Positions 1-64,000 of a stretch of 64,000 nucleotides of DNA are shown here, piece by piece. Position 1 is the first letter of the stretch; each line of letters starts with the position of its first letter. The position numbers were made by a program, and so were the translations under genes. Under the pieces are notes generated by a model. That model was not told where the DNA came from. It did no database searches and was given only the letters and a program-made list of their open reading frames with translations. The stretch is taken from positions 186,001-250,000 of the forward strand of contig CP137322.1 of the NCBI GenBank assembly GCA_033182465.1, read 5' to 3'. This stretch comes from Sanghuangporus weigelae. Taxonomy: Eukaryota; Basidiomycota; Agaricomycetes; Hymenochaetales; Hymenochaetaceae.

Positions 1-509
1 CCATTTGACTCCCCTGTCATAAATCCAAATCTACTCGGAACGGACTTCGATATTTTTACTATACGTGAAGGTATCAAAGCCATGAGGCGCTTTATGTCTG
101 CTCCCGCGTGGAACGGATGGATTCTGCAAGAGCACGGAGCTTTCTCTCAAGCTCATACGGACGAGGAAATCGAGCAATACGCTAGAAATACTGCAAATAC
201 GGTTGATCATGTTTCGGGTACAGTCTCCATGGGCAAGACTGGAACAACTGTCCTGGGAAGTGGAGCCTTGAACTCCGATTTGACCGTCAAGGGAACGATT
301 GGCCTGAGAGTTGTTGACGCTTCTGCATTTGTAAGTACTCGCTACCAGCATAAATATGATCGGGCTCAAGTAAATATTGCAAATAGCCGTTTGTAGTCGC
401 TGCGCATACACAAGCGGCAACATATATTTTGGCGGAGCGGGCTGCAGACCTCATCAAGGAGGATATGTTTAGTACGCCAGAATTTATCTTGCATCAATAT
501 TTATCTTAA
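1..509 (+). CDS. GMC oxidoreductase, aryl-alcohol-oxidase-like, C-terminal part (5' end outside window)
   Basis: This is the last part of a flavin-dependent glucose-methanol-choline oxidoreductase; the rest lies left of the window. It reads in frame from base 1. The C-terminal GMC domain shows the first active-site histidine in DHVSGTVSMGK and, after a spliced intron (331-386, GTAAGT..AATAG), PFVVAAHTQAATYILAERA, whose AAHTQ carries the second catalytic residue. The His/His pair fits aryl-alcohol oxidase better than choline-type enzymes. Stop TAA is at 507-509. The enzyme would be secreted and would oxidise aromatic or aliphatic alcohols, giving H2O2 for peroxidases. It is a tandem paralogue of the gene at 1514-4147, with patches of near-identical DNA. 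Nothing suggests it is broken, but only the end can be judged. Confidence 0.88.
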
Positions 510-1513
510 TGTGACTCTTTATTCGGGGAATAGAAACAGAAACGAATACACAGGAGTGAGGCTGCAGTGGATTCTCTGTCGAGTCGCCAATTTCCGTGAA
601 AACAGCGAAGCATCTGCCGATTCAGGGCCTTACTTCCAGACTCAGTTTTCAATTTCGCTCAACTCCGCGTAACAAGCTTCCACATTGCATAGTATTTCTC
701 ATTTCTGTGATGTTATCTCGCGGGAAAGCACGTCGTGACGATGAGAAGGTAAGAAGTTAACCCAACTCTTCATTCAAATAAAGTACGTCTGCCGCATGCA
801 GCGTCGACGGCCCGTGTCGCTTAGATGAAAGCAGCGGGCCGTTGTAACCTCAGCAAGATGTTCACTTAATTCCGAGATCTGTTTCCGTTTCTGAGTGCCC
901 GTCTGAATCGAATACCATCAGACAATTACGTACGTTCTGAACTCAGGGTCAGAGCTTTGTCATGTTCGCTCGGACCAAAGTCTGGGTATTCGATTCAGGG
1001 TTCTACTTATATAAATTTCTATTGGCTATTGTCGGTTCGGTGTTATTCATTCCGCAATCAGATCATTAGGTACGTTCTCCAACAGCTATGCATTCTCTCA
1101 GGCTGTCTGAAGAAGAGGAAGGGCCCCGCCCATCTTGCTTGAGTATCGTATCTCCTTTCTTCCAATGTATGTGTGTTTTCCTGCTTTGCTTTCGTTTTGG
1201 CGTTTGTGAGAGACAATAAGTGGTTCGATCTATCCAATTGAACGGAACGATGCCTTCTCCGTGTGCTGATTCATGTCAACATTTGACATAGAAAGGATGC
1301 CCAAACGGAATCAATGAATGTTGATTCCTAACTCAGCATTGGGATGCCCGATATATAGTTCTTTTCACTGATCACGTTTTGCTTGCTTACACACCATGGG
1401 GATTCGATTTTACGAATGCTCAGAACTCCTTCAGTTCTCAATGCACGAGACCTTCCCGTCGCGTATTTAACGCGGTCTCAATCTCTTAGATCATTGACCG
1501 CTCCAACTTGCCC
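510..1513. other. Intergenic region between tandem GMC genes
   Basis: No credible gene. The right part is the promoter of the next GMC gene and has a TATA-like ATATATAG at 1351-1358, about 160 bp before the ATG. Two similar short stretches near 905-935 and 1055-1080, both ending in a TACGTTCT core, may be a weak local repeat. Confidence 0.5.
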
Positions 1514-4147
1514 ATGTTCGGCTTTGACATCTTAGTCCTCTTCCTCCTTCAACTCTTTCCGCTAACCACGCATGCAGCTCTGTATGAGGACCCATCCCAA
1601 TTGGCGCCAAATAAAGTTTATGACTACATTGTAGTCGGAGGTGAGACTCTTCAAAGTAGAGAATGCATACATGGGTCGGAGTTGATCTCACTTCGAGGTG
1701 GTGCCGCGGGAGGGGTGCTCTCAAATCGCCTCTCTGAGACACAAAATCTGAATATACTACTTATTGAAGCTGGATCTAGGTGCGGACTTTCATTCTCAAG
1801 AAATTTCTATTCGTTTACTTTTGAGAAATCCAGTGACTTCCAGAACACGAATATCGAGGTACCTGCGTTGGCTAGTAGGCTGCCGAACTCCCAATTCGTA
1901 CGTTTCGATCATTTTCTTCTCTCAATAAGGAAGCCGGTGACGTTTTCCAGGACTGGAACTTTACGACCGTCAACCAGGAGAGTTTAAACAATCGTTCCAT
2001 TCCTTATACGCGCGGATTTGTACTAGGAGGATCCACGTCGATAAGTGATCACTTTTCCTTAGATTATCTTATTTTGGGTCTCGCTCAGTATTCTTGCTCA
2101 GATTTTATGACATACACTCGCGGCTCTGGTGATGATTATGATCGTTGGGCGAACGTTACAGACGACGAAGGTTGGTCTTGGAATTCACTGCAGTCGTATA
2201 TTCGAAAAGTAAGCTCATGAGATTCTCAAAATGATCATTGGTTTACCTTTGAACTTCTTAGCTTGATAAAGTTATTCCACCTGTCGATGGTCATAATACG
2301 ACAGGACAATTCGACCCTTCTGTCCATGGACAATTAGGTGGATATCTCAGACTGGACTCGCATCCCAAGAGCTGACATGTACGAAACAATCAGGCCACCT
2401 TGGGATCAGTTTGCCTGGTGTTCTGCGACCCACTGATGATCGCGTCCTAAAAGCCTCTACTCAACTCTCTAGCGAGTTTCCGTTTAATCTGGATTGCAAT
2501 TCTGGAAATACGATAGGTGTCGGTAAGGAGTCTTAACGCTTTCACGTAAGCTGTCGCTGACAATGTACATACTAGGTTGGACACAATCGACTGTTAGATG
2601 TAACGTATACGTATTGTATGAATTTACTGATGACTCGATTAGATTGCAAGCGGAGAACGGGACAGCTCTGCGGTTGCCTATATTGCTCCTGCACTTTCTC
2701 GATCTAATCTCGATGTTCTCGTTAACACTCGAGTCACAAGGGTTATACAAACTGGTATGCGGCATTCCACTCCAGAATTTCGCGCGGTCGAAATTACCAC
2801 ATCTTCAAATAGTAAGTCTGCTTTTTGTTGACTACCGAAAGCATTGAACCACCGATATATTTTCTCGATGATTATAGGTACCTTACAAGTCCTGAATGCC
2901 AGAAGGGAGGTTATTCTTTCCGCTGGAGCTGTCAAATCACCTCAAATTCGTGAGTGCAGCACAAAATGTAGTCTAATATGCAAGATAGTGATGTAAATCG
3001 CTTTATGTATACATGGTACAGTCATGCTCTCTGGTATTGGTGATGCTTCGCATCTCTCTTCTCACTCAATCAAGCCGATAGTGGACTTGCCGGATGTCGG
3101 CCGCAATCTTCAGGTAAAGATGTACCTTCTCTATAAGTAAAAAGTCTTTCATGGATATTCATTCCTGTAGGATCATTCTCTCGTAACGGTATCCTGGACT
3201 GTGAACTCAACAAATACACTTGACAACTTGACTGAAGACGCGACATTTTTCCAAAGCCAGCTCGATCTATGGATCAAGAATCGTACAGGTCTTCTCGGGA
3301 GCGCGCGATCAAGTCAAATCGGCTGGGTCAGGCTACCCGATAATGCGTCCATCTTTAACACCATACCTGATCCAAGCGCCGGACTGACGTCGGCTCATTA
3401 TGAGTTCATATTTACCGTGAGTATGGCACTGCACTTTCTGAACAATCTTCCTTTTTGTCCATCTAGAATGGTTTTATCTCATTCTCGGAGCCTTTTCCTT
3501 CCGATGGAAGTCATTTCTTCACAATCTTGGTAGCTGTTGTATCGCCAACGTCACGTAAGCTTTTTTTTGTTCAAACTCGTAGTTCTGGGCTCATCTCTCA
3601 GCCATTGGTGATCCATTGGTGATTCAGGTGGCAATATATCACTGGCATCCTCGGATCCATTTCATTCTCCCGTCATAAGTCCAAATCTGCTTGGGACGAA
3701 TTTTGACATTTTCACTATGCGTGAAGGAATCAAGGCTGCGCGACATTTTGTGTCTGCTCCAGCATGGGATGGATGGATTCTCGAAGAGCACGGTGCTTTC
3801 TCTCAAGCTCATACAGACGAGGAAATCGAGCAATATTCTCGGAATACTGCGACGACGATTTTTCACGTCTCAGGGACAGTCGCCATGGGCAAGACCGGGA
3901 CAATTGGTCGAGGAAGTGGGGCCTTGAACTCCGATTTGACCGTCAAGGGAACGATTGGCCTGAGAGTTGTTGATGCTTCTGCTTTTGTGAGTCATACGCG
4001 ATACACTGGTGCTTAACTGAAAGTCATGTTCTGGAAAAGCCCTTCATAGTTGCAGCGCATACACAGGCAGCTACGTATATTTTGGCTGAACGGGCATCAG
4101 ACCTTATTAAGGATGCATTTCGCAGTAAGTCCGGGTACTTATCTTGA
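1514..4147 (+). CDS. Secreted GMC oxidoreductase, aryl-alcohol-oxidase-like (about 14 short introns)
   Basis: The protein starts with a hydrophobic signal peptide (MFGFDILVLFLLQLFPLTTHA), then KVYDYIVVGG|GAAGG, the FAD-binding dinucleotide motif, completed by removing intron 1641-1697. Spliced exons then give the GMC signature GGSTS-INFMTYTRGS, the DDYDRWA segment, WTQST, the second signature block LSAGAVKSPQI and LMLSGIGD. The C-terminal domain has HVSGTVAMGK and, past the last intron, PFIVAAHTQAATYILAERA, supplying the two active-site histidines typical of aryl-alcohol oxidase. About 590-600 residues are expected, the normal length. All junctions I tested use GT..AG and keep frame, so the gene looks functional. 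The likely role is extracellular alcohol oxidation with H2O2 production. ATG 1514 is chosen because it opens directly into the signal peptide. Stop TGA is 4145-4147. Confidence 0.9.
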
Positions 4148-4916
4148 TCAGTATGTAAGGAGATCTGATACTTGAGGACAGGGGATCAGTATACGTGAAT
4201 GAAGAGGAAGGTGTAGTCACATCGGCAGGCGTTTCCTATCGAAATACTGGTACCCACACATGTCGTACTTATGATAGGTTCATTTACGAAGCGCATACTT
4301 GTCCCTGGGTTAAAACACTCTGGCTTTCAGTATCCGAGTTTAAATTAAATGATTTTGCCGAACCATCGACCGGTATGCAAGCAGACTTTACGGTACTCTG
4401 GCACGGTAACTGAGAAAGTTTGGAGAGGAAAAGCCTTGAGCAATGTACTGAAGCTACAGAACATCGGTTTTGAAACAGAAAAGTCATCGGCAGAAAATAA
4501 GGGACTATACCGAGAATTGTCGACTCGCGTCTTCACAGTCTTGGGATGTAGCTGATGTGAGGTGCAGTAGATGTCAATAATCAAAACGAACTAGTGGTCC
4601 TCGGACTTTAGTTGTAACGGCGGAAGACGTTGCTTATAAATTATTTAGACAACATGCAAACCCGAGGGATACGAGATTTAACAGCGAAACAAGAGGCACC
4701 ATTGTTAGGATACGGGGCATTTCAAAAGTTTGGCTGAGGCGCACACAATGAGAAGTAAGCAAGAAATGGAAATGGCACGAGTGATATCAAGAAATCTCGT
4801 GTGCTTCCTCTAACTTGTGCATCGGATTCTCTGGTGGGAAATTAGGAAGAGGTTCTCTAGACAAGAGAAAAGAAAAGAATGAGCATGACGATATTTGTCG
4901 TAAAATATTTGTTACC
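4148..4916. other. Intergenic, convergent 3' ends of GMC and DUF3128 genes
   Basis: Only short, family-less open frames occur here. I see no gene, repeat or RNA. Confidence 0.5.
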
Positions 4917-5297
4917 CTACTTTCGTATATCCCAAACGTCCTCACTACTCCTCCCAATCCGTCGTGTCGCCCACCACTCAGCCTTCCGTTTAATCCACGC
5001 ATCCCTCTTCTCCTCGGGACTAAGCGACCTCAAACCTAAGCAGAACCTGAAGTCCTCGTATTTTCTGCTGCACTCGGACTGATGCCCATATCGATAAAGG
5101 GATTTGAGCTGAAACCCGAGTGCTGTTTGCGATCCACGTATCAGTTCTGATGGTTCTGGCGCACGAGAGGACTTACCATTGCACGAGAGAAAGTCGTCAA
5201 GGACACGCATGCATCCTGGGATGTCGTCTGGTGTAGGGTGGATGACCTGTAGTCTTCCGGCCTCCTGCTCAACGGCGGTCTGGAAATTAGACGACAT
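4917..5297 (-). CDS. DUF3128 / Emi1-like twin-CX9C mitochondrial protein
   Basis: A 108-residue protein in two exons (5177-5297 and 4917-5122), with an intron of 54 nt. Splicing at ACAG|CA gives CMRVLDDFLSCN-ALGFQLKSLYRYGHQSECSRKYEDFRFCLGLRS. The paired cysteines (C..C in GCMRVLDDFLSC and ECSRKYEDFRFC, each spaced by nine residues) and the LYRYG..CS.K..DF.FC core match the DUF3128 family, which includes yeast Emi1, a small intermembrane-space-type CX9C protein connected with mitochondrial function and early meiotic gene induction. The frame stays open upstream to about 5549, but that stretch has no family likeness and starts before the promoter elements, so I use the ATG at 5297. The acceptor choice is decided by the conserved ALGFQLK block: a nearer CAG would shift the frame. 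Confidence 0.82.
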   Translation of the reverse strand: MSSNFQTAVEQEAGRLQVIHPTPDDIPGCMRVLDDFLSCNGKSSRAPEPSELIRGSQTALGFQLKSLYRYGHQSECSRKYEDFRFCLGLRSLSPEEKRDAWIKRKAEWWATRRIGRSSEDVWDIRK

Positions 5298-5344
5298 CAC
5301 GGTTGGTGGCCAAGTGAGGGTTCCGGCTCCGGCAAAAACCACAT

Positions 5345-5363
5345 CACGTGGGTTGCCGATTGG
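5345..5363 (-). promoter_or_regulatory. E-box CACGTG plus CCAAT box upstream of the DUF3128 gene
   Basis: CACGTG at 5345-5350 and CCAATC (minus strand, 5358-5363) lie 48-66 bp upstream of the ATG at 5297, in the roughly 416-bp divergent promoter shared with the DUF7330 gene at 5714. CCAAT boxes are bound by the HAP complex, a regulator of respiratory and mitochondrial genes in fungi, which suits a mitochondrial product. Function is inferred from motif and position. Confidence 0.4.
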
Positions 5364-5713
5364 CCGGTTGCACTTTTCTACTTTTGTTTTCATCTGCACG
5401 GACGATCCAACAACACCATTAGGCAACCAGATAGCCTGGAACAGCCCGGAGCAACGGGAGGCCTTCGTTGTCCAAGGCGCATCAGAGAACGCGCCCAGGC
5501 ATTCGACCATGACACAGCCTCTCGCAGCCAGCGCGTCCGGCCAGCTCATTCAGGGCAAAGTCAGGGCGACATCAATATTAATTGTGATAAGTAAGGTCAT
5601 TATAAAGTCTCCAGGTCCTTTCGTTGCCGTCTTCCATCTTTTCCCTTTACTCCCATCTTTTGGCCTGCAATAGTCGCTCCTTGCTATACTTCACTCTTTT
5701 GAAACGTTGAAGA

Positions 5714-7326
5714 ATGGTTAGACTGAACGGCAGAATCGCGCTGCGCACGAACAGCTCAGACGCTGAGAGCGGTAATGGTGATCGCGGTCTATTCACGAAG
5801 AGAATCGGCTTCTTTCAACTACTTGGTGTAACGGTGCTGGCTTTGAAGTTAAAAGAACATTGGGATGAATGTGCGTCCCCGTCTAGCTAGTCTTATATTT
5901 ATAATTGATTTCTTCGTGGCAAATCTTCAGATCGTAAAGTGCCTACCGAGCCAACAGCTACTAACGATAGCCTCGCGCCCCCGGCATACAGAGATGACGA
6001 TTGCGATACAGAGTCCGCGATCGGACTCGATACCTCGATGAGTATGCCCGCTCGTACTCGTCGAAGGAAGAGATGTTGCGTGTGCTGCGGATTAAAGTAA
6101 GCTCAGAAGTTCCCTGTTAACACGTCAGGTCTTTCTAACCTTTCTATGCAGCTGCGGCCTGTTTTGCAAGGCACTTGGGATAGTCATTCTGATATTCACG
6201 ATATGGAATGGCTTCAAGCTTGTCAAATGGCTGCTTACCGTGCGCCACCTTTTATCAACCCTTATCTATCTGTGGTTTGCTGATCTGCTTGCAATAGCCC
6301 TCTTCGACAGGCCTGGAGAATATGCCAGAATTCAGCACGTCCCTTGGCTGCCTTGACGCCTCTCATTTCTATCAGGATAATAAGGAGGGAACATATTATA
6401 CCGTCGCAGTTGGTTCTGACGTCGATTACGACCTTGTTATTGACGGTGGTGCCGTCGGTACCATCGTCCTCGCTCCAAGCATCAATATCGATGATCACTC
6501 GATCAAAGTCCGTGCGAGTGTGTGGACGAGCGACTCGCGCCTACTCAGCGGCGTCGAAGTTCACACACCAGAGTATTCCCCACTTCCACCCTCTCAAGAG
6601 CCCAGCACAAGTTACTTCAATCTTCTAACGCCGACGCAAGCAGAAGGCGTGGACACCTGTATGCGGTATGACCTTACCGTCTACATCCCGCCGACTTTAC
6701 GCTCTCTGCGTTTGTCTGCTCGCTCCGTCGCGCAGGTCAAAGTCGAGTTTGATGATGCTCCCCGAGAGCTGCATGAGCTGCGCCTGGATCTTGCTTCAAA
6801 TGCCGCTGTCAATCTTGTCCTACCTTCGGCAACGCTCATTGCAGATAACATCAACATCAATATGCGAGGAGGATACCTTGTTGGCACTCTTCCGATTGCA
6901 AACGCTACGGTGATCAACACAAGCAAAGGAGATGCAATCACGAAGCTCGACGTATTCACCGCCGGATACGAACTTCCCGAAATGGATGAAGACAAAAAAA
7001 GCGGCAAAGATGTCGCTCATCTCTACTCGCTTTCAGGTGCCGGTAGGACAGACTTCACATACGAGAACCGCGCGATGCGTCCTATTCAGAGTGAACATAT
7101 AGTCAAGACCTACAAACCTAGTGCTACTGAATTACGTCTCACATACAAAGACGCAGCATTCAGTGGCAAGATCGATTTCCGCGCGCCATCGTCTTCCATG
7201 CGCAACGTGCAGTCAGATGGCTTTGGATCTCAGCCTGGTGGTCAACGTGAGTACTGGGTGGGGGATAAGGAAGGCGGAGACTATCTCAAGATATCCTCTC
7301 CGGGGTGGGTTGGGCTTTACTTCTAA
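5714..7326 (+). CDS. DUF7330-like membrane-anchored protein of unknown function
   Basis: Four exons spliced by hand give about 480 residues. The N-terminal part is cytoplasmic-looking and ends in a basic and cysteine-rich block, TRRRKRCCVCCGLNCGLFCK. This continues directly into one membrane helix (ALGIVILIFTIWNGFKLVKWLL). The long last exon encodes a beta-rich domain with DLTVYIPPTLRSLRLSAR, LRLDLASNAAVNLVLPSA and repeated N-I-N-M-R-G-G-type strands, recalling adhesin-like DUF4097/DUF7330 beta-solenoids common in basidiomycetes. The topology is thus probably type II with a beta domain outside. No enzyme motif is visible. The cysteine cluster next to the helix suggests palmitoylation or metal binding, which is inference. 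The start ATG at 5714 opens the first exon in frame; stop TAA is 7324-7326. Confidence 0.65.
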
Positions 7327-8347
7327 TTGTGATGGTTGTTTACGGGTATGTAAGTACTGATTATGTCTCCTGTTCTCCGATCGGACTTTGGATTCGGACC
7401 TGTACAAGAATATATCGCACAGGATATTTTTACTTTCATGTGCGCGGGATGATGTGTGGTTTGCACGATCACGTTTAAAGATACTGCTTTCCATATATGT
7501 CGAGTCATTTTCACTGGTTCTTCCCACGAACACGGCACGATAGTAATACATTTCTCGCCATGGCGCTGTATCAGACCTCGCATGCACATCCCCCGAAGGG
7601 TACGAATGATAGCAGAATAAAACGCAATCATCTCGATCATCGCGATGTATCATTTCAGGAGGTCCTAGTAACCATTGCAATTGCCTTCCGAGTCGGAATG
7701 ATTGGGGTAAAAATGGCATGTATCCAAATTGCACCTGAAAGACGGCCCATCTGGTCGTCTTCTCCTTACATTCACTCCGTACACGATGAAAGTGTATCCG
7801 AGAAAGCATTGGATCTTGTGCCTGTGCCCTCAGCGTCTATCACTAGAAGCGGCCAGAGACGGCGTCGGCAAATTAACTGATCGTGTTTTGATACTTACCT
7901 TAAGTCGATAGACGCCAAGGCGTCTCCTTCAAGTTGTCTCCTTCAAGTTAGCAACATTTGAGGCACGCTTTTGGGCATCTCTTCAGGTGAGTTGACTCAT
8001 CTCAGCCTGGCTTGTGTATCGAGAAAAGACGAACGTTGCTGCCACTGCAGAGTTGGTTCTGGTCAGTTGATTATTTTGAGGATCGCCGTGGCTGTTTCTC
8101 CGGATGAGAAGAAGTCTGATCCGAGACGAGTGTTTTGCTGGCGATCATGATCGATTCGGTTCGGGCTCTTCGCACAGCGCTCATCATGTCCTGCCTGTAC
8201 TGCCACACGAGAGCGGTAAACCAGAAAATTATCTCAACACTATCATTTAAATATGATGCATGCTGGACGCGCACTTGCCCTCGCCAACCATCCGCGACCC
8301 ATCAATCACCCCTTCAGAATTCCCTAGTGCTCATCCCGCCTTAAAGC
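7327..8347. other. Intergenic region of about 1 kb
   Basis: Long frames exist on both strands (for example 7213-7809 minus), but none has a recognisable domain or a plausible splice partner. It probably holds the 3' UTR of the DUF7330 gene and the promoter of the LtrA-like gene. Confidence 0.4.
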
Positions 8348-11275
8348 ATGGACCTGGAGGATTCTCAGCCGACACACCGTCGTCCATTCTCGACATTGAG
8401 AAAAGAATCTTCTGCAGACGACGAGTTAGTTATATTTGCATTTCTGATTGACTCTATTTTATTGACCATCTTGTGCAGTGTCACTCTCTACAAGGAAAGA
8501 ACAAACAGTCTTGTTCCTTTGGCTCGATCTCCGTTCAAACCTCTCCCTGAGCCCGAGCCCGAGCCGGCTCAAGAAATCGTGGGTACATCTGATCTCCTCA
8601 AGTGTAGTACTGAGGCGTATATCTAGAAATATCGCCCTGACGAATATGTCGTGTTCGTGACTGAACTGCCCTGGAGTGATCTGGTAAGCTTCTGATTTGT
8701 CTTTCCGTCCTCCGTTTTCTGATGCCATCTTCTAGTTGTTAGAGATAGCCATGACGACGGCATTTGCGAGTTTGACGTGAGTTCTCGACCCTACTTCTAC
8801 GTGATCGGATCGATCAAGACACGCGTTTTAGAGATGGCACACCTATTCTTGAAGCCTCCGTGCGTAGCAACAATCCATCCCAATCACATATCTAATAGCT
8901 CCTGATCCGCTTTCTTAGAGCATAGCGTCTTATCTAAGTTTCTTCGCACTTGTGTGGTGGGTGTGGGCGAGCCAGGTGGCCTACAACGTGCGCTTTCGCC
9001 AGTCCGATTGGCTGCATCGTATCTTCGCATTCTTCCAGCTAGTTGTTTTCTGTGCGTTGGCGGCATTCACAAACAACTTCGACGTGACAAACGGCATTGT
9101 TGATGACTCAAACGAGGAGAAAAAGCTTGCGGATATTCAGATGGCAGACTTCTACAGCGCGCAAGATGTCGCTGCTGCAAACTTCCGGAATAATCGGCTT
9201 CCAACGCTCAATGCGAGAGGTATTTCATTGACCATGGCATTTAGTCGCTTGCTGCTTCTAGTACAGTATTTACTTGGTGAGCAGAGTACATAATGACATA
9301 GACCGCTAATGACGTGTATCCAGCATTCTTCCATGCCCTGAGACACACAAGGGAATCAGCGGGAGAAGAATCACGAGTTGTTCGGCGCTCAGCTTTCTTC
9401 GTACACATCGGGGCGCTTGTGTTTTCATCGCTTTGCTACTTTATCGCATACGGCGTAATCGGCAGGAGCCCTGACGAAGATGACCAGATTGCAAAGCTGG
9501 CACTGTGGTACTTTCCCCTTCTAGTCGAGGTGGCCTCGCATTTCGTAGCTGCAACGCTACCGGGCCGAGTCCGCTATCCCGCGAGGAAGATCTACGAGCG
9601 TAGTTCGACCGTCTTCATCATCATCCTTGGTGGTGGACTTGATAAAATCACAAATGGGTTCCAGTATATCGCCGGGAATGTTTCCCTTGGATTGGAGAGT
9701 CTTGGTCTCATTCTATGCGGGGTGGTGATATTCGCCTTGCTATTCACCTTATACTTCAGCAGTAGTGAGGGCGACACGCTCGGAAGCCGACGAGCACTAG
9801 CACTGTTCTTCTTCCAGTTCTTCTATCTTTCTGCCCTCATCGTAACTCTTCAAGGTATTGCAGCAATGCTAGAAGTTGGAGTGAGTAACGTCTCGGGTGA
9901 AATTCAGCATCTTCATTACTTAACTTAACTTTTCGTTTTCATATCTTCCCAGAACATCGGTAGCGCCCTGGAGACGCCATTCCGATTCGTGAAAGATACC
10001 CAAAGCCTGCTGGACTCGAAGGGATTCGCCGTGTACCTGAACGAGACCGACTATGGATATGACATCACTCGAAAGATAAATAAAACGGGCGTCGCATTAC
10101 AGTCGCTGGTGGAATATGTCAATTGGGGTGTCCAAGAAGCTGTACTTCAAAGGGATTACAACTTAACTTTCAACTATCTTCTACAAGTTGATATCGTTCT
10201 AATCGCTAGCGTCTTGACGGTTCGTAACTTTACTATCTACATTCGTCCTCCGCCTTCAATTGTTGTTCCAGAATTTCAACGCCATGCCCCAGAGTGGCTC
10301 AATATTGAACGCTGAAATGAACTTATTTTGGGACGGTGATGCATGGAATTATACGCTCGTGAATAACGCCACGTTCAATAAGCTCGCGGGCGATGTTATT
10401 ACGTCGAATGCGACCCCTGCGTTATGGTTTTATGCCGCTGGAGGATCTGTTCTTGTTACCCTTGCGCTCATGAGTCTAATTAATAGATCTCCTCGAGGTG
10501 GGTGATTTCTAATGAAGCTATGATTTTGGACATAATTTTAGCAATACCGTAGACAAATATGAATGGGGCCAGACGATAAGCCGGTTCGTACTTGGCTTGC
10601 TTATCATCGCATTTACTGCGATAGACGTGAATGCGTCTAATGATGTTCTTGGACCGGATCTTGAGTACGAAGGCTCACATATATGGTATCTTGCCATGCA
10701 TTCATTTGTGTATGTGCGCTCACTATTCAAATTCGCAACAAGATAGTGCTAACGAATACGACGCAAATAATTAGCCTGCCTCCCTATGCCTTGGCATTGA
10801 TTACTGAGCAGCTGATCGAGCTGGTGCGCTATTTTACTAATTTTCTCTATGTAAGTTTGGAGGCTGACACCTCTGAATCTTGTAGGCGCTCTTACATTTG
10901 GCTGGGCGGTCATACAACGGCAACTTCAGTTTCTCCATCTTTTGGCGCAAAATCCCCCGAGTCGTTCCATATGTTCCTACAGGCACCAACGATCAATCCT
11001 ATTCCTCCGACGCTCCGAACAGCTCAAAGAAAATGTACGACGAACCATTCGATCATCATGACCTGGTATATGATCCGTACGAGAAGACCACGGAGTACAG
11101 TGGCATGCCGCAACCACCGATTACGTCGGTAGTAAGTCCACCAGCAGGCGCACCAACATTCGAATCTCGAAATGAGCATAGATCTCAAAGCAAGGAAAAT
11201 GTATCCGGGAAAATGCGACGTATTTATCGGAAAATGTCCTCACAGAGTTCCATTCAGCCCCTCATTTCCCGCTAG
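8348..11275 (+). CDS. LtrA-like multi-pass membrane protein (low temperature requirement A family)
   Basis: At least eleven exons. The N-terminal cytoplasmic part contains a Pro-Glu repeat (PEPEPEPAQE). It is followed by the membrane core, beginning with SIASYLSFFALVWWVWASQ and the block NVRFRQSDWLHRIFAFFQL, then hydrophobic helices spread through 9310-9860, 10170-10230, 10430-10490 and 10690-10850. The WW-x-W-x-SQ segment and alternation of helices with conserved Asp/Arg resemble bacterial and fungal LtrA-family proteins, whose biochemical role is poorly known. The C-terminal tail (PPITSVVSPPAGAPTFES to SSIQPLISR) is polar and low-complexity. Splice sites are standard except that the exon after 10505 needs donor GG|GTGATT and the exon near 10740 needs acceptor AACAAG to stay in frame. 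Stop TAG is 11273-11275. Confidence 0.72.
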
Positions 11276-11568
11276 ATGATATACGCACTTTTGGCAGGAT
11301 GAGGCACATTCTATTCGATATATTTATCTACTTCGACTTTCATTTGTACATTTTGTGCTCTCGTTTCTCAAGATTGAATAAGCTGTTGTTGTTTTCAATA
11401 GATATACTGCTATTCGGAGCATTGCAGACGATCCAAGCCCAAGAAGTGAAAGAAATTGGTGGGGGGGAACATGACTAAGACTGTATTCTGTATCCAACCC
11501 GTGACCGGCGCTGTTACGCGTCAAAAACCCACACCAACGATAATTCAAGCACTCGTTTCTTGTTCACA

Positions 11569-12707
11569 ATGTCCTCAGAGGAAAGCGGATGGCAACTCAC
11601 AGAATCAGATCCGGGCGTCTTCACGTAGGGAATCGTCTCGCTCGACTCGTTAAATCAGTGAACTAATTATTAACACATGTACAGGGAGCTCTTGAAGACC
11701 CTGGGCGTAAATCTCGTTGTAGATGATCTTTACTCATTGGATTCAGAATCTCTCAGCACTCTCCGACCGATACATGCTCTCGTATTCCTATTTAAATGGG
11801 TCTCAAATCAGGACGAGCGAGGAGGTGGCGAAGGAGCGTACGACGACGCCTTCCCAGGTTTTTTCGCTCATCAAGTTGTCAATAACGCATGTGCAACGCT
11901 CGCAGTACTCAACGCACTTCTGAATATTCCGAGCTTACAAATGGGCCCTGAGCTCAGAGAATTGCAGTCTTTTACGACGGATATGGACCCTCAGACGCGT
12001 GGGTTAGCGATCACCAGCTCAGAATTCCTTCGCGAGGCGCATAACGCACTCAGTCCTCCCAGCGCCATCAGCCTTGATGGGCTAAATTTACCAAAGACGA
12101 CTGAGGACGCATATCACTTTGTCGTATATCTGCCTGTAGCGGGGAGTGTTTATGAACTAGATGGCTTGAAGCAGAGCCCGCTACAACACGGAGGGTTTTC
12201 GGAGAGTGGGGAAGGGTGGCTAGCAAAGGCCCGGGAGATTATTGAAGCGCGGATAGCGACATATCCGCCAGGCTCAGTGAGTCCATGCATCTTCATGTAG
12301 GAATATGAGGCTGATATTGTCCCTCAGCTGGAATTTAATCTAATGGCCATTCATGACGACAAATTGCCTGCATTTGAGGCTCAGTTGCAAGCAGCCCAAG
12401 CATCCGGCAATGATTTCCTCGCCTCCGAGCTTGCTACCCGGATAGCGTCAGAGAACGAGAAGCGCACTTGTTGGGCGGTGAGTGTAGTTTTCTTTATATG
12501 CTGAAGATTCACTGAGCTGTTTTGTGTATGTTATCGTCCTAGTTCGAGAACAGTCTAAGACGGCACAACCACGTCGGATTAGTACATGCTCTTCTGCTCG
12601 CCCTTGCTAAATCCGGTCGATTAGAACCAGCCGCCGAGCAAGCGCGGACTAAGATGAAGGAGCGCATAGAGAAAAGACAACGAGAAGGGAAGATGGAGGT
12701 TGAATGA
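11569..12707 (+). CDS. Ubiquitin carboxyl-terminal hydrolase, UCH37/UCHL5 type (peptidase C12)
   Basis: Four exons (11569-11624, 11685-12276, 12328-12477, 12543-12707) give 320 residues, close to the usual size. The start MSSEESGWQLTESDPGVFTE is the classic UCH N-terminus. Catalytic residues are visible: oxyanion Gln82 in AHQVVNNACAT, Cys88 in the same block, His163 in EDAYHFVVYLP and Asp178 in YELDGLK. The C-terminal exon has RRHNHVGLVHALLLALAKSGRL, the ULD-type tail by which UCH37 joins the proteasome (via Rpn13) or INO80. The protein should trim ubiquitin from proteasome substrates in nucleus and cytosol. All introns are GT..AG and in frame. Nothing odd was seen. Confidence 0.95.
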
Positions 12708-13732
12708 TTTGGTTCTCCGATCCGCGCCGATCAACCTGTTCATCTGACTACATCCGTTGTACAGCTAGAGTGGCTCATGACATTTTTCCTGAACACTATC
12801 ACGGTGACGCTCTAATGCTTGCATACTGTTTTCGCTAGTCAGTTTTACGACAAGCTCCCTTGATTTTGAGTGCTCCATGACGCAAGAACCAGCTGTTCGA
12901 CCTCGGCTAGGATTCGTTACACTCACTCCGTGCCAGACCACTGACCTCGTCTTTTCCGGCTGCATCGGAACTAGATGTTTATAGAAGTCAGAAGTTTCAG
13001 GTCTGCCGATCCCTTCGCTTTGATTATGTGCAGGTAAATCCATCAGAAGATTGGTACATGTCTAACCCGAAGTCATGTCTTTCCCCGACTTCTTCATTAC
13101 GATGCAGCGCCGCTCATAAGTGCGTTACTTTTGACGAAACATGTCATTTCGCGCATGATCTCGTCAGCTTGGGTCAAGAAAGGTAACCTAGAACGTTGTT
13201 ACGAAATGTCGGAACAAATCTATAGGTCTGACTTACTTGTCCACACCGCTGGGCACCTATGCCTATCCATAATATGATGCGAGGCTCGACGCCGACTCTG
13301 CTATATGCGACATACAGACACACAATATCACAATCCGCTGATCGCGAGCTAACTCATGAGACACACTTACGCCGCTGTGAAGCATTATTAAGGTGGTCCT
13401 TTCTTTCAGTGATGGCTTCTGGAGGGAATCCGGGTGGTTCTTTCCCCCGTATTACTATGCTCGCTTCTGACGGCGGACAGCGCCAACTCCACTCAGCTCT
13501 GCTCGGTCCTTGGTATTTTCTCCGATTTTTTCAATCCCGAGATAGCGCTCACGGGGAAACGTGTTTGAGGGTTTTTTCCTCCTTCATATAACTTTGCTTT
13601 GCAAGTATTCTTTGGAAGAGAAGGAATGGTATAAACGCATGCTGAAGTAGGACAGACAATCCTCAACCAAACTCTTTACAACTCACTCGATACTCGACTG
13701 CGTACTACGAACCAACACTTGACTTTATAACA
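12708..13732. other. Intergenic region of about 1 kb with promoter of glycopeptide copy 1
   Basis: No supported gene; a 92-codon minus-strand frame (12765-13043) and a 110-codon plus frame (13259-13591) have no family likeness. A TATAAA at 13631-13636 lies about 100 bp before the glycopeptide ATG. Confidence 0.45.
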
Positions 13733-14659
13733 ATGTTCAGTTTCTCGCGTCTTGCTATCTTCTCTCTGCTGGCTGCTACTGGGGCTCTGGCTGAATCGCA
13801 CACTGTCACTTTTGAGAACAAGTGAGTGTTCTGCATATTATCCTAGTGTCTTCAGTTACTGATCTTACATTCATTGTAGATGCGGCAAAGGCACTGTAAG
13901 CCAGGTAGCAAGACGAGCTACCTCAAACAGTGTTGACAGACGTGCTTTTAGCCCCAACTTCTTCAGAACGGGAAGACGCTTTCCACAGGCGGTGCTTACA
14001 CCTCTGGCGGCCCCTTGATTTCAGCCATTTCGTCAGTATTCATTATTTTGGCTCTCTGATTTTGCTTGACTGAAATCATATCATTTCTTCCTACCTGCAG
14101 ACAGGTGTCTACTCTTATACTCTCTGATGTATATCCACTAACCACAAAATACGTCAGGATCCTGTGGCCTGAACGGTGAAGGATGCACTCTTGTTGAGAC
14201 GACGCTCAAGAACCCCACAACGGCTGGAAGCGGATCCAGCTCGGACATTTCTCTCATCCCTCCGTATGTTTGTTAAGTCTATAGCAGCGGTGAACAACAA
14301 CGCTGATTTCTTGACTCTTAAAGACACACGTTCTCTGTGGCGAGTGGTTTCAGGTATGATACTTTCTTCTTCCCCTTGACAACGATGTTAACACTAACGA
14401 TTTTGCCTTTGTAGATACGAAAACGGCTGTGATGGTAAAGGAGCAGATTATGAGCCAAGGTATATTCCCAGTATATAGTACTTGACTCTTTCCCCAAGGC
14501 TCGGATGCAAACTGCCCGGATGCTTTCCGCAAGCCGAATGACACCAATGTTCAGGTTGCTTGCCAGGCAGATAACGTGAGTCTCACGCAACTCATCAGTG
14601 CACGCACGATTTTTGATGAGCATATATAGGTCAATCTTGTCATAACTTTCTGCGAGTAA
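13733..14659 (+). CDS. Small secreted cysteine-rich glycopeptide-like protein, copy 1 (splice sites decayed)
   Basis: The first exon encodes a signal peptide MFSFSRLAIFSLLAATGALA followed by ESHTVTFENK. Later exons match copy 2 closely: CG.GT, PQLLQNGKTLSTGGAYTS, SCGLNGEGCTLVETTLKNP, SSSDISLIPP, HTFSVASGF, YENGCDGKGAD, SDANCPDAFRKPNDTNVQ and NLVITFCE. Basidiomycete proteins of this pattern are annotated 'glycopeptide'; they are secreted and of unclear function. Two junctions are abnormal compared with copy 2. The microexon coding FLQTG has lost its AG acceptor, so only an alternative donor near 14036 keeps the frame, giving SSTG. The donor after GKGAD is AT instead of GT, leaving no standard splice there. 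The copy is probably a recent pseudogene or is spliced inefficiently. Confidence 0.6.
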
Positions 14660-15811
14660 ATGCATACGCATTCTACATGTATACACGAAGCATTGTCAAA
14701 TCCGAATGGAATTGAGATTTGATTCTCCGAACCACTCCGATCGAATTTCTGATGGCGTGTCACTACCACGTGATAGCATGTTTATAACGTCAACAGCTTA
14801 AACACGGACTTATTATTCGTTTTCGTCTGTTATCCATCTTGCACTTCCCACACCGAATTGGGACTGTCAGCTGAAGAGAAAGGAGGTCATGGCAGAAGTC
14901 TGCGATGACATGATAATGATGATTGTCGCCGACTTGATTGCAAATCTACGTGTGCGGAGTCGAGAAGCTGATTCGACTCTCGAGGATACTCTATACCAGG
15001 CTTGGTAAAGTGCTCAGCTGTGAGCTCATCAGCGGAGTGCGTATGAGAATTAAATCTCGGGTGTCTTTTCTTCCGGCCGCAGTGCTCTAATGTCACGCAA
15101 ACAGCATCGAGTAGGCCAATCTCATCTATCAGAAGGTCGGTGCTAACCTATTGTCTGCATTTTTGTCTCCATCGCATTGATGCTCGGCGCACGATATTAT
15201 CACATTTCTCTGGTTGAAACGCGTCACGAAGAAGATGACTTCATCTCCATCGGTTGGCCAAATCCAAGAAAGGTAACTCAGACTGATATCGCACGCCGCC
15301 GTGATCAAATTTCAGAGCCGTCTGATTCTTTCTCGCTATTTGGTGCTTGTATCGCCCCGGAAGTTACGAATAATTTGACAGCACCATCGTCTTGCTCCAC
15401 ATTCTCTTACTCGGCATAAGTTCTGCCGTTTATGCTCGAGACTCGTAGCGTGCTAACATTGTTATGACGCATGGCTCGATGATCACTTTTCTCAGCGCTG
15501 ACCACTAATCTGGTCTTTTCTGCTATGTTTTCTCATGCTGCTATGCTCGCCTGTCGCTGAAAACGCCACGAACTCCACTAAATGCTGCGGAAAATTTGAT
15601 GTTTTCTCTAATACCTCATACCTGCGCTTGCGCTCATGACGGATCATGTTTGAGGGATCTTTGTCTTCCACCTGGCGTTGCATGGGCTGTGCTCTATTGA
15701 TGAAGACAAAGGCATAAAGCCACGTAGGAGGTGAACGACTTATTATCAACCAGCCCTTCTACACCTCATTTACTGTCGGCCAAATACTTACCTTACCTGA
15801 GAAACTCAACC
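14660..15811. other. Intergenic region between the glycopeptide duplicates
   Basis: No supported gene. A TATA-like CATAAAG at 15713-15719 lies about 95 bp before the ATG of copy 2, at the same distance as the TATA of copy 1. Confidence 0.45.
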
Positions 15812-16744
15812 ATGTTCAACTTCTCGCGCCTTGCTGTTTTCTCCATGCTTGTTGCCGTCGGAGCTCTTGCTGAGACGCACACCGTCACATTTGAGAATAA
15901 GTCAGTCGTTATCTTTGTCTCGTATCTCTTTGTGCTAATTCTCTTATTATAGTTGTGGCTTTGGCACTGTAGGCATTCATCGTGAACCTAATGTAGTACT
16001 GGACATCAGTAACAATGTACTTCCCAGCCTCAACTCGTACAGAACGGTAATGTTCTATCAACTGGTACTCCATTCACCTCTAATGGACCTCTGGCTGCAG
16101 TCATCGCGTCAGTGTTCATTCTAGACATGCGAGGTGACCTTTATATTGACTCTTGATCACCTTTCAGGTTCTTGCAGACAGGTTTGTTCTTCATCATCGC
16201 CTTTGGCCGTAATACTCATGAGCCGTAGGATCCTGTGGACAGAACGCTGAAGGATGCACCCTTGTCGAAACAACGCTCCAGAACCCGACTACTCCTGGAG
16301 GCGGGTCCAGTTCGGACATCTCTCTCATCCCACCGTATGTCTTTTTCCCTTTATGCCAGCTTTTGGAGTGAAACTTAGACTGACTTTCTCATAATATTAA
16401 AAAGGCATACGTTCTCCGTCCCTAGTGGCTTCAGGTACGGCGCGTTATTTCTAATAATGTGAGGCCTACATTATTATTATTATTCAGGTATGAGAATGGC
16501 TGCGACGGCACGGGAACCGACTGTAAGACTAATCTTGATCCTTCAGTCTACTGAAATGCTGATTTTTATATGTAGGCACGGATGCGAGCTGTCCACTGGC
16601 CTTCCGGAACCCAGATGACACCTTCGCTCAGGTTGCATGCCAGGCTAATGATGTGAGTCTGCAAAATTTATCAGCGTGCAGAACATTTCCCTGATGACTG
16701 TGACACGGATATAGGTTAACCTCGTTATTACCTTCTGCGAGTAA
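15812..16744 (+). CDS. Small secreted cysteine-rich glycopeptide-like protein, copy 2
   Basis: This is the intact tandem partner. MFNFSRLAVFSMLVAVGALA is the signal peptide; the mature protein starts ETHTVTFENN and continues CGFGT, PQLVQNGNVLSTGTPFTS, NGPLAAVIAFLQTGSCGQ, EGCTLVETTLQNP, SSSDISLIPPHTF, YENGCDGTGTDC, ASCPLAFRNPDDTFAQ, VACQANDVNLVITFCE. There are about eight introns, and one exon (FLQTG) is only about 14 nt. Eight or so cysteines would form disulphides in a secreted compact fold. No enzymatic motif is visible, so the function is unknown; homologues are abundant small secreted proteins of wood- and root-associated fungi. All splice sites are GT..AG, unlike copy 1. Confidence 0.8.
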
Positions 16745-17145
16745 ATAAGCATAGGATAGTAGCTGTATCAGAAGAATATTTATATCGATATCGTTCAATT
16801 CGAATTTATTTATTGTGCAATTGAATCTCCGACCAGATTTCTGACGTCCGACTCTGTGTCAGTATCACGTGCTCTCTGAGACCCAGTCAATTCAACCCAC
16901 TTGATCACATTCATAGTGTACGGCGGCGACAAAAAAACGGCTATCTTTATGGCTCATTCACGGATCGGACCGCTTGATGGTGTTATAGTTGCCTACCAAT
17001 CAGAAGAGTGCTATTCTATTCAAGCTTATCGAGCCGGAGATCTGGCAACCACGCGGTTATGATCAGGAAGCTATGAAAGCATTCCCGCGATTGATAAAAG
17101 CCGTTCTGCGCGAGCAGACGGAACGCACATTGTCTTCAGATCACC

Positions 17146-18896
17146 ATGGGTGCCTCTCAGTCAATGCCGAAACATTTGGACACGACAACAGTTGAAGACG
17201 AGAAACTTATTAGAGTTGGCCAGCAGGACAGCTCAGCTAAGGAACCTCTTTCTGTCGATGGCTCTATCTCTCTCAAGAATGTCGACGCTTGGGAACATGA
17301 AGCCTCCAACGACCTCAAGGTCCAGCTTGCACGCACCATCCTTGTTGATACAGACTTCAAGTCAGTGCTCGCCGCTCGTGAAGCTCGGGTAGCAGACACG
17401 CACATTTTCAACCTGCAACTTGACTTCAAGACGGAACCGATCACGAATCAGAAATCAAGTGGTCGATGCTGGTTGTTTGCCACGACCAATGTGCTACGCC
17501 ACGCGATCATGCAGAAGCTCGCCTTGAAGGAGTTCCAATTATCGCAAGTAGGTGTTGAAGTGCCGTCCATCCGGTAAAGATGCTGATGCTATACCCAGTC
17601 CTATCTTTTCTTCTGGGACAAGCTTAACAAGAGTAACTATTATCTGGAACAGATGATTGCGACTGCTGGACTTCCTTTAGATGATCGTGTCGTTAATCAT
17701 TTAATGGATGAGGTCTTATCTGATGGTGGTCAATGGGACATGGCCGTCAATCTACTCGAGGTATGTATACGACCTGCACAATTGTGCCATGGCTAATATC
17801 TCTCTAGTCGTATGGTGTGGTCCCTCAACCAGTCTATCCCGAGTCGTACTCGTCTTCTTCTTCAAGCAATCTTAACAAGCTCATCAAACTCAAATTGCGT
17901 GAACATGGTCTTATTCTCCGCCGGCTCAATGCATCTATCCGGGAGTCGGATGCGCAAGAAGACCTCATCATGGCTGTTCGAGCGAAGAAAGAGGAGCTCA
18001 TGGCGGAAATTTGGAGTATCATGACCAGCACGTTGGGTGTACCACCACGTCCTGATAGCAAGTTTACGTGGGATTACTACGACAAAAATGGGAAGCCAAA
18101 TTCATGGTCCGGCACGGCTCTCGAATTCTATCGCGCTTTCACATCGAAGGAATATCCGGTTGGTTCGATTCAATGAGAAAGTTTCGTCCTATTTTTGACT
18201 CATCTCCTTAAAAAGCCCGCAGAATCATTCTCCCTGATCCATGATCCACGAAATGCGTATAAGAAGCTATATACGGTCGATAAACTTGGGAACATCTGGG
18301 GTGGACGTCCTGTCCTATGTAGGCCATATACACGAGCTCCTCTACACACCCGAGATCTAATCATGATCTATAGATGTGAACACGGAGATAGATGACTTGA
18401 AGGCGTCAGTCATAAAGTTGCTAAAAGCGGGGCAACCTGTCTTTTTTGGCTGCGACGTGGGTCAGTTCTCTGATCGTGACGCAGGGATAATGGACACGAG
18501 CCTCCATAAGCCATCTCTTGAGAATGGGTTCAACATCTCCCTGGGTATGACTAAAGCCGAGCGCCTGCAGACGAACGAGTCACAGATGACCCATGCGATG
18601 GCCATAACCGGCGCACACATTGATCCTTCGACAGGCTTTGCCACGCGCTACCGCGTTGAGAACTCATGGGGCCCGGAACCAGGGGAGAAAGGGTACTTTG
18701 TGATGACTGACGCCTGGTTCGACGAGTTTGTGTATCAGGTAGTCGTACCGAAGAAGCTTGCTCCGAGGGAGCTTGTACAGGTATTCGAGGAAGGAGAAAA
18801 GATCATTCTGCCACCGTGGGATCCAATGGTAAGTGATTATTTGCGTTGTACATTGCTTCATATTTTAAACTTGTGTCGTAGGGTGCACTAGCCTGA
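17146..18896 (+). CDS. Bleomycin hydrolase (peptidase C1B, self-compartmentalising cysteine protease)
   Basis: Six or seven exons spliced in frame. The active-site cysteine is Cys108 in QKSSGRCWLFA, with oxyanion Gln102 in TNQKS just before it. The catalytic His lies in QMTHAMAITGAH and the Asn in YRVENSWGPEPGEKGYF, both in the exon at 18376-18830. CNVDTEIDDLK-type and FGCDVGQFSDRDAGIMD blocks are also typical. The family forms hexameric cytosolic aminopeptidases that hydrolyse homocysteine thiolactone and inactivate bleomycin. The last exon codes GALA, one residue longer than the Ala-Leu-Ala style C-terminus that in yeast places a tail in the active site. ATG 17146 opens the protein with MGASQSMPKH, which could be N-myristoylated (MGxxxS). 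Stop TGA is 18894-18896. Confidence 0.94.
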
Positions 18897-19160
18897 ACAT
18901 ACATACTGTACATGAATTGTGTATGCTGTTCGGGCCATGACCTAATAATACGCTTCTTACTCGTGGAAAAACGCTTCATCGACCATCTGATCTAGCCTTG
19001 CTATCTTGCTTTGAATGGCTTGATCGTTTCTTGTGCCTCGTCCCGTATCAAGCTAGTCTAATTGCCTACCGTTCTGCGTCATATCTTTGGCATGATAAGA
19101 AACTAGGCCAGTTTCGTGCGTTTCATGTCGAAGAAAAGCGACTTGGCCGTCAGACTGTAG

Positions 19161-20517
19161 CAGGGTTCCGCGCGTATCGTATACGATACGCGCGTATATT
19201 TTCAAGCTAATACTGATACGCGCGTATATTTGATTTGGAAGTAAAATACGGATACGCGCGTATATTATGCGGCGTATACGGGACCATATCAACAATATAA
19301 TATTTTGACCATTGCACGTCATGTTTGGGCCTAGAAAATACTTCCATTGTGTTCCTTGAGTTGAGGACATCTAATGCAAATATGAATTCTGTCAGATAAA
19401 GTAGTATGAAATTACATAATTTTTGCATTACAGGCATTTACTGGTTCTTTGAACACCCAATACAGATCCACTCGTACACAACACAGCAAACATTTTTAGA
19501 AGAAACCAATTACATATATGAGTAGCCTGCTATGGAGGCTACATGCTGAAAATTTTTTGAGCTGTGAAATGTGCAGGAAAAATTAAATCGTGCATGTGAA
19601 AAAATATAAAAAATAGAGTAAATGTCACATAATTAACTCCTTTGAACACCTTGTGACACAACTGTCACGCTAGTGTATAATTGCCCGTCGTCGTGCTTCT
19701 GCCCCTATCTCTCCTCCCATGACCGTCTCTGCCTCCCTGTTGCCCTCTCATCCCTCTGCACCCATCCTGCCGTAGAGGATGGTAAAGGGCAGAGAAAAAA
19801 AAATGTTGAATATTTAGCAAAGTAATAGGGAGAATTGGCGAGATCTATCCGATTATGTAATAATGTCGATCAGTTTGCATGTCACACTTTTCAAGTCACC
19901 TTTGTTGCATGTCTTATATTAACTCATTGGATAGCTCTTTTGCCACAAAACCTAGGCTGCATGTACTTACAGTATATAGTATAATATATCTACTTTTGAG
20001 CCGTGCTCAAAGCATGAATGAATAGCAAAATTCACCTGATTCATTGTTTCTCATTGAGTTTTGCTGAAATTCAGCAGTAAATAATTTCTCTGGATTTAAC
20101 GGGACATTGTATTTTGCTGCAATTTCACAGCATGATTCATGTGTATTCTATGCACCTATGATAAAAATTTCAAGTCGCAAATCAGAGATTTGAGTGAGTA
20201 AATGCAGGGTGTCCAAAGGAAGGGTACTGTTTAAAGGACTAGTAAATGCCTGTATAAGCATAAGCGAGACAACCCTGAATATCATGCCGAACACGGTACT
20301 CAGGTCATCCAACCAACAATAAGATAGAGATTTCGTGAGTAACGTCTCATTTTGAAACAAAGGGGAGCAAATTTCTTATTCGAGTCCGGGATTTCTTACC
20401 GTTTTCAGCCCCCAAAAGTATACGCCAAACTTTCTGAAATGTTATACGCATACGAGCGTATAATTCAGCTGCCTGAGCTGATACGCATACGCGCGTATTT
20501 CTGCGGAACCAAGCCTA
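19161..20517. mobile_element. Non-autonomous hAT-like DNA transposon, about 1.35 kb
   Basis: The left end (CAGGGTTCCGC at 19161) and right end (GCGGAACCAAG ending 20517) form imperfect terminal inverted repeats around GGTTCCGC. Each end then carries subterminal GATACGCGCGTAT-type boxes, in opposite orientation at the right end (about 20440-20495). The interior is AT-rich and has no transposase or other credible coding frame. The CAGGG terminus is usual for hAT elements, whose transposases bind clustered subterminal repeats. Target-site duplications are unclear: GTCAGACTG just left and GTCACTG just right look alike but not identical, which suggests decay or a different exact boundary. A pyrimidine-rich stretch lies at about 19685-19770. 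Confidence 0.6.
19169..19266. repeat. Subterminal palindrome and three GATACGCGCGTATATT boxes
   Basis: Positions 19169-19194 form a perfect 26-bp palindrome. The 16-mer GATACGCGCGTATATT occurs three times, at 19185-19200, 19215-19230 and 19251-19266. These are most simply read as transposase-binding sites of the enclosing element. Confidence 0.8.
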
Positions 20518-20869
20518 GGTCACTGTAACTCGATTAGCTTCCGCACTTTAAAACGAAAGCTTTGCTTTTTTGGTCACTCGCTTGAAGAGCGATCACCAAC
20601 GCTAGCAATTTTTGTGCTCTCACTTGAACAAGTTCGGGTTGGGATAAAAATTGAAGCTCTCTATTATTCAGAGCAGATATTGATCGACGCGCTGGCGATC
20701 TTCGGTATTTCCTTTACTGGTAGATCCCTTGTGCCCCTCACACATCTACTTAATCTGGTACTACCACAGACGTCAGACTCAGGCGAGTACTTCCTCCATT
20801 CTATATATCCATATTCCCATCTATGACCCGCTAGACACGTATCTATATACCTTTGGCTGTAATTCGGTT

Positions 20870-22572
20870 ATGGCATGTCAAGCTCTCTGTGATAGATTCT
20901 ACAGTTCTGCGCGAAATTACGCCTCTTTACTTTCAGGGCCTAATGATTCTTCTACCACGTACGTCGTTCTTACGATATCCAGTGGAAACTTTACTTACGC
21001 TTACAGAAGTAACTCGAGCATCCCTAATCTCGTACAGAAGAAGCCGGATGATGCGCCAGGAGATGAAACCTTCTCTGCGCAACTGAAACAAGCTGAGACA
21101 GAGATGGAGGTTGCGAGAACTAATTGGGAACACGCGTTGGACAATCTACGTCACGCTCCTATACCGGTTGAACATCCTCCACGCATATCGCTCCCACTTG
21201 AAATCATCCAATATATCATGGCCCTCGCATTGAGCTCAGGGCATAAAGTATTCGACTTCAGAACTGCTTCGGCAACCCGAGGTGCGGCAAGTCTTCTCGT
21301 AGTCGACCACCCCGCCCATAACGCCCTGCTGGGCACGACAACCCTTCCTATCATTGCTAATTATCCTGCTCGGAAGAATCCCAGATGGGCAAACCTCGAC
21401 GAAGTTCATCAGGAGATTCCCGGAGAACTTGAAGTCGAATTTCACGATCATACGTCTGAGGACGATTATTCGGTGCTTCGATTCGTCCTGCAACACGCGC
21501 GTCAGGTGAAGTCGTTGGAGATCTACAATAAACATGAACTGGACGAACAGTTTGCCCCTTTGCTTCCTTTTCTTCGACACTTCGCCTTCATAGAATCCAT
21601 GGTCTGGAACAACACCCCCGATTCGAGTTGGCTAGCGGAAAAGGTGGAATCTTGGGAAAGCATTGATCTTCGATCAGCATCAATAGCGTCTCCTTACCTT
21701 GAATATTTTATCTCATCTGGTTACCTGAGAGGTATCACAGATCTGACTGTTCCTCTCGTCCCTCGTTACAATGGCGAATTCAAATGGCCATTTCCATATG
21801 ATGTCTTGAAAGTGCTCCCGGAGCTCATGGAACTCGTTTCTCTCTCATTTCATGAATATCTGTCTAGTGGCAGGCCCCCATTAGATGCAACCTCACTCAA
21901 CAAATGGATATGCTCTGAGCGACCGGTCGATATGCACCTCAAGTTTCCTCCACTCCGGCATCTCCGTCTGAAAATTACGTGGGGACGTATGTTGCGTCTG
22001 ATTTCGGAGTTCGAGTCCTGTGACTTGAAAGAACTTAGCCTTTATGATAGCAATCATAACTTTGAAGGCGACGAGATTATTACTTCCTGTCGAAGGTTAT
22101 CTGATATGTACCCTGGACTGGAGATCTTACGCTTTCCGACGGTAAAGCCTTCTTATACCACATTGTTACCAGCAACCAGCACACTAACGTTTCGTCTTAG
22201 TATGACATTCGAAGGATCCTGATCAAAGAGCCGGCTAGTGGCGACAAGGACAAAGGCTGGAATTTCCCGCAATTACACACACTTGATATACGCGGATCTA
22301 AACCACCTCGGTCAGCTAAACAACTAATTGATGTGGTTGAGGTCATCAAAGCACGAGCGGCTCAGCACAATGTTGCCGTGATTGCTTCCAGTATAACAGA
22401 AATCGTCGAACCCATCAACTGTTTGATCATGACTTTTCCGAGCCTTTTTCGCATCGAGGGATACGGTAACCGACCACCGCAGGAAGAGGAGACATTGAAA
22501 AGCCAGCGCGCGCTTATGTGCCTGGAGCTCGAACGAATAGTTCCGAATTTTATGTTAAGGCGACACAGCTGA
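20870..22572 (+). CDS. F-box/LRR-like protein, fungal lineage-specific
   Basis: Two exons (20870-22141 and 22201-22572) give 547 residues. The first 100 residues are variable with a short helical, charged stretch (FSAQLKQAETEMEVARTNWE). RISLPLEIIQYIMALAL at about 105-120 resembles the F-box helix start (LP.EI...I). The rest has irregular leucine-rich repeats such as LKSLEIYN-like and LKELSLYDSNHNFEGDEI, the usual form of the huge F-box-like families of Agaricomycetes. These would act as substrate receptors of SCF ubiquitin ligases, but no substrate can be inferred. The first in-frame ATG after an upstream stop-poor stretch is used; an extra 5' exon is possible. It lies directly downstream of the transposon. 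Confidence 0.6.
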
Positions 22573-22980
22573 GAACTTACCATATTTGCTGCGGATAGAA
22601 CGTGCAGAAAGTGACTTAAAAGCTCAGTAAGTATCCTCTAACGCCTCCGCTCGTCCAGATATCCGATGCCTTGCACTTTTAAAGCTCCAGCCAATGGCAG
22701 TTTGCTTCGCGCGTACGTAGATTTTTCTTGAGCTGGACGTACATACTGAATAAGTGCTTCTGGAAAGATCTTCTAGTCAGGTCTTGGTTGAGTATCGTTG
22801 GACGAGTTATGTAACAGTATTGACGCGAGCATGTAAAGACTATAAACACTCTGAATACGCTGCAATTGTCTGAGATAACACCTAAGCGACGGGAGAAGAG
22901 AAACTAAAGTAGTAACTTCTATCTTCCGAAGCTGAGACGTTTAAATTGTATAAATAACCCGATCGTGGTATTCTACGACC
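22573..22980. other. Intergenic, convergent 3' ends
   Basis: No gene or repeat seen between the F-box-like gene and the FAD monooxygenase stop. Confidence 0.5.
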
Positions 22981-24767
22981 TCAATTTCCCGTCTCCTCTT
23001 CTTCCACAGACTCCCTGGGAGGAAGAACAGGAAGCCGATATCCGTTCTCTTTAATTTCCTTCGCAGTCTCTTCGTACACGTCATATGCATGTTTCTCGGC
23101 ATCAAAGCCCAAAAGCCACTTCGGACGCGGAAGCTCAACTTCCTTGCCCTTTGCTTCGGGACGTGCCTTGTGCCACATGTCGCGCGTGCTTTCGCCAGTG
23201 AGCTGTGCACGACGTACACGTCCATATCGGATCTTCTCCCAGGCGCGTACGGCGAGCGGGACGTCTTTCTGGCCGGCCAGCTGGAGCACGACGGCAAGGG
23301 TGATCCCGTCTTCAACTGCTTGGGAGGCGCCTTGGATGCTTGTCCTAAGATGCGGACGTTATAAAACATTTGCAGTTGGGAAAGGAAAATAACCGGCGCT
23401 TACGGAAGGAAAGGATGTGCAGCGTCTCCGATGAGCGCGAGTCGTGCACCTTTGCTGATCCATTGTGGCAACGGGTCTCGATAGACGAGCTTCCAGTCAA
23501 CACAGGAAGGAGCCTTGGTAAGAATAGCTGCGCAGCGTGGGTCCCAGCCCTCAACGACCTTGAGGACGTCCTCCATCTTCCCTGGGAAGGACCATGACTC
23601 TTCTATGTCAGCTTCGTCTCTTATATATGAGATTTAGTCCATAACATCGAAGTTAAAGCACGGAGATTCTAACTTGTGAGTGATAACCCAAGACAGAGCC
23701 CGCCCATTCTTTGAAGAAGAAGCGAGCAGATGGACATCAGGACCTGAGAGGCTACAGTCGGATACCCCAGGGAAAAGTAAGTTCAAGAAGACGCACCTAT
23801 CCAGCCATGGAATGCATCTCCGTTCTTGACGAGATAATCCGTTAAAGGATCCTTGTCAACCCCCTGAGCGTAAGTATCCAACCACGCTCTGAATATAGCA
23901 TATCCCGACGATTTCGGTTTGTCGTCATATCCCTGAGTTATCCGTTTCGATCGAATACTTTAGGAAAGATAAATAAAACCAAGACGAACCAAGACGAGAG
24001 TTCTTGCTTTACTTCTGACACCATCTGCTCCTATAACTACATCGGCTGAGAGACGTTCGCCGTTTGTAACGACACCTGCCACGCTGTTCTCTTCGTCCTC
24101 CCAATATTCTGTAACGTCTTGACCAAGTCGAATCTCCGCGCCAATGGCCTTGGCGAAGTGATACAGAGCTTCGTGCAATTCTCCGCGGTGCCCGTTGTAA
24201 CTGCGATGCCCATACAGGATACTAGGAAGATATTGCACCGTGAGGACTTCGCCGCCGGAGTTGTGCAGTGTGAGGTGCTCGTGGTGAGTGCACAATGGCC
24301 ATAATCTGGTCAAGTCATTAGACAGCGGGGTCGGGGTGTTTGGAATAGATTGACGTACATGTCATGCAGACCCCAACGCTCGAAAATCATGCCAGCGTTG
24401 TTTCCAAAGGAAATAATCTAAAGAATGTTCAATGTGGGTATGCTTTCGGAGTCCAGTAGCGTACTGACATCGCCTACAACACGCTCATTCATCAATCCTC
24501 TCAATCAGGGTGGTAGAACTCACCTAAAATCTTCAATTCTGAGAATCTCTCTAGTATGACGACTTCATGGCCTTTGCGTTTGCATTCTATCGCGCATGAA
24601 AGACCAGCGAATCCGGCGCCGACAATGATAATCTTGATCCCAGAAGAGTTTGGTGGTGCAATCTTCTCATAACCGATCCCAGGATTCTCGCTCATCACCT
24701 TCCTTGCGACCGCCTCGATATCCGGAGGGATGCCTCCCTTGATGCCATTTGCGATTGTCGCGCTCAT
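22981..24767 (-). CDS. FAD-dependent monooxygenase, salicylate-hydroxylase-like
   Basis: A class A flavoprotein monooxygenase of about 450 residues. Visible motifs are the dinucleotide fold IKIIIVGAGFAGLSC with GAGFAG at 50-55, the DG motif VVIGADGVRSKAR, the family block DIEESWSFPGKMEDV and the second FAD motif LALIGDAAHPFLPT. The family uses NAD(P)H and O2 to hydroxylate or decarboxylate aromatic acids such as salicylate. Exon 1 is 24524-24767 and ends at LG; a five-base exon (24469-24473, coding the join G-D) links it to IISFGNNAGMIFERWG. Later junctions were chosen to restore family blocks. ATG 24767 (MSATIANG) is the first Met in frame. It shares a 664-bp divergent promoter with the hydrolase at 25432, suggesting a co-regulated pair. 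Confidence 0.85.
24469..24473 (-). other. Five-nucleotide microexon of the FAD monooxygenase
   Basis: On the minus strand GCGAT is preceded by an intron ending TTGTAG and followed by GTCAGTACG, a good donor. Joining exon 1 (TTA G), GC GAT and ATT ATT TCC gives LGDIISFG, the conserved family block. Skipping it breaks the frame. Confidence 0.65.
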
Positions 24768-25431
24768 GCCTACTTCAAAATGACAGCCAAGAAGAGTGCG
24801 AGTGAGCTGCAAAGTGCTGAAATGCACTGGTTGACTTCGATATTATCTTTACATCCCGCCTTTAAAGCAACAAAATAGACAGTCATACGAGGAATGGCGG
24901 GAGAAGAGTTTTTGCGTTCTCGCGCTCATCGCTGGTAACAACTCATGATATAGCGTAGCCTACCATATCACCTGAGGATCATCCTGTTCCTGTTGTTGAT
25001 GACAAATTGCGAGCCAATCGGTATGGCTTGTTACTGAACAAGGCGGATAAACGTTCAGCAGATGTCGTCAGAGTGTGGACGCTGGGGACATGCGAACTGA
25101 CATTTCAATTGTATGTACATGCAAAAAAGGTGTAAAACAGAATCTAGAGAACAATATTTAATCATGTTTTGAAGAAGATCGCCCTTGCCCTATAAAGATA
25201 TTTTACCGAGAAGTTGATTATGTAATACCATCTACACAAAAGCCCGGTCCAATTGAAGATGCGCATTTCAAAGTGTGATCATTCTTCTCTCGCCAAGTTC
25301 ACAGCAGCCTACGTGCCCCGTGGTCATGGTACTAAGCACAGAAGAGCAGCTGACACGGTAACGACGTGCTCATTTTCCGAGGGCTAGTCGCTGCTCTCGT
25401 CATCTCTAACGACAACTTTGCCTGGCCCAGC
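24768..25431. other. Divergent promoter, monooxygenase (-) / hydrolase (+)
   Basis: No gene. The two start codons face away from each other. TTTAAA (24861-24866) and TATAAAG (about 25191-25197) are weak core-promoter candidates. Confidence 0.45.
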
Positions 25432-26687
25432 ATGCTCGTAGGAAGCCTTGCGCGTATCCAGCCTTTCAAAAGCGTATATGTCGGAAGTGCATTGATTGGC
25501 CTCTTGTTCGTGAGGATTCCTTCGTGGGCTCTGCGTAACTTGCTCCCTTCATGGAGGCCGAGAAAATCGTGGACGATTGGTCGTTGTATACAGGTTAATT
25601 TAACGAGATATTTGATGGGTTTAGGAAATGCGTATGTTGTGCCTCCTCTGTCAAGTCCTGGAGATCTACCAACTAATGTACGCAACCTCGTGCATTTCGC
25701 AGAGTTGGGGGCCTCGGACATAACCCTACGGCTAAGGCGTTGGAAATAGGGAAAGGCGTGAATGGTGTCTGGATTGATGCGGTTCCCGAGCTCATCACAG
25801 GAGATGTTAAGAAATGGGCCGAGATCGCAGGTGTGGAAAGCGTTAATATACCAGGTTATTGGCAGAATAAAGCAGGCGAAGAGATCACCATGGGTGAGGC
25901 ACCGAAACCTAGCGAGAAAGTGCTACTGGCATTCCACGGTGGCGGGTATATGGGTTTGTCTGCCCACCCATCATCATCTGTGTCGGTAATCCCGCGTGAT
26001 ATCATGAAGTATACGACATCAGCCCGACGGGCGTTCTCCGTTGAGTACCGGCTCTCCGCGCCAGGCAACGTCAACCCTTTCCCTACGCAGTTGATCGATG
26101 GCCTAGCGGGATACAACTATCTGGTGCGCACAGTCGGGTTCAAGCCTGAAAATGTGATCATCGTCGGAGACTCGGCAGGTGCCAACCTTGCTCTCGCTTT
26201 GACTCGATACCTCCTTACGTATGCTGACTCACTCAATCTTGGTCTTCCTGGCGCACTTGTGCTACTCTCACCCTGGGCGGACCTTACGACGTCGCACAAC
26301 TCTCCGGGATCGTCAGTGTACGCTAACGTGCGCTCTGACTTCCTACTGCCTCCGCCTGAGAAGGAACCCGACTTCGCGTCGAAGTGTCTCGCGGGCCCAC
26401 ATGGGACTGACTTCCTCTCCAATGTGTATATCTCACCTGCATGCAAAGGGAATACGGACGTTTCCTTCAAGGGTTTCCCGCGTTCAATTATCGTCGCTGG
26501 AGGAGCAGAGACCCTCATTGACTCGATTCGAACATTGGAAGGAAGGCTGTTACGCGATTTAGGTAAAGAGAAAGTGGAAATGTACGTTGCGGAAGATGCA
26601 TTCCATGATTTCATAGGGTTCTCGTTTTTCGAGCCGGAGAGGACGGAGGCTTGCATTGCTATTGGGAAATGGATTGACACTCTTTAA
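25432..26687 (+). CDS. Alpha/beta hydrolase fold-3 esterase, paralogue 1
   Basis: Exons 25432-25631 and 25703-26687 give 394 residues. The first exon encodes a probable membrane anchor (SVYVGSALIGLLFVRIPSW) and the RPRKSW block seen in all four hydrolases here. The catalytic domain has the oxyanion motif AFHGGGYMG, nucleophile elbow VGDSAGANLA with the catalytic serine, the acid in AETLIDSI and the histidine in AEDAFHDFIG. This is the hormone-sensitive-lipase-like (HSL, fold-3) arrangement, like fungal steryl acetyl hydrolases, acting on acyl esters, probably at ER or lipid-body membranes. Exon 2 is almost identical to that of the minus-strand copy at 54867-56117 (25 of 315 residues differ by my count), whereas exon 1 is only about 77 per cent identical. 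Confidence 0.9.
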
Positions 26688-27309
26688 GATTCATGCTCCT
26701 GTTATTCCACTTTGACCTGAGACTATTATGAGCACCAATTCTATGGTTTGCATACCGCCCACCCTCTTTTAGCTGATCGCTAAAACATCAGCATCGGTTG
26801 AGTTTGTGATGGCTTGAAATAGTTCGCAACCCATCAGACGATGTACGCGCCGGAAGTGTCCGTAACCCCATTGGTAAGTATTTGTCTGTTAGCTTGTCGA
26901 TGTAATCCACGTACCTCTCAGTCTGCAGACAAAACTTGTTCGTCATTTTGATGCGACATATAGTTCTGCGAAACAAATTGAAATTGATCGGTCTAAATGG
27001 CGAAGTAGTTCAATCTGGACTTTAACTTGAATTAGTGGGAAAGTTTTGGGCACGTGCTTTTGTTCGACGCGTCGCGACGCGTCAATAAAACACGACGTAC
27101 GTAATTTTACGTGTTTCTTGTTCTGTTTCGCACGGCTACCCAGTCCCTTAAATTTCAGCCAGCTCGTCCTCTCTTTTCCTTCCACCGACCACAACATCCT
27201 CTGTTCGTCGTCTTTGCTCGTCCTCATCGACGTTCATCTCTTTCTCATCGTCGTTGTTACTGTCGAGCAGAGCATCGACGGATATACACTAGCTAGCTTA
27301 TCTTTCATC
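26688..27309. other. Intergenic region holding the CDC6 promoter
   Basis: No gene. The right half is the CDC6 promoter and 5' UTR, including two ACGCGT boxes listed separately and pyrimidine-rich leader at about 27165-27260. Confidence 0.6.
27067..27082. promoter_or_regulatory. Pair of MluI cell-cycle boxes (ACGCGT) upstream of CDC6
   Basis: ACGCGT occurs at 27067-27072 and again at 27077-27082, ten bases apart, about 230-240 bp before the CDC6 ATG. In yeasts MBF (Mbp1/Res-Swi6/Cdc10) binds this box and drives G1/S transcription, CDC6/cdc18 being classic targets. The motif and distance are seen; binding is inferred. Confidence 0.7.
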
Positions 27310-29545
27310 ATGCCTGTCTCGTCGCCATCCACTCCATCCACCCGCCGTCTGACTCGTTCGCAGACGGCTACGAGCGTCCTCGGGAAGCGCACGTCGCTTT
27401 CTCGCTCCTCTTCCGTCGTCTCTAACAGGTCCACTGGTATGATGACGCCCGAGTCGACGCCCACCACCAAGCGCAAGCGCACGGTCACGACACGGGAGAA
27501 CGATGATGGCACAGGGAACAAGGAGAACATCCCGCCTCCTCCGATGTTCGATTTCTCTTTCCTTGACTCTCCTAGATCACGAATGAGTCGCCGCTCGAGC
27601 TTTAGTTCTGATATTTCGTCAGTGTCAATGATATCTAGGAGTAGTGAGTACTGTGGCTTCATCTTGATCGTGGTCATGGTTGGACTCTTGGTCCCTTCTG
27701 ACCACTTCACACACCTCCGCCTTGACAAACGCTGATATGCGATCATCCTAGGTATGCGCAGGACTGCCACATACAGTACGATACCGCGAACGCCATCCTC
27801 TATTTTCGATAGCTTTTCTGTTTCGCGCCCATCGACGCCTCCCCTGTCGCCTTCTACTTCCGTTCCACTTCATGTCCGTGTTCGCGGCCTGCTGCGCACA
27901 ACATCGGACTCTACTTACAGTATGAGCCTGGAGGGCCGGGAGGCTGAGCGTGCTGTAATCGAGTCGTTCCTTCACAGCCTCGACAGCGATTCGGATGTTA
28001 CCGAGTCGGTGCTATACGTCTCCGGATCGCCTGGTACCGGCAAGACCGCTCTTGTCAATTCCATCATTGCTTCAGCGAAGGTTGCTGATGATGTGAAAGT
28101 CGTATTCATCAACTGTATGGCCATCACGGGTATGGATGCGCTCTGGGAGAAGCTGGCCGAAGAGCTCTTGACTGCGCCTACTAGGGGAAGAGGTTCAGGA
28201 AAGAAGATTCCAGCGAAGGACAAAGTGTGCTCGATCTTTGAGAAGCAGCGTGGCTTAAAGTGGTAAGTTCTATAACTCGCGCTCTGTGGTATCCTTCACT
28301 CACGTGCCCTTTAGCATACTGGTTCTTGATGAGTTGGACAATTTGGCAACCGCTTCATCAAATGATATTCAGTCTTTATTCTCACTGGCAGCCGCCCATC
28401 CATCCATGCTTCGCATCATGGGCATAGCCAACACTCATACTCTTACCTCGACGTCCTCTATTCTTCCTCTTCCTGCAGAGGCTGACTCTGCTACGTCAAG
28501 TACCTCGTCCTCGAAGGGTGTTAAGGTCAAGACAATTCATTTCGCCCCGTATGGCCCTACCGAGCTTCTTGCGATTCTTAATAAGAGATTCGAGGATCTC
28601 CCGCAAGAGGAGCTTAACAAGCTCCTACCCCCGTCAACGTTGACACTACTCGCGAAGAAGATTTCTGCTCTGACAGGAGACGTTCGCGTACTTTTCGAAG
28701 TTTTAAGAGGTGCCATTGATACTGCGATTCCTTCCTCGTCAGACGCGTCGGCATCTTCCTCCGATACTGCAGCGAAGGCAGCTGTCTTGCCTGCACACAT
28801 CCTCTCTGCCTTGAAGGTACATGCACCGTCTCCGTCCAATTCTAAATCCAAATCTGGGTCAGTGCCGGCGAGTGCTTCCGGCAACAGCGACGTAGTATCC
28901 AAGGTCCGTGGCCATGGTTTACAGCAACGACTTGTCCTCCTTGCCATCATTCTTGCGTCAAAGCGACGTACGGCTACTCTTCCTCTCCCACTGTCTCGGA
29001 CATCGTCTTTCACCTCCATCACGCCCCCGTCCACGCCGACGAAGCGCCAGCGATCGCCAATGAAACGATCTAGCTCTAATGCCTCTGCCAGCGAGAATGC
29101 AACGACGTCTTCCGGAGTTGACAGTAGCCAACTTTACTCGTACTACTCGTCACTCCTCGCCTCATCAGACGCCTTCTCCCCGCTCTCGCGCTCGGAATTC
29201 TCAGACTTGCTCGGTATATTGGAAACCACCGGGCTTATCACGCTCTCTGCTCAAACCACGCGCTCACTCAAGCGTTGCTCATCCTTCATCGGGGCTGTAA
29301 AATCAAATAGCGCAAGTGGGGCCCAGAATGTTTCACTGCAAGCGCATGTTCGGGAGGGCGAAGTAATTCGCGGACTAGGTATTGGTGCAGATAATTCCAG
29401 CAATTCCGAAGGGGATGCGCTTGAAGATGGCGTTCGATCAATCTGGTCTCGCGAAATGAGTCAGATTCGCCGAGAAGCGAAAACAAAGGACGCGCTTTCG
29501 ATGCTTAAAGGTGTCGAAGGCTTTGAAGACGCTATCCAAGGCTAA
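27310..29545 (+). CDS. CDC6: Cdc6 replication licensing factor (AAA+ ATPase)
   Basis: Exons 27310-27643, 27752-28262 and 28315-29545 give 691 residues. The N-terminus is a disordered Ser/Thr/Pro-rich region with basic clusters (TPTTKRKRT) and a KEN box at 71-73 (GTGNKENIPP), the APC/C degron also present in animal CDC6. EGREAERAVIESFL starts the AAA+ domain; Walker A is GSPGTGKT at 203-210 and Walker B LVLDELD at about 284-290, followed by sensor 1 (RIMGIANT). The C-terminal half is the winged-helix domain (QRLVLLAIILASKRRTATLP to GLITLSAQTTRSL) with a Ser-rich insertion carrying strict CDK sites TPTK and SPMK. Cdc6 loads MCM2-7 with ORC and Cdt1 at origins in G1. Cell-cycle regulation is suggested by the upstream ACGCGT pair. 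Confidence 0.93.
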
Positions 29546-30094
29546 AACGTTTCTTTTTCTTTTTCTTTTTTCTTTCTCCGATTTCTTTATGCTCGCGCGG
29601 ATGTCCCCCGTGATCCCTTCATACCCATGGTAGGTAAACTTTATGACCAATCCACGTCAGCGAAACATCACTTGTACTTTATCAATATCTCTCGCAATTT
29701 CTTTTCATCTCATGCTTCGCGAATATGGCCTGCTATATATGCTGTCCCATCTCATCTTATCTCGTCCGCACTATGATTTCCTCTCTTTTCCTATCTTTCT
29801 CTTTCAATCTTATCCTTCGTCAGAATCGTCTTCGCGTGTAATTAGTAGTACTTTAAAAGTAGGTTAACAAGGGAATGAAACTTGAAGTTCTAGCAAACAG
29901 GTGGTGTGAAATTGAACTTGCAGTGATAAAGATGATGAATGGATTGCTCCCGGTCCTTACGCGTGAAAGTCCGTTTCGGATTCCACGCGTCGGATATCAA
30001 TTATCCTCGGTCCGTGTTAAAAAGTCTCGCGCTGCGCTGAACTTTGCACCAATCTCTTCTCCTTCATCCCTCGGCCACTCTATACGTAGATACA
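29546..30094. other. Intergenic region between CDC6 and hydrolase 2
   Basis: A T/C-rich tract (29550-29580) follows the CDC6 stop, probably in the 3' UTR. No gene seen. Confidence 0.5.
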
Positions 30095-31401
30095 ATGCCA
30101 ATGTACAGCTCCGCACGCAAAATTCCAGAGCCTCTCCGACGTCTGTACGCATATCTTGTAGCAGCGTCCTTCTTGGCGCGTCTGCCGTGGTGGATAATTA
30201 CGAATTTGACGCCCTTTCAGAGACCGAGGAGGAGTTGGAGCTTGTCGAAGGCGTTGACTGTCAAGATCATAAGATGGGTGTTCGATGAAGTCGGAAAATT
30301 GTAAGTGACCTTTCCTTGGTATTTCGCTGCGCGTCAGGCTAGGCACGAGATTTTCTTCTAATTTATCGTTTCGCTTTGGGAATTAGCAATATGCAATATC
30401 TCACGCATCTACATTCCCATAAGCATCTTGAGAGAGGTTATGGAGGCGTCTGGGTCGACGGGGCGCCATCCGAGCTCATCACGGGCAAGGTGAAAGAATG
30501 GGCCGCCAAGGCAAACGTTCATCCCGAACGCATTCCGGGCTATTGGATCCACAAGCGCGGAGACAATATCGCCGTAGAGCAGGAACCAGATGAAAAGGAG
30601 AAAGTCGTATACTTCCTTCACGGAGGCGCATATGTCTTACTCTCCGCACACCCGAGCCAGGCGGTGTCGAATATACCCAAGGGAATTCTGAAGTTCTGCC
30701 CGAGTGTAAAGCGGAGCTTTGCGGTTGAGTATAGGTTATCGTCCATCCCTCCGGAACCGACTACGGGACAGTTCCCTTCTGCGCTACTGGATGCGATTGC
30801 GGGGTATCATTATCTCGTGAACAAGGTCGGTTATTCTCCATCGCAGATTGTCGTTGTTGGAGACTCGGCAGGTGGAAACCTCGCTCAAGCACTCGTTCGC
30901 TACTTGTCAGAACATACTGTTCCAAACTTCCCTGGCGTACCGGGTGCTCTGATCCTTCTATCGCCTTGGACGGACATGAGCGGATCGCTTCACCACGCTT
31001 CTTCCTCCCCATTCACAAATCGCAAGTCCGACTACATTTCCCCTCCTCCCTTCCCGAATACCATCGACGCTCCGCGAGCATTCATCGAGCCTTTCGGCCT
31101 CGAACTCGTCTTCCAAACGCCCTACATCTCCCCCGCATGCAAACAACTCACAGACGTCCGTTTCGACGGGTTCCCCAGAACGTTCATCGCCGCTGGTGAC
31201 GCCGAGGTCCTGGTTGATCAGATTAGGGAGTTTGCTCGACGGATAAAGAGTAGCTTGGGTCAGGACAAGGTTGTCTACTTGGAAGTGAAGGACGCTTTCC
31301 ATGACTTCTTGTGTTTGAAGTTCACGGAGCCGTGGAAGTCGGATACTCTCAGAGCTATTACGCGATTCATAGAAGAACCCGAGACGAAGTTCAAATTGTA
31401 A
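30095..31401 (+). CDS. Alpha/beta hydrolase fold-3 esterase, paralogue 2
   Basis: Exons 30095-30300 and 30387-31401 give 406 residues with a single intron at the same place as paralogues 1 and 3. The N-terminal anchor is LRRLYAYLVAASFLARLPWW, then RPRRSWSLSKAL. The catalytic domain has FLHGGAYVLLSAHPS (oxyanion), VVGDSAGGNLAQAL (nucleophile Ser), AEVLVDQIREF (acid) and KDAFHDFLCL (His). It is the same HSL/fold-3 esterase type but clearly diverged from copies 1 and 3, with PSQIVVVGDS in place of their motif flanks. The starting Met could be 30095 or the second ATG at 30101; the first is used. Likely an esterase or steryl-acetyl-hydrolase-like enzyme anchored to a membrane; substrate unknown. 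Confidence 0.88.
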
Positions 31402-32039
31402 TATTAGATATTTGTTTGGCTATTTATCTCTGTGGGTATTTGTACCGTTATGCGTTCGTAAATATTTACTTCCTTACTCTTCTCTGATCAAAATAGGATC
31501 GATGATGTGGATCATAGGTGCACTAGATACATGTAGCTTCTAAAGCAGGCAAGTCCGAAGAAAAGTCACTTATATATAGATTCGAGCGAAGAAGACATGG
31601 CGCATTGAAGTAATGCGCTTCCTTATTATCATTCTCCTATCGGACATGGCGTTCCTGCTTCACGGATGTTCCGATTCTTCACGGCGAACTCTGCACCACT
31701 GCGAAGTAATTTTTCAATGAATTGCATGTAAACATGTCCCAGAGATTTCGAGGTCAGACTCAAGAGTGCGCATCCACTCTGCATATCAATGTAAATCCTT
31801 ATAAGTATGTTTGCGACAAACAGATATCCATGTACTTCATGGATTAAGAACTTCACAAATATCGGAGTACAAGTAACTAATACAGACACAGATTTCAGAT
31901 ATCCAAGACTCCCGTTCTTATTTCTTATACATAGATAATAGGAGGGTATCCCGTCCGCAAATTAATCCAGGAAATGAATGGGTATGAAAATGAATGAATC
32001 ACAGAGGCTTATCCTGAATACGTAGATTCAAGTACACGC
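31402..32039. other. Intergenic, convergent 3' ends
   Basis: AT-rich 3' flanks of hydrolase 2 (+) and the secreted protein (-). No gene or repeat seen. Confidence 0.5.
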
Positions 32040-33148
32040 CTAGGTATCGGAGTCCGCGGTGCACGCTGTGCCTCGCCTACCATTGAAGAGAGACGGATCA
32101 ACGTCAGGCGGTGAGTTCGCGAGTGTGCTGGCCTGCTGCGCGGCAGCAGAAAGCTGGTTCATAGAGTCTTGCGCTGCGTCGATAAGGATATTCACCGTAT
32201 GCTGGTTCTCCTTGTTGAGTCCCTTCAGCTTCTGGACATTCCCGTTTCCATCTTCGACGAGGGAAAGGATCTTCTGAACGCTATTCACTGTGGTCAGACT
32301 TCCCAAAGAGCAATATATTGTCGAAGTCATCACGTACTCATTCGCTTGGTTTGTGACTTGCTGCACGCTGAAGTCCGCACCGAATCGATCAATCGTGCCC
32401 TCAAGGTCCACCAGAACGGGTTGGATCTGGTTCGCAAGTTCTTCGACCTGCTTCAGGCCAGTGCCGTTCAATGCCGCGACGCCGTTCGTCAGGTTCGTCA
32501 GTGCAACTTGCGTATCAAGAAGGAACTTGTACGTCTTGAGGCTAGCTATAATTCGTGTAAGGATTCTGTGAGCATAAAACCCGAAAAGGTTTGCTTACCG
32601 ATCGTCCTGGCACTATTAGAGAGCTAAGTTTTTTTATCACTCAGTATTTAGCACGAAGATGTACTTTCTGAATGTGATGGACGCACAGCTTGTATCAACG
32701 CAGTCGTGGTAGAGTTCGACAGCTGTCCGTCGATGATCTCATTGACCATCTGAACGAGACCCGAGGTGCCAGCTGACTGAAGTCCAAGCATCTTTCGGGC
32801 ACCAGCAACAGCACGGTCGCCGATGGTGGTCGTCCCTCCGACCGACTCACCTGCAGCCAGCTGACGAAAGAAAGACTTTACGTGGGAGCCTGGTTTAGTT
32901 AGAGAGCGGCGCATTGAGATCAGTTGATGTCGAAGCACAAGGCAATCATGCAGAGAAAACATACAGGGTGTTGGGTCATCCGTGAGTGCGTTAGCGATCT
33001 TCGCGGCAATCTCATCAACGGTAGAGCTTGTCGCTTGCAGCGTCTCCTCAAATAGACCTCTTCGCCCCAGGAACAATCGAGGAATGGGAGTAGAGAAGAC
33101 GGGAATGGTAATCAAAATAGCAGAGGCGATGCACAACGACCACCTCAT
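32040..33148 (-). CDS. Secreted helical protein of unknown function
   Basis: Four exons joined by hand (introns of about 80, 63 and 54 nt; exon 3 is only about 25 nt, LSNSARTIA) give about 306 residues. It begins MRWSLCIASAILITIPVFS, a signal peptide with cleavage likely before TPIPRLF. The mature part is mainly amphipathic helix: FEETLQATSSTVDEIAAKI, SGLVQMVNEIIDGQLSNS, LTNLTNGVAALNGTGLKQ, GLNKENQHTVNILIDAAQ and SMNQLSAAAQQASTL, with a few sequons (NST, NLT, NGT) and few cysteines. It resembles secreted four-helix or coiled proteins of basidiomycetes, but I recognise no named family and no enzyme motif. It is flanked by unrelated genes on both sides. Confidence 0.65.
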
Positions 33149-34046
33149 GGCAAGGAGCTTGTCAGACTTGTCAGACGGAAGGAAGGAGGGCTAACGTGTA
33201 ATCGAGCAGGAGAAAAGGAGAGTAAAGTCACAGAAAGAGGCTATAAGGACACGAGATGTCTGAGTTACCCATCATTCCATGACTACAATACTCACCGTCC
33301 GAGCACCAATACTACCGAAAAGACAGAAGAGTGCTGGTTTCAGTCGCAGTGAAAAGATGAAGCTAAATTGTTATTTCTTCGAGTTAAGGGTAATGGGCTT
33401 CAAAACAGGTGCGGTGCGAAAGAGGAGAATAGGGAGAAGGTGAAGTCCAGGACGTAGGGAAACGCGAACGGGTGAAAAGGGTGCCAGTCTCCCTCGACTC
33501 ACCTCTCAATTACAAGCTGCGACCTCATACTTCGGACTTCGTCGGATGATGCATATCCTGAGTCGTTGCCACTACGAACCCGGAAGCCTTGAAGTGGACG
33601 GGATCTCATTCAAGGTTGTCGCTATGGTCCAGTGGCCGGAATACACTATAAAAGACGCATTCGCACTGCGCGGTGTCAGTATCTTAAACCAGGATTGAGC
33701 GCATCCGAGAGATTCCCTCGAGGATTCTCCAGTGATGGCATGCCAATCACACGTAAGTCAATTGAGTTGTCGTCCGTAAGGGTCAGGCGTACCTAGTGTC
33801 TTTGAAAAATTCGGAAGAATTAGACGTGCATCACTCATCGGAAAGTGATCATAGCAATTCTTTCGCAGCTTTTTATAAACTTTATAAGCTCAATGGATAC
33901 ACAAATGGCCCTGTTCGCTGAATCCCGGTATTAGAATGAGCCTTGGTGTGACGTAGAGGAAAGAACTCACGTTCGATAGATTCACTACCATCTAGAACGT
34001 CGTTTTAAACCCCTCTTTCTTACAATCTATTCAATCATCTATGCTT
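33149..34046. other. Intergenic region of about 0.9 kb
   Basis: Holds the promoter of the secreted-protein gene and the 3' flank of the NRK gene. No gene, RNA or repeat seen. Confidence 0.45.
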
Positions 34047-35052
34047 TCACTCCAGTTTGGATACTTCCCATAATAGTTCCGCAGATTTCTCAAATATCTC
34101 GTCCATCCCCAGTTTCTCAGAGTCTATCAGGAGTAGACCCTTCACGAAGTCACTAGGAGCCCCTTTCTCGATATCGCCATCTACGAACATACGTGTGTGC
34201 GCGCGAATGTATGCCGGATAGACGATCTGGTCGAAATAGTTCGGAGGATCTCGCCAAAGGGCACCCTCTGGATCGGATTGTACTTGAGGTGAGTATCAGC
34301 TTGTCTTTGGCGCCGATAAATCGGAAACGAAAGATACCTGCAGTATGATATCCATGCCGTTCGTACCTCCGTTGCTTGAGGACATTGTATGAAACACGCA
34401 GGAACATACGGGCGTCCAATAAATCGATGACTTCTTCATCCCAATATAAAAGGAATCCGTCGACAAGCCCCCATATGACAGTGTCGCCCCTCTCTTCAAA
34501 TTGCTTCGATAACAGTTCGAATTTATCCTTCCAGCGCGAGAATGTTGCCTCGTTGACGGGAATATTCTTCTGTTCGTTGAGGTGGTCGTGTGATTTGTGC
34601 CAATCAGGGACCATGCCGGTCTGTTTGACTTCCCTCAAGAACTTCCGCATGCGAGGCCAATCTATTGCACCCGTCGGATCATCCCAATCCTGTACACCGT
34701 ACTCAGGATGGATGGGAATCAGCTCTTGGGGCTTAAGGACGGGTCAATCTTGGTAATAAAAGAGGTCAATCGTACAGCGTACCGGTGCAAAGTCCTTTAA
34801 CATCATACAATTTCGTTTCTAGATCAAATTCACGATAGAGCTTGCGACGCACATCTTGGTGAATGATTATGCTGTTTGGAAGGCATCTTCGTAAGTGTTT
34901 CGCCAGCGTTGTCTTGCCAGAGCATGTCGCCCCTCTGTTCTTCCAAAATTCATATGAATTTTGACTTTAATAAAATTTCAGCACATATACCAATAATAAT
35001 GCTCGTACCCCACGCCGACGAGTATAACGCGCTTTCGAGCTGCGCTGGACAT
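34047..35052 (-). CDS. NRK1: Nicotinamide riboside kinase
   Basis: The kinase phosphorylates nicotinamide riboside to NMN in NAD+ salvage. Exon 1 (35010-35052) encodes MSSAARKRVILVGVG, completing the P-loop GATCSGKT at residues 15-22. NSIIIHQD then joins, through a 12-nt microexon (34783-34794) coding DFAP, to PQELIPIHPEYGVQDWDDP, the substrate-binding block of the family. Later come WGLVDGFLLYWDEEV, LDARMFLRVSYNVLKQRRYERHGYHTA and, after another intron, EGALWRDPPNYFDQIVYPAYIRAH, the Nrk lid region. Stop TGA is 34047-34049. Length about 260-270 residues, normal for fungal NRK. Its start codon lies 176 bp from the start of the divergent Mtf2-like gene, so they share a short bidirectional promoter. 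Confidence 0.9.
34783..34794 (-). other. 12-nt microexon of the NRK gene (codes DFAP)
   Basis: Minus-strand GACTTTGCACCG lies between AAAG and GTACGC. It supplies the Asp-Phe of the conserved HQDDF block that both neighbouring exons lack, and keeps phase 0 on both sides. Confidence 0.75.
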
Positions 35053-35228
35053 GGAAGTGAGCACGATAATCAAATTTGAAGATCTAATCACGGGAACGGG
35101 GAATATTGTCGTTACATAAGCCAAAAGTCTCCCGTCGGTAAGCGTTTCCCACCTCTCTTTCTTTCACTTCTGTTGATTTCGTCTTAGAAATTTTTCTGTC
35201 TTTCTTGTCTGCTCGGTCGTTGGGGAAG

Positions 35229-36968
35229 ATGCTAAGTAGATGTAAGGGGAAAGGTAATGCGACCTTTATGAGGTGCATCGCAATCCGTGAGCTCGTATAA
35301 TTTCTTTAGGTTCGAGCAACAACTCACTGTTCTCTGCTAGCTGCTTCATCTCCATCTGTTCCTCGAGTGTCACTTAACAAAGAAACTCAACAAGGGCCTT
35401 TGAATAAGGAAGAGGAAGAAGTTTGGAACAATGTCCTGAAGTCCATTCCGACAAGCACGAAATGGCGAACACTTTCAAGCACCAGGCGGCCACGTACTCT
35501 GGAACCAGACTTCTTTTCGTCTAGGAGACTTGGGCAGTCGAGGAAATATACTACTGATGTGAGACAAGGCGAGAGTTCACAGTCATCGTGAGTTTTCAAA
35601 TGGTGCGTAAAAACTCGCAATCACCGAGTTACTATCGTTTTTAGTCCAGACGAACCTGAATCGTTGTTCAATTCAACGACATCTCCCTGGGACCACGTAT
35701 TCGAGAACATTGACAATATTCCTCCCTTGGATAGCATGCCCGTTACATCCCGCCCTCGCTCGACGGGATATACACCGCTGGGCGTCGCCAGCCCTCGACG
35801 GCAGACAATGACCGCTCGTGAAATCGACGCGTTTAATAACATGTTTAACATGATTTTCGACGCGGTCCAGAAGCAAAAGTCAGAGGCAGAGTCTAGAGGA
35901 AGTACTCTCCCTAGCGAGCGACCGCGTACTTGGGCAGATAGACGCGCGGACAAGGCGGCGCGACATGACCCCCTATCAGGAGTAGGGATTGGGAGCGGGC
36001 CTGAAGGTTCTGCGGGCATCAGCGATCTGTTTGGGAAATTGCGCCGTGTCTCACGTCAGTACAGGTGGTCAGCGCAGGAAGATGCGGAGCTTGAGCGAAA
36101 ACTGGCACAGATGGAGTTGTGCGAGACGGACCAACTATTATTGGAGTGGGCTGCTAAAGAGGTGTTTGACGAGTCCGCGAAATATGAAGATGCTGCTCGG
36201 CAAGCAGTTTATCGCTCTGAGAAGAGCTCCGAGACCTCACCCGGGCCCAAGCCCGAATCCGAATCTTCACAGTCATCTCCGAATCCATCCTCGTCGTTAG
36301 ACCGGGATCCTTCTCAGGGCCATGCCTTTTCCTCCCCTCTCCCACTTCAGCCTCCCGCCTATCCTCATCTCTTAGCAGTACTTATCTCAACTTTCCGGGA
36401 CAAATTCCACGACCCTCATCTTGCGCTTTCCATATTTCAGCATGCTCGCTCGCGGTCCATTGCATCGTACGTCTTTGGCTGCACAGCTCCCGCCTACAAC
36501 GAGCTCCTTCGCACTCGTTGGGAAGCCTTTCGGGACCTTCGCGGTGTTGCGGACGCGCTGAACGAAATGCGCGTAAACGGGATCACACCCGACGGCAAGA
36601 CGCGCGCGTTCGTCGAGGAACTGCGCCGTGAAGTAGGAGCACGTACTGTCTGGCAAGAAGAACGTAATATCGGTACAGGCGAGGTCCTCGACCTTCTTAA
36701 CCAAATCGAAACACTCAGTCGAGAACCTATGCAAAAGGAGCGCAAGCACCAGCAGCTGCAAAGAAGGCAGGGGGATTTCTACAGGAAGAAGAAGAACGAC
36801 GAAAAATACTGGAGGACATCCACGGCGGAGCGATGGAAGTCGGATGACGGCAAGTTTGATAAGGAATATAGGTTTGGCGATTGGAACTTGAAGAGACGAA
36901 AACCAAAGATGCCAATTGATCGCAATGACCAGCCTTCGTCTTCATTGCATAAGCTTGCATTTGAGTAG
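35229..36968 (+). CDS. Mtf2-like mitochondrial protein
   Basis: About 500-515 residues in three exons. The start at 35229 gives MLSRCKGK, joined by GT..CTAG splicing to AASSPSVPRVSLNKET, an arginine- and serine-rich presequence-like start; this exon is the least certain. Then come WRTLSSTRRPRTLEPDFF, TSPWDHVFENIDNIPPLD and a low-complexity Ser/Pro segment. The conserved C-terminal domain has LSIFQHARSRSIASYVFGC, APAYNELLRTRWEAFRDL, VADALNEMRVNGITPDGK and EEERNIGTGEVLDLL-type residues, matching fungal Mtf2-like proteins. Yeast Mtf2/Nam1 works in mitochondrial mRNA processing and translation together with the mitochondrial RNA polymerase. The tail is very basic (WRTSTAERWKSDD, NLKRRKPKM), consistent with RNA binding. 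Confidence 0.75.
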
Positions 36969-37283
36969 TCATCGCATTTCATCGAATCCAGACATTTCTA
37001 CATATTTACACTGGGATCTGAGTGCCTCCAAGAAATAACAAGTAATAGCGTACAAAATCTCGTAATACGATTATAATGTGCGTACCTAGTCTAAAAAACC
37101 GCCGTGAGGGGTATAATGAGCCCGAGAAGTAGAACACAACGACGAGAAACGTAAGACACAACAGAAGCAGACTGCACCCACGGTCAGCAAAGCATTCGGG
37201 AATAACATAAAGACAACAAAATGGAAGAACAATGGGATTGAGGAAAGTAAATGAGAACGAGGCACGAAAGTCGTTTCCGGAGT
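36969..37283. other. Intergenic, convergent 3' ends
   Basis: AT-rich flank between the Mtf2-like stop and the RhoGAP stop. Nothing else seen. Confidence 0.5.
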
Positions 37284-40200
37284 TTACCGTCCCGGACGAC
37301 GGTTGCGGGGTTTTGAGGCATTGGCAGTAGTCCCGAGACCATGCTTCGGCACATATCCAGGATCCACCCTATTGCATTTGAGATGCAATAGAAGGTTATG
37401 CACGAACATCTGCTCGTATCTGCGAAGGGGCTTAGAGTTTAGAAGTCAACAATACCGGATGATCACAGATACGTACGGTGCATTCGTAAAAACGACAGTC
37501 ATAGACTCCGATTCGCACCGGAGCAAGTTCGGAGCCATCACAAGAGCCAAATTCGCGCTCGTCATCTTCGTCGTAGCTTGGACCTTGTCGTCTAAGAACA
37601 GCTGTAGGAAGCTAATAACGAACAACACGACCCGACGTTGGATCGTTGGAAGGCGTGGCACCATCGCAACGCACGCTTCAGGATCCTTCGAGCACGCGAC
37701 ACAGTCGTTGTATAGCTCCGTTGGGACCAGCGGGTCGGCTAATTCGCGGAGCCAGAGTTTCAAAAGACTCGCAGGAACGTGTGGGTCGTCGATTCCCTCG
37801 AGGTTGTAATACCCGCGCTCGATACGTATTTTTAGCTCGCCGACGCTGTCACCGTCTCCTGGGATACGGAAAATGCCCTCAGATTTTAGCCCACCCAGCG
37901 CCAGGATTCCGTCGGCAAGGAAAGGAAGGATAATGGGTACTTGAAGGTGTGGGTATGTACGTTCTTGCAGGCGGATGATGGCGTCCAGTGATTCGCCGAA
38001 TGTTGAAGGATTGAATGCCGCATCCTTACCGCAGCATGGTTAGTATACGTCATGGGCCGTTACTAGAAAGATATGGCTTACCGAAGCAGTTTCTATCTCA
38101 GCAATCGTAGGTGGCTTTCCACGGGGCCCTTTTTTAGAGATGATGAAGAGACGCTGTAGGCAGTACTTCGCCATGACGTCCACTCGCCCTTCCGGCTGCG
38201 TCGTGTTCTGCTGTATGAACGATCGAAGATACGACTCAAAGTTCTTCGAGGGCGGGAACGACACGAGCAGGACACACATAAATTGCCAGCCTCTGAACAA
38301 ACTCTCTCTTAAGCCAGAGTGTGATGAAGTGTCAGTACAAGATCCCAAACCCTTCCATGAGGAATGAACTCACGGATTAGAGTTCCCAGTTAGCTGCTTC
38401 ACGAGCTGGCAGTAAATCTCGTCCCGCAGCTCTCCATGCGTCAGACATTCCCCAATTAACCACCTTTCTTCCTCTAAAATACCAGAGACCATGCTCGGTA
38501 AGGAGGTCGAGCTCGTATTCTTCAGCGAGGTGAACGATGTAGTTGGTCCACCGCCAGCTCCTAAGTGCGAATCCGAGGCCTGCTGACGTATGACTGCTCG
38601 CTCGCGATCACGATCCCCCATGATGCGTTGAATGACCTTAAACATCTTCACTGTGTCCTTGTGAAGTCCGCGATTTAACAGGAGGAGAGGCTGTTGGAGA
38701 GGAGCCTGAATAATATGCGTCAATGCATCAAGGCTCCGTTTGTACTACGACCAGTAAACGGGACGCACCTTTTGCCATACCATCATCTTTTCCACGGGAA
38801 TCTTTTTCCGGAAGATAATGCCGGTTCGATGGGTCGCAAAATACTGCCTCGCAAACTCACTATGTACAAACTGTTGAATATCAACGGCGAGATCTTCGGG
38901 AAGGATGGGTCGACCCCTAGGATATTTGTGAAATGCTCAAGTCAGTTTTCGAGTTAACTCAATAAACGGAGGGTCATACATACCCAGTACTGTGTCGAGG
39001 TCCATCGCGGTCCAAAGAATTCTTCACATCAATAAGTATAGGTTTCCCTTCCGTTCGCGCCTTTACAGGGCTCATGTTCATCGTTGCTTCTACTCAGTGG
39101 ATAGATAAATAAGACAGTCTCCCCTAATCCTCAATAGCAGGGAACAGCTTACCAGCATCAAGCCTTGGCGCCCCGATATCCTGCGTTCGTATCGATCCAA
39201 AGTTTTCCGACTTCGCGCTCATACTCTTGCGAGAAGTCGGGATAGGCGGAGGCGGCATGCGATTCTGGTCTTGTATCTGATTCTGGGTCTGACTCTTGTT
39301 TGCTCCAAACAAGCGCTCAACACCCTTTCCCTTTGATAGCGACGAAAACGGTGAATTGAGCGATCCGGGCGAGACGGGACTCGTCGGAGTAGGTAGAACA
39401 TTATCGCGCGTCTTTCCCGATCCTCCAACGTTGACCGTCAGCCCAGACGGTACTCGTGCCGGAGATGATGCGGCTCGAGGAGCAAAGATCATATTACCCA
39501 TGGTAGTATTCCCTTCCGCCTCGCGTTGACCGAAATATCCGTGCGTGTCTGAACTGGGCGTAGGTGGGACAGGAGAAACAGGTGTGGGCGGCACGCTTCC
39601 GTTCGCCCCTGCTCCGCGCTCGTTCGCAATGCGTGATGCAAGCGCAGATAAACTCTGCTGAGGTTTCGTTTGCGGACGAGGGGCTCCTGTACTGGGACCA
39701 ACAGATTTACTCCTCACAGAAGCTTGTGAAACTCTAGCCTTCTCCTTCTCCTGTCGGCCCCGTTCTTTCTCCCTTTCCTTCTCTTTCTCCTGTACTTCCC
39801 GTTGTCGCTCCTTCTCCTTGGCTCGGGATGCCACTATTGCGGCCTTCTTCTCTTCCGCATCAGACGCAGATCCCTCTGTCTGACTCTGATAAGGCGAAGC
39901 TGGGATCGGTGGGAGATGCGTCCCGCCAAAGCCATGTGCAAAGTGATGGTGATTGTGAGGATATCCATGAGTGAAGGCACTTCGTTTAGGAGTCTGTGGC
40001 ACGGAACCTGGAGCTGGCACGGCTTTGGAAGACGAGCTTTGCGAGGAACTCACGACACGAATCGTGGGCGAAGCAGAACTAGAAGCCGCCACCGCACCTG
40101 AGCCAGATGCAGAAGCAGAACGTCTCCTCATCGACTTCTCCATTGCCTGAGATCCATTTACGTGTACGTCTTTGCTATTGCTATACTGATTCGCCATATT

Positions 40201-41392
40201 ATCTGATAATGCTCTCTGCACCGCCGGACGACCACCCAAATCCGCAGCACCTGCTTTGGACTGAGCTTGTAGTTGCTGCTGTTGTTGCTCAGTGTAAGCT
40301 TTGACAGCTTCTGGGTCGAAAGCCTGAGAGTAGCGCGCGCTAAGACGCTTGCACGCAGCTGTGTTCTATTCGTCGTCAAACACAGTCCGCAGTATCAGCA
40401 ACGGTCGCGCCCCCGGGATACAAGTTCCAATTTGTCGCATAGATCAATCGTTTAATGTATCAAAGTTATACGCATGTCAGCCTCGTTTCACGACAAAAAT
40501 AAGACATATACAGAGACTGACCTGAAGGATAGCCAACGGAATGATGAACGCATCTGGACGCTCCCATACTGTTTCTTTGCTCACTGTATGATAGTAATAT
40601 GGGATGCCACCCCGACTTTCGTCAATGAGCTCCCACCATTCTCCTTCCTGGTTTGGAGGAAGGCTACCATTCGAATCCACATTTCATTTGTTTATCCGCC
40701 CACGTGTTATCGGAAGATGTCCGTGCGCATCCAATACAGTTATGAAAGTGCAAGAATAGCATCCGCCACGATCAATCCGCCAAGAACGTAATTATGGGGA
40801 TGGATGGCAAAGACCCCAGGTTCAATGAAATGACAGCGATAATTACGGGCGCGGGGATAAGCCATTAGCATTGAGCAATTAAGGCAGTCCGAGTACACAA
40901 AGGTCCATTGGACGCGCCGATTGATCGTGATTGTGGATCAAATAAGCAAATAAGCAGTAAATGAGATGAGTGATGAGGTGAGATTAGGCATAAAAGCGAA
41001 AGAACCGAAAGAATAGAGACGCACACAAAGTTCCCAACAGGAGGGTCCCAGCTGACATGGCCTGTCGCCGGACATGCGTAAAACGGCGTCTGACTCTGTT
41101 CAATATTTACTCCTCCATTAGCTCCTCGACGATCCATCATGCTATGGATAACAAAAGGAGCCGGCAAACGCACCTGAGGTTCGATGAGCGTTACCCAAAA
41201 GTTCGCTCCCCATGCGCTGTCAATCTCCGCTACCGGCGTCTGCGCTGCCGGGCTCTTCGGTGGACGTGCAGTCGGGTTCGCAGAATTTGCAGAAGCTGGA
41301 GGTGAAGTTGGTTGCTTTAAAGAATGCGAGTGCGAGGATAAAGCAGTTCCGTTGAGGCTGAGTTGCGGGACTTGAGGCTGCGCTCGCGCCAT
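37284..41392 (-). CDS. WW-WW-MyTH4-RhoGAP protein (ARHGAP39/Vilse-type Rho GTPase activator)
   Basis: A multi-exon gene for roughly 1,100-1,200 residues. From the N-terminus (MARAQPQVPQLSLNG at 41392): a first WW domain split by an intron (ANFWVTLIEPQ and TPFYACPATGHVSWDPP), a second WW domain (GEWWELIDESRGGIPYYYH and TVSKETVWERPDAF), a long disordered part with a Gln run and a highly charged Lys/Glu/Arg stretch at about 39730-39820, a MyTH4 domain (38370-38900: LLLLNRGLHKDTVKMFKVIQ, LTHGELRDEIYCQLVKQLTGN) and a C-terminal RhoGAP domain. The RhoGAP arginine finger is visible in SEGIFRIPGDGDSVGELK, followed by LKLWLRELADPLVP and SANLALVMAPNLLRCES. It should switch off Rho-type GTPases at polarity sites, with microtubule or motor links through MyTH4. 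Stop TAA is 37284-37286. Confidence 0.88.
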
Positions 41393-42633
41393 ATCGATAT
41401 CCGCTGCAAACCGACGGGATTGATTATTTCGTCTTCCTTGAGCTTTACCCGCAGTTCGTGAACTGAGAGAAAAAGACAGGGAAGAAAAAGAGAAATTTGT
41501 CGTGCGGTGTCTTTTGTTTCGTACAAGTGAACGCAAGGGCCGTCAGCAGTCGGTCACAAACCGCCGCCGCGGGTATAAGTATCGTTATCGACAAGACAAA
41601 GTGATTGTCTGTCTCGTCGCCGTCGACGCCGTCGTCGTCTGAGGGAGTAGCGCAGGCAACCACCACCACCAGGCTCAACACAGCCAGTATAGCATGAAAT
41701 TAAAATAGCGTACACTTTCAAATAATCTCTGAAGATCTAGAAATTCCTGGTTTCTGATTTGCATGATCTCAGATTACGTATTTCCTTTGAATTCGGAATT
41801 TCGGAGGCAGCAGTAGTAGATGTACAACAAGCGCTCTTCTAAATAATATTGTTTGCTGACTAGCCTATCGCGAATATCACCACCAACTCTGCTGTTGATG
41901 CTGGCCAATAAAGACACACTATACGCGGGTCTGATAACATCACACTGTTTATATTGATAAATAAGTCCTGAGAGAACCCCAGACCATACTTTCTACCAAG
42001 ACTGATTTGACCGATCTTCTTGGGATGGAGAAGCTTTTCGCGCCAGGCTGCCCATTCTCAGAGTTCCACATCCGAATCGCTCAAAATGATAAGACGATTC
42101 GCATCTGGGACTGAAAGAGTAGACAACCCACAGAAAAGCATCCCTGCATGAGAATAAAATATCCCGAGAACGTCCTGTCATTGAGATAGGATGTCAGTAC
42201 TTCCACATGACGGTCAGAAACAAATGAAAGCGGGTATACATACGAAAGCTGCGATGAACGACTATATTGGACAAATGGAAGGTCGCTTATCGATCACCCC
42301 CATCAGATATTTATTCAGCTCCCTCCCACTCGAATGAGCTCAAGGAGATGTCTGAGAGCTGGGAACAAAACGCATGTGTACTAACACCGCTGTCGAATTC
42401 TCCTGATCAGAGAGTCTCACATAGTCGCAGAGGCATTCGACGGACAGCAAACGCCCATCAGCACGAACAAGATGGCGGTTAGATGCAAGTCGTTGACACG
42501 TCCCATCGAGGAATTTATAGCTGTCCTAAACCGGAAATGATCTGCGCCTTTCCAAATACAGTCACGCTGATCTATCTACAGAAAGATGCCGATGCCGTGA
42601 GCCGAAGGACCAACAAATTCTTCCTCCACGACC
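41393..42633. other. Divergent intergenic region of about 1.2 kb
   Basis: Lies between the RhoGAP start (-) and the DMAC1-like start (+). It contains a GTCGTCGCCG-type triplet-rich stretch at 41605-41645. No gene supported. Confidence 0.45.
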
Positions 42634-42894
42634 ATGAACACCTCACAAGCCCAAACTTCACAATCTCAAGACATAAACATCCAAGCTGGGAAAACCACTC
42701 AGCAGGAGTGTCTATCGTGCAAAATAATTGGTACAGCTGCTTTCGGGACGGTCGGGCTCTACGCTTTGCAACAATCCCGCCTTCCGGTCGGTCAGAAGGG
42801 TGCTCCGAAAGGGCCTGTTGCTCGTCGAGTCATGGCCGGCGTTGGGTTATGTTTCCTGGGGTTGAGCTATATCAGATGGTTAGTGTCAATCTAG
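42634..42894 (+). CDS. DMAC1-like (DUF4536) small mitochondrial membrane protein
   Basis: A single-exon, 86-residue protein. The conserved segment is QECLSCKIIGTAAFGTVGLY, followed by ALQQSRLPVGQ and a second hydrophobic helix VMAGVGLCFLGLSYIRWLV. CLSCKIIG-x-F...G-Y and the two short membrane helices match the 'distal membrane-arm assembly complex protein 1-like' domain; the animal protein assembles respiratory complex I in the inner mitochondrial membrane. In fungi the role is inferred. A longer overlapping frame (42483-43139) on the same strand is a chance frame. Confidence rests mainly on the CxxC-IIG signature and length. Confidence 0.75.
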   Translation: MNTSQAQTSQSQDINIQAGKTTQQECLSCKIIGTAAFGTVGLYALQQSRLPVGQKGAPKGPVARRVMAGVGLCFLGLSYIRWLVSI

Positions 42895-43078
42895 TTCCTT
42901 ACAGCGGTCCATTAGGAAAGAGAATTGATTTATTTCAGGACTATGAACTCTTCTACTTTGTCTGGACGCGCGCAACGAAAACAAACGACCTCATCATGAT
43001 CAGTTGCATTTGCCGCGACACCATTATTCAACTCGTGCCTCGTTATTGTACATTTTATAATCTTATAACAGTTCCCCC

Positions 43079-44223
43079 TCACAAGTTCGCGAACTTCGGC
43101 TTCCTCTTCTCTACGAACGCACTCATACCTTCCTTCTGATCTTTCGTCGCAAACAGCGCGTGGAAAGCCCTCCTCTCAAACACCAACCCTTCGGCGAGAC
43201 TCGTCTCTGCAGCCTTACGGACGCACTCCTTCGCAGCACGTACAGCAACTTGACTCTTGCCAGCAATATTCGCTGCGATCTTCACAGCTTCGTCCACGAC
43301 ATTCTCGTTCTCTCCGATGACGCGCGTGACGAGTCCCCACCGTTCGGCTTCAGACGCTGGGATTTTACGTCCTGTGAGGACGAGCTCCATTGCGCGGGAT
43401 TGTCCAATGAGGCGCGTGAGGCGTTGAGTACCACCAGCGCCTGGTATGACACCCAAGTCGATCTCAGGCTGCCCGAAGACCGCAGAAGGAGAGGCAAGTA
43501 AGATATCGCACATCATGGCGAGTTCGCATCCTCCGCCGAGCTGTACGTTCAAGCTGTTAGATGGTAGAACTGTATTGGGACTTTGAGAGAGAAGAGAGAA
43601 GAGAAACGTACCGCGTAGCCGCTTACAGCAGCAATCGTTGGCTTCCTCAAGTTCGCGAGTCGGTGCCAATTTGCAAGGAAATCCTCCCGACTCACATCGT
43701 GATCTATAAGTCGTCAAATCATACCACATTCAGCTCTCGTCCGTCCGTGTCCCAATTATAAACCTTCCCCAATCAGCATACTAGCTTAGTCACGTCACTC
43801 ACATTCTTTGTCCTTCATTTCCTTAATGTCGGCACCAGCCGCAAAAGCCCTCTCACTTCCCGTGATCACAACAGCACCGACGCTTTCGTCGTTCTCAATT
43901 CTGTTCAGCGTGTCATTCAGTTCCGAAATGAGCGCAGCGCAGAGGGCGTTAAGCGCCTTCGGTCGGTTGAGCGTGATGAGTGCAACACCTGGTGCAGGTG
44001 AGCTTGGGATGATATGCGTATAGGGCTCCGATTCAGAGCGGACAATCCAGCTTGGACCTGAAGACATTTGCCGGACTTGGAATTGTTGACGAGAAATAGA
44101 AAGTGGTCGGGCAGACTTTGCGGCTGAAAGTTGAGCTCGGAGAACGATCGATGCGCGAGCTGGAAGTCGACGAGCTGAGGTGGTGGCTAAAGTGCGAGAG
44201 ACAAGAGTGCGCGTTGCAGACAT
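43079..44223 (-). CDS. Mitochondrial enoyl-CoA hydratase (crotonase, ECHS1-like)
   Basis: Three or more exons: 43803-44223, a short middle exon ([20 protein letters not shown] then [11 protein letters not shown]), and the long last exon ending at 43079. The N-terminus ([20 protein letters not shown]) is arginine/serine-rich without acids, a mitochondrial presequence. The crotonase fold shows [27 protein letters not shown] (the A-GAD-I oxyanion region), [17 protein letters not shown] with the first catalytic Glu, and [20 protein letters not shown] with the second Glu. [20 protein letters not shown] and [10 protein letters not shown] close the C-terminus as in ECHS1. It hydrates short-chain trans-2-enoyl-CoA in beta-oxidation and branched amino acid breakdown. 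Total about 290-300 residues, as expected. Confidence 0.93.
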
Positions 44224-44526
44224 GGATTGGACGAAAGGACGGACGCTGTATGATATGCGAGAATCGGTCAGGCCAGCAATTGATGTGCCAGATTATATAA
44301 TATAACGTGCGTACTTTCACGTGAAGACCAACAATTCGAAATTAATTTCAAATTCCAAAGTAAAGTAGAGAACTGAAATCCGAAACTATCGATAAACAAA
44401 GCAAATGGACAATGCTAATGCGAAAAACAAGATGATCAAGGAAATTATGTCTAGCAATGCGCGAGTCTTAATAAATAATTGATGCGATGCCTAAATGGAC
44501 GAGGTCTCGGAAAGGCTATAAGAATC

Positions 44527-45812
44527 TCATGACCGTACTCCAGGGAAGAACCCGTCCCAAATACCTCCACCAGTCCGATTCATCCTCGCAGGAGCAGGTC
44601 TTCCCTCATTATCGCCATTCTCTTTACTCTTCACCAACTTTGCCATCTTATCCACAGCCTCCTTCACAAAGTACACCTCGATCGGCTTACTCTTCACTTC
44701 AGAGCGACACGTCGGACACGTATACTTCGGCTGCGGCACCCGCACCTTCCATTCCGCAAGCATCATTTTTATGGCATGCGCGATTTGTGGCACGTGTCGA
44801 TTTGCAGAATAGTCTGGTGGGATCAAGGGACCGGCGACAAATTCCGGATGCGCCGCGGCGTGGCGCGTGTAAGTCGAATTGAACCAGTCATGCAGACATG
44901 ATTCGCAGAATGTGTGCCCACAATCACGGATAGTTGCTGGATGCCACATCATCGTTGTACAAATCTCGCATGAGATGAGGTCATCTATCCCGGCCAAGTC
45001 CTGCGAACACGGAGGAAAGAATCATATAACCACGACGGGATAGCGAATCAAAGGAGCTTACCAGAGCAGGAGCTGGTGGTGGTGCCGGAGCACGTCTCCG
45101 TTTTTCTAGTACCCGTGCCTCCAGTTCTTTGAATCGCATATTATCCAACGCTCTGGCGTGTTTTAATTTGATTATAGCATTCCTCCCTTCTTCAACCTCC
45201 TTGCTCTTCTTTTCATACTTCTATTTTATCCATAGGTGAATCAGTGTAAGGCAATCCTCAGAATTTGAATGTTCAACTGACCTGCTTCAACTCTTCGTTT
45301 TCTGTTTTCAGCATGGCAACACGAGACGCGTCCGATTCTTTTCCCTTTCCCTTGTCACCTCTTGTGTCTACAAGGCTTCGTTCGCTCTCTCGCTCTTTCC
45401 GCTTCATACCCGCGTTCACATCGGCAGGTTTCGGCAAGCCAGGATGGAAAAGTATATCATCATCATCTTCATCATCGGAAGTCAGAACAATCACTGAAGG
45501 AGAATGTCCTTGAGGCGGAATATTCGCTCGCTTCTTCGAACTCGACGCTACAGCAGATCCAGAACCACCAGGACTAGTACTGAGGTTGGTTTTAGAGACT
45601 ATGGGCACAGTGGAACGCATGACAGCAGTGAGCTTCGTCTGACGATTCGCGTCGCGATTCCTAAGGACAGGAGGTCTAGGCAAGACACCCGTCTTAAGAG
45701 TGACTTTACCCGTGCTCGAGCCCGTGCCGTGGCCAGTGTGGGCCTTGCGCTTCGTACTGGTTCCGGTGCTGGTTATTGCGGAACCAGAACGGGACATGGA
45801 TCTAGTAGTCAT
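44527..45812 (-). CDS. C3HC4 RING-finger protein (putative E3 ubiquitin ligase)
   Basis: MTTRSMSRSGSAITSTGTST opens a disordered basic/serine-rich N-terminal half with an acidic patch (VLTSDDEDDDDILFHP). A coiled coil follows (MLKTENEELKQ, then KYEKKSKEVEEGRNAIIKLK, FKELEARVLEKRRRAP). The RING domain starts at ISCEICTTMMWHPATIRDCG and continues HTFCESCLHDWF, with the last cysteine pair in YTCPTCRSEVKSKP about 65 residues later, a long loop often seen in fungal RING proteins. The C-terminal helix contains VYFVKEAVDKMAKLVKS. Two or three short introns (around 45000-45060 and 45220-45275). Likely a nuclear E3 ligase, although the substrate is unknown. Confidence 0.82.
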
Positions 45813-47047
45813 CCTCCGAAGCTATATAGTACGCGAAGACTGGAGATCTGATGATGAGAAACGCGAAGCAGCACAGTTGAGGGCAGGAGATGCAGGGAAA
45901 ACAAGTGGTTGGTGAAACCGAACTGTCGATCAAAATTTCCAAAAGTAGTTTCATATTTATTGTGGGCGTGATCGGCGTGACGTGTTGATTCCAGTTTTTC
46001 GGCGAAATGCCGAAACCTGGTCCTTTCATCAATTCAACCAGGAACTCGCGTTTTCGGCTTCGCCGAAAACCCTGCTGGCCATAAATCATAGTCCTTGTCA
46101 CTGGTTATTCTGTCTATCCAACTTGATATAAATAAGAAAATAAAAGGAACTCCATTGAGCTTATCTGGTCAGTTCATATGTAGTAGAAACTTTCACAGCT
46201 TTACCCAAATTAATCAGTCTAATGGGACACACTGAATTGGATTGTGCAAGGAGGAACAGAGTTTTTGGATGCTGATCACACTTGTTCATTGCATACATGT
46301 CCGAAATTTTCCTAGTTTTTTTTTTTCCTTTTTTCCAGCAAGGCTTGAATAGTGCTTTGGCTGATGAGCACATCCATGTAATGCATACATGCGTTGAGTC
46401 CCCCTGCTTTTTTTCCCTCAAGGAATGAAGTAATGTGTAGATGAAGTGGTGTGGGGGCAGATCGATCCGCAGATCAGATCACCGGCGATCAAACTCCTTA
46501 ATGTAGTAGAATCACCTTGGCATCACGCGGGAAATGAGAAAAGAAGCGCTTAAATTCAAGGTCCGAATTTAGTCAGCAGTGGCTGTGTAGAAAAGTACGG
46601 TCCTGTTTTTAATATTAAGATTGTGTCCAAAAGGCGAGCACTCTTTGCCTCGAACATCCTGGCTATGGAGCAATAGCCTTTTATCCACCTGCTCTATCTG
46701 TGCCTTTGATAGGAGATATACCTGAACAGCAACGTGTCCTGATCAGGAGCCATGCACCATTATATCCATATCCTCTCTGCCAGAGAATGCTAAGTCAAGT
46801 AGCCGCGCGTATATATGTAATTTCAATAGCTGTTTCGCGCTTTTCCAGCAATATTCATCAGATGCAATCCTCTGCATCTCATCACACCTTCTGATTCCGG
46901 ACGCTTTGTCATATAGACGCTACTGCGATGCATTCGAAACCTCGTTCTATAAACGTAAGTACAAAGTTTCTTCGACAACTAGACAATTTCAGAATCGCCT
47001 AGATTCCCGGAGTCTTCGAAGTCGGATGAAGAATCCTCCCCATGGTA
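45813..47047. other. Intergenic region of about 1.2 kb
   Basis: Contains the small inverted-repeat element at 45991-46078 and a T-rich run near 46315-46340. No supported gene. Confidence 0.5.
45991..46078. mobile_element. 88-bp palindromic MITE-like element
   Basis: The left arm (CCAGTTTTTCGGCGAAATGC) and right arm (reverse complement CCAGCAGGGTTTTCGGCGAA) are similar inverted repeats. Each arm can fold on its own (TTTCGGC/GCCGAAA and GTTTTCGGC/GCCGAAAAC). No target duplication is clear. It may be a very short MITE or a stem-loop. Confidence 0.4.
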
Positions 47048-48537
47048 CTAAAAAGCAGAGTTATGGCATTTGTAAGTGTCGGTAGACCTTTGGATATAAG
47101 CTACAGAACAAACCCTCGTCGCTCCAGAATCGGACTTGATGTCGATGTCGGCTTTGCATTCCGTCAAGTTCGGGTTGAAAGCCTGTAATACGAGAATCCG
47201 GTGTCACCGCATCAATCAGCCGTGACTAAGGGCATCTCCAGAGGCACAGCGACGCAACTAACCTTAGCGGGATTGGAATCAACCATGACAGTGACCGATG
47301 TATCGCGAGTATCAGAACCGGTCTGGCCCACATGTTCGAGGTCGAAGCTCTGCATTTCGATGGTACCGTCCATTTGTCTGCGAAATACCGATCTCGCATT
47401 CAACGAGGCAAGCATGCAATTGTAGTACACTGGGAACAGCATATATCCTGTCTCGAGGCTGTTTCTTGGCCAGTAGCCGAAATGAACTTACATTTGGATA
47501 TGCAGAAGTCAATAATCAGGTAAATGAACGTGTTTGGAAGGACCTCGGCGACGACAAGTGCCAAGATGGCCATAACACCTGTAATTAAACTTGTTCCAAT
47601 GGTCAACGCGACGAGTCGCTTGATGAGTCCTTCTGTTCTCTTAAACCCGGAACGGCACCTCCACAGAAGAATGACAATGGCAAGAGCAATGGAGATGTCT
47701 GTGATGAAGACTAAGACGTTCATTGCTCGCTCGAACTTGATTGTGGTCGAAAGCGGTCGCACATGTACCAGGTGCATGTATACGGACGCATACACCAGCT
47801 GGACGACACTGAGCAACGCGAGCGCACCTGCCAAAAGGTAATTTTGGTTGCTCACTTGGACCGAAAAATCAGGAGCAATATCCTCAGTAAACGTTTGGCG
47901 CGCTACTCACAGTTAAATGCACGCATGACATAAAAGCCATGTATCAGTGCTACTATAACAGGCGAGAATGGAGCCGAGTTGTATATATCGCTTTCGAACG
48001 AGCAGGTGTATTTAGAGCGAACAGGTCCAGGAGAGCAGGCTGACATACCTATCCAGGTTATTCAGGAAGTCCACATTTCCGAACTGCTTCACGAAGTAAA
48101 TATACAGGAACTTCAAGACCAGGACCAGATACACGGTCTCGAGAATCCACAGCAAGATAGTGCAGATTTTGAGCCACGGTTTATCGGATTGAAAATATTT
48201 CTTTAAGATCGTCAAGTTCACTGATCTCGGGGTGTTATGCAAAGGCATACTTCGATGTAGAACCACAGTTGAAGGCAGCTAATTGCCCATAAGCTGAAGC
48301 GCAGGCGTCATGCATGTTTCATTGTACTTCCAACTTTGCGACTTACGCCGTGGAGAAGCTGGATGACGAAGCAGTTAGTACCAAATCGGACCCTCGCCCA
48401 ATGAAAGGTACATACATCCCGGTAAGAAACAAACAGCCATACTGACAATAAGGGAAGGCTCAGACAACGTGCATGAAGACACGAAGTTTGAAGCTCACAG
48501 TACTATCCAAGTCGGGCTGAGCACCATCGGAAGACAT
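47048..48537 (-). CDS. DUF6534 multi-pass membrane protein, copy a
   Basis: ATG 48537 gives MSSDGAQPDLDST, then YGCLFLTG, the 12-nt microexon FSTA (48347-48358), KYFQSDKPWLKICTILLWIL, FLYIYFVKQFGNVDFLNN, IYNSAPFSPVIVALIHGFYV, NYLLAGALALLSVVQL, FERAMNVLVFITDISIA, RSGFKRTEGLIKRLVALTIG, FIYLIIDFCISKC and YYNCMLASLNARS, the standard signature order of the family. About seven transmembrane helices are predicted by eye. Function is unknown, and family names come from memory of Agaricomycete annotations. The uninterrupted CMLASLNAR exon lacks the intron found in copies b and c. The last exon (AFNPNLTECKADIDIKSDSG) is spliced on; the exact stop is uncertain (read-through stop at 47048). A TATATAG box lies about 70 bp upstream of the ATG (48605-48612). 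Confidence 0.82.
48347..48358 (-). other. Conserved 12-nt microexon, DUF6534 copy a
   Basis: CTTCTCCACGGC lies between introns ending ATCCAG and beginning GTAAGT, and codes FSTA with flanking bases. Equivalent microexons are at 50758-50769 (b), 52915-52926 (c), 57846-57857 (d) and 61565-61576 (e). Confidence 0.75.
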
Positions 48538-49595
48538 GATGGGCACGGAGATGGAAGGATCCCACTAGCTGGCCTCGTGGGTGCTCATCGCAAACCGGCA
48601 GATGCTATATAAGCATGAAGGACCGAAACTCAAATCAAGTGCGTTTAGCCTATAATTGACCTCATCACTTGTGCTCCAAGCATCAGTAGGAAGACAACAT
48701 AGGTTTGATACAACTAGTGATTGCGAAGATCCAGCACTACACAAAAGACACATCAGGCGAGTAAAAGCCACCAATGCTTCTCCCGGAAACGATCGGATAC
48801 TCTTTGTCTATTTTTGTCTAATGTTCCAAACTAACAGCCGCTCTTCTTCATTCAGTGGAGCTGCTTCAAGTTGTAGCTGCGAATAATCAAACACTATAAG
48901 TCGCCGATCACACATGGAACTGATTAGTGCCATCTTTGAACTTAGTCGAATAGCGTCTCTAAAGAGTTACTCAAGGATGAGGGATAGAGGTCCATGGGTA
49001 AGATTACTATTTATGTGGATGGGAACGATCATCGATATTTTACTGCATCAGTAAGCAGCGAGAAACTTTCCAAGGGAGTGGTCAACAGTCTGTCACATGG
49101 AAAGCAGCGAGCAAAGGTCTCATGATCGCTACTTTGATTCTAGTATGTACTATGTATGCATAGATCGTCCCGAGCTTCAAATTTGCGTGCCGAACGGATT
49201 ACCTTTCTGAACAGCGGTACCTCCTAATAATAAAAGGCCAAACTCTCAAGTCCTAATCCTCGATAGAACATTGACACTATGATGAATGCTCCGTGCAACA
49301 ATACAACCCGTCGAACCTCTGTCGACAGTATTACGTAACTCATTGCATTTCGTCGAAGCTATGAATTTAGAGCTGTGAGTTCGATTCCGCTTTGTCATTC
49401 ATAATTGTAAATCTTGATAATTCAAGACCCTCAGCGCCTCTGCCTGAATCACAGCAATGTGCCTGATCATAGTATGACATTAGTATGAGTACCACGATCA
49501 GCGATCCTAAATTATCGGCATTTGGAGATAACGTATGCTTCACAGGTTTCTTTAATAAAACAACTCTGTCGTGCATTAATGCCGGCACTTAACTC
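48538..49595. other. Intergenic between DUF6534 copies a and b
   Basis: Promoter of copy a at the left; no gene supported. Divergence from the other spacers is high. Confidence 0.5.
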
Positions 49596-50950
49596 CTAGG
49601 AGTTGACTACAATGCTGGTTGACCGCGAAACAGCTTGTACTTCCGACCCAGCTGCAGCCATGTCTTCAAGATGGAAACTGAGCATCTCAGACGTCCTGTC
49701 CATTTTCTCGCGTAGACTAGACCGGGAGTTCAACCTAGAAAATGGCCATATATTAGTCATTGAACTGATTACTACAGAAGCACTTGAGATGTACGAGGCA
49801 AGCATGCAATTATAGTACACTGTCCGTTGTAAGTTTCTGATTAATCTCGGTACCATATCGGCAAGAAGGCCTTGGTAACTCACATTTTGACATACAGAAG
49901 TCCATAAATAGGTAAACGAGCGCATGAGGCAGAACTATAGCAGAGACGAACGCTACGAATGCAACAACGCTCGTAATCAGTCCCGTTCCAATTGTAAACG
50001 CAACGAGGCGGGTGATGATTCTTTCCGTCTTCTTGAAACCAGGACGGTGTTTACATAGGAGAAAGATCAATGCTAGCGCAATGATAGTATCTGTGAAGAA
50101 GCCCATAGCATTCATGGCGATTTCGAGCTTGATAAGTGATGCGAACTCCTCGACATGGACCAGGTATAGGTAGACATATTTGGCCATCAAGAGTGCTATC
50201 GTACAAATTGCGAGTCCAGAGGTCATTAGAAGATTCCCTTTGCTCACTTCGAGAGAGAGAGAGAGAGTCTAGATTATTATCAAAGTTAAAATCATTTCAC
50301 GATCGACTTACAACTGTGTGCACGAGTAATATAAAACAATTGGACCAGTGCGCAGATAACTGGAGAGAACAAGGCTGATGTAAAAGTATCTCTGGGGGGA
50401 AGAATTCATAACGTCAGAGAATGAATTTTAAAAAATACTCACTTGCGCAAATGACCAAGGAAATGGATGTTCCCGAATTCCCTCACGAAATATACATACA
50501 AGAATCTCAGGACCAGAATAAGATACACCGTGTCGAGGATCCACAACAAAGTAGTGTATATCCTGAGCCACATTCTATCGGTCGAGAAGTATTCCTATCA
50601 AGGAATTCTTTATCTCCGCGGTAGAATCTTTGCAAGAACACCTACTTCGATATAATAACAGAACTGTACACAGCTTATTTCCCATAAACTATGAGTGGGT
50701 AGAATAACCAGATCCAGTCAGGTGCGATTCAGTTCCGAAGAATTAACAGAGACTTACGCAGTAGAGAAACTGTAGACAGAGTGTCTTTATTCACCTTTAC
50801 GTATGCGAATGATGGAGAATCCGTGCGTACACTGCGGTTAGGAATAAGCAACCATACTAAAGGCAGATGATCAGCCTACAGTCACGCAAGAACAGAAAGT
50901 TCAAATCGTACAGTTCCGTCCAATATGGTCTGAGATTCACCGGAGAGCAT
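49596..50950 (-). CDS. DUF6534 multi-pass membrane protein, copy b (extra intron)
   Basis: Starts MLSGESQTILDGT; then TVYGCLFLT-type exon, microexon FSTA (50758-50769), EYFSTDRMWLRIYTTLLWIL, FLYVYFVREFGNIHFLGH, FTSALFSPVICALVQLFYIT, NLLMTSGLAICTIALL, LEIAMNAMGFFTDTIIALAL, RPGFKKTERIITRLVAFTIG and MDFCMSKC. The next exon should read YYNCMLASLNSRSSL, but here a 60-nt GT..AG sequence (49735-49794, with branch-like TGACTAAT) splits it between CMLAS and LNSRSSL; copies a, d and e lack it. The 60 nt are open in frame, so retention would add 20 residues. The tail ends early, VVNS, without the ECR-V-DID tail exon. TATAAAA at 51008-51014 lies about 58 bp before the ATG. Confidence 0.82.
49735..49794 (-). 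other. Extra in-frame intron of DUF6534 copy b
   Basis: GTACATCTCA..CATTTTCTAG, 60 nt, divisible by three and stop-free, lies inside the conserved CMLAS-LN block. A GACTAAT branch-point-like sequence sits about 25 nt before the acceptor. Confidence 0.7.
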
Positions 50951-51713
50951 GCTCTTAGTAAGGGGCCAGAAAGAGAGGCACTGAGACGGCGTATTTTACG
51001 CTCGAGATTTTATAAGCAGAATCAAACGCCGTAAACTTGTCGAGAAGTTGGATGCCGTGTGAAGCCTCCAGATATTTCATTGTCTAGCACCATCAGTTTC
51101 GACGCGTGATACAGGTCGGAGAAAAGGAAGCCCGGAAATGTGCCTCCAATCGCAATAAAGAGAGATGCACGAGTCACCGGACCGATCGGGCAAGGTGCGG
51201 GAGATAGGCACTTGATGTCCTTGTAAAGCCCGGGACTCGGATATATATTCGAAGGCTAATCCAAAAAATTTTGCCCCGTGTCCGATGCAAGAAGCGTCAG
51301 TTTCATCTTTTTCTTAACGTCGAACTTGCTTCAAATGTCGGTCATTTCCGTTCAGCAATACGAAACTACACATCTTTAGTGATATTGCGGAAAGAATAAA
51401 ATTATCATCTCCGACATAATCAATCATGTGGGCTTGGGGAGGACTGCGCCGCACCTTTTTACCTAAGATAATCATGCCCGGAAATCATACGGCCGAAGAC
51501 ATAACTGCGTGACTAGATGAGTGATAAAAGGAAGTTGAACTATCCTCGCCATACTAGCAAGACACAGAAAGTATCGCATCAGTTAGGTCTTTTTTTTTTT
51601 TAGAAAAGAGAATAAATATAATCTACCTTCTCTGACGACCTTGGATTTATGTTGGCGCCAACACCACCATTTATTGCATCGTGATCATAACTCTTGGTGT
51701 GAACGCCAACAAG
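50951..51713. other. Intergenic between DUF6534 copies b and c
   Basis: A T-run at about 51588-51600 and a 12-bp palindrome GTTGGCGCCAAC (around 51652-51663). No supported gene; the c-terminal tail of copy c may extend into this stretch. Confidence 0.45.
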
Positions 51714-53101
51714 TCAGCAAGGGTGCATGATGGATTTTTGAACTGATAGTGACCTTACCTCCTGTAAGCCCGGCTTGATGGCGGTGTTCCCCGGTCTTGC
51801 CCTTTGTGAAGTGCTAGCAAGCTCGTCCAGACGAATATTTAGTCCGCCGACAGGGCCACTCATTCGTTCACGGAGATCAGTTCTTGCATTCAACCTTGAC
51901 CAACGAGTAAGCTATGCTGAAATATCTTGATGAAGAGATGGACTGACGATGCAAGCATGCAATTGAAATACACTGTAGTTCATCACCGGTCAGACAGCTG
52001 TGTGTATAGTCACAACCAACTGAGGCTTAACTCACGTGTAGCCATGCAATAATCAATCATCAAATAAGCGAATGAATGGGGAATAACCTCTGCTGTGACA
52101 AAGGCTATGATAGCCATGATACTCGTAATCAAGCCTGTTCCAACAGTATATGCAACGAGTCGTTTGATTATCCCCTCGGTTTTCTCAAATCCCGATCGCA
52201 GATTCCATAGGAGATAAAATAAAATAACAGCGATAGCAGTGTCAGTGAAGAGGACGATAATGTTCATTGCACGCTCAAAGTTGACAATAGTCGCCAGCTG
52301 CTCGAGATGGTTAAAGTGCCGTGTATTTTGGATGTACACGATCGTAGCCACGAATTGAGCCACTACGCAAATGGCGAGTCCGCTTGTCAAGATATAGCTC
52401 TTGCTTACTTGAACAGTGTCAGAATCAAAAATCTCCTTTTAGCTAACACTCACGATGCCAAGCCCGACTCACGAAAAGAGACTGGACCATCGTCGCGATA
52501 ATTGGCGAGAATGGAGATGAAACATAGATATATCTGCGTATACAGGTGTGAAACAGCTTCTCAGCTATAGAAGCATCTTCGATGTAAAAGCACCTACTTT
52601 GGAAGTCTATCCAAGAAACCAATATTCCCAAATTCTCGGACGAAATAGATGTACACAATCCTCAGGATCAGAATGAGATATACTGTGTCAAGAATCCACA
52701 GCAAGACGGTATATATCTTGAGCCACAATTTGTCGGCTCGGAAGTGCTTCTACAGAAAGTGTGTAAGGAAACTATCTCCTTTTCAGGTCCATTACGCACT
52801 TCTAAGTAGGATAATAGCTGCAAGCAGCCGATGGACCACAAACTAGGGTTGCGAGGAGTAGATTAGACTAAACACGAGGCATCTGGTCTAGCGCTCTAGC
52901 TTACACAGCGGAGAAACTGAACGGACGACAAAGCAGAGTCATCTCGATTGATCCAAAGCTCAACGTCAAAGAACTACGTACATCGCGGTAAGAAACAGGC
53001 AGCCATACTGATGAGAGAGCTCTGGTCACTATTCGGAGCGATGACAGAGGTTGCAGACTCACTGTACTGTCCAATTCTGGACTGCCACTGGCGGACGACA
53101 T
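51714..53101 (-). CDS. DUF6534 multi-pass membrane protein, copy c (extra intron)
   Basis: MSSASGSPELDST at 53101, YGCLFLTAM, microexon FSA (52915-52926), LLSYLEKHFRADKLWLKI, TVLLWILDTVYLILI, IYVSSPFSPIIATMVQSLF, TSGLAICVVAQFVATIVYI, FERAMNIIVLFTDTAIAVI, RSGFEKTEGIIKRLVAYTVG and MIDYCMAT follow the family order. LYFNCMLAS is separated from LNARTDLRER by a 53-nt intron (51895-51947) at the same codon position as in copy b but of different sequence. The tail (GGLNIRLDELAS, TAIKPGLQE) is shorter than in a and e; a donor GTAAGG follows, and 51714 is only the read-through stop. TATA-like TTTATAA at about 53158-53166 lies near the ATG. Confidence 0.75.
51895..51947 (-). other. Extra intron of DUF6534 copy c at the copy-b position
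   Basis: GTCAGTCCAT..GGTCAAG, 53 nt, inserted between CMLAS and LNAR. Same phase and position as in copy b, with no visible sequence similarity, as in old introns that have since diverged. Confidence 0.65.
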
Positions 53102-54866
53102 GTTGGGGAATCGAAGATAAAAATGATGCAAAAACTACCGTGAATGCCTTGCAAGCCCTTATAAATATCGGCGCGGTCCTAAAGTGTCCTGTTCGAAGAC
53201 TGTGTTGGTCCGACAATGCCGGGATCACATCAGTAACAAAGTCTAAGAAAAGGTGAAACTCTTATCATGATACGCATCACGTCTGTCACGAAAAGCACCC
53301 CCGATAACAAACCCAGAAGAATATATCGAAAGGTCTTGGAGACTAATTCATCCGTGCTGGGAAGAGTATGCTATGCCAACCTGACAGTGGTATCATGGAC
53401 AAGTATCGGCATCGAGATGATTCTACTACACCTTGCAGAGAGAAAAATGACGCTTATTGATGGATGATGGATGGTGTACACAAAGAACAATTTCGCGTGC
53501 CTCAGAAGTCTCATTCACACAGCATATTCGGCTTTTTCACAAGGTGTCCAGGCACTGGAACGGCGTTGTCAGCACCAAGCGAGATGAGTGATGGGTTTCT
53601 ACACGATCCAGGGCATTTCAAACACATGAACTCTAGCTGTCAAGGAACAAAGTACGCTCATTCCTTTACACCCTGCACTTCCCACGCGCACGTGGAATAT
53701 GACTGACTGTGGAAACTGTGATATAAGACAAAAAGATCCAATAAGAAGCCCAATTCATTTGCGTGCGTAAAAGAAAAACATACAAAGCAGAAAGGAGAAT
53801 TCGCAAAGTCCTCGCCACGCGCCGAATTTATGATCGAGTCGATTCACCTATGCCCGCCCGCATTAATTCGAAAATCCACGGCCCATCGATCTCTACTGCA
53901 AATGTAGCTTCCAAAATATCTGCTTGCTAATAGGCAGACATCCGCTAAGTCGGTAAGAAGGTCTAACAATATCTAATCCATTGAACTCTAGGTCAGATTC
54001 GACATTTGATTTCAAAGTCATACAATACACTCACCGCTCTCTAGCCGCGGAAAACAGCGAGATTTGTCGCTTCAGATACACCGATCCTAGTCTGCATCAA
54101 AATCTGTAGAAACCCAACATGAGTGGTGCAATACACCAGCGACGTTATTTGAACACGATGAACGATGTTTTTTCTTTTCTTCTTGTTTGCTTACATAATT
54201 TCAGAGGCTTGGCCTTCGACCCCGCCAAGCGGCACTTGCTACGTATACATGTACATGCAAAATTCGTTCGCGGGAAATCGCCTCTCAAGCTGCGTAAATC
54301 CTCTATCACAGTAATAGATCACGATATTACCGTGTTGGTTAATCTCGTACTGAACGCATCAAGAAAGAAAGATATGAGCTAATTCGATTCATGAATACAT
54401 TTTACATGAAAGCTTCCTCGGTGAGAGAAACTTGAATGAAGGAGGAAGCGTTTGCTCGCAGTTGAGACTTGTCGGAGAGTCGAAAATATGTCTATCATGT
54501 GCATACTGACATGTCCCTCTTTCGATACACCTGAGAGGATACCTCGACGAGAAACCATGCTTGCAGACAAATGATTGCTCATAACCTGACCAAGTTGTCG
54601 TGTATCAGTAAAGTCCGCTTCAATTCAAATGACAAGGTGATGTTGAAAATCTAGCAAACAAGCGAACGGAATCAGATCGTGCATTTTCGCCTTATAGCTT
54701 ACAAACAGTCCCAGACTATCACAAATTTTCAACCGATGCTGATGATATTTATCTTTACCATCAGAACACGAGGGTGTGCGATTGCAAAACCATAAATCGG
54801 GACTCATTATAAGTCGAAATAAGCCCGGAATGACAAGAACATGAAGAACAAAGCATACAGAATAAC
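53102..54866. other. Intergenic region of about 1.8 kb
   Basis: Separates DUF6534 copy c from hydrolase 3. Several short frames, none with a recognisable domain. No repeat identified by eye. Confidence 0.4.
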
Positions 54867-56117
54867 TTAGAGAGAGTCGATCCATTTCCCAATAGCAATA
54901 CAAGCCTCCGTCCTTTCCGGCTCGAAAAACGAGAACCCTATGAAATCATGGAATGCATCTTCCGCAACGTACGTTTCCACTTTCTCTTTATCTAAATCGC
55001 GTAACAGCCTTCCTTCCAATGTTCGAATAGAGTCAATAAGGGTCTCTGCACCTCCAACGACAATAATGGAGCGCGGGAAATCCTTGAAGGAAACGTCCGT
55101 CTTCTCTTTGCATGCAGGTGAGATATACACATTGGAGAGGAAGTCAGTCCCATGTGGGCCTGCGAGACACTTCGACGTGAAGCCGGGTTCCTTCTCAGGC
55201 GGAGGCAACAGGAAGTCAGAGCGTGCGTTAGTGTACACTGACGCTCCCGGTGAGTTGTGCGACGTCGTAAGGTCGGCCCAAGGAGAGAGCAACACAAGTC
55301 CGCCGGGGAGACCGAGGTTCAGCGAGTCGGTATACCTAAGGAGGTATCGAGTCAAAGCGAGAGCGAGATTTGCGCCTGCCGAGTCTCCGATAACGATCAC
55401 ATCTCCAGGCTTGAACCCGACTGTGCGCACCAAATAGATATATCCCGCCAGGCCATCGATCAACTGCGTAGGAAAAGGGTTGACGTTGCCTGGCGCGGTG
55501 AGCCGGTATTCAACGGAGAAAGCCCGTCGGGCTGATGTCGTATACTTCGTGATATCACGCGGGATTACCGACACAGATGATGATGGGTGAGCAGACAAAC
55601 CCATATACGCGCCGCCATGGAATGCCAGTAGCACCTTCTCGCCAGGTTTCGGTGCCTCACCCATGGTGATCTCTTCGCCTGCTTTATTCTGCCAATAACC
55701 TGGTATATTAACGCTTTCCACACCTGCGATCTCAGCCCATTTCTTAACATCTCCTGTGATGAGCTCGGGAACCGCATCAATCCAGACACCGTTCACGCCT
55801 TTCCCTGTTTCCAACGCTTTAGCCGTAGGGTTATGTCCGAGGCCCCCAACTCTACAAAACGCATCAGTTCGCGCGCGTCAGATGATGAGTATCCAGAACC
55901 TGGATAAAAGAAAGGCGACGTACGCCTTAAACAAACCTCCCATATATCTGGTCAAATTAACCCGTATGCAACGACCAATCGACCACGATTTCCTCGGCCT
56001 CCATGCGGGGAGCAAATTACTGAGAGTCCAAAAAGGAATCCTCACGAAGAGAAGGCCAATTACTGCGCTTCCAACATAGATACCCTTGAAAGGCTGGACG
56101 CGTACGACGTTTGCCAT
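54867..56117 (-). CDS. Alpha/beta hydrolase fold-3 esterase, paralogue 3
   Basis: Exons 55924-56117 and 54867-55851 give 392 residues. Anchor and leader: MANVVRVQPFKGIYVGSAVI then GLLFVRIPFW and RPRKSWSIGR. Catalytic motifs match paralogue 1: AFHGGAYMG, VIGDSAGANLA, AETLIDSI, AEDAFHDFIG. Note HGGA instead of HGGG. The second exon is almost the same as that of paralogue 1, which stands 28 kb away in opposite orientation; identity falls off at the first exon, in the intron and immediately after the stop. It is inserted between DUF6534 copies c and d on their strand. Function: acyl-ester or sterol-ester hydrolysis at membranes, substrate unknown. Confidence 0.9.
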
Positions 56118-56690
56118 AGGCTTGCTGGTCCGCTCGTCGAAGTTGTCGTTAGAGCAACAACGGGAGATGAGCGCGTCGTCGTCGTGTGATCCGTTCTTCC
56201 GTAGTGCGTTACATGACCACGCCGAGTGAATACTCACTCAAACGAACGAATGAGAATATTCACGGCTTCAATAAATACATTTCGGGCCATGGAATAAAAT
56301 TTGTTCCACCTATGTCCTGAACGATTACATAAGTATCTCGTGGGCGATTATATCAAGTATAGGTGTAGAGGAGAAAAGAATGAACATGAGATAAACTAGA
56401 CATTTTGCTCGTCTCATTGCTGGAATATGAAAACCACGTTCAATATGAATTCGAGTAGGTAACATCTTCTCTTGGGGAAAGGAACTCAAACTGAGGGATA
56501 ACTGCTTGTCTTCGTGGGTGTGTCAACGACAGCCACGGCCCTGTGCTCGTACTGGTTCAAGATAGGCAAAAGATCAGTTGTTATTTCAACACTCGCTTTC
56601 CGGGAGATTGCAGACGTACAATTTCCGCTTCGGATAGTGAAGAAGTTTCAATATCGAGTCGACTTTGAATCGTTCTTGGACTCCCGATCT
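56118..56690. other. Intergenic between hydrolase 3 and DUF6534 copy d
   Basis: Promoter of hydrolase 3 and 3' flank of copy d. Some of the upstream 40-60 bp (TCTAACGACAACTT) is shared with the 5' flank of paralogue 1. No gene seen. Confidence 0.5.
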
Positions 56691-58047
56691 TCAGGATTTA
56701 TCTTTTTTAACCCCAAGATTTGTCTCAGCGTCATGAACGATGCTGACCTTATGAGAGCTAGCAGCAGTGATAGCTGGAGTTGTAGTGACAAGCATGTCAC
56801 TAGCAGCGGGTACGAGGTCATCGAGGCGCAAGCTTTGGGTCATGATAGTGCGGTTCATATCTTCGCGGAGACTCGATCTTGCATTCAACGATGCAAGTAC
56901 GCAGTTGTAATACACTAGGCACCAAATATTCCGTGCATCAATAAGGGTTACTCAGGAGCATCGATTTGGTCTGCTTACATTTGGAAATGCAAAAGTCCAT
57001 TAGCAGATAGACGAATGACCGCGGCATCGTCTCCGCAGCAACAAAGGCCACAATGGACATTATGCCCGCTATCAATCCTGATCCGACAGTGAATGCAACG
57101 AGGATATTGATAACCCCATCTGTTCTCTTGAACCCGACGCGTAGTTTCCATAAAAAGTAGGCAATTGACAACGCGAGCACCGTGCCCGTAAAAAGAACTA
57201 TAATGTTCATGGCTCGCTCGAGCTTGAGAATTGACGAAAGCGGCTTCACATGCGCCAGGTGCAGGTAGATGGACGATACTATAAGTTGAACCAACGAGCA
57301 CAGGGCAAGAGCACCAGTCAAGAAATGGTTTCTATCGCTCACTAAAAGAGACGCGTCAGTACAGAGACGACCTGCGATAGGTATCTATTGCTCACGATTG
57401 AAGACACGCATGATATAGAAGGAGTGCACCAGGCCTACAATGACAGGAGAGAATGGGGCCGAGCTATATATGTCTCTGTACGTACGAGAAACCATAAACG
57501 GTAAGTAAGAGTCCAACAAAGTAGAGTTGTACGCACCTGCCCAAATTATTGAGGTTGTCCACGTTTCCGAAGTCCTTGACGAAATAGATATAAAGGAACT
57601 TGAGAACAAGAATGAGATACACCGTGTCAAGGATCCACAGTAGGACAGCGAATATCTTGAGCCACGACTTGTCGGTCCGAAAATATGTCTGCAAAATTTC
57701 TTAGTCTTGTTGGCATATAACTCATTTTATGGGATTTAACCTCGAGATAGAACCAAAGCTGGATACAGCTGACTGCCCATAGCCTAACGAGGGACTCCCG
57801 ATAAGTTTTCAGGTAAGAGATGCGATATGGACTGCAATAACTGACGCAGTCGAAAATCTAGGTAAATAGGCGCCCAAAATCAGATGGTGTCCTACGCAGT
57901 TCAGACGTAAGGGAAATACACGACGTACATGACGGTGAGGAACAAGCATCCGTACTGAACGATCAATTAGTTGAGCGATACGATGACAGTAGCCATAATG
58001 AGTCATACAGTACTATTTAGTTCTGATTGTCCACCAGTCGAAGACAT
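56691..58047 (-). CDS. DUF6534 multi-pass membrane protein, copy d
   Basis: MSSTGGQSELNST at 58047, then YGCLFLTVM, microexon FSTA (57846-57857), LWAVSCIQLWFYLE, TYFRTDKSWLKIFAVLLWIL, FLYIYFVKDFGNVDNLNNLG, IYSSAPFSPVIVGLVHSFYI, NHFLTGALALCSLVQLIV, LERAMNIIVLFTGTVLALSI, RVGFKRTDGVINILVAFTVG, FVYLLMDFCISKC and YYNCVLASLNARSSLRED. CVLASLNAR is uninterrupted, as in copies a and e. After ITAASSHK a GTCAGC donor may start a further intron; the read-through stop is 56691-56693. Membrane function unknown. No clear TATA box was seen, unlike copies a, b, c and e. Confidence 0.82.
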
Positions 58048-60254
58048 GGCGGATGCGACATGAACGAGAAAGATGTGAATGAGTTTCGCAAGTAACTTTG
58101 TCCGGCATGTTAATAAGAGAACGATGCATAAGATGGGAATTCCAAAACTTATATGGTGTGTACCTACCAAGAACGTTTCCAAATGATACTGATGGCAACA
58201 ATTGCAAAGGAAGACCCTATACCATCGTCTTTAAAGCATTCGAGAAGAAGCAAAAGATACTTGCTAAAGTGCACCGCGAAGACTAATATCCTCTAGTACA
58301 TGGATGGTGATTTTATCCAAGAAACACATGGAATCCAAGCGAATTGCAGGGCGCAGAGAGGGCAATGTAAGAACTTGTGATCGCCGGAAAGTGCGGAATT
58401 TCGTCAGAGGCTCTGGCCGAATCTAATACATTGGGCTGGGGTTATTGTATGGCTCGGCCATCACCCCCCACCATGCTCGTGTCCATGGCCATGGAGTCAA
58501 TACGATGTTGATGGATGGAATTGAGAATATCTGTGGGAATAGGTGACAAACTCAGTTACGTGAGTCTCGTCTGACTCATTATCTTTAGGCACGTGCATTT
58601 CCCTCAACTTCATCCAATAACTTAGAGAATGGCTGGCGCGGGCGTGGTTATATGCATGCCGAAACGCGATGAAGAACGAAGGTATGACTCAGACAATCTC
58701 GTCTATTACGCCCTCTCGTCTATTACAAGACTCGTTCGGCCTTCTTGAAGTCTACACGGACATTGCGGTGTTTGAGGCGTAAGTCCAACCTTTTCGGGGT
58801 ACTACCTCAAGCTCCGAAATACTTGAGGTTGTGTCCAAGGCGTCCTTTTGGTGAGAAGAAAGTCAAGCTCATTAGTCTGTTCGTCTATTATCTAAATCGA
58901 GAATTTTGGTCCGCGAAGTCTCTCTCTCTCTCTCCAACTACAGTCGGGTTTTAGAGTTGAGAAGCTCGCGTCCTTGTTATCGAAGCGCCATTTTGACAAC
59001 TTTTGAAGATATAGCTTGAATGCTAATTTCGAATAGAGAAGAGAAATTATTGACGATGATTTTCCGCGGAAAATTTTATGACCGTGTGTCTACGCACGGC
59101 TCCACCCATCACCATCGACCAACCATACACAAGCTAACAGTTGAGAAAATCAATGTGGGCGCCCTCTCGATTGCAACCGGTCAAAGATAGTGGAGCAACT
59201 TCCTCGATGATTGTCGGCGCTCTGTCCTTTGATCTCCCAAAGCTGCGAGAACTAAAGCAATGGAAGCCGCTTAGATCTCCTATACACATGGATGGGCGAC
59301 AGTTCGAGTGATGACTGGTTGCAACGCATCCCTGGGAATGGCCGATGCAGAGGGAAGACAAGCGAATTATTCAGTAGTAATGTTACAACCGCCATCTTCA
59401 CTCATCACAACTTTACCAACGCCAGACGTGCTATCTGAAATTGTCATGACCTTGAGAAGATACCGATTTAAATAAGGGGTGAGTACTACGGAACTCTCAA
59501 GGGCGAGTGTGGCATGCAATGCATTATCCTTGCAAGCGAAGCCTACCACCGACCTCAATCGAGAATTTTATGACTTTGTCGAACGTCAACTGAAAGGTAC
59601 AGAAGAGGATCTGATGCCATCTTCCTGATGATTGGCGCATCGTCTGATAAGCTTCCGTCGTTTCTCTGTCTGGGAGAAAATCAGGGAACCTGAGCGCGAC
59701 CCTGATTATTTTGCCGACGTCCCTATCCCCTTGCCCTCGCAAACACCTTGTTTAGAAATCGATGTTTTTCCCCCCTCAGTTTTTAAGGTTCCTGAGCGGC
59801 TCCTCGGACTGGTCAGTAAGAAGAGAGGACAGTGGACAGTAGTCCGAGCTTCCTTAGGTACGAACAAAAGTACGATGATTTTGTACTTATAATAATCCAC
59901 TTTATCCACACAAAAATCCATTGAATAACGTTATTGGATTACCTATTACATTCGATGCACAGCGTAAGAAGAAAAGGGGACATCCTGGATCCGGTACACA
60001 AGCACAACAGAACAAAACAGAACACAATGAATGATAACAACAGGCCGACATACAAGAAGTCCGTGCTCCGCCCGCTGTGCAAAATAACCAATCTCGCTTT
60101 AGTCATAGAACATTATGACACTATGATACCCCAAAGCGTTTCTGTTCTCATGAATTATACAGCGGAACTAAGCGTGTTGGTTGCTGTCTTGAAATCAGAT
60201 ACGGAGCCGTCGGCGTCGTACTTTGCAAAAGACAAAATAAAGTCAATAAGCAGC
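58048..60254. other. Intergenic region of about 2.2 kb
   Basis: Contains a (CT)n tract at about 58919-58934 and the short repeat TCGTCTATTA several times between 58695 and 58895. Short frames only, none supported. Confidence 0.45.
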
Positions 60255-61749
60255 TCATAGCCTGGAAGAAAGAAACATATATTCGTACCCTCTTTCCCCC
60301 TGATTCGGGGTCGACATCGATGTCCACTCGGCATTCGATAGCTCTCGCATTATATGCCTACAAGCGAATCCACAGTCGGCCAACTCCGCAAACTTCAAAT
60401 TAGGGAGTTTAAGTGCGCACCTTGTGTGAGTCGGAAGTGATAGTGGCAGATCCCGCAGTAGCGCGCGTCCGGGAGCCCGAACTGGCGCTGGTCGAAGCAA
60501 GGTCATCCAGATGGAAGCTCATGCCTCCCGCTGTGCTATACTGGTTTCCACGAAGTGCAGAGCGGGCGTTCAACGATGCAAGCATACAGTTGTAGTACAC
60601 TGTAAAAAAAAGGAAATCATGTCAGCGGCCTGCTTCCGACAGCTGGCAAAACAAAGACCAAATAACTTACGCTTCGCCATGCAGAAGTCAATCAACAAGT
60701 AAATGAACGAGTTCGGGAGGGCCTCGGCCGCAACGAACGCCACGATGGCCATAATAGATGTAATCAGCCCCGTTCCAATCGTGAAGGCGACAAGGCGGTT
60801 GATGATGCTCTCCGTCTTCTTGAAGCCAGAACGACGGTTCCACAGGAGGTAGATGAGGACAAGCGCAATCGCCGTGTCGGTGATCAGGACGATGACGTTC
60901 ATCGCGCGCTCATACCTCACGATCGTTACAAGCTGCTCGAGGTGCTGGAATGAACGAGTCTTTGAGATATAAACGACCGTTACGATCAACTGCGCTGCTA
61001 CAAGGAACGCAAGGCCTCCTGTGATGAAGTAGTTGCTGTTGCTCACTGTGAAGTAGTTCAATCAGTGGCGTTCAATATACCGAAATGAACGCTCTGGGCT
61101 AGACTTACGGTTCCATGCACGCATGACGAATAACGCCTGTACCATGGCCGCAATAATCGGCGAGAACGGAGCAGAGCTGTATATGTCTCTGAAAAACGAC
61201 GATTCGTCAGCTTTGGAACTCCTCCAAGGCATTTAGCGACACAATACTTACTGTGGCAGGTTATCCAAGAAAGCGATATTCCCGAATTCTCGAACGAAGT
61301 AGATGTACAGGAATTTGAAGACCAGGATGAGATACACGGTGTCGAGGACCCACAACAAGATGGTGTATACTTTGAGCCACAATTTGTCCGTGTGCAAGTA
61401 TTTCTGTAAAATTTGCGAATTTGATAAACATTTGGTGTTTATCGAGAATCAAAATTTCTTACTTCGATGTAGAACCATAGTTGGAGACAACTGACTGCCC
61501 ATAAACTGTACGAATCCAAGTCAGCATTCCTATTCAACGTGAAGATTTAGCGAGTAGAACCTACGCTGTAGAAAAGCTAAATTCGCGAATAACGATAGAA
61601 AGTCAGTTAATCTGACCATCGATCAGTTAAACAACGATCAACTGCGCACATCACGGTGAGGAACAAGCATCCATACTGAATAGAAGGTTAGCATTCCGTC
61701 GGTAGCGAACCGAACGAAGAGAACATACTGTACTATCCAATTCAGACAT
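60255..61749 (-). CDS. DUF6534 multi-pass membrane protein, copy e
   Basis: MSELDST at 61749, YGCLFLTVM, microexon coding FST (61565-61576), KYLHTDKLWLKVYTILLWVL-type exon, FLYIYFVREFGNIAFLDN, IYSSAPFSPIIAAMVQALFV, NYFITGGLAFLVAAQLIV, YERAMNVIVLITDTAIALVL, RSGFKKTESIINRLVAFTIG, FIYLLIDFCMAKR and YYNCMLASLNARSALRGN. The last exon reads AYNARAIECRVDIDVDPES, the tail motif shared with copy a. All junctions tested are GT..AG and in frame, with a late stop at 60255-60257. TATAAAG at 61862-61868 lies about 113 bp before the ATG. Best-preserved copy of the array; function unknown. Confidence 0.85.
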
Positions 61750-63728
61750 GACGGCGGGCTGTCTTGGTCGGGAATTGAGAAGTCAATGAAGGTGTGCGCC
61801 AAGAGGGTTCAGAGAGCTTAGCGCGGATGCAGGGCCGTCTTCGGTGGTAACCCTACCGGAGCTTTATAACCGGGCTAAATTGGGCCCTCATAATAATAAG
61901 ACAATCTCGTAACTGGTCAGGCTGACAATGCACTGCGGACACACCTAGAAAGTATATCAGGTAGATCCCATGCCCTGCGCTGCACTGCGTTGAGACCGTG
62001 GGTCACAGAACCACGTTCTCATCAAACATAATACTCCGACCATCACGAAATGGGCGCCGGTCAGGATTAGAACACACAAACCTAATCGAGCAGATTACTG
62101 CCGGGAGAAGATTACAACCGCGGGATTCTGCGTCGTCTCTTCACTTTTCTGCCCATTTCCAGACGAGCTCCATGATCGAAGGAAAGAGACCTTTGCTATC
62201 ATCCCCATCTTCCAAGGCACCGCCATCCGTGGTGCAATATTTCTCCCATTAGACCGTTCTTCTCCGGCCTTCTTATAAGATACCGCTTCGTCTTACTTTA
62301 CTGTTGAATTGCACGTGTCTCTGCTGTCATCAGTGTTAAGAATTGTTCTTCCACGGAGTTTTCAGCCTGAAACTCGTATAAAGCGCAATCAGATACGTAT
62401 ATCCATAGATTGGGTAGAAGACTGACCCACATGATACTGATAGATCACACATTGTACGCCCTGCTTCTTCCTGATGAATCAAATTCTAATCGCGATGATG
62501 TTCAGATCCCATTATGGTGTAATGTGCAACAGATGCTTCCGGATGAGCTGGGAAACGGGCCACTCCGGCACGTTGATGCGGGTCTTATTTCGGTACATCG
62601 ATGCAGAGTTTCAGTCTCTCACCGCCATCATCCAAACCAGGTGAGATAAAAGTTTTCGTGATAAAAGGATGAATGAACATACCAACACCATTACTAGTAC
62701 TAGCGCCCGCTCGACTCGGTTTAAAATTAAGAGACCGCGCGCGTATTTTCTTAATGTAACATCAAGGAAGCTTGCGGTTCCCGCACAATGACCTGGATTG
62801 ACGCCGGCTTGGTATTAAGACCTTCCTTTTCCCAGACACATATATAGACTTGCATATCATTGATACCAGGAGCTGCAGAAGGTGACAGTGAAGCTTCTAA
62901 CACCACACGATACGACCAATCTGTCAGCAGATTTCTGAAAGGCTTCCATCTTTCATGATGCAGTGCCTCACAGGGCTTCGAAATCCATGACGCGAAATCT
63001 TTTTTTTTTCCTTTCTTCGTGGTGCATAATGTTGGTGGATGAATCACGAGCTTCGGGAATGATAGGCATGCAGTCAAACGGACCGCCGTGATGCGCGAGA
63101 GAGCAAAGGGCAAAGGCAAACTGCATATCGTCGTGATGTGATGCAAGTCTTCCGGAAGCTGATCGGCGTCGAGTTTATTAACCGTCTATTTCCCTTTTTG
63201 GGCAGCACACCAGCACACCACCCAAGGTTCAAGAGCCAAGGTTCCAAAGTTCCAGACTATCTTAGGTCCTCCTTTAAACTCGCTTTCTCGCGGCATCACC
63301 TCCCTTGGTCCTCGAACCGTGCCCAATCCAACGAGTTCTACAAAATTTCCTGGGAGACTCTTTTCCCTTGTGTACCGTCACACCATTTGCGGAATCGCCA
63401 CAACGGAAGCCGAAAATCGATGTGATGCGAAAGAGAGGACTCACGAAGCAGATCGGGTCCTGTTCTTTCTCTGATCGGAATATATAGCCAGCCCCGTTCG
63501 CAGTTCTATACCCTTGTTATCAGCTATGATCTCGTGTGATGCGAGCAGTACGCGTTCGTGCCGGTGTGATCTCAGAAGTAGAACCACATCCAGAACCAGA
63601 AGAGCACAAAAGAGGGTGATCAGAATCGCTCGCTCTGTCACCGGCCTATTAAAATTTCATATAAAGAACGCAGAACGCACATACATACATATATATACCT
63701 AAGCGCCTGGCTCTTCTCACCAGCAACC
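61750..63728. other. Intergenic region of about 2 kb
   Basis: Holds the promoters of copy e and hydrolase 4 (TATATATA at about 63690-63697, about 35 bp before its ATG). Otherwise a T-run at 63001-63010 and no supported gene. Confidence 0.5.
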
Positions 63729-64000
63729 ATGTCCAAGGATCCCAACTATCGTCCGCGAGTCGCTCCTTCCCTCCAGCGAGCCTACGCCTGGTTCTGGCTC
63801 GGTACAATCCTCGTCCGTATACCCTACTGGGTCGTAACAAACTTAACGCCCGCACAACGACCCCGCAAGTCATGGCCACTTAAAAAGGCTGTGTTCCTGA
63901 GGTTCGTTCGGGCATGGCTCAAGGGATATGAGAAAGCGTGGGTATTTTCTGCCCCGTTAGGTAATTATCTTTACTAATTTTTTGCTTCCGTCTCTTTCCT
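63729..64000 (+). CDS. Alpha/beta hydrolase fold-3 esterase, paralogue 4, N-terminus (cut by window edge)
   Basis: MSKDPNYRPRVAPSLQRAYA is followed by a hydrophobic anchor (WFWLGTILVRIPYWVVTNL) and TPAQRPRKSWPLKKAVFLRF. This corresponds exactly to exon 1 of paralogue 2 (ARLPWWIITNLTPFQRPRRS) and, more distantly, of paralogues 1 and 3. A donor GTATTT follows GYEKAW at about 63941, at the same place as the intron of the other three, so the exon probably ends there and the catalytic exon lies outside the window. The call rests on this N-terminal similarity only. Confidence 0.7.

Follow-up and report, generated by a model that had tools for sequence, protein, structure and literature searches.

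Putative ectopic gene conversion between two inverted hydrolase paralogues of Sanghuangporus weigelae, covering most of exon 2

Described conversion systems and the P1/P3 pair

Gene conversion between loci has been described in yeast and rodents, where, in the available part of a review, patches of high identity lie within otherwise diverged paralogues (PMC3924818). The same text gives yeast conversion tracts of about 200-500 bases and places conversion mainly above 80% identity, sometimes lower (PMC3924818), and a tract size of a few hundred bases emerges from the accessible portions of two reviews (PMC3924818, PMC3966223). In Caenorhabditis, adjacent inverted pairs are included among the converted ones, and a C. 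elegans survey cited in the available section of the second review reports converted pairs on the same chromosome, with a frequency falling over 1-8 kb, and suggests a preference for the same orientation (PMC3966223). Likewise, according to the available excerpt of a study of GOT1p1/GOT1p2 in Tigriopus californicus, regions of high divergence remain among converted ones; several populations were covered, and the islands are tied to selection for new functions (PMC3728101).

The two paralogues described here, P1 and P3, resemble these systems in the high-identity patch, in its size of a few hundred bases, in the inverted orientation shared with convertible Caenorhabditis copies and in the divergent regions left among similar ones. 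In contrast to the reviewed systems, as far as the available texts describe them, the tract is restricted to one exon, the pair is 28 kb apart and a single genome is involved, and where selection is invoked for the GOT1p1/GOT1p2 islands, the P1/P3 island has a nonsynonymous/synonymous ratio (0.101) below that of exon 1 or the tracts. Given the pattern of the C. elegans survey, as cited in the part of the review at hand, the inverted orientation and the distance count against conversion (PMC3966223). Both conversion between inverted paralogues and islands of divergence are already known, and P1/P3 is a new example. No pair like it was found for basidiomycete or mushroom paralogues among open-licence papers judged by their titles or the opening of their abstracts, by which we do not claim its absence from print. 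Conversion limited to one exon, with an unconverted island, bears on how duplicated fungal enzymes may share a catalytic part while retaining separate promoters and N-termini, and trees or dates built on exon 2 of this pair would mislead.

The window, that is, the whole stretch of 64,000 nucleotides that was analysed, corresponds to positions 186001-250000 of contig 5 in a genome of 33.9 Mb and 13 contigs. P1 (25432-26687, plus strand) and P3 (54867-56117, minus strand) are mutually inverted Abhydrolase_3 paralogues, the arms of the repeat being separated by 28,177 bases; their coordinates, opposite orientation and two-exon structure had been given correctly in the initial annotation. In P1, exon 1 (25432-25631; 66 codons and 2 bases), of old divergence from P3 with a synonymous rate of 0.43, is followed by an intron of 71 bases (25632-25702) and by exon 2 (25703-26687). 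P3 comprises exon 1 (56117-55924; 64 codons and 2 bases), an intron of 72 bases (55923-55852) and exon 2 (55851-54867), and both introns are short, of the GT...AG type and identical in phase.

The encoded proteins, of 394 and 392 residues, respectively, score 87.9 and 83.9 bits against PF07859 (Abhydrolase_3; curated cut-off 25) and also pass the curated cut-off of Say1_Mug180 (PF10340); they differ from both families in exon 1, which lies outside the Pfam matches. Among 18 matched chains of solved structures the esterases 3v9a and 3fak rank at the top, and an alignment of P3 with 3v9a brings the GDSAG motif and the histidine into register. The catalytic motifs, namely the serine of GDSAG, the acid and the histidine in AFHDF, are present in both translations, and the acid is presumably the Glu of AETL, by analogy with EstE5-like esterases. 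One residue change falls in the HGG motif, which we take to be the oxyanion-hole motif: in the frames at 25677-26687 and 54867-55877, within the first part of exon 2 (tract A, below), P1 reads HGGG and P3 HGGA, with A in the paralogue P2 and G in P4 and P5.

Synonymous divergence of exon 1 and exon 2

When the two loci were aligned with MAFFT, 700 bases of flank included on each side, P1 and P3 shared 71% identity over the last 100 bases of the 5' flank, 76% in exon 1, 61% in the intron and 93% in exon 2, followed by 66% over the first 100 bases of the 3' flank, 53% over the next 200 and 43% over the next 400; random pieces of the window give mean alignment identities of 45-49%. The intron, described in the initial annotation as barely alignable, indeed falls among the values obtained for 40 random 71-mers taken from the window (mean 49%, sd 6, max 63). 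Identity had also been said to stop at the stop codon, which proved incorrect, as 200 bases of 3' flank are 67% identical and 40 random pieces reach 56% at most (mean 45%, sd 4). The homology is therefore old and continuous through both ends, and exon 2 between them looks younger. The flanks of the two loci are still divergent from each other, although a crossover inversion may have taken place. The earlier counts required small changes: 13 differences, and not 14, over the 345 bases that open exon 2; 25 differing residues, as stated, in 328 exon-2 codons and not 315; and 18 of 64 aligned exon-1 residues in place of 14 of 60.

At the protein level P3 and P1 are 92% identical over exon 2 and 74% identical over exon 1 (61 residues), the next best paralogues reaching 48% and 41%, respectively. 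A search of the genome with P1 DNA matched P1 and P3 only and thus revealed no further close copy. These figures bear on a history in which a rather recent duplication gave rise to P1 and P3, and an older relative supplied one of the two with its promoter, exon 1 and its intron. Although the divergent exon 1 and 5' flank would fit, the exon 1 of P1 remains nearest to that of P3, and both the old 3' flank and the island in exon 2 (below) would go unexplained, which makes this replacement highly improbable. A reverse-transcribed piece of exon 2 recombined into the other copy would agree with high identity that is limited to one exon and begins at the acceptor, but both copies retain the intron, the 3' flank shows no homogenisation immediately past the stop codon and no island would be predicted, and we find such a cDNA route hardly credible.

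The synonymous rate also jumps between the exons, and protein constraint alone is therefore no explanation for the jump in identity. Under an MG94 codon model in which nonsynonymous rates were fitted separately, the P1-P3 synonymous rate falls from 0.427 in exon 1 to 0.116 in exon 2 (LR 15.9, p=6.7e-5), with p=9.5e-5 after removal of the first ten codons and p=0.02 when exon-1 codons 26-64 alone are used. Equal synonymous divergence in both exons, which the initial annotation had named as an outcome that would speak against conversion, was accordingly not observed. Nei-Gojobori estimates (0.74 in exon 1, 0.21 in exon 2) and a permutation of codons between the exons (p=1.4e-4) give the same picture, and when exon 1 was simulated at the rate of exon 2, 8.3 (sd 2.7) synonymous changes were expected and 20.9 observed (p=1.5e-4). 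Fourfold sites alone, few in exon 1, differ at 6 of 19 and at 25 of 168, respectively (p=0.096). When codons were compared within amino acids, exon 1 differed from all of exon 2 (p=0.0066) and from its two similar tracts, A and B, taken together (p=0.0016).

A Sawyer/GENECONV-style scan over the five family members P1-P5, run with a script of our own and not with the GENECONV program that had been proposed earlier, detected at mismatch weight 1 a P1-P3 fragment spanning nearly all of exon 2 (p=0.0002 for all polymorphic sites, 0.014 for third positions). For all sites and third positions, respectively, weights 2 and 3 both gave p=0.002 and about 0.07, and the longest-run versions 0.005 and 0.051, so that over four mismatch weights the fragment is significant for all sites (p=0.0002-0.0054), with p=0.014-0.074 for third positions; within exon 2 alone third positions gave p=0.20-0.31. 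BIC favours a division into exon 1, A, the island and B (309.4) over two segments (311.8) or one (316.1), and permutations of the segmentation ranged over p=0.015-0.085 for the whole gene and 0.047-0.14 within exon 2. The four-segment model has a permutation p of 0.045, a weak value that we guess arises because short segments were permitted; the fixed-width scans and simulations described below are sharper.

The island within exon 2 and the control paralogues

The plateau of high identity announced for exon 2 was confirmed, except that it does not cover the whole exon. Identity is 95.7% over bases 1-446, drops to 81.7% at bases 447-577, and rises to 91.2% at 578-691 and 94.2% at 692-985. Tract A (P1 25703-26148, plus; P3 55851-55406, minus) matches at 427 of 446 bases and would be converted. 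The island of about 131 bases (P1 26149-26279, plus; P3 55405-55275, minus), which contains the GDSAG serine motif, matches at 107 of 131, retains the old divergence and appears unconverted. Tract B, probably converted as well, ends at the stop codon (P1 26280-26687, plus; P3 55274-54867, minus) and is less uniform than tract A, its two parts being 91.2% and then 94.2% identical.

The differences in the island are mostly synonymous. For a split whose borders were picked after inspection of the data, synonymous rates are 0.423 in codons 218-257 (exon-2 bases 458-577), 0.414 in exon 1 and 0.077 in the remainder of exon 2. Permuted scans, which search for the best place along the sequence, gave p=0.0003, 0.0033, 0.0002 and 0.0014 for synonymous changes in widths of 20, 30, 40 and 50 codons, and p=0.0019, 0.014, 0.00025 and 0.0012 for all changes; simulations retaining P1's own codons gave p=0.0003 at a width of 20 codons and p=0.0007 at 40. 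Since the island is rich in leucine and other residues with many codons, codons were also compared within amino acids, and the island then differed from A and B (p=0.0007) and not from exon 1 (p=0.53). At conserved residues, codons differ between P1 and P3 at 14 of 42 positions in exon 1, 13 of 140 in tract A, 14 of 34 in the island and 14 of 122 in tract B. Silent sites are more alike in a bounded tract than on either side of it, a pattern by which conversion is recognised. The nonsynonymous/synonymous ratio is lower in the island than in exon 1 (0.273) or the remainder of exon 2 (0.282), and selection for a different island protein therefore shows no sign; the island looks simply unconverted.

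The same pattern would be expected if no conversion had followed a single duplication and codon choice, or constraint on the RNA or DNA sequence, had acted on most of exon 2, leaving exon 1 and the island free. In fact, the ends of the plateau coincide with exon boundaries, as such constraint predicts. Control paralogues were drawn from a family set confined to P1 to P5 among the matches listed (30 and 13), in which P5 exon 1 was taken from open frames and P6, being near-identical to P5 (3701 of 3708 bases), was left out; the more distant P2 has its exon 2 in an open frame at 30343-31401 (plus), with 48% protein identity to exon 2 of P1. At conserved residues of tracts A and B, P1 and P3 use the same codon at frequencies of 0.91 and 0.89, whereas the nine other pairs share 0.33-0.58, which shows that codons there are free to change. 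An excess of changes in the island was not significant in P2-P4 (p=0.79), P2-P5 (0.34), P1-P4 (0.68) or P1-P2 (0.80); the fifth pair, P4-P5, leans the same way as P1-P3 (stratified test, p=0.08). Its codon-model rates follow the same order, with 6.05 (at the bound) for exon 1, 1.37 for tract A, 4.18 for the island and 1.70 for tract B (p=0.08), but within amino acids its exon 1 is not significantly faster (p=0.24). In P2-P4 the order is another, with the island lowest (p=0.09), and in P2-P5 the regions are alike (p=0.51), both pairs being near saturation, and the fits for P1-P2 and P3-P2 are at the bound, that is, saturated and uninformative. Because the control pairs are near saturation, strong codon constraint on A and B is better excluded than a mild regional difference. 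GC3 varies little among the regions (0.47-0.60), which also speaks against constraint, and we give this explanation little credence. Constraint alone, replacement of the 5' part and cDNA-mediated conversion were all rejected as the main explanation.

Putative mechanism and genomic neighbourhood

Ectopic conversion of most of exon 2, well after the duplication, is the reading we favour as very probable, short of proof. As proposed in the initial annotation it is supported by the silent-site jump and the fragment scan, with the amendment that the exon is a mosaic holding an old island. We hypothesize that an old duplication of one Abhydrolase_3 gene gave the inverted copies P1 and P3, and that homologous recombination repair between them copied most of exon 2 one way long after duplication. 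The copying would have been limited to exon 2, plausibly since the divergence of intron, exon 1 and flanks was by then too great; at 61-76% identity, intron and exon 1 would tend to halt exchange. A patch of about 131 bases would have been left with its older divergence, either because two tracts of about 446 and 408 bases were copied or because a single heteroduplex underwent patchy repair, and one patchy event and two events fit equally, as the rates of A and B are no different (p=0.45 within amino acids). The data show the regional difference in silent divergence and the island; conversion as its cause, the number of events and the homology limit are what we infer from them. Both tract lengths agree with the yeast sizes, and the synonymous rate in the tracts would be about one fifth of the old divergence (about 0.077/0.42), as expected for conversion well after duplication. 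At the 25 residues of exon 2 that differ, three other paralogues side with P1 in 10 cases, with P3 in 4 and with neither in 11, and the split of 10 to 4 may owe as much to rate as to the direction of copying.

P5 and P6, which share one orientation on contig 8 at a distance of 108 kb, lie within a duplicated stretch of at least about 26 kb (two long blocks) whose two copies, with four neighbouring loci, occupy 2038001-2064000 and 2146201-2172200. Of 26 one-kb bins, the nine from 2045001 to 2053001, where the hydrolase and its DUF6534 neighbour are located, contain 0-6 mismatches each, against 6-88 in the other 17; this core could be a second homogenised patch, or it could stem from an uneven mixture of duplications. 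Selection repeatedly favouring homogenisation of the catalytic exon across the hydrolase family, in P5-P6 as in P1-P3, while exon 1 and promoter diverge, is a broader reading that we regard as rather doubtful.

Say1-type and DUF6534 families are both found among the genes of the window, which together with the short GT...AG introns mark it as fungal and would indicate a mushroom-forming basidiomycete. P3 is located within a tandem DUF6534 array that covers 47485-61405, with five repeat copies and five Pfam matches in the window, and continues up to position 264 kb of contig 5. P4 and P5/P6 likewise have DUF6534 genes nearby, at distances up to about 4 kb, and the two families may travel together. 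Exon 1 of P4 is at 63795-63911, and its exon-2 match begins about 58 bases past the window end. On contig 2 (2721850-2722642) a hydrolase relative is present in three pieces, two with internal stop codons, and is possibly a decayed copy. No tRNA genes were found in the 64-kb window. A direct repeat pair with 82% identity over 300 bases is located at 1-300 and 3657-3956.
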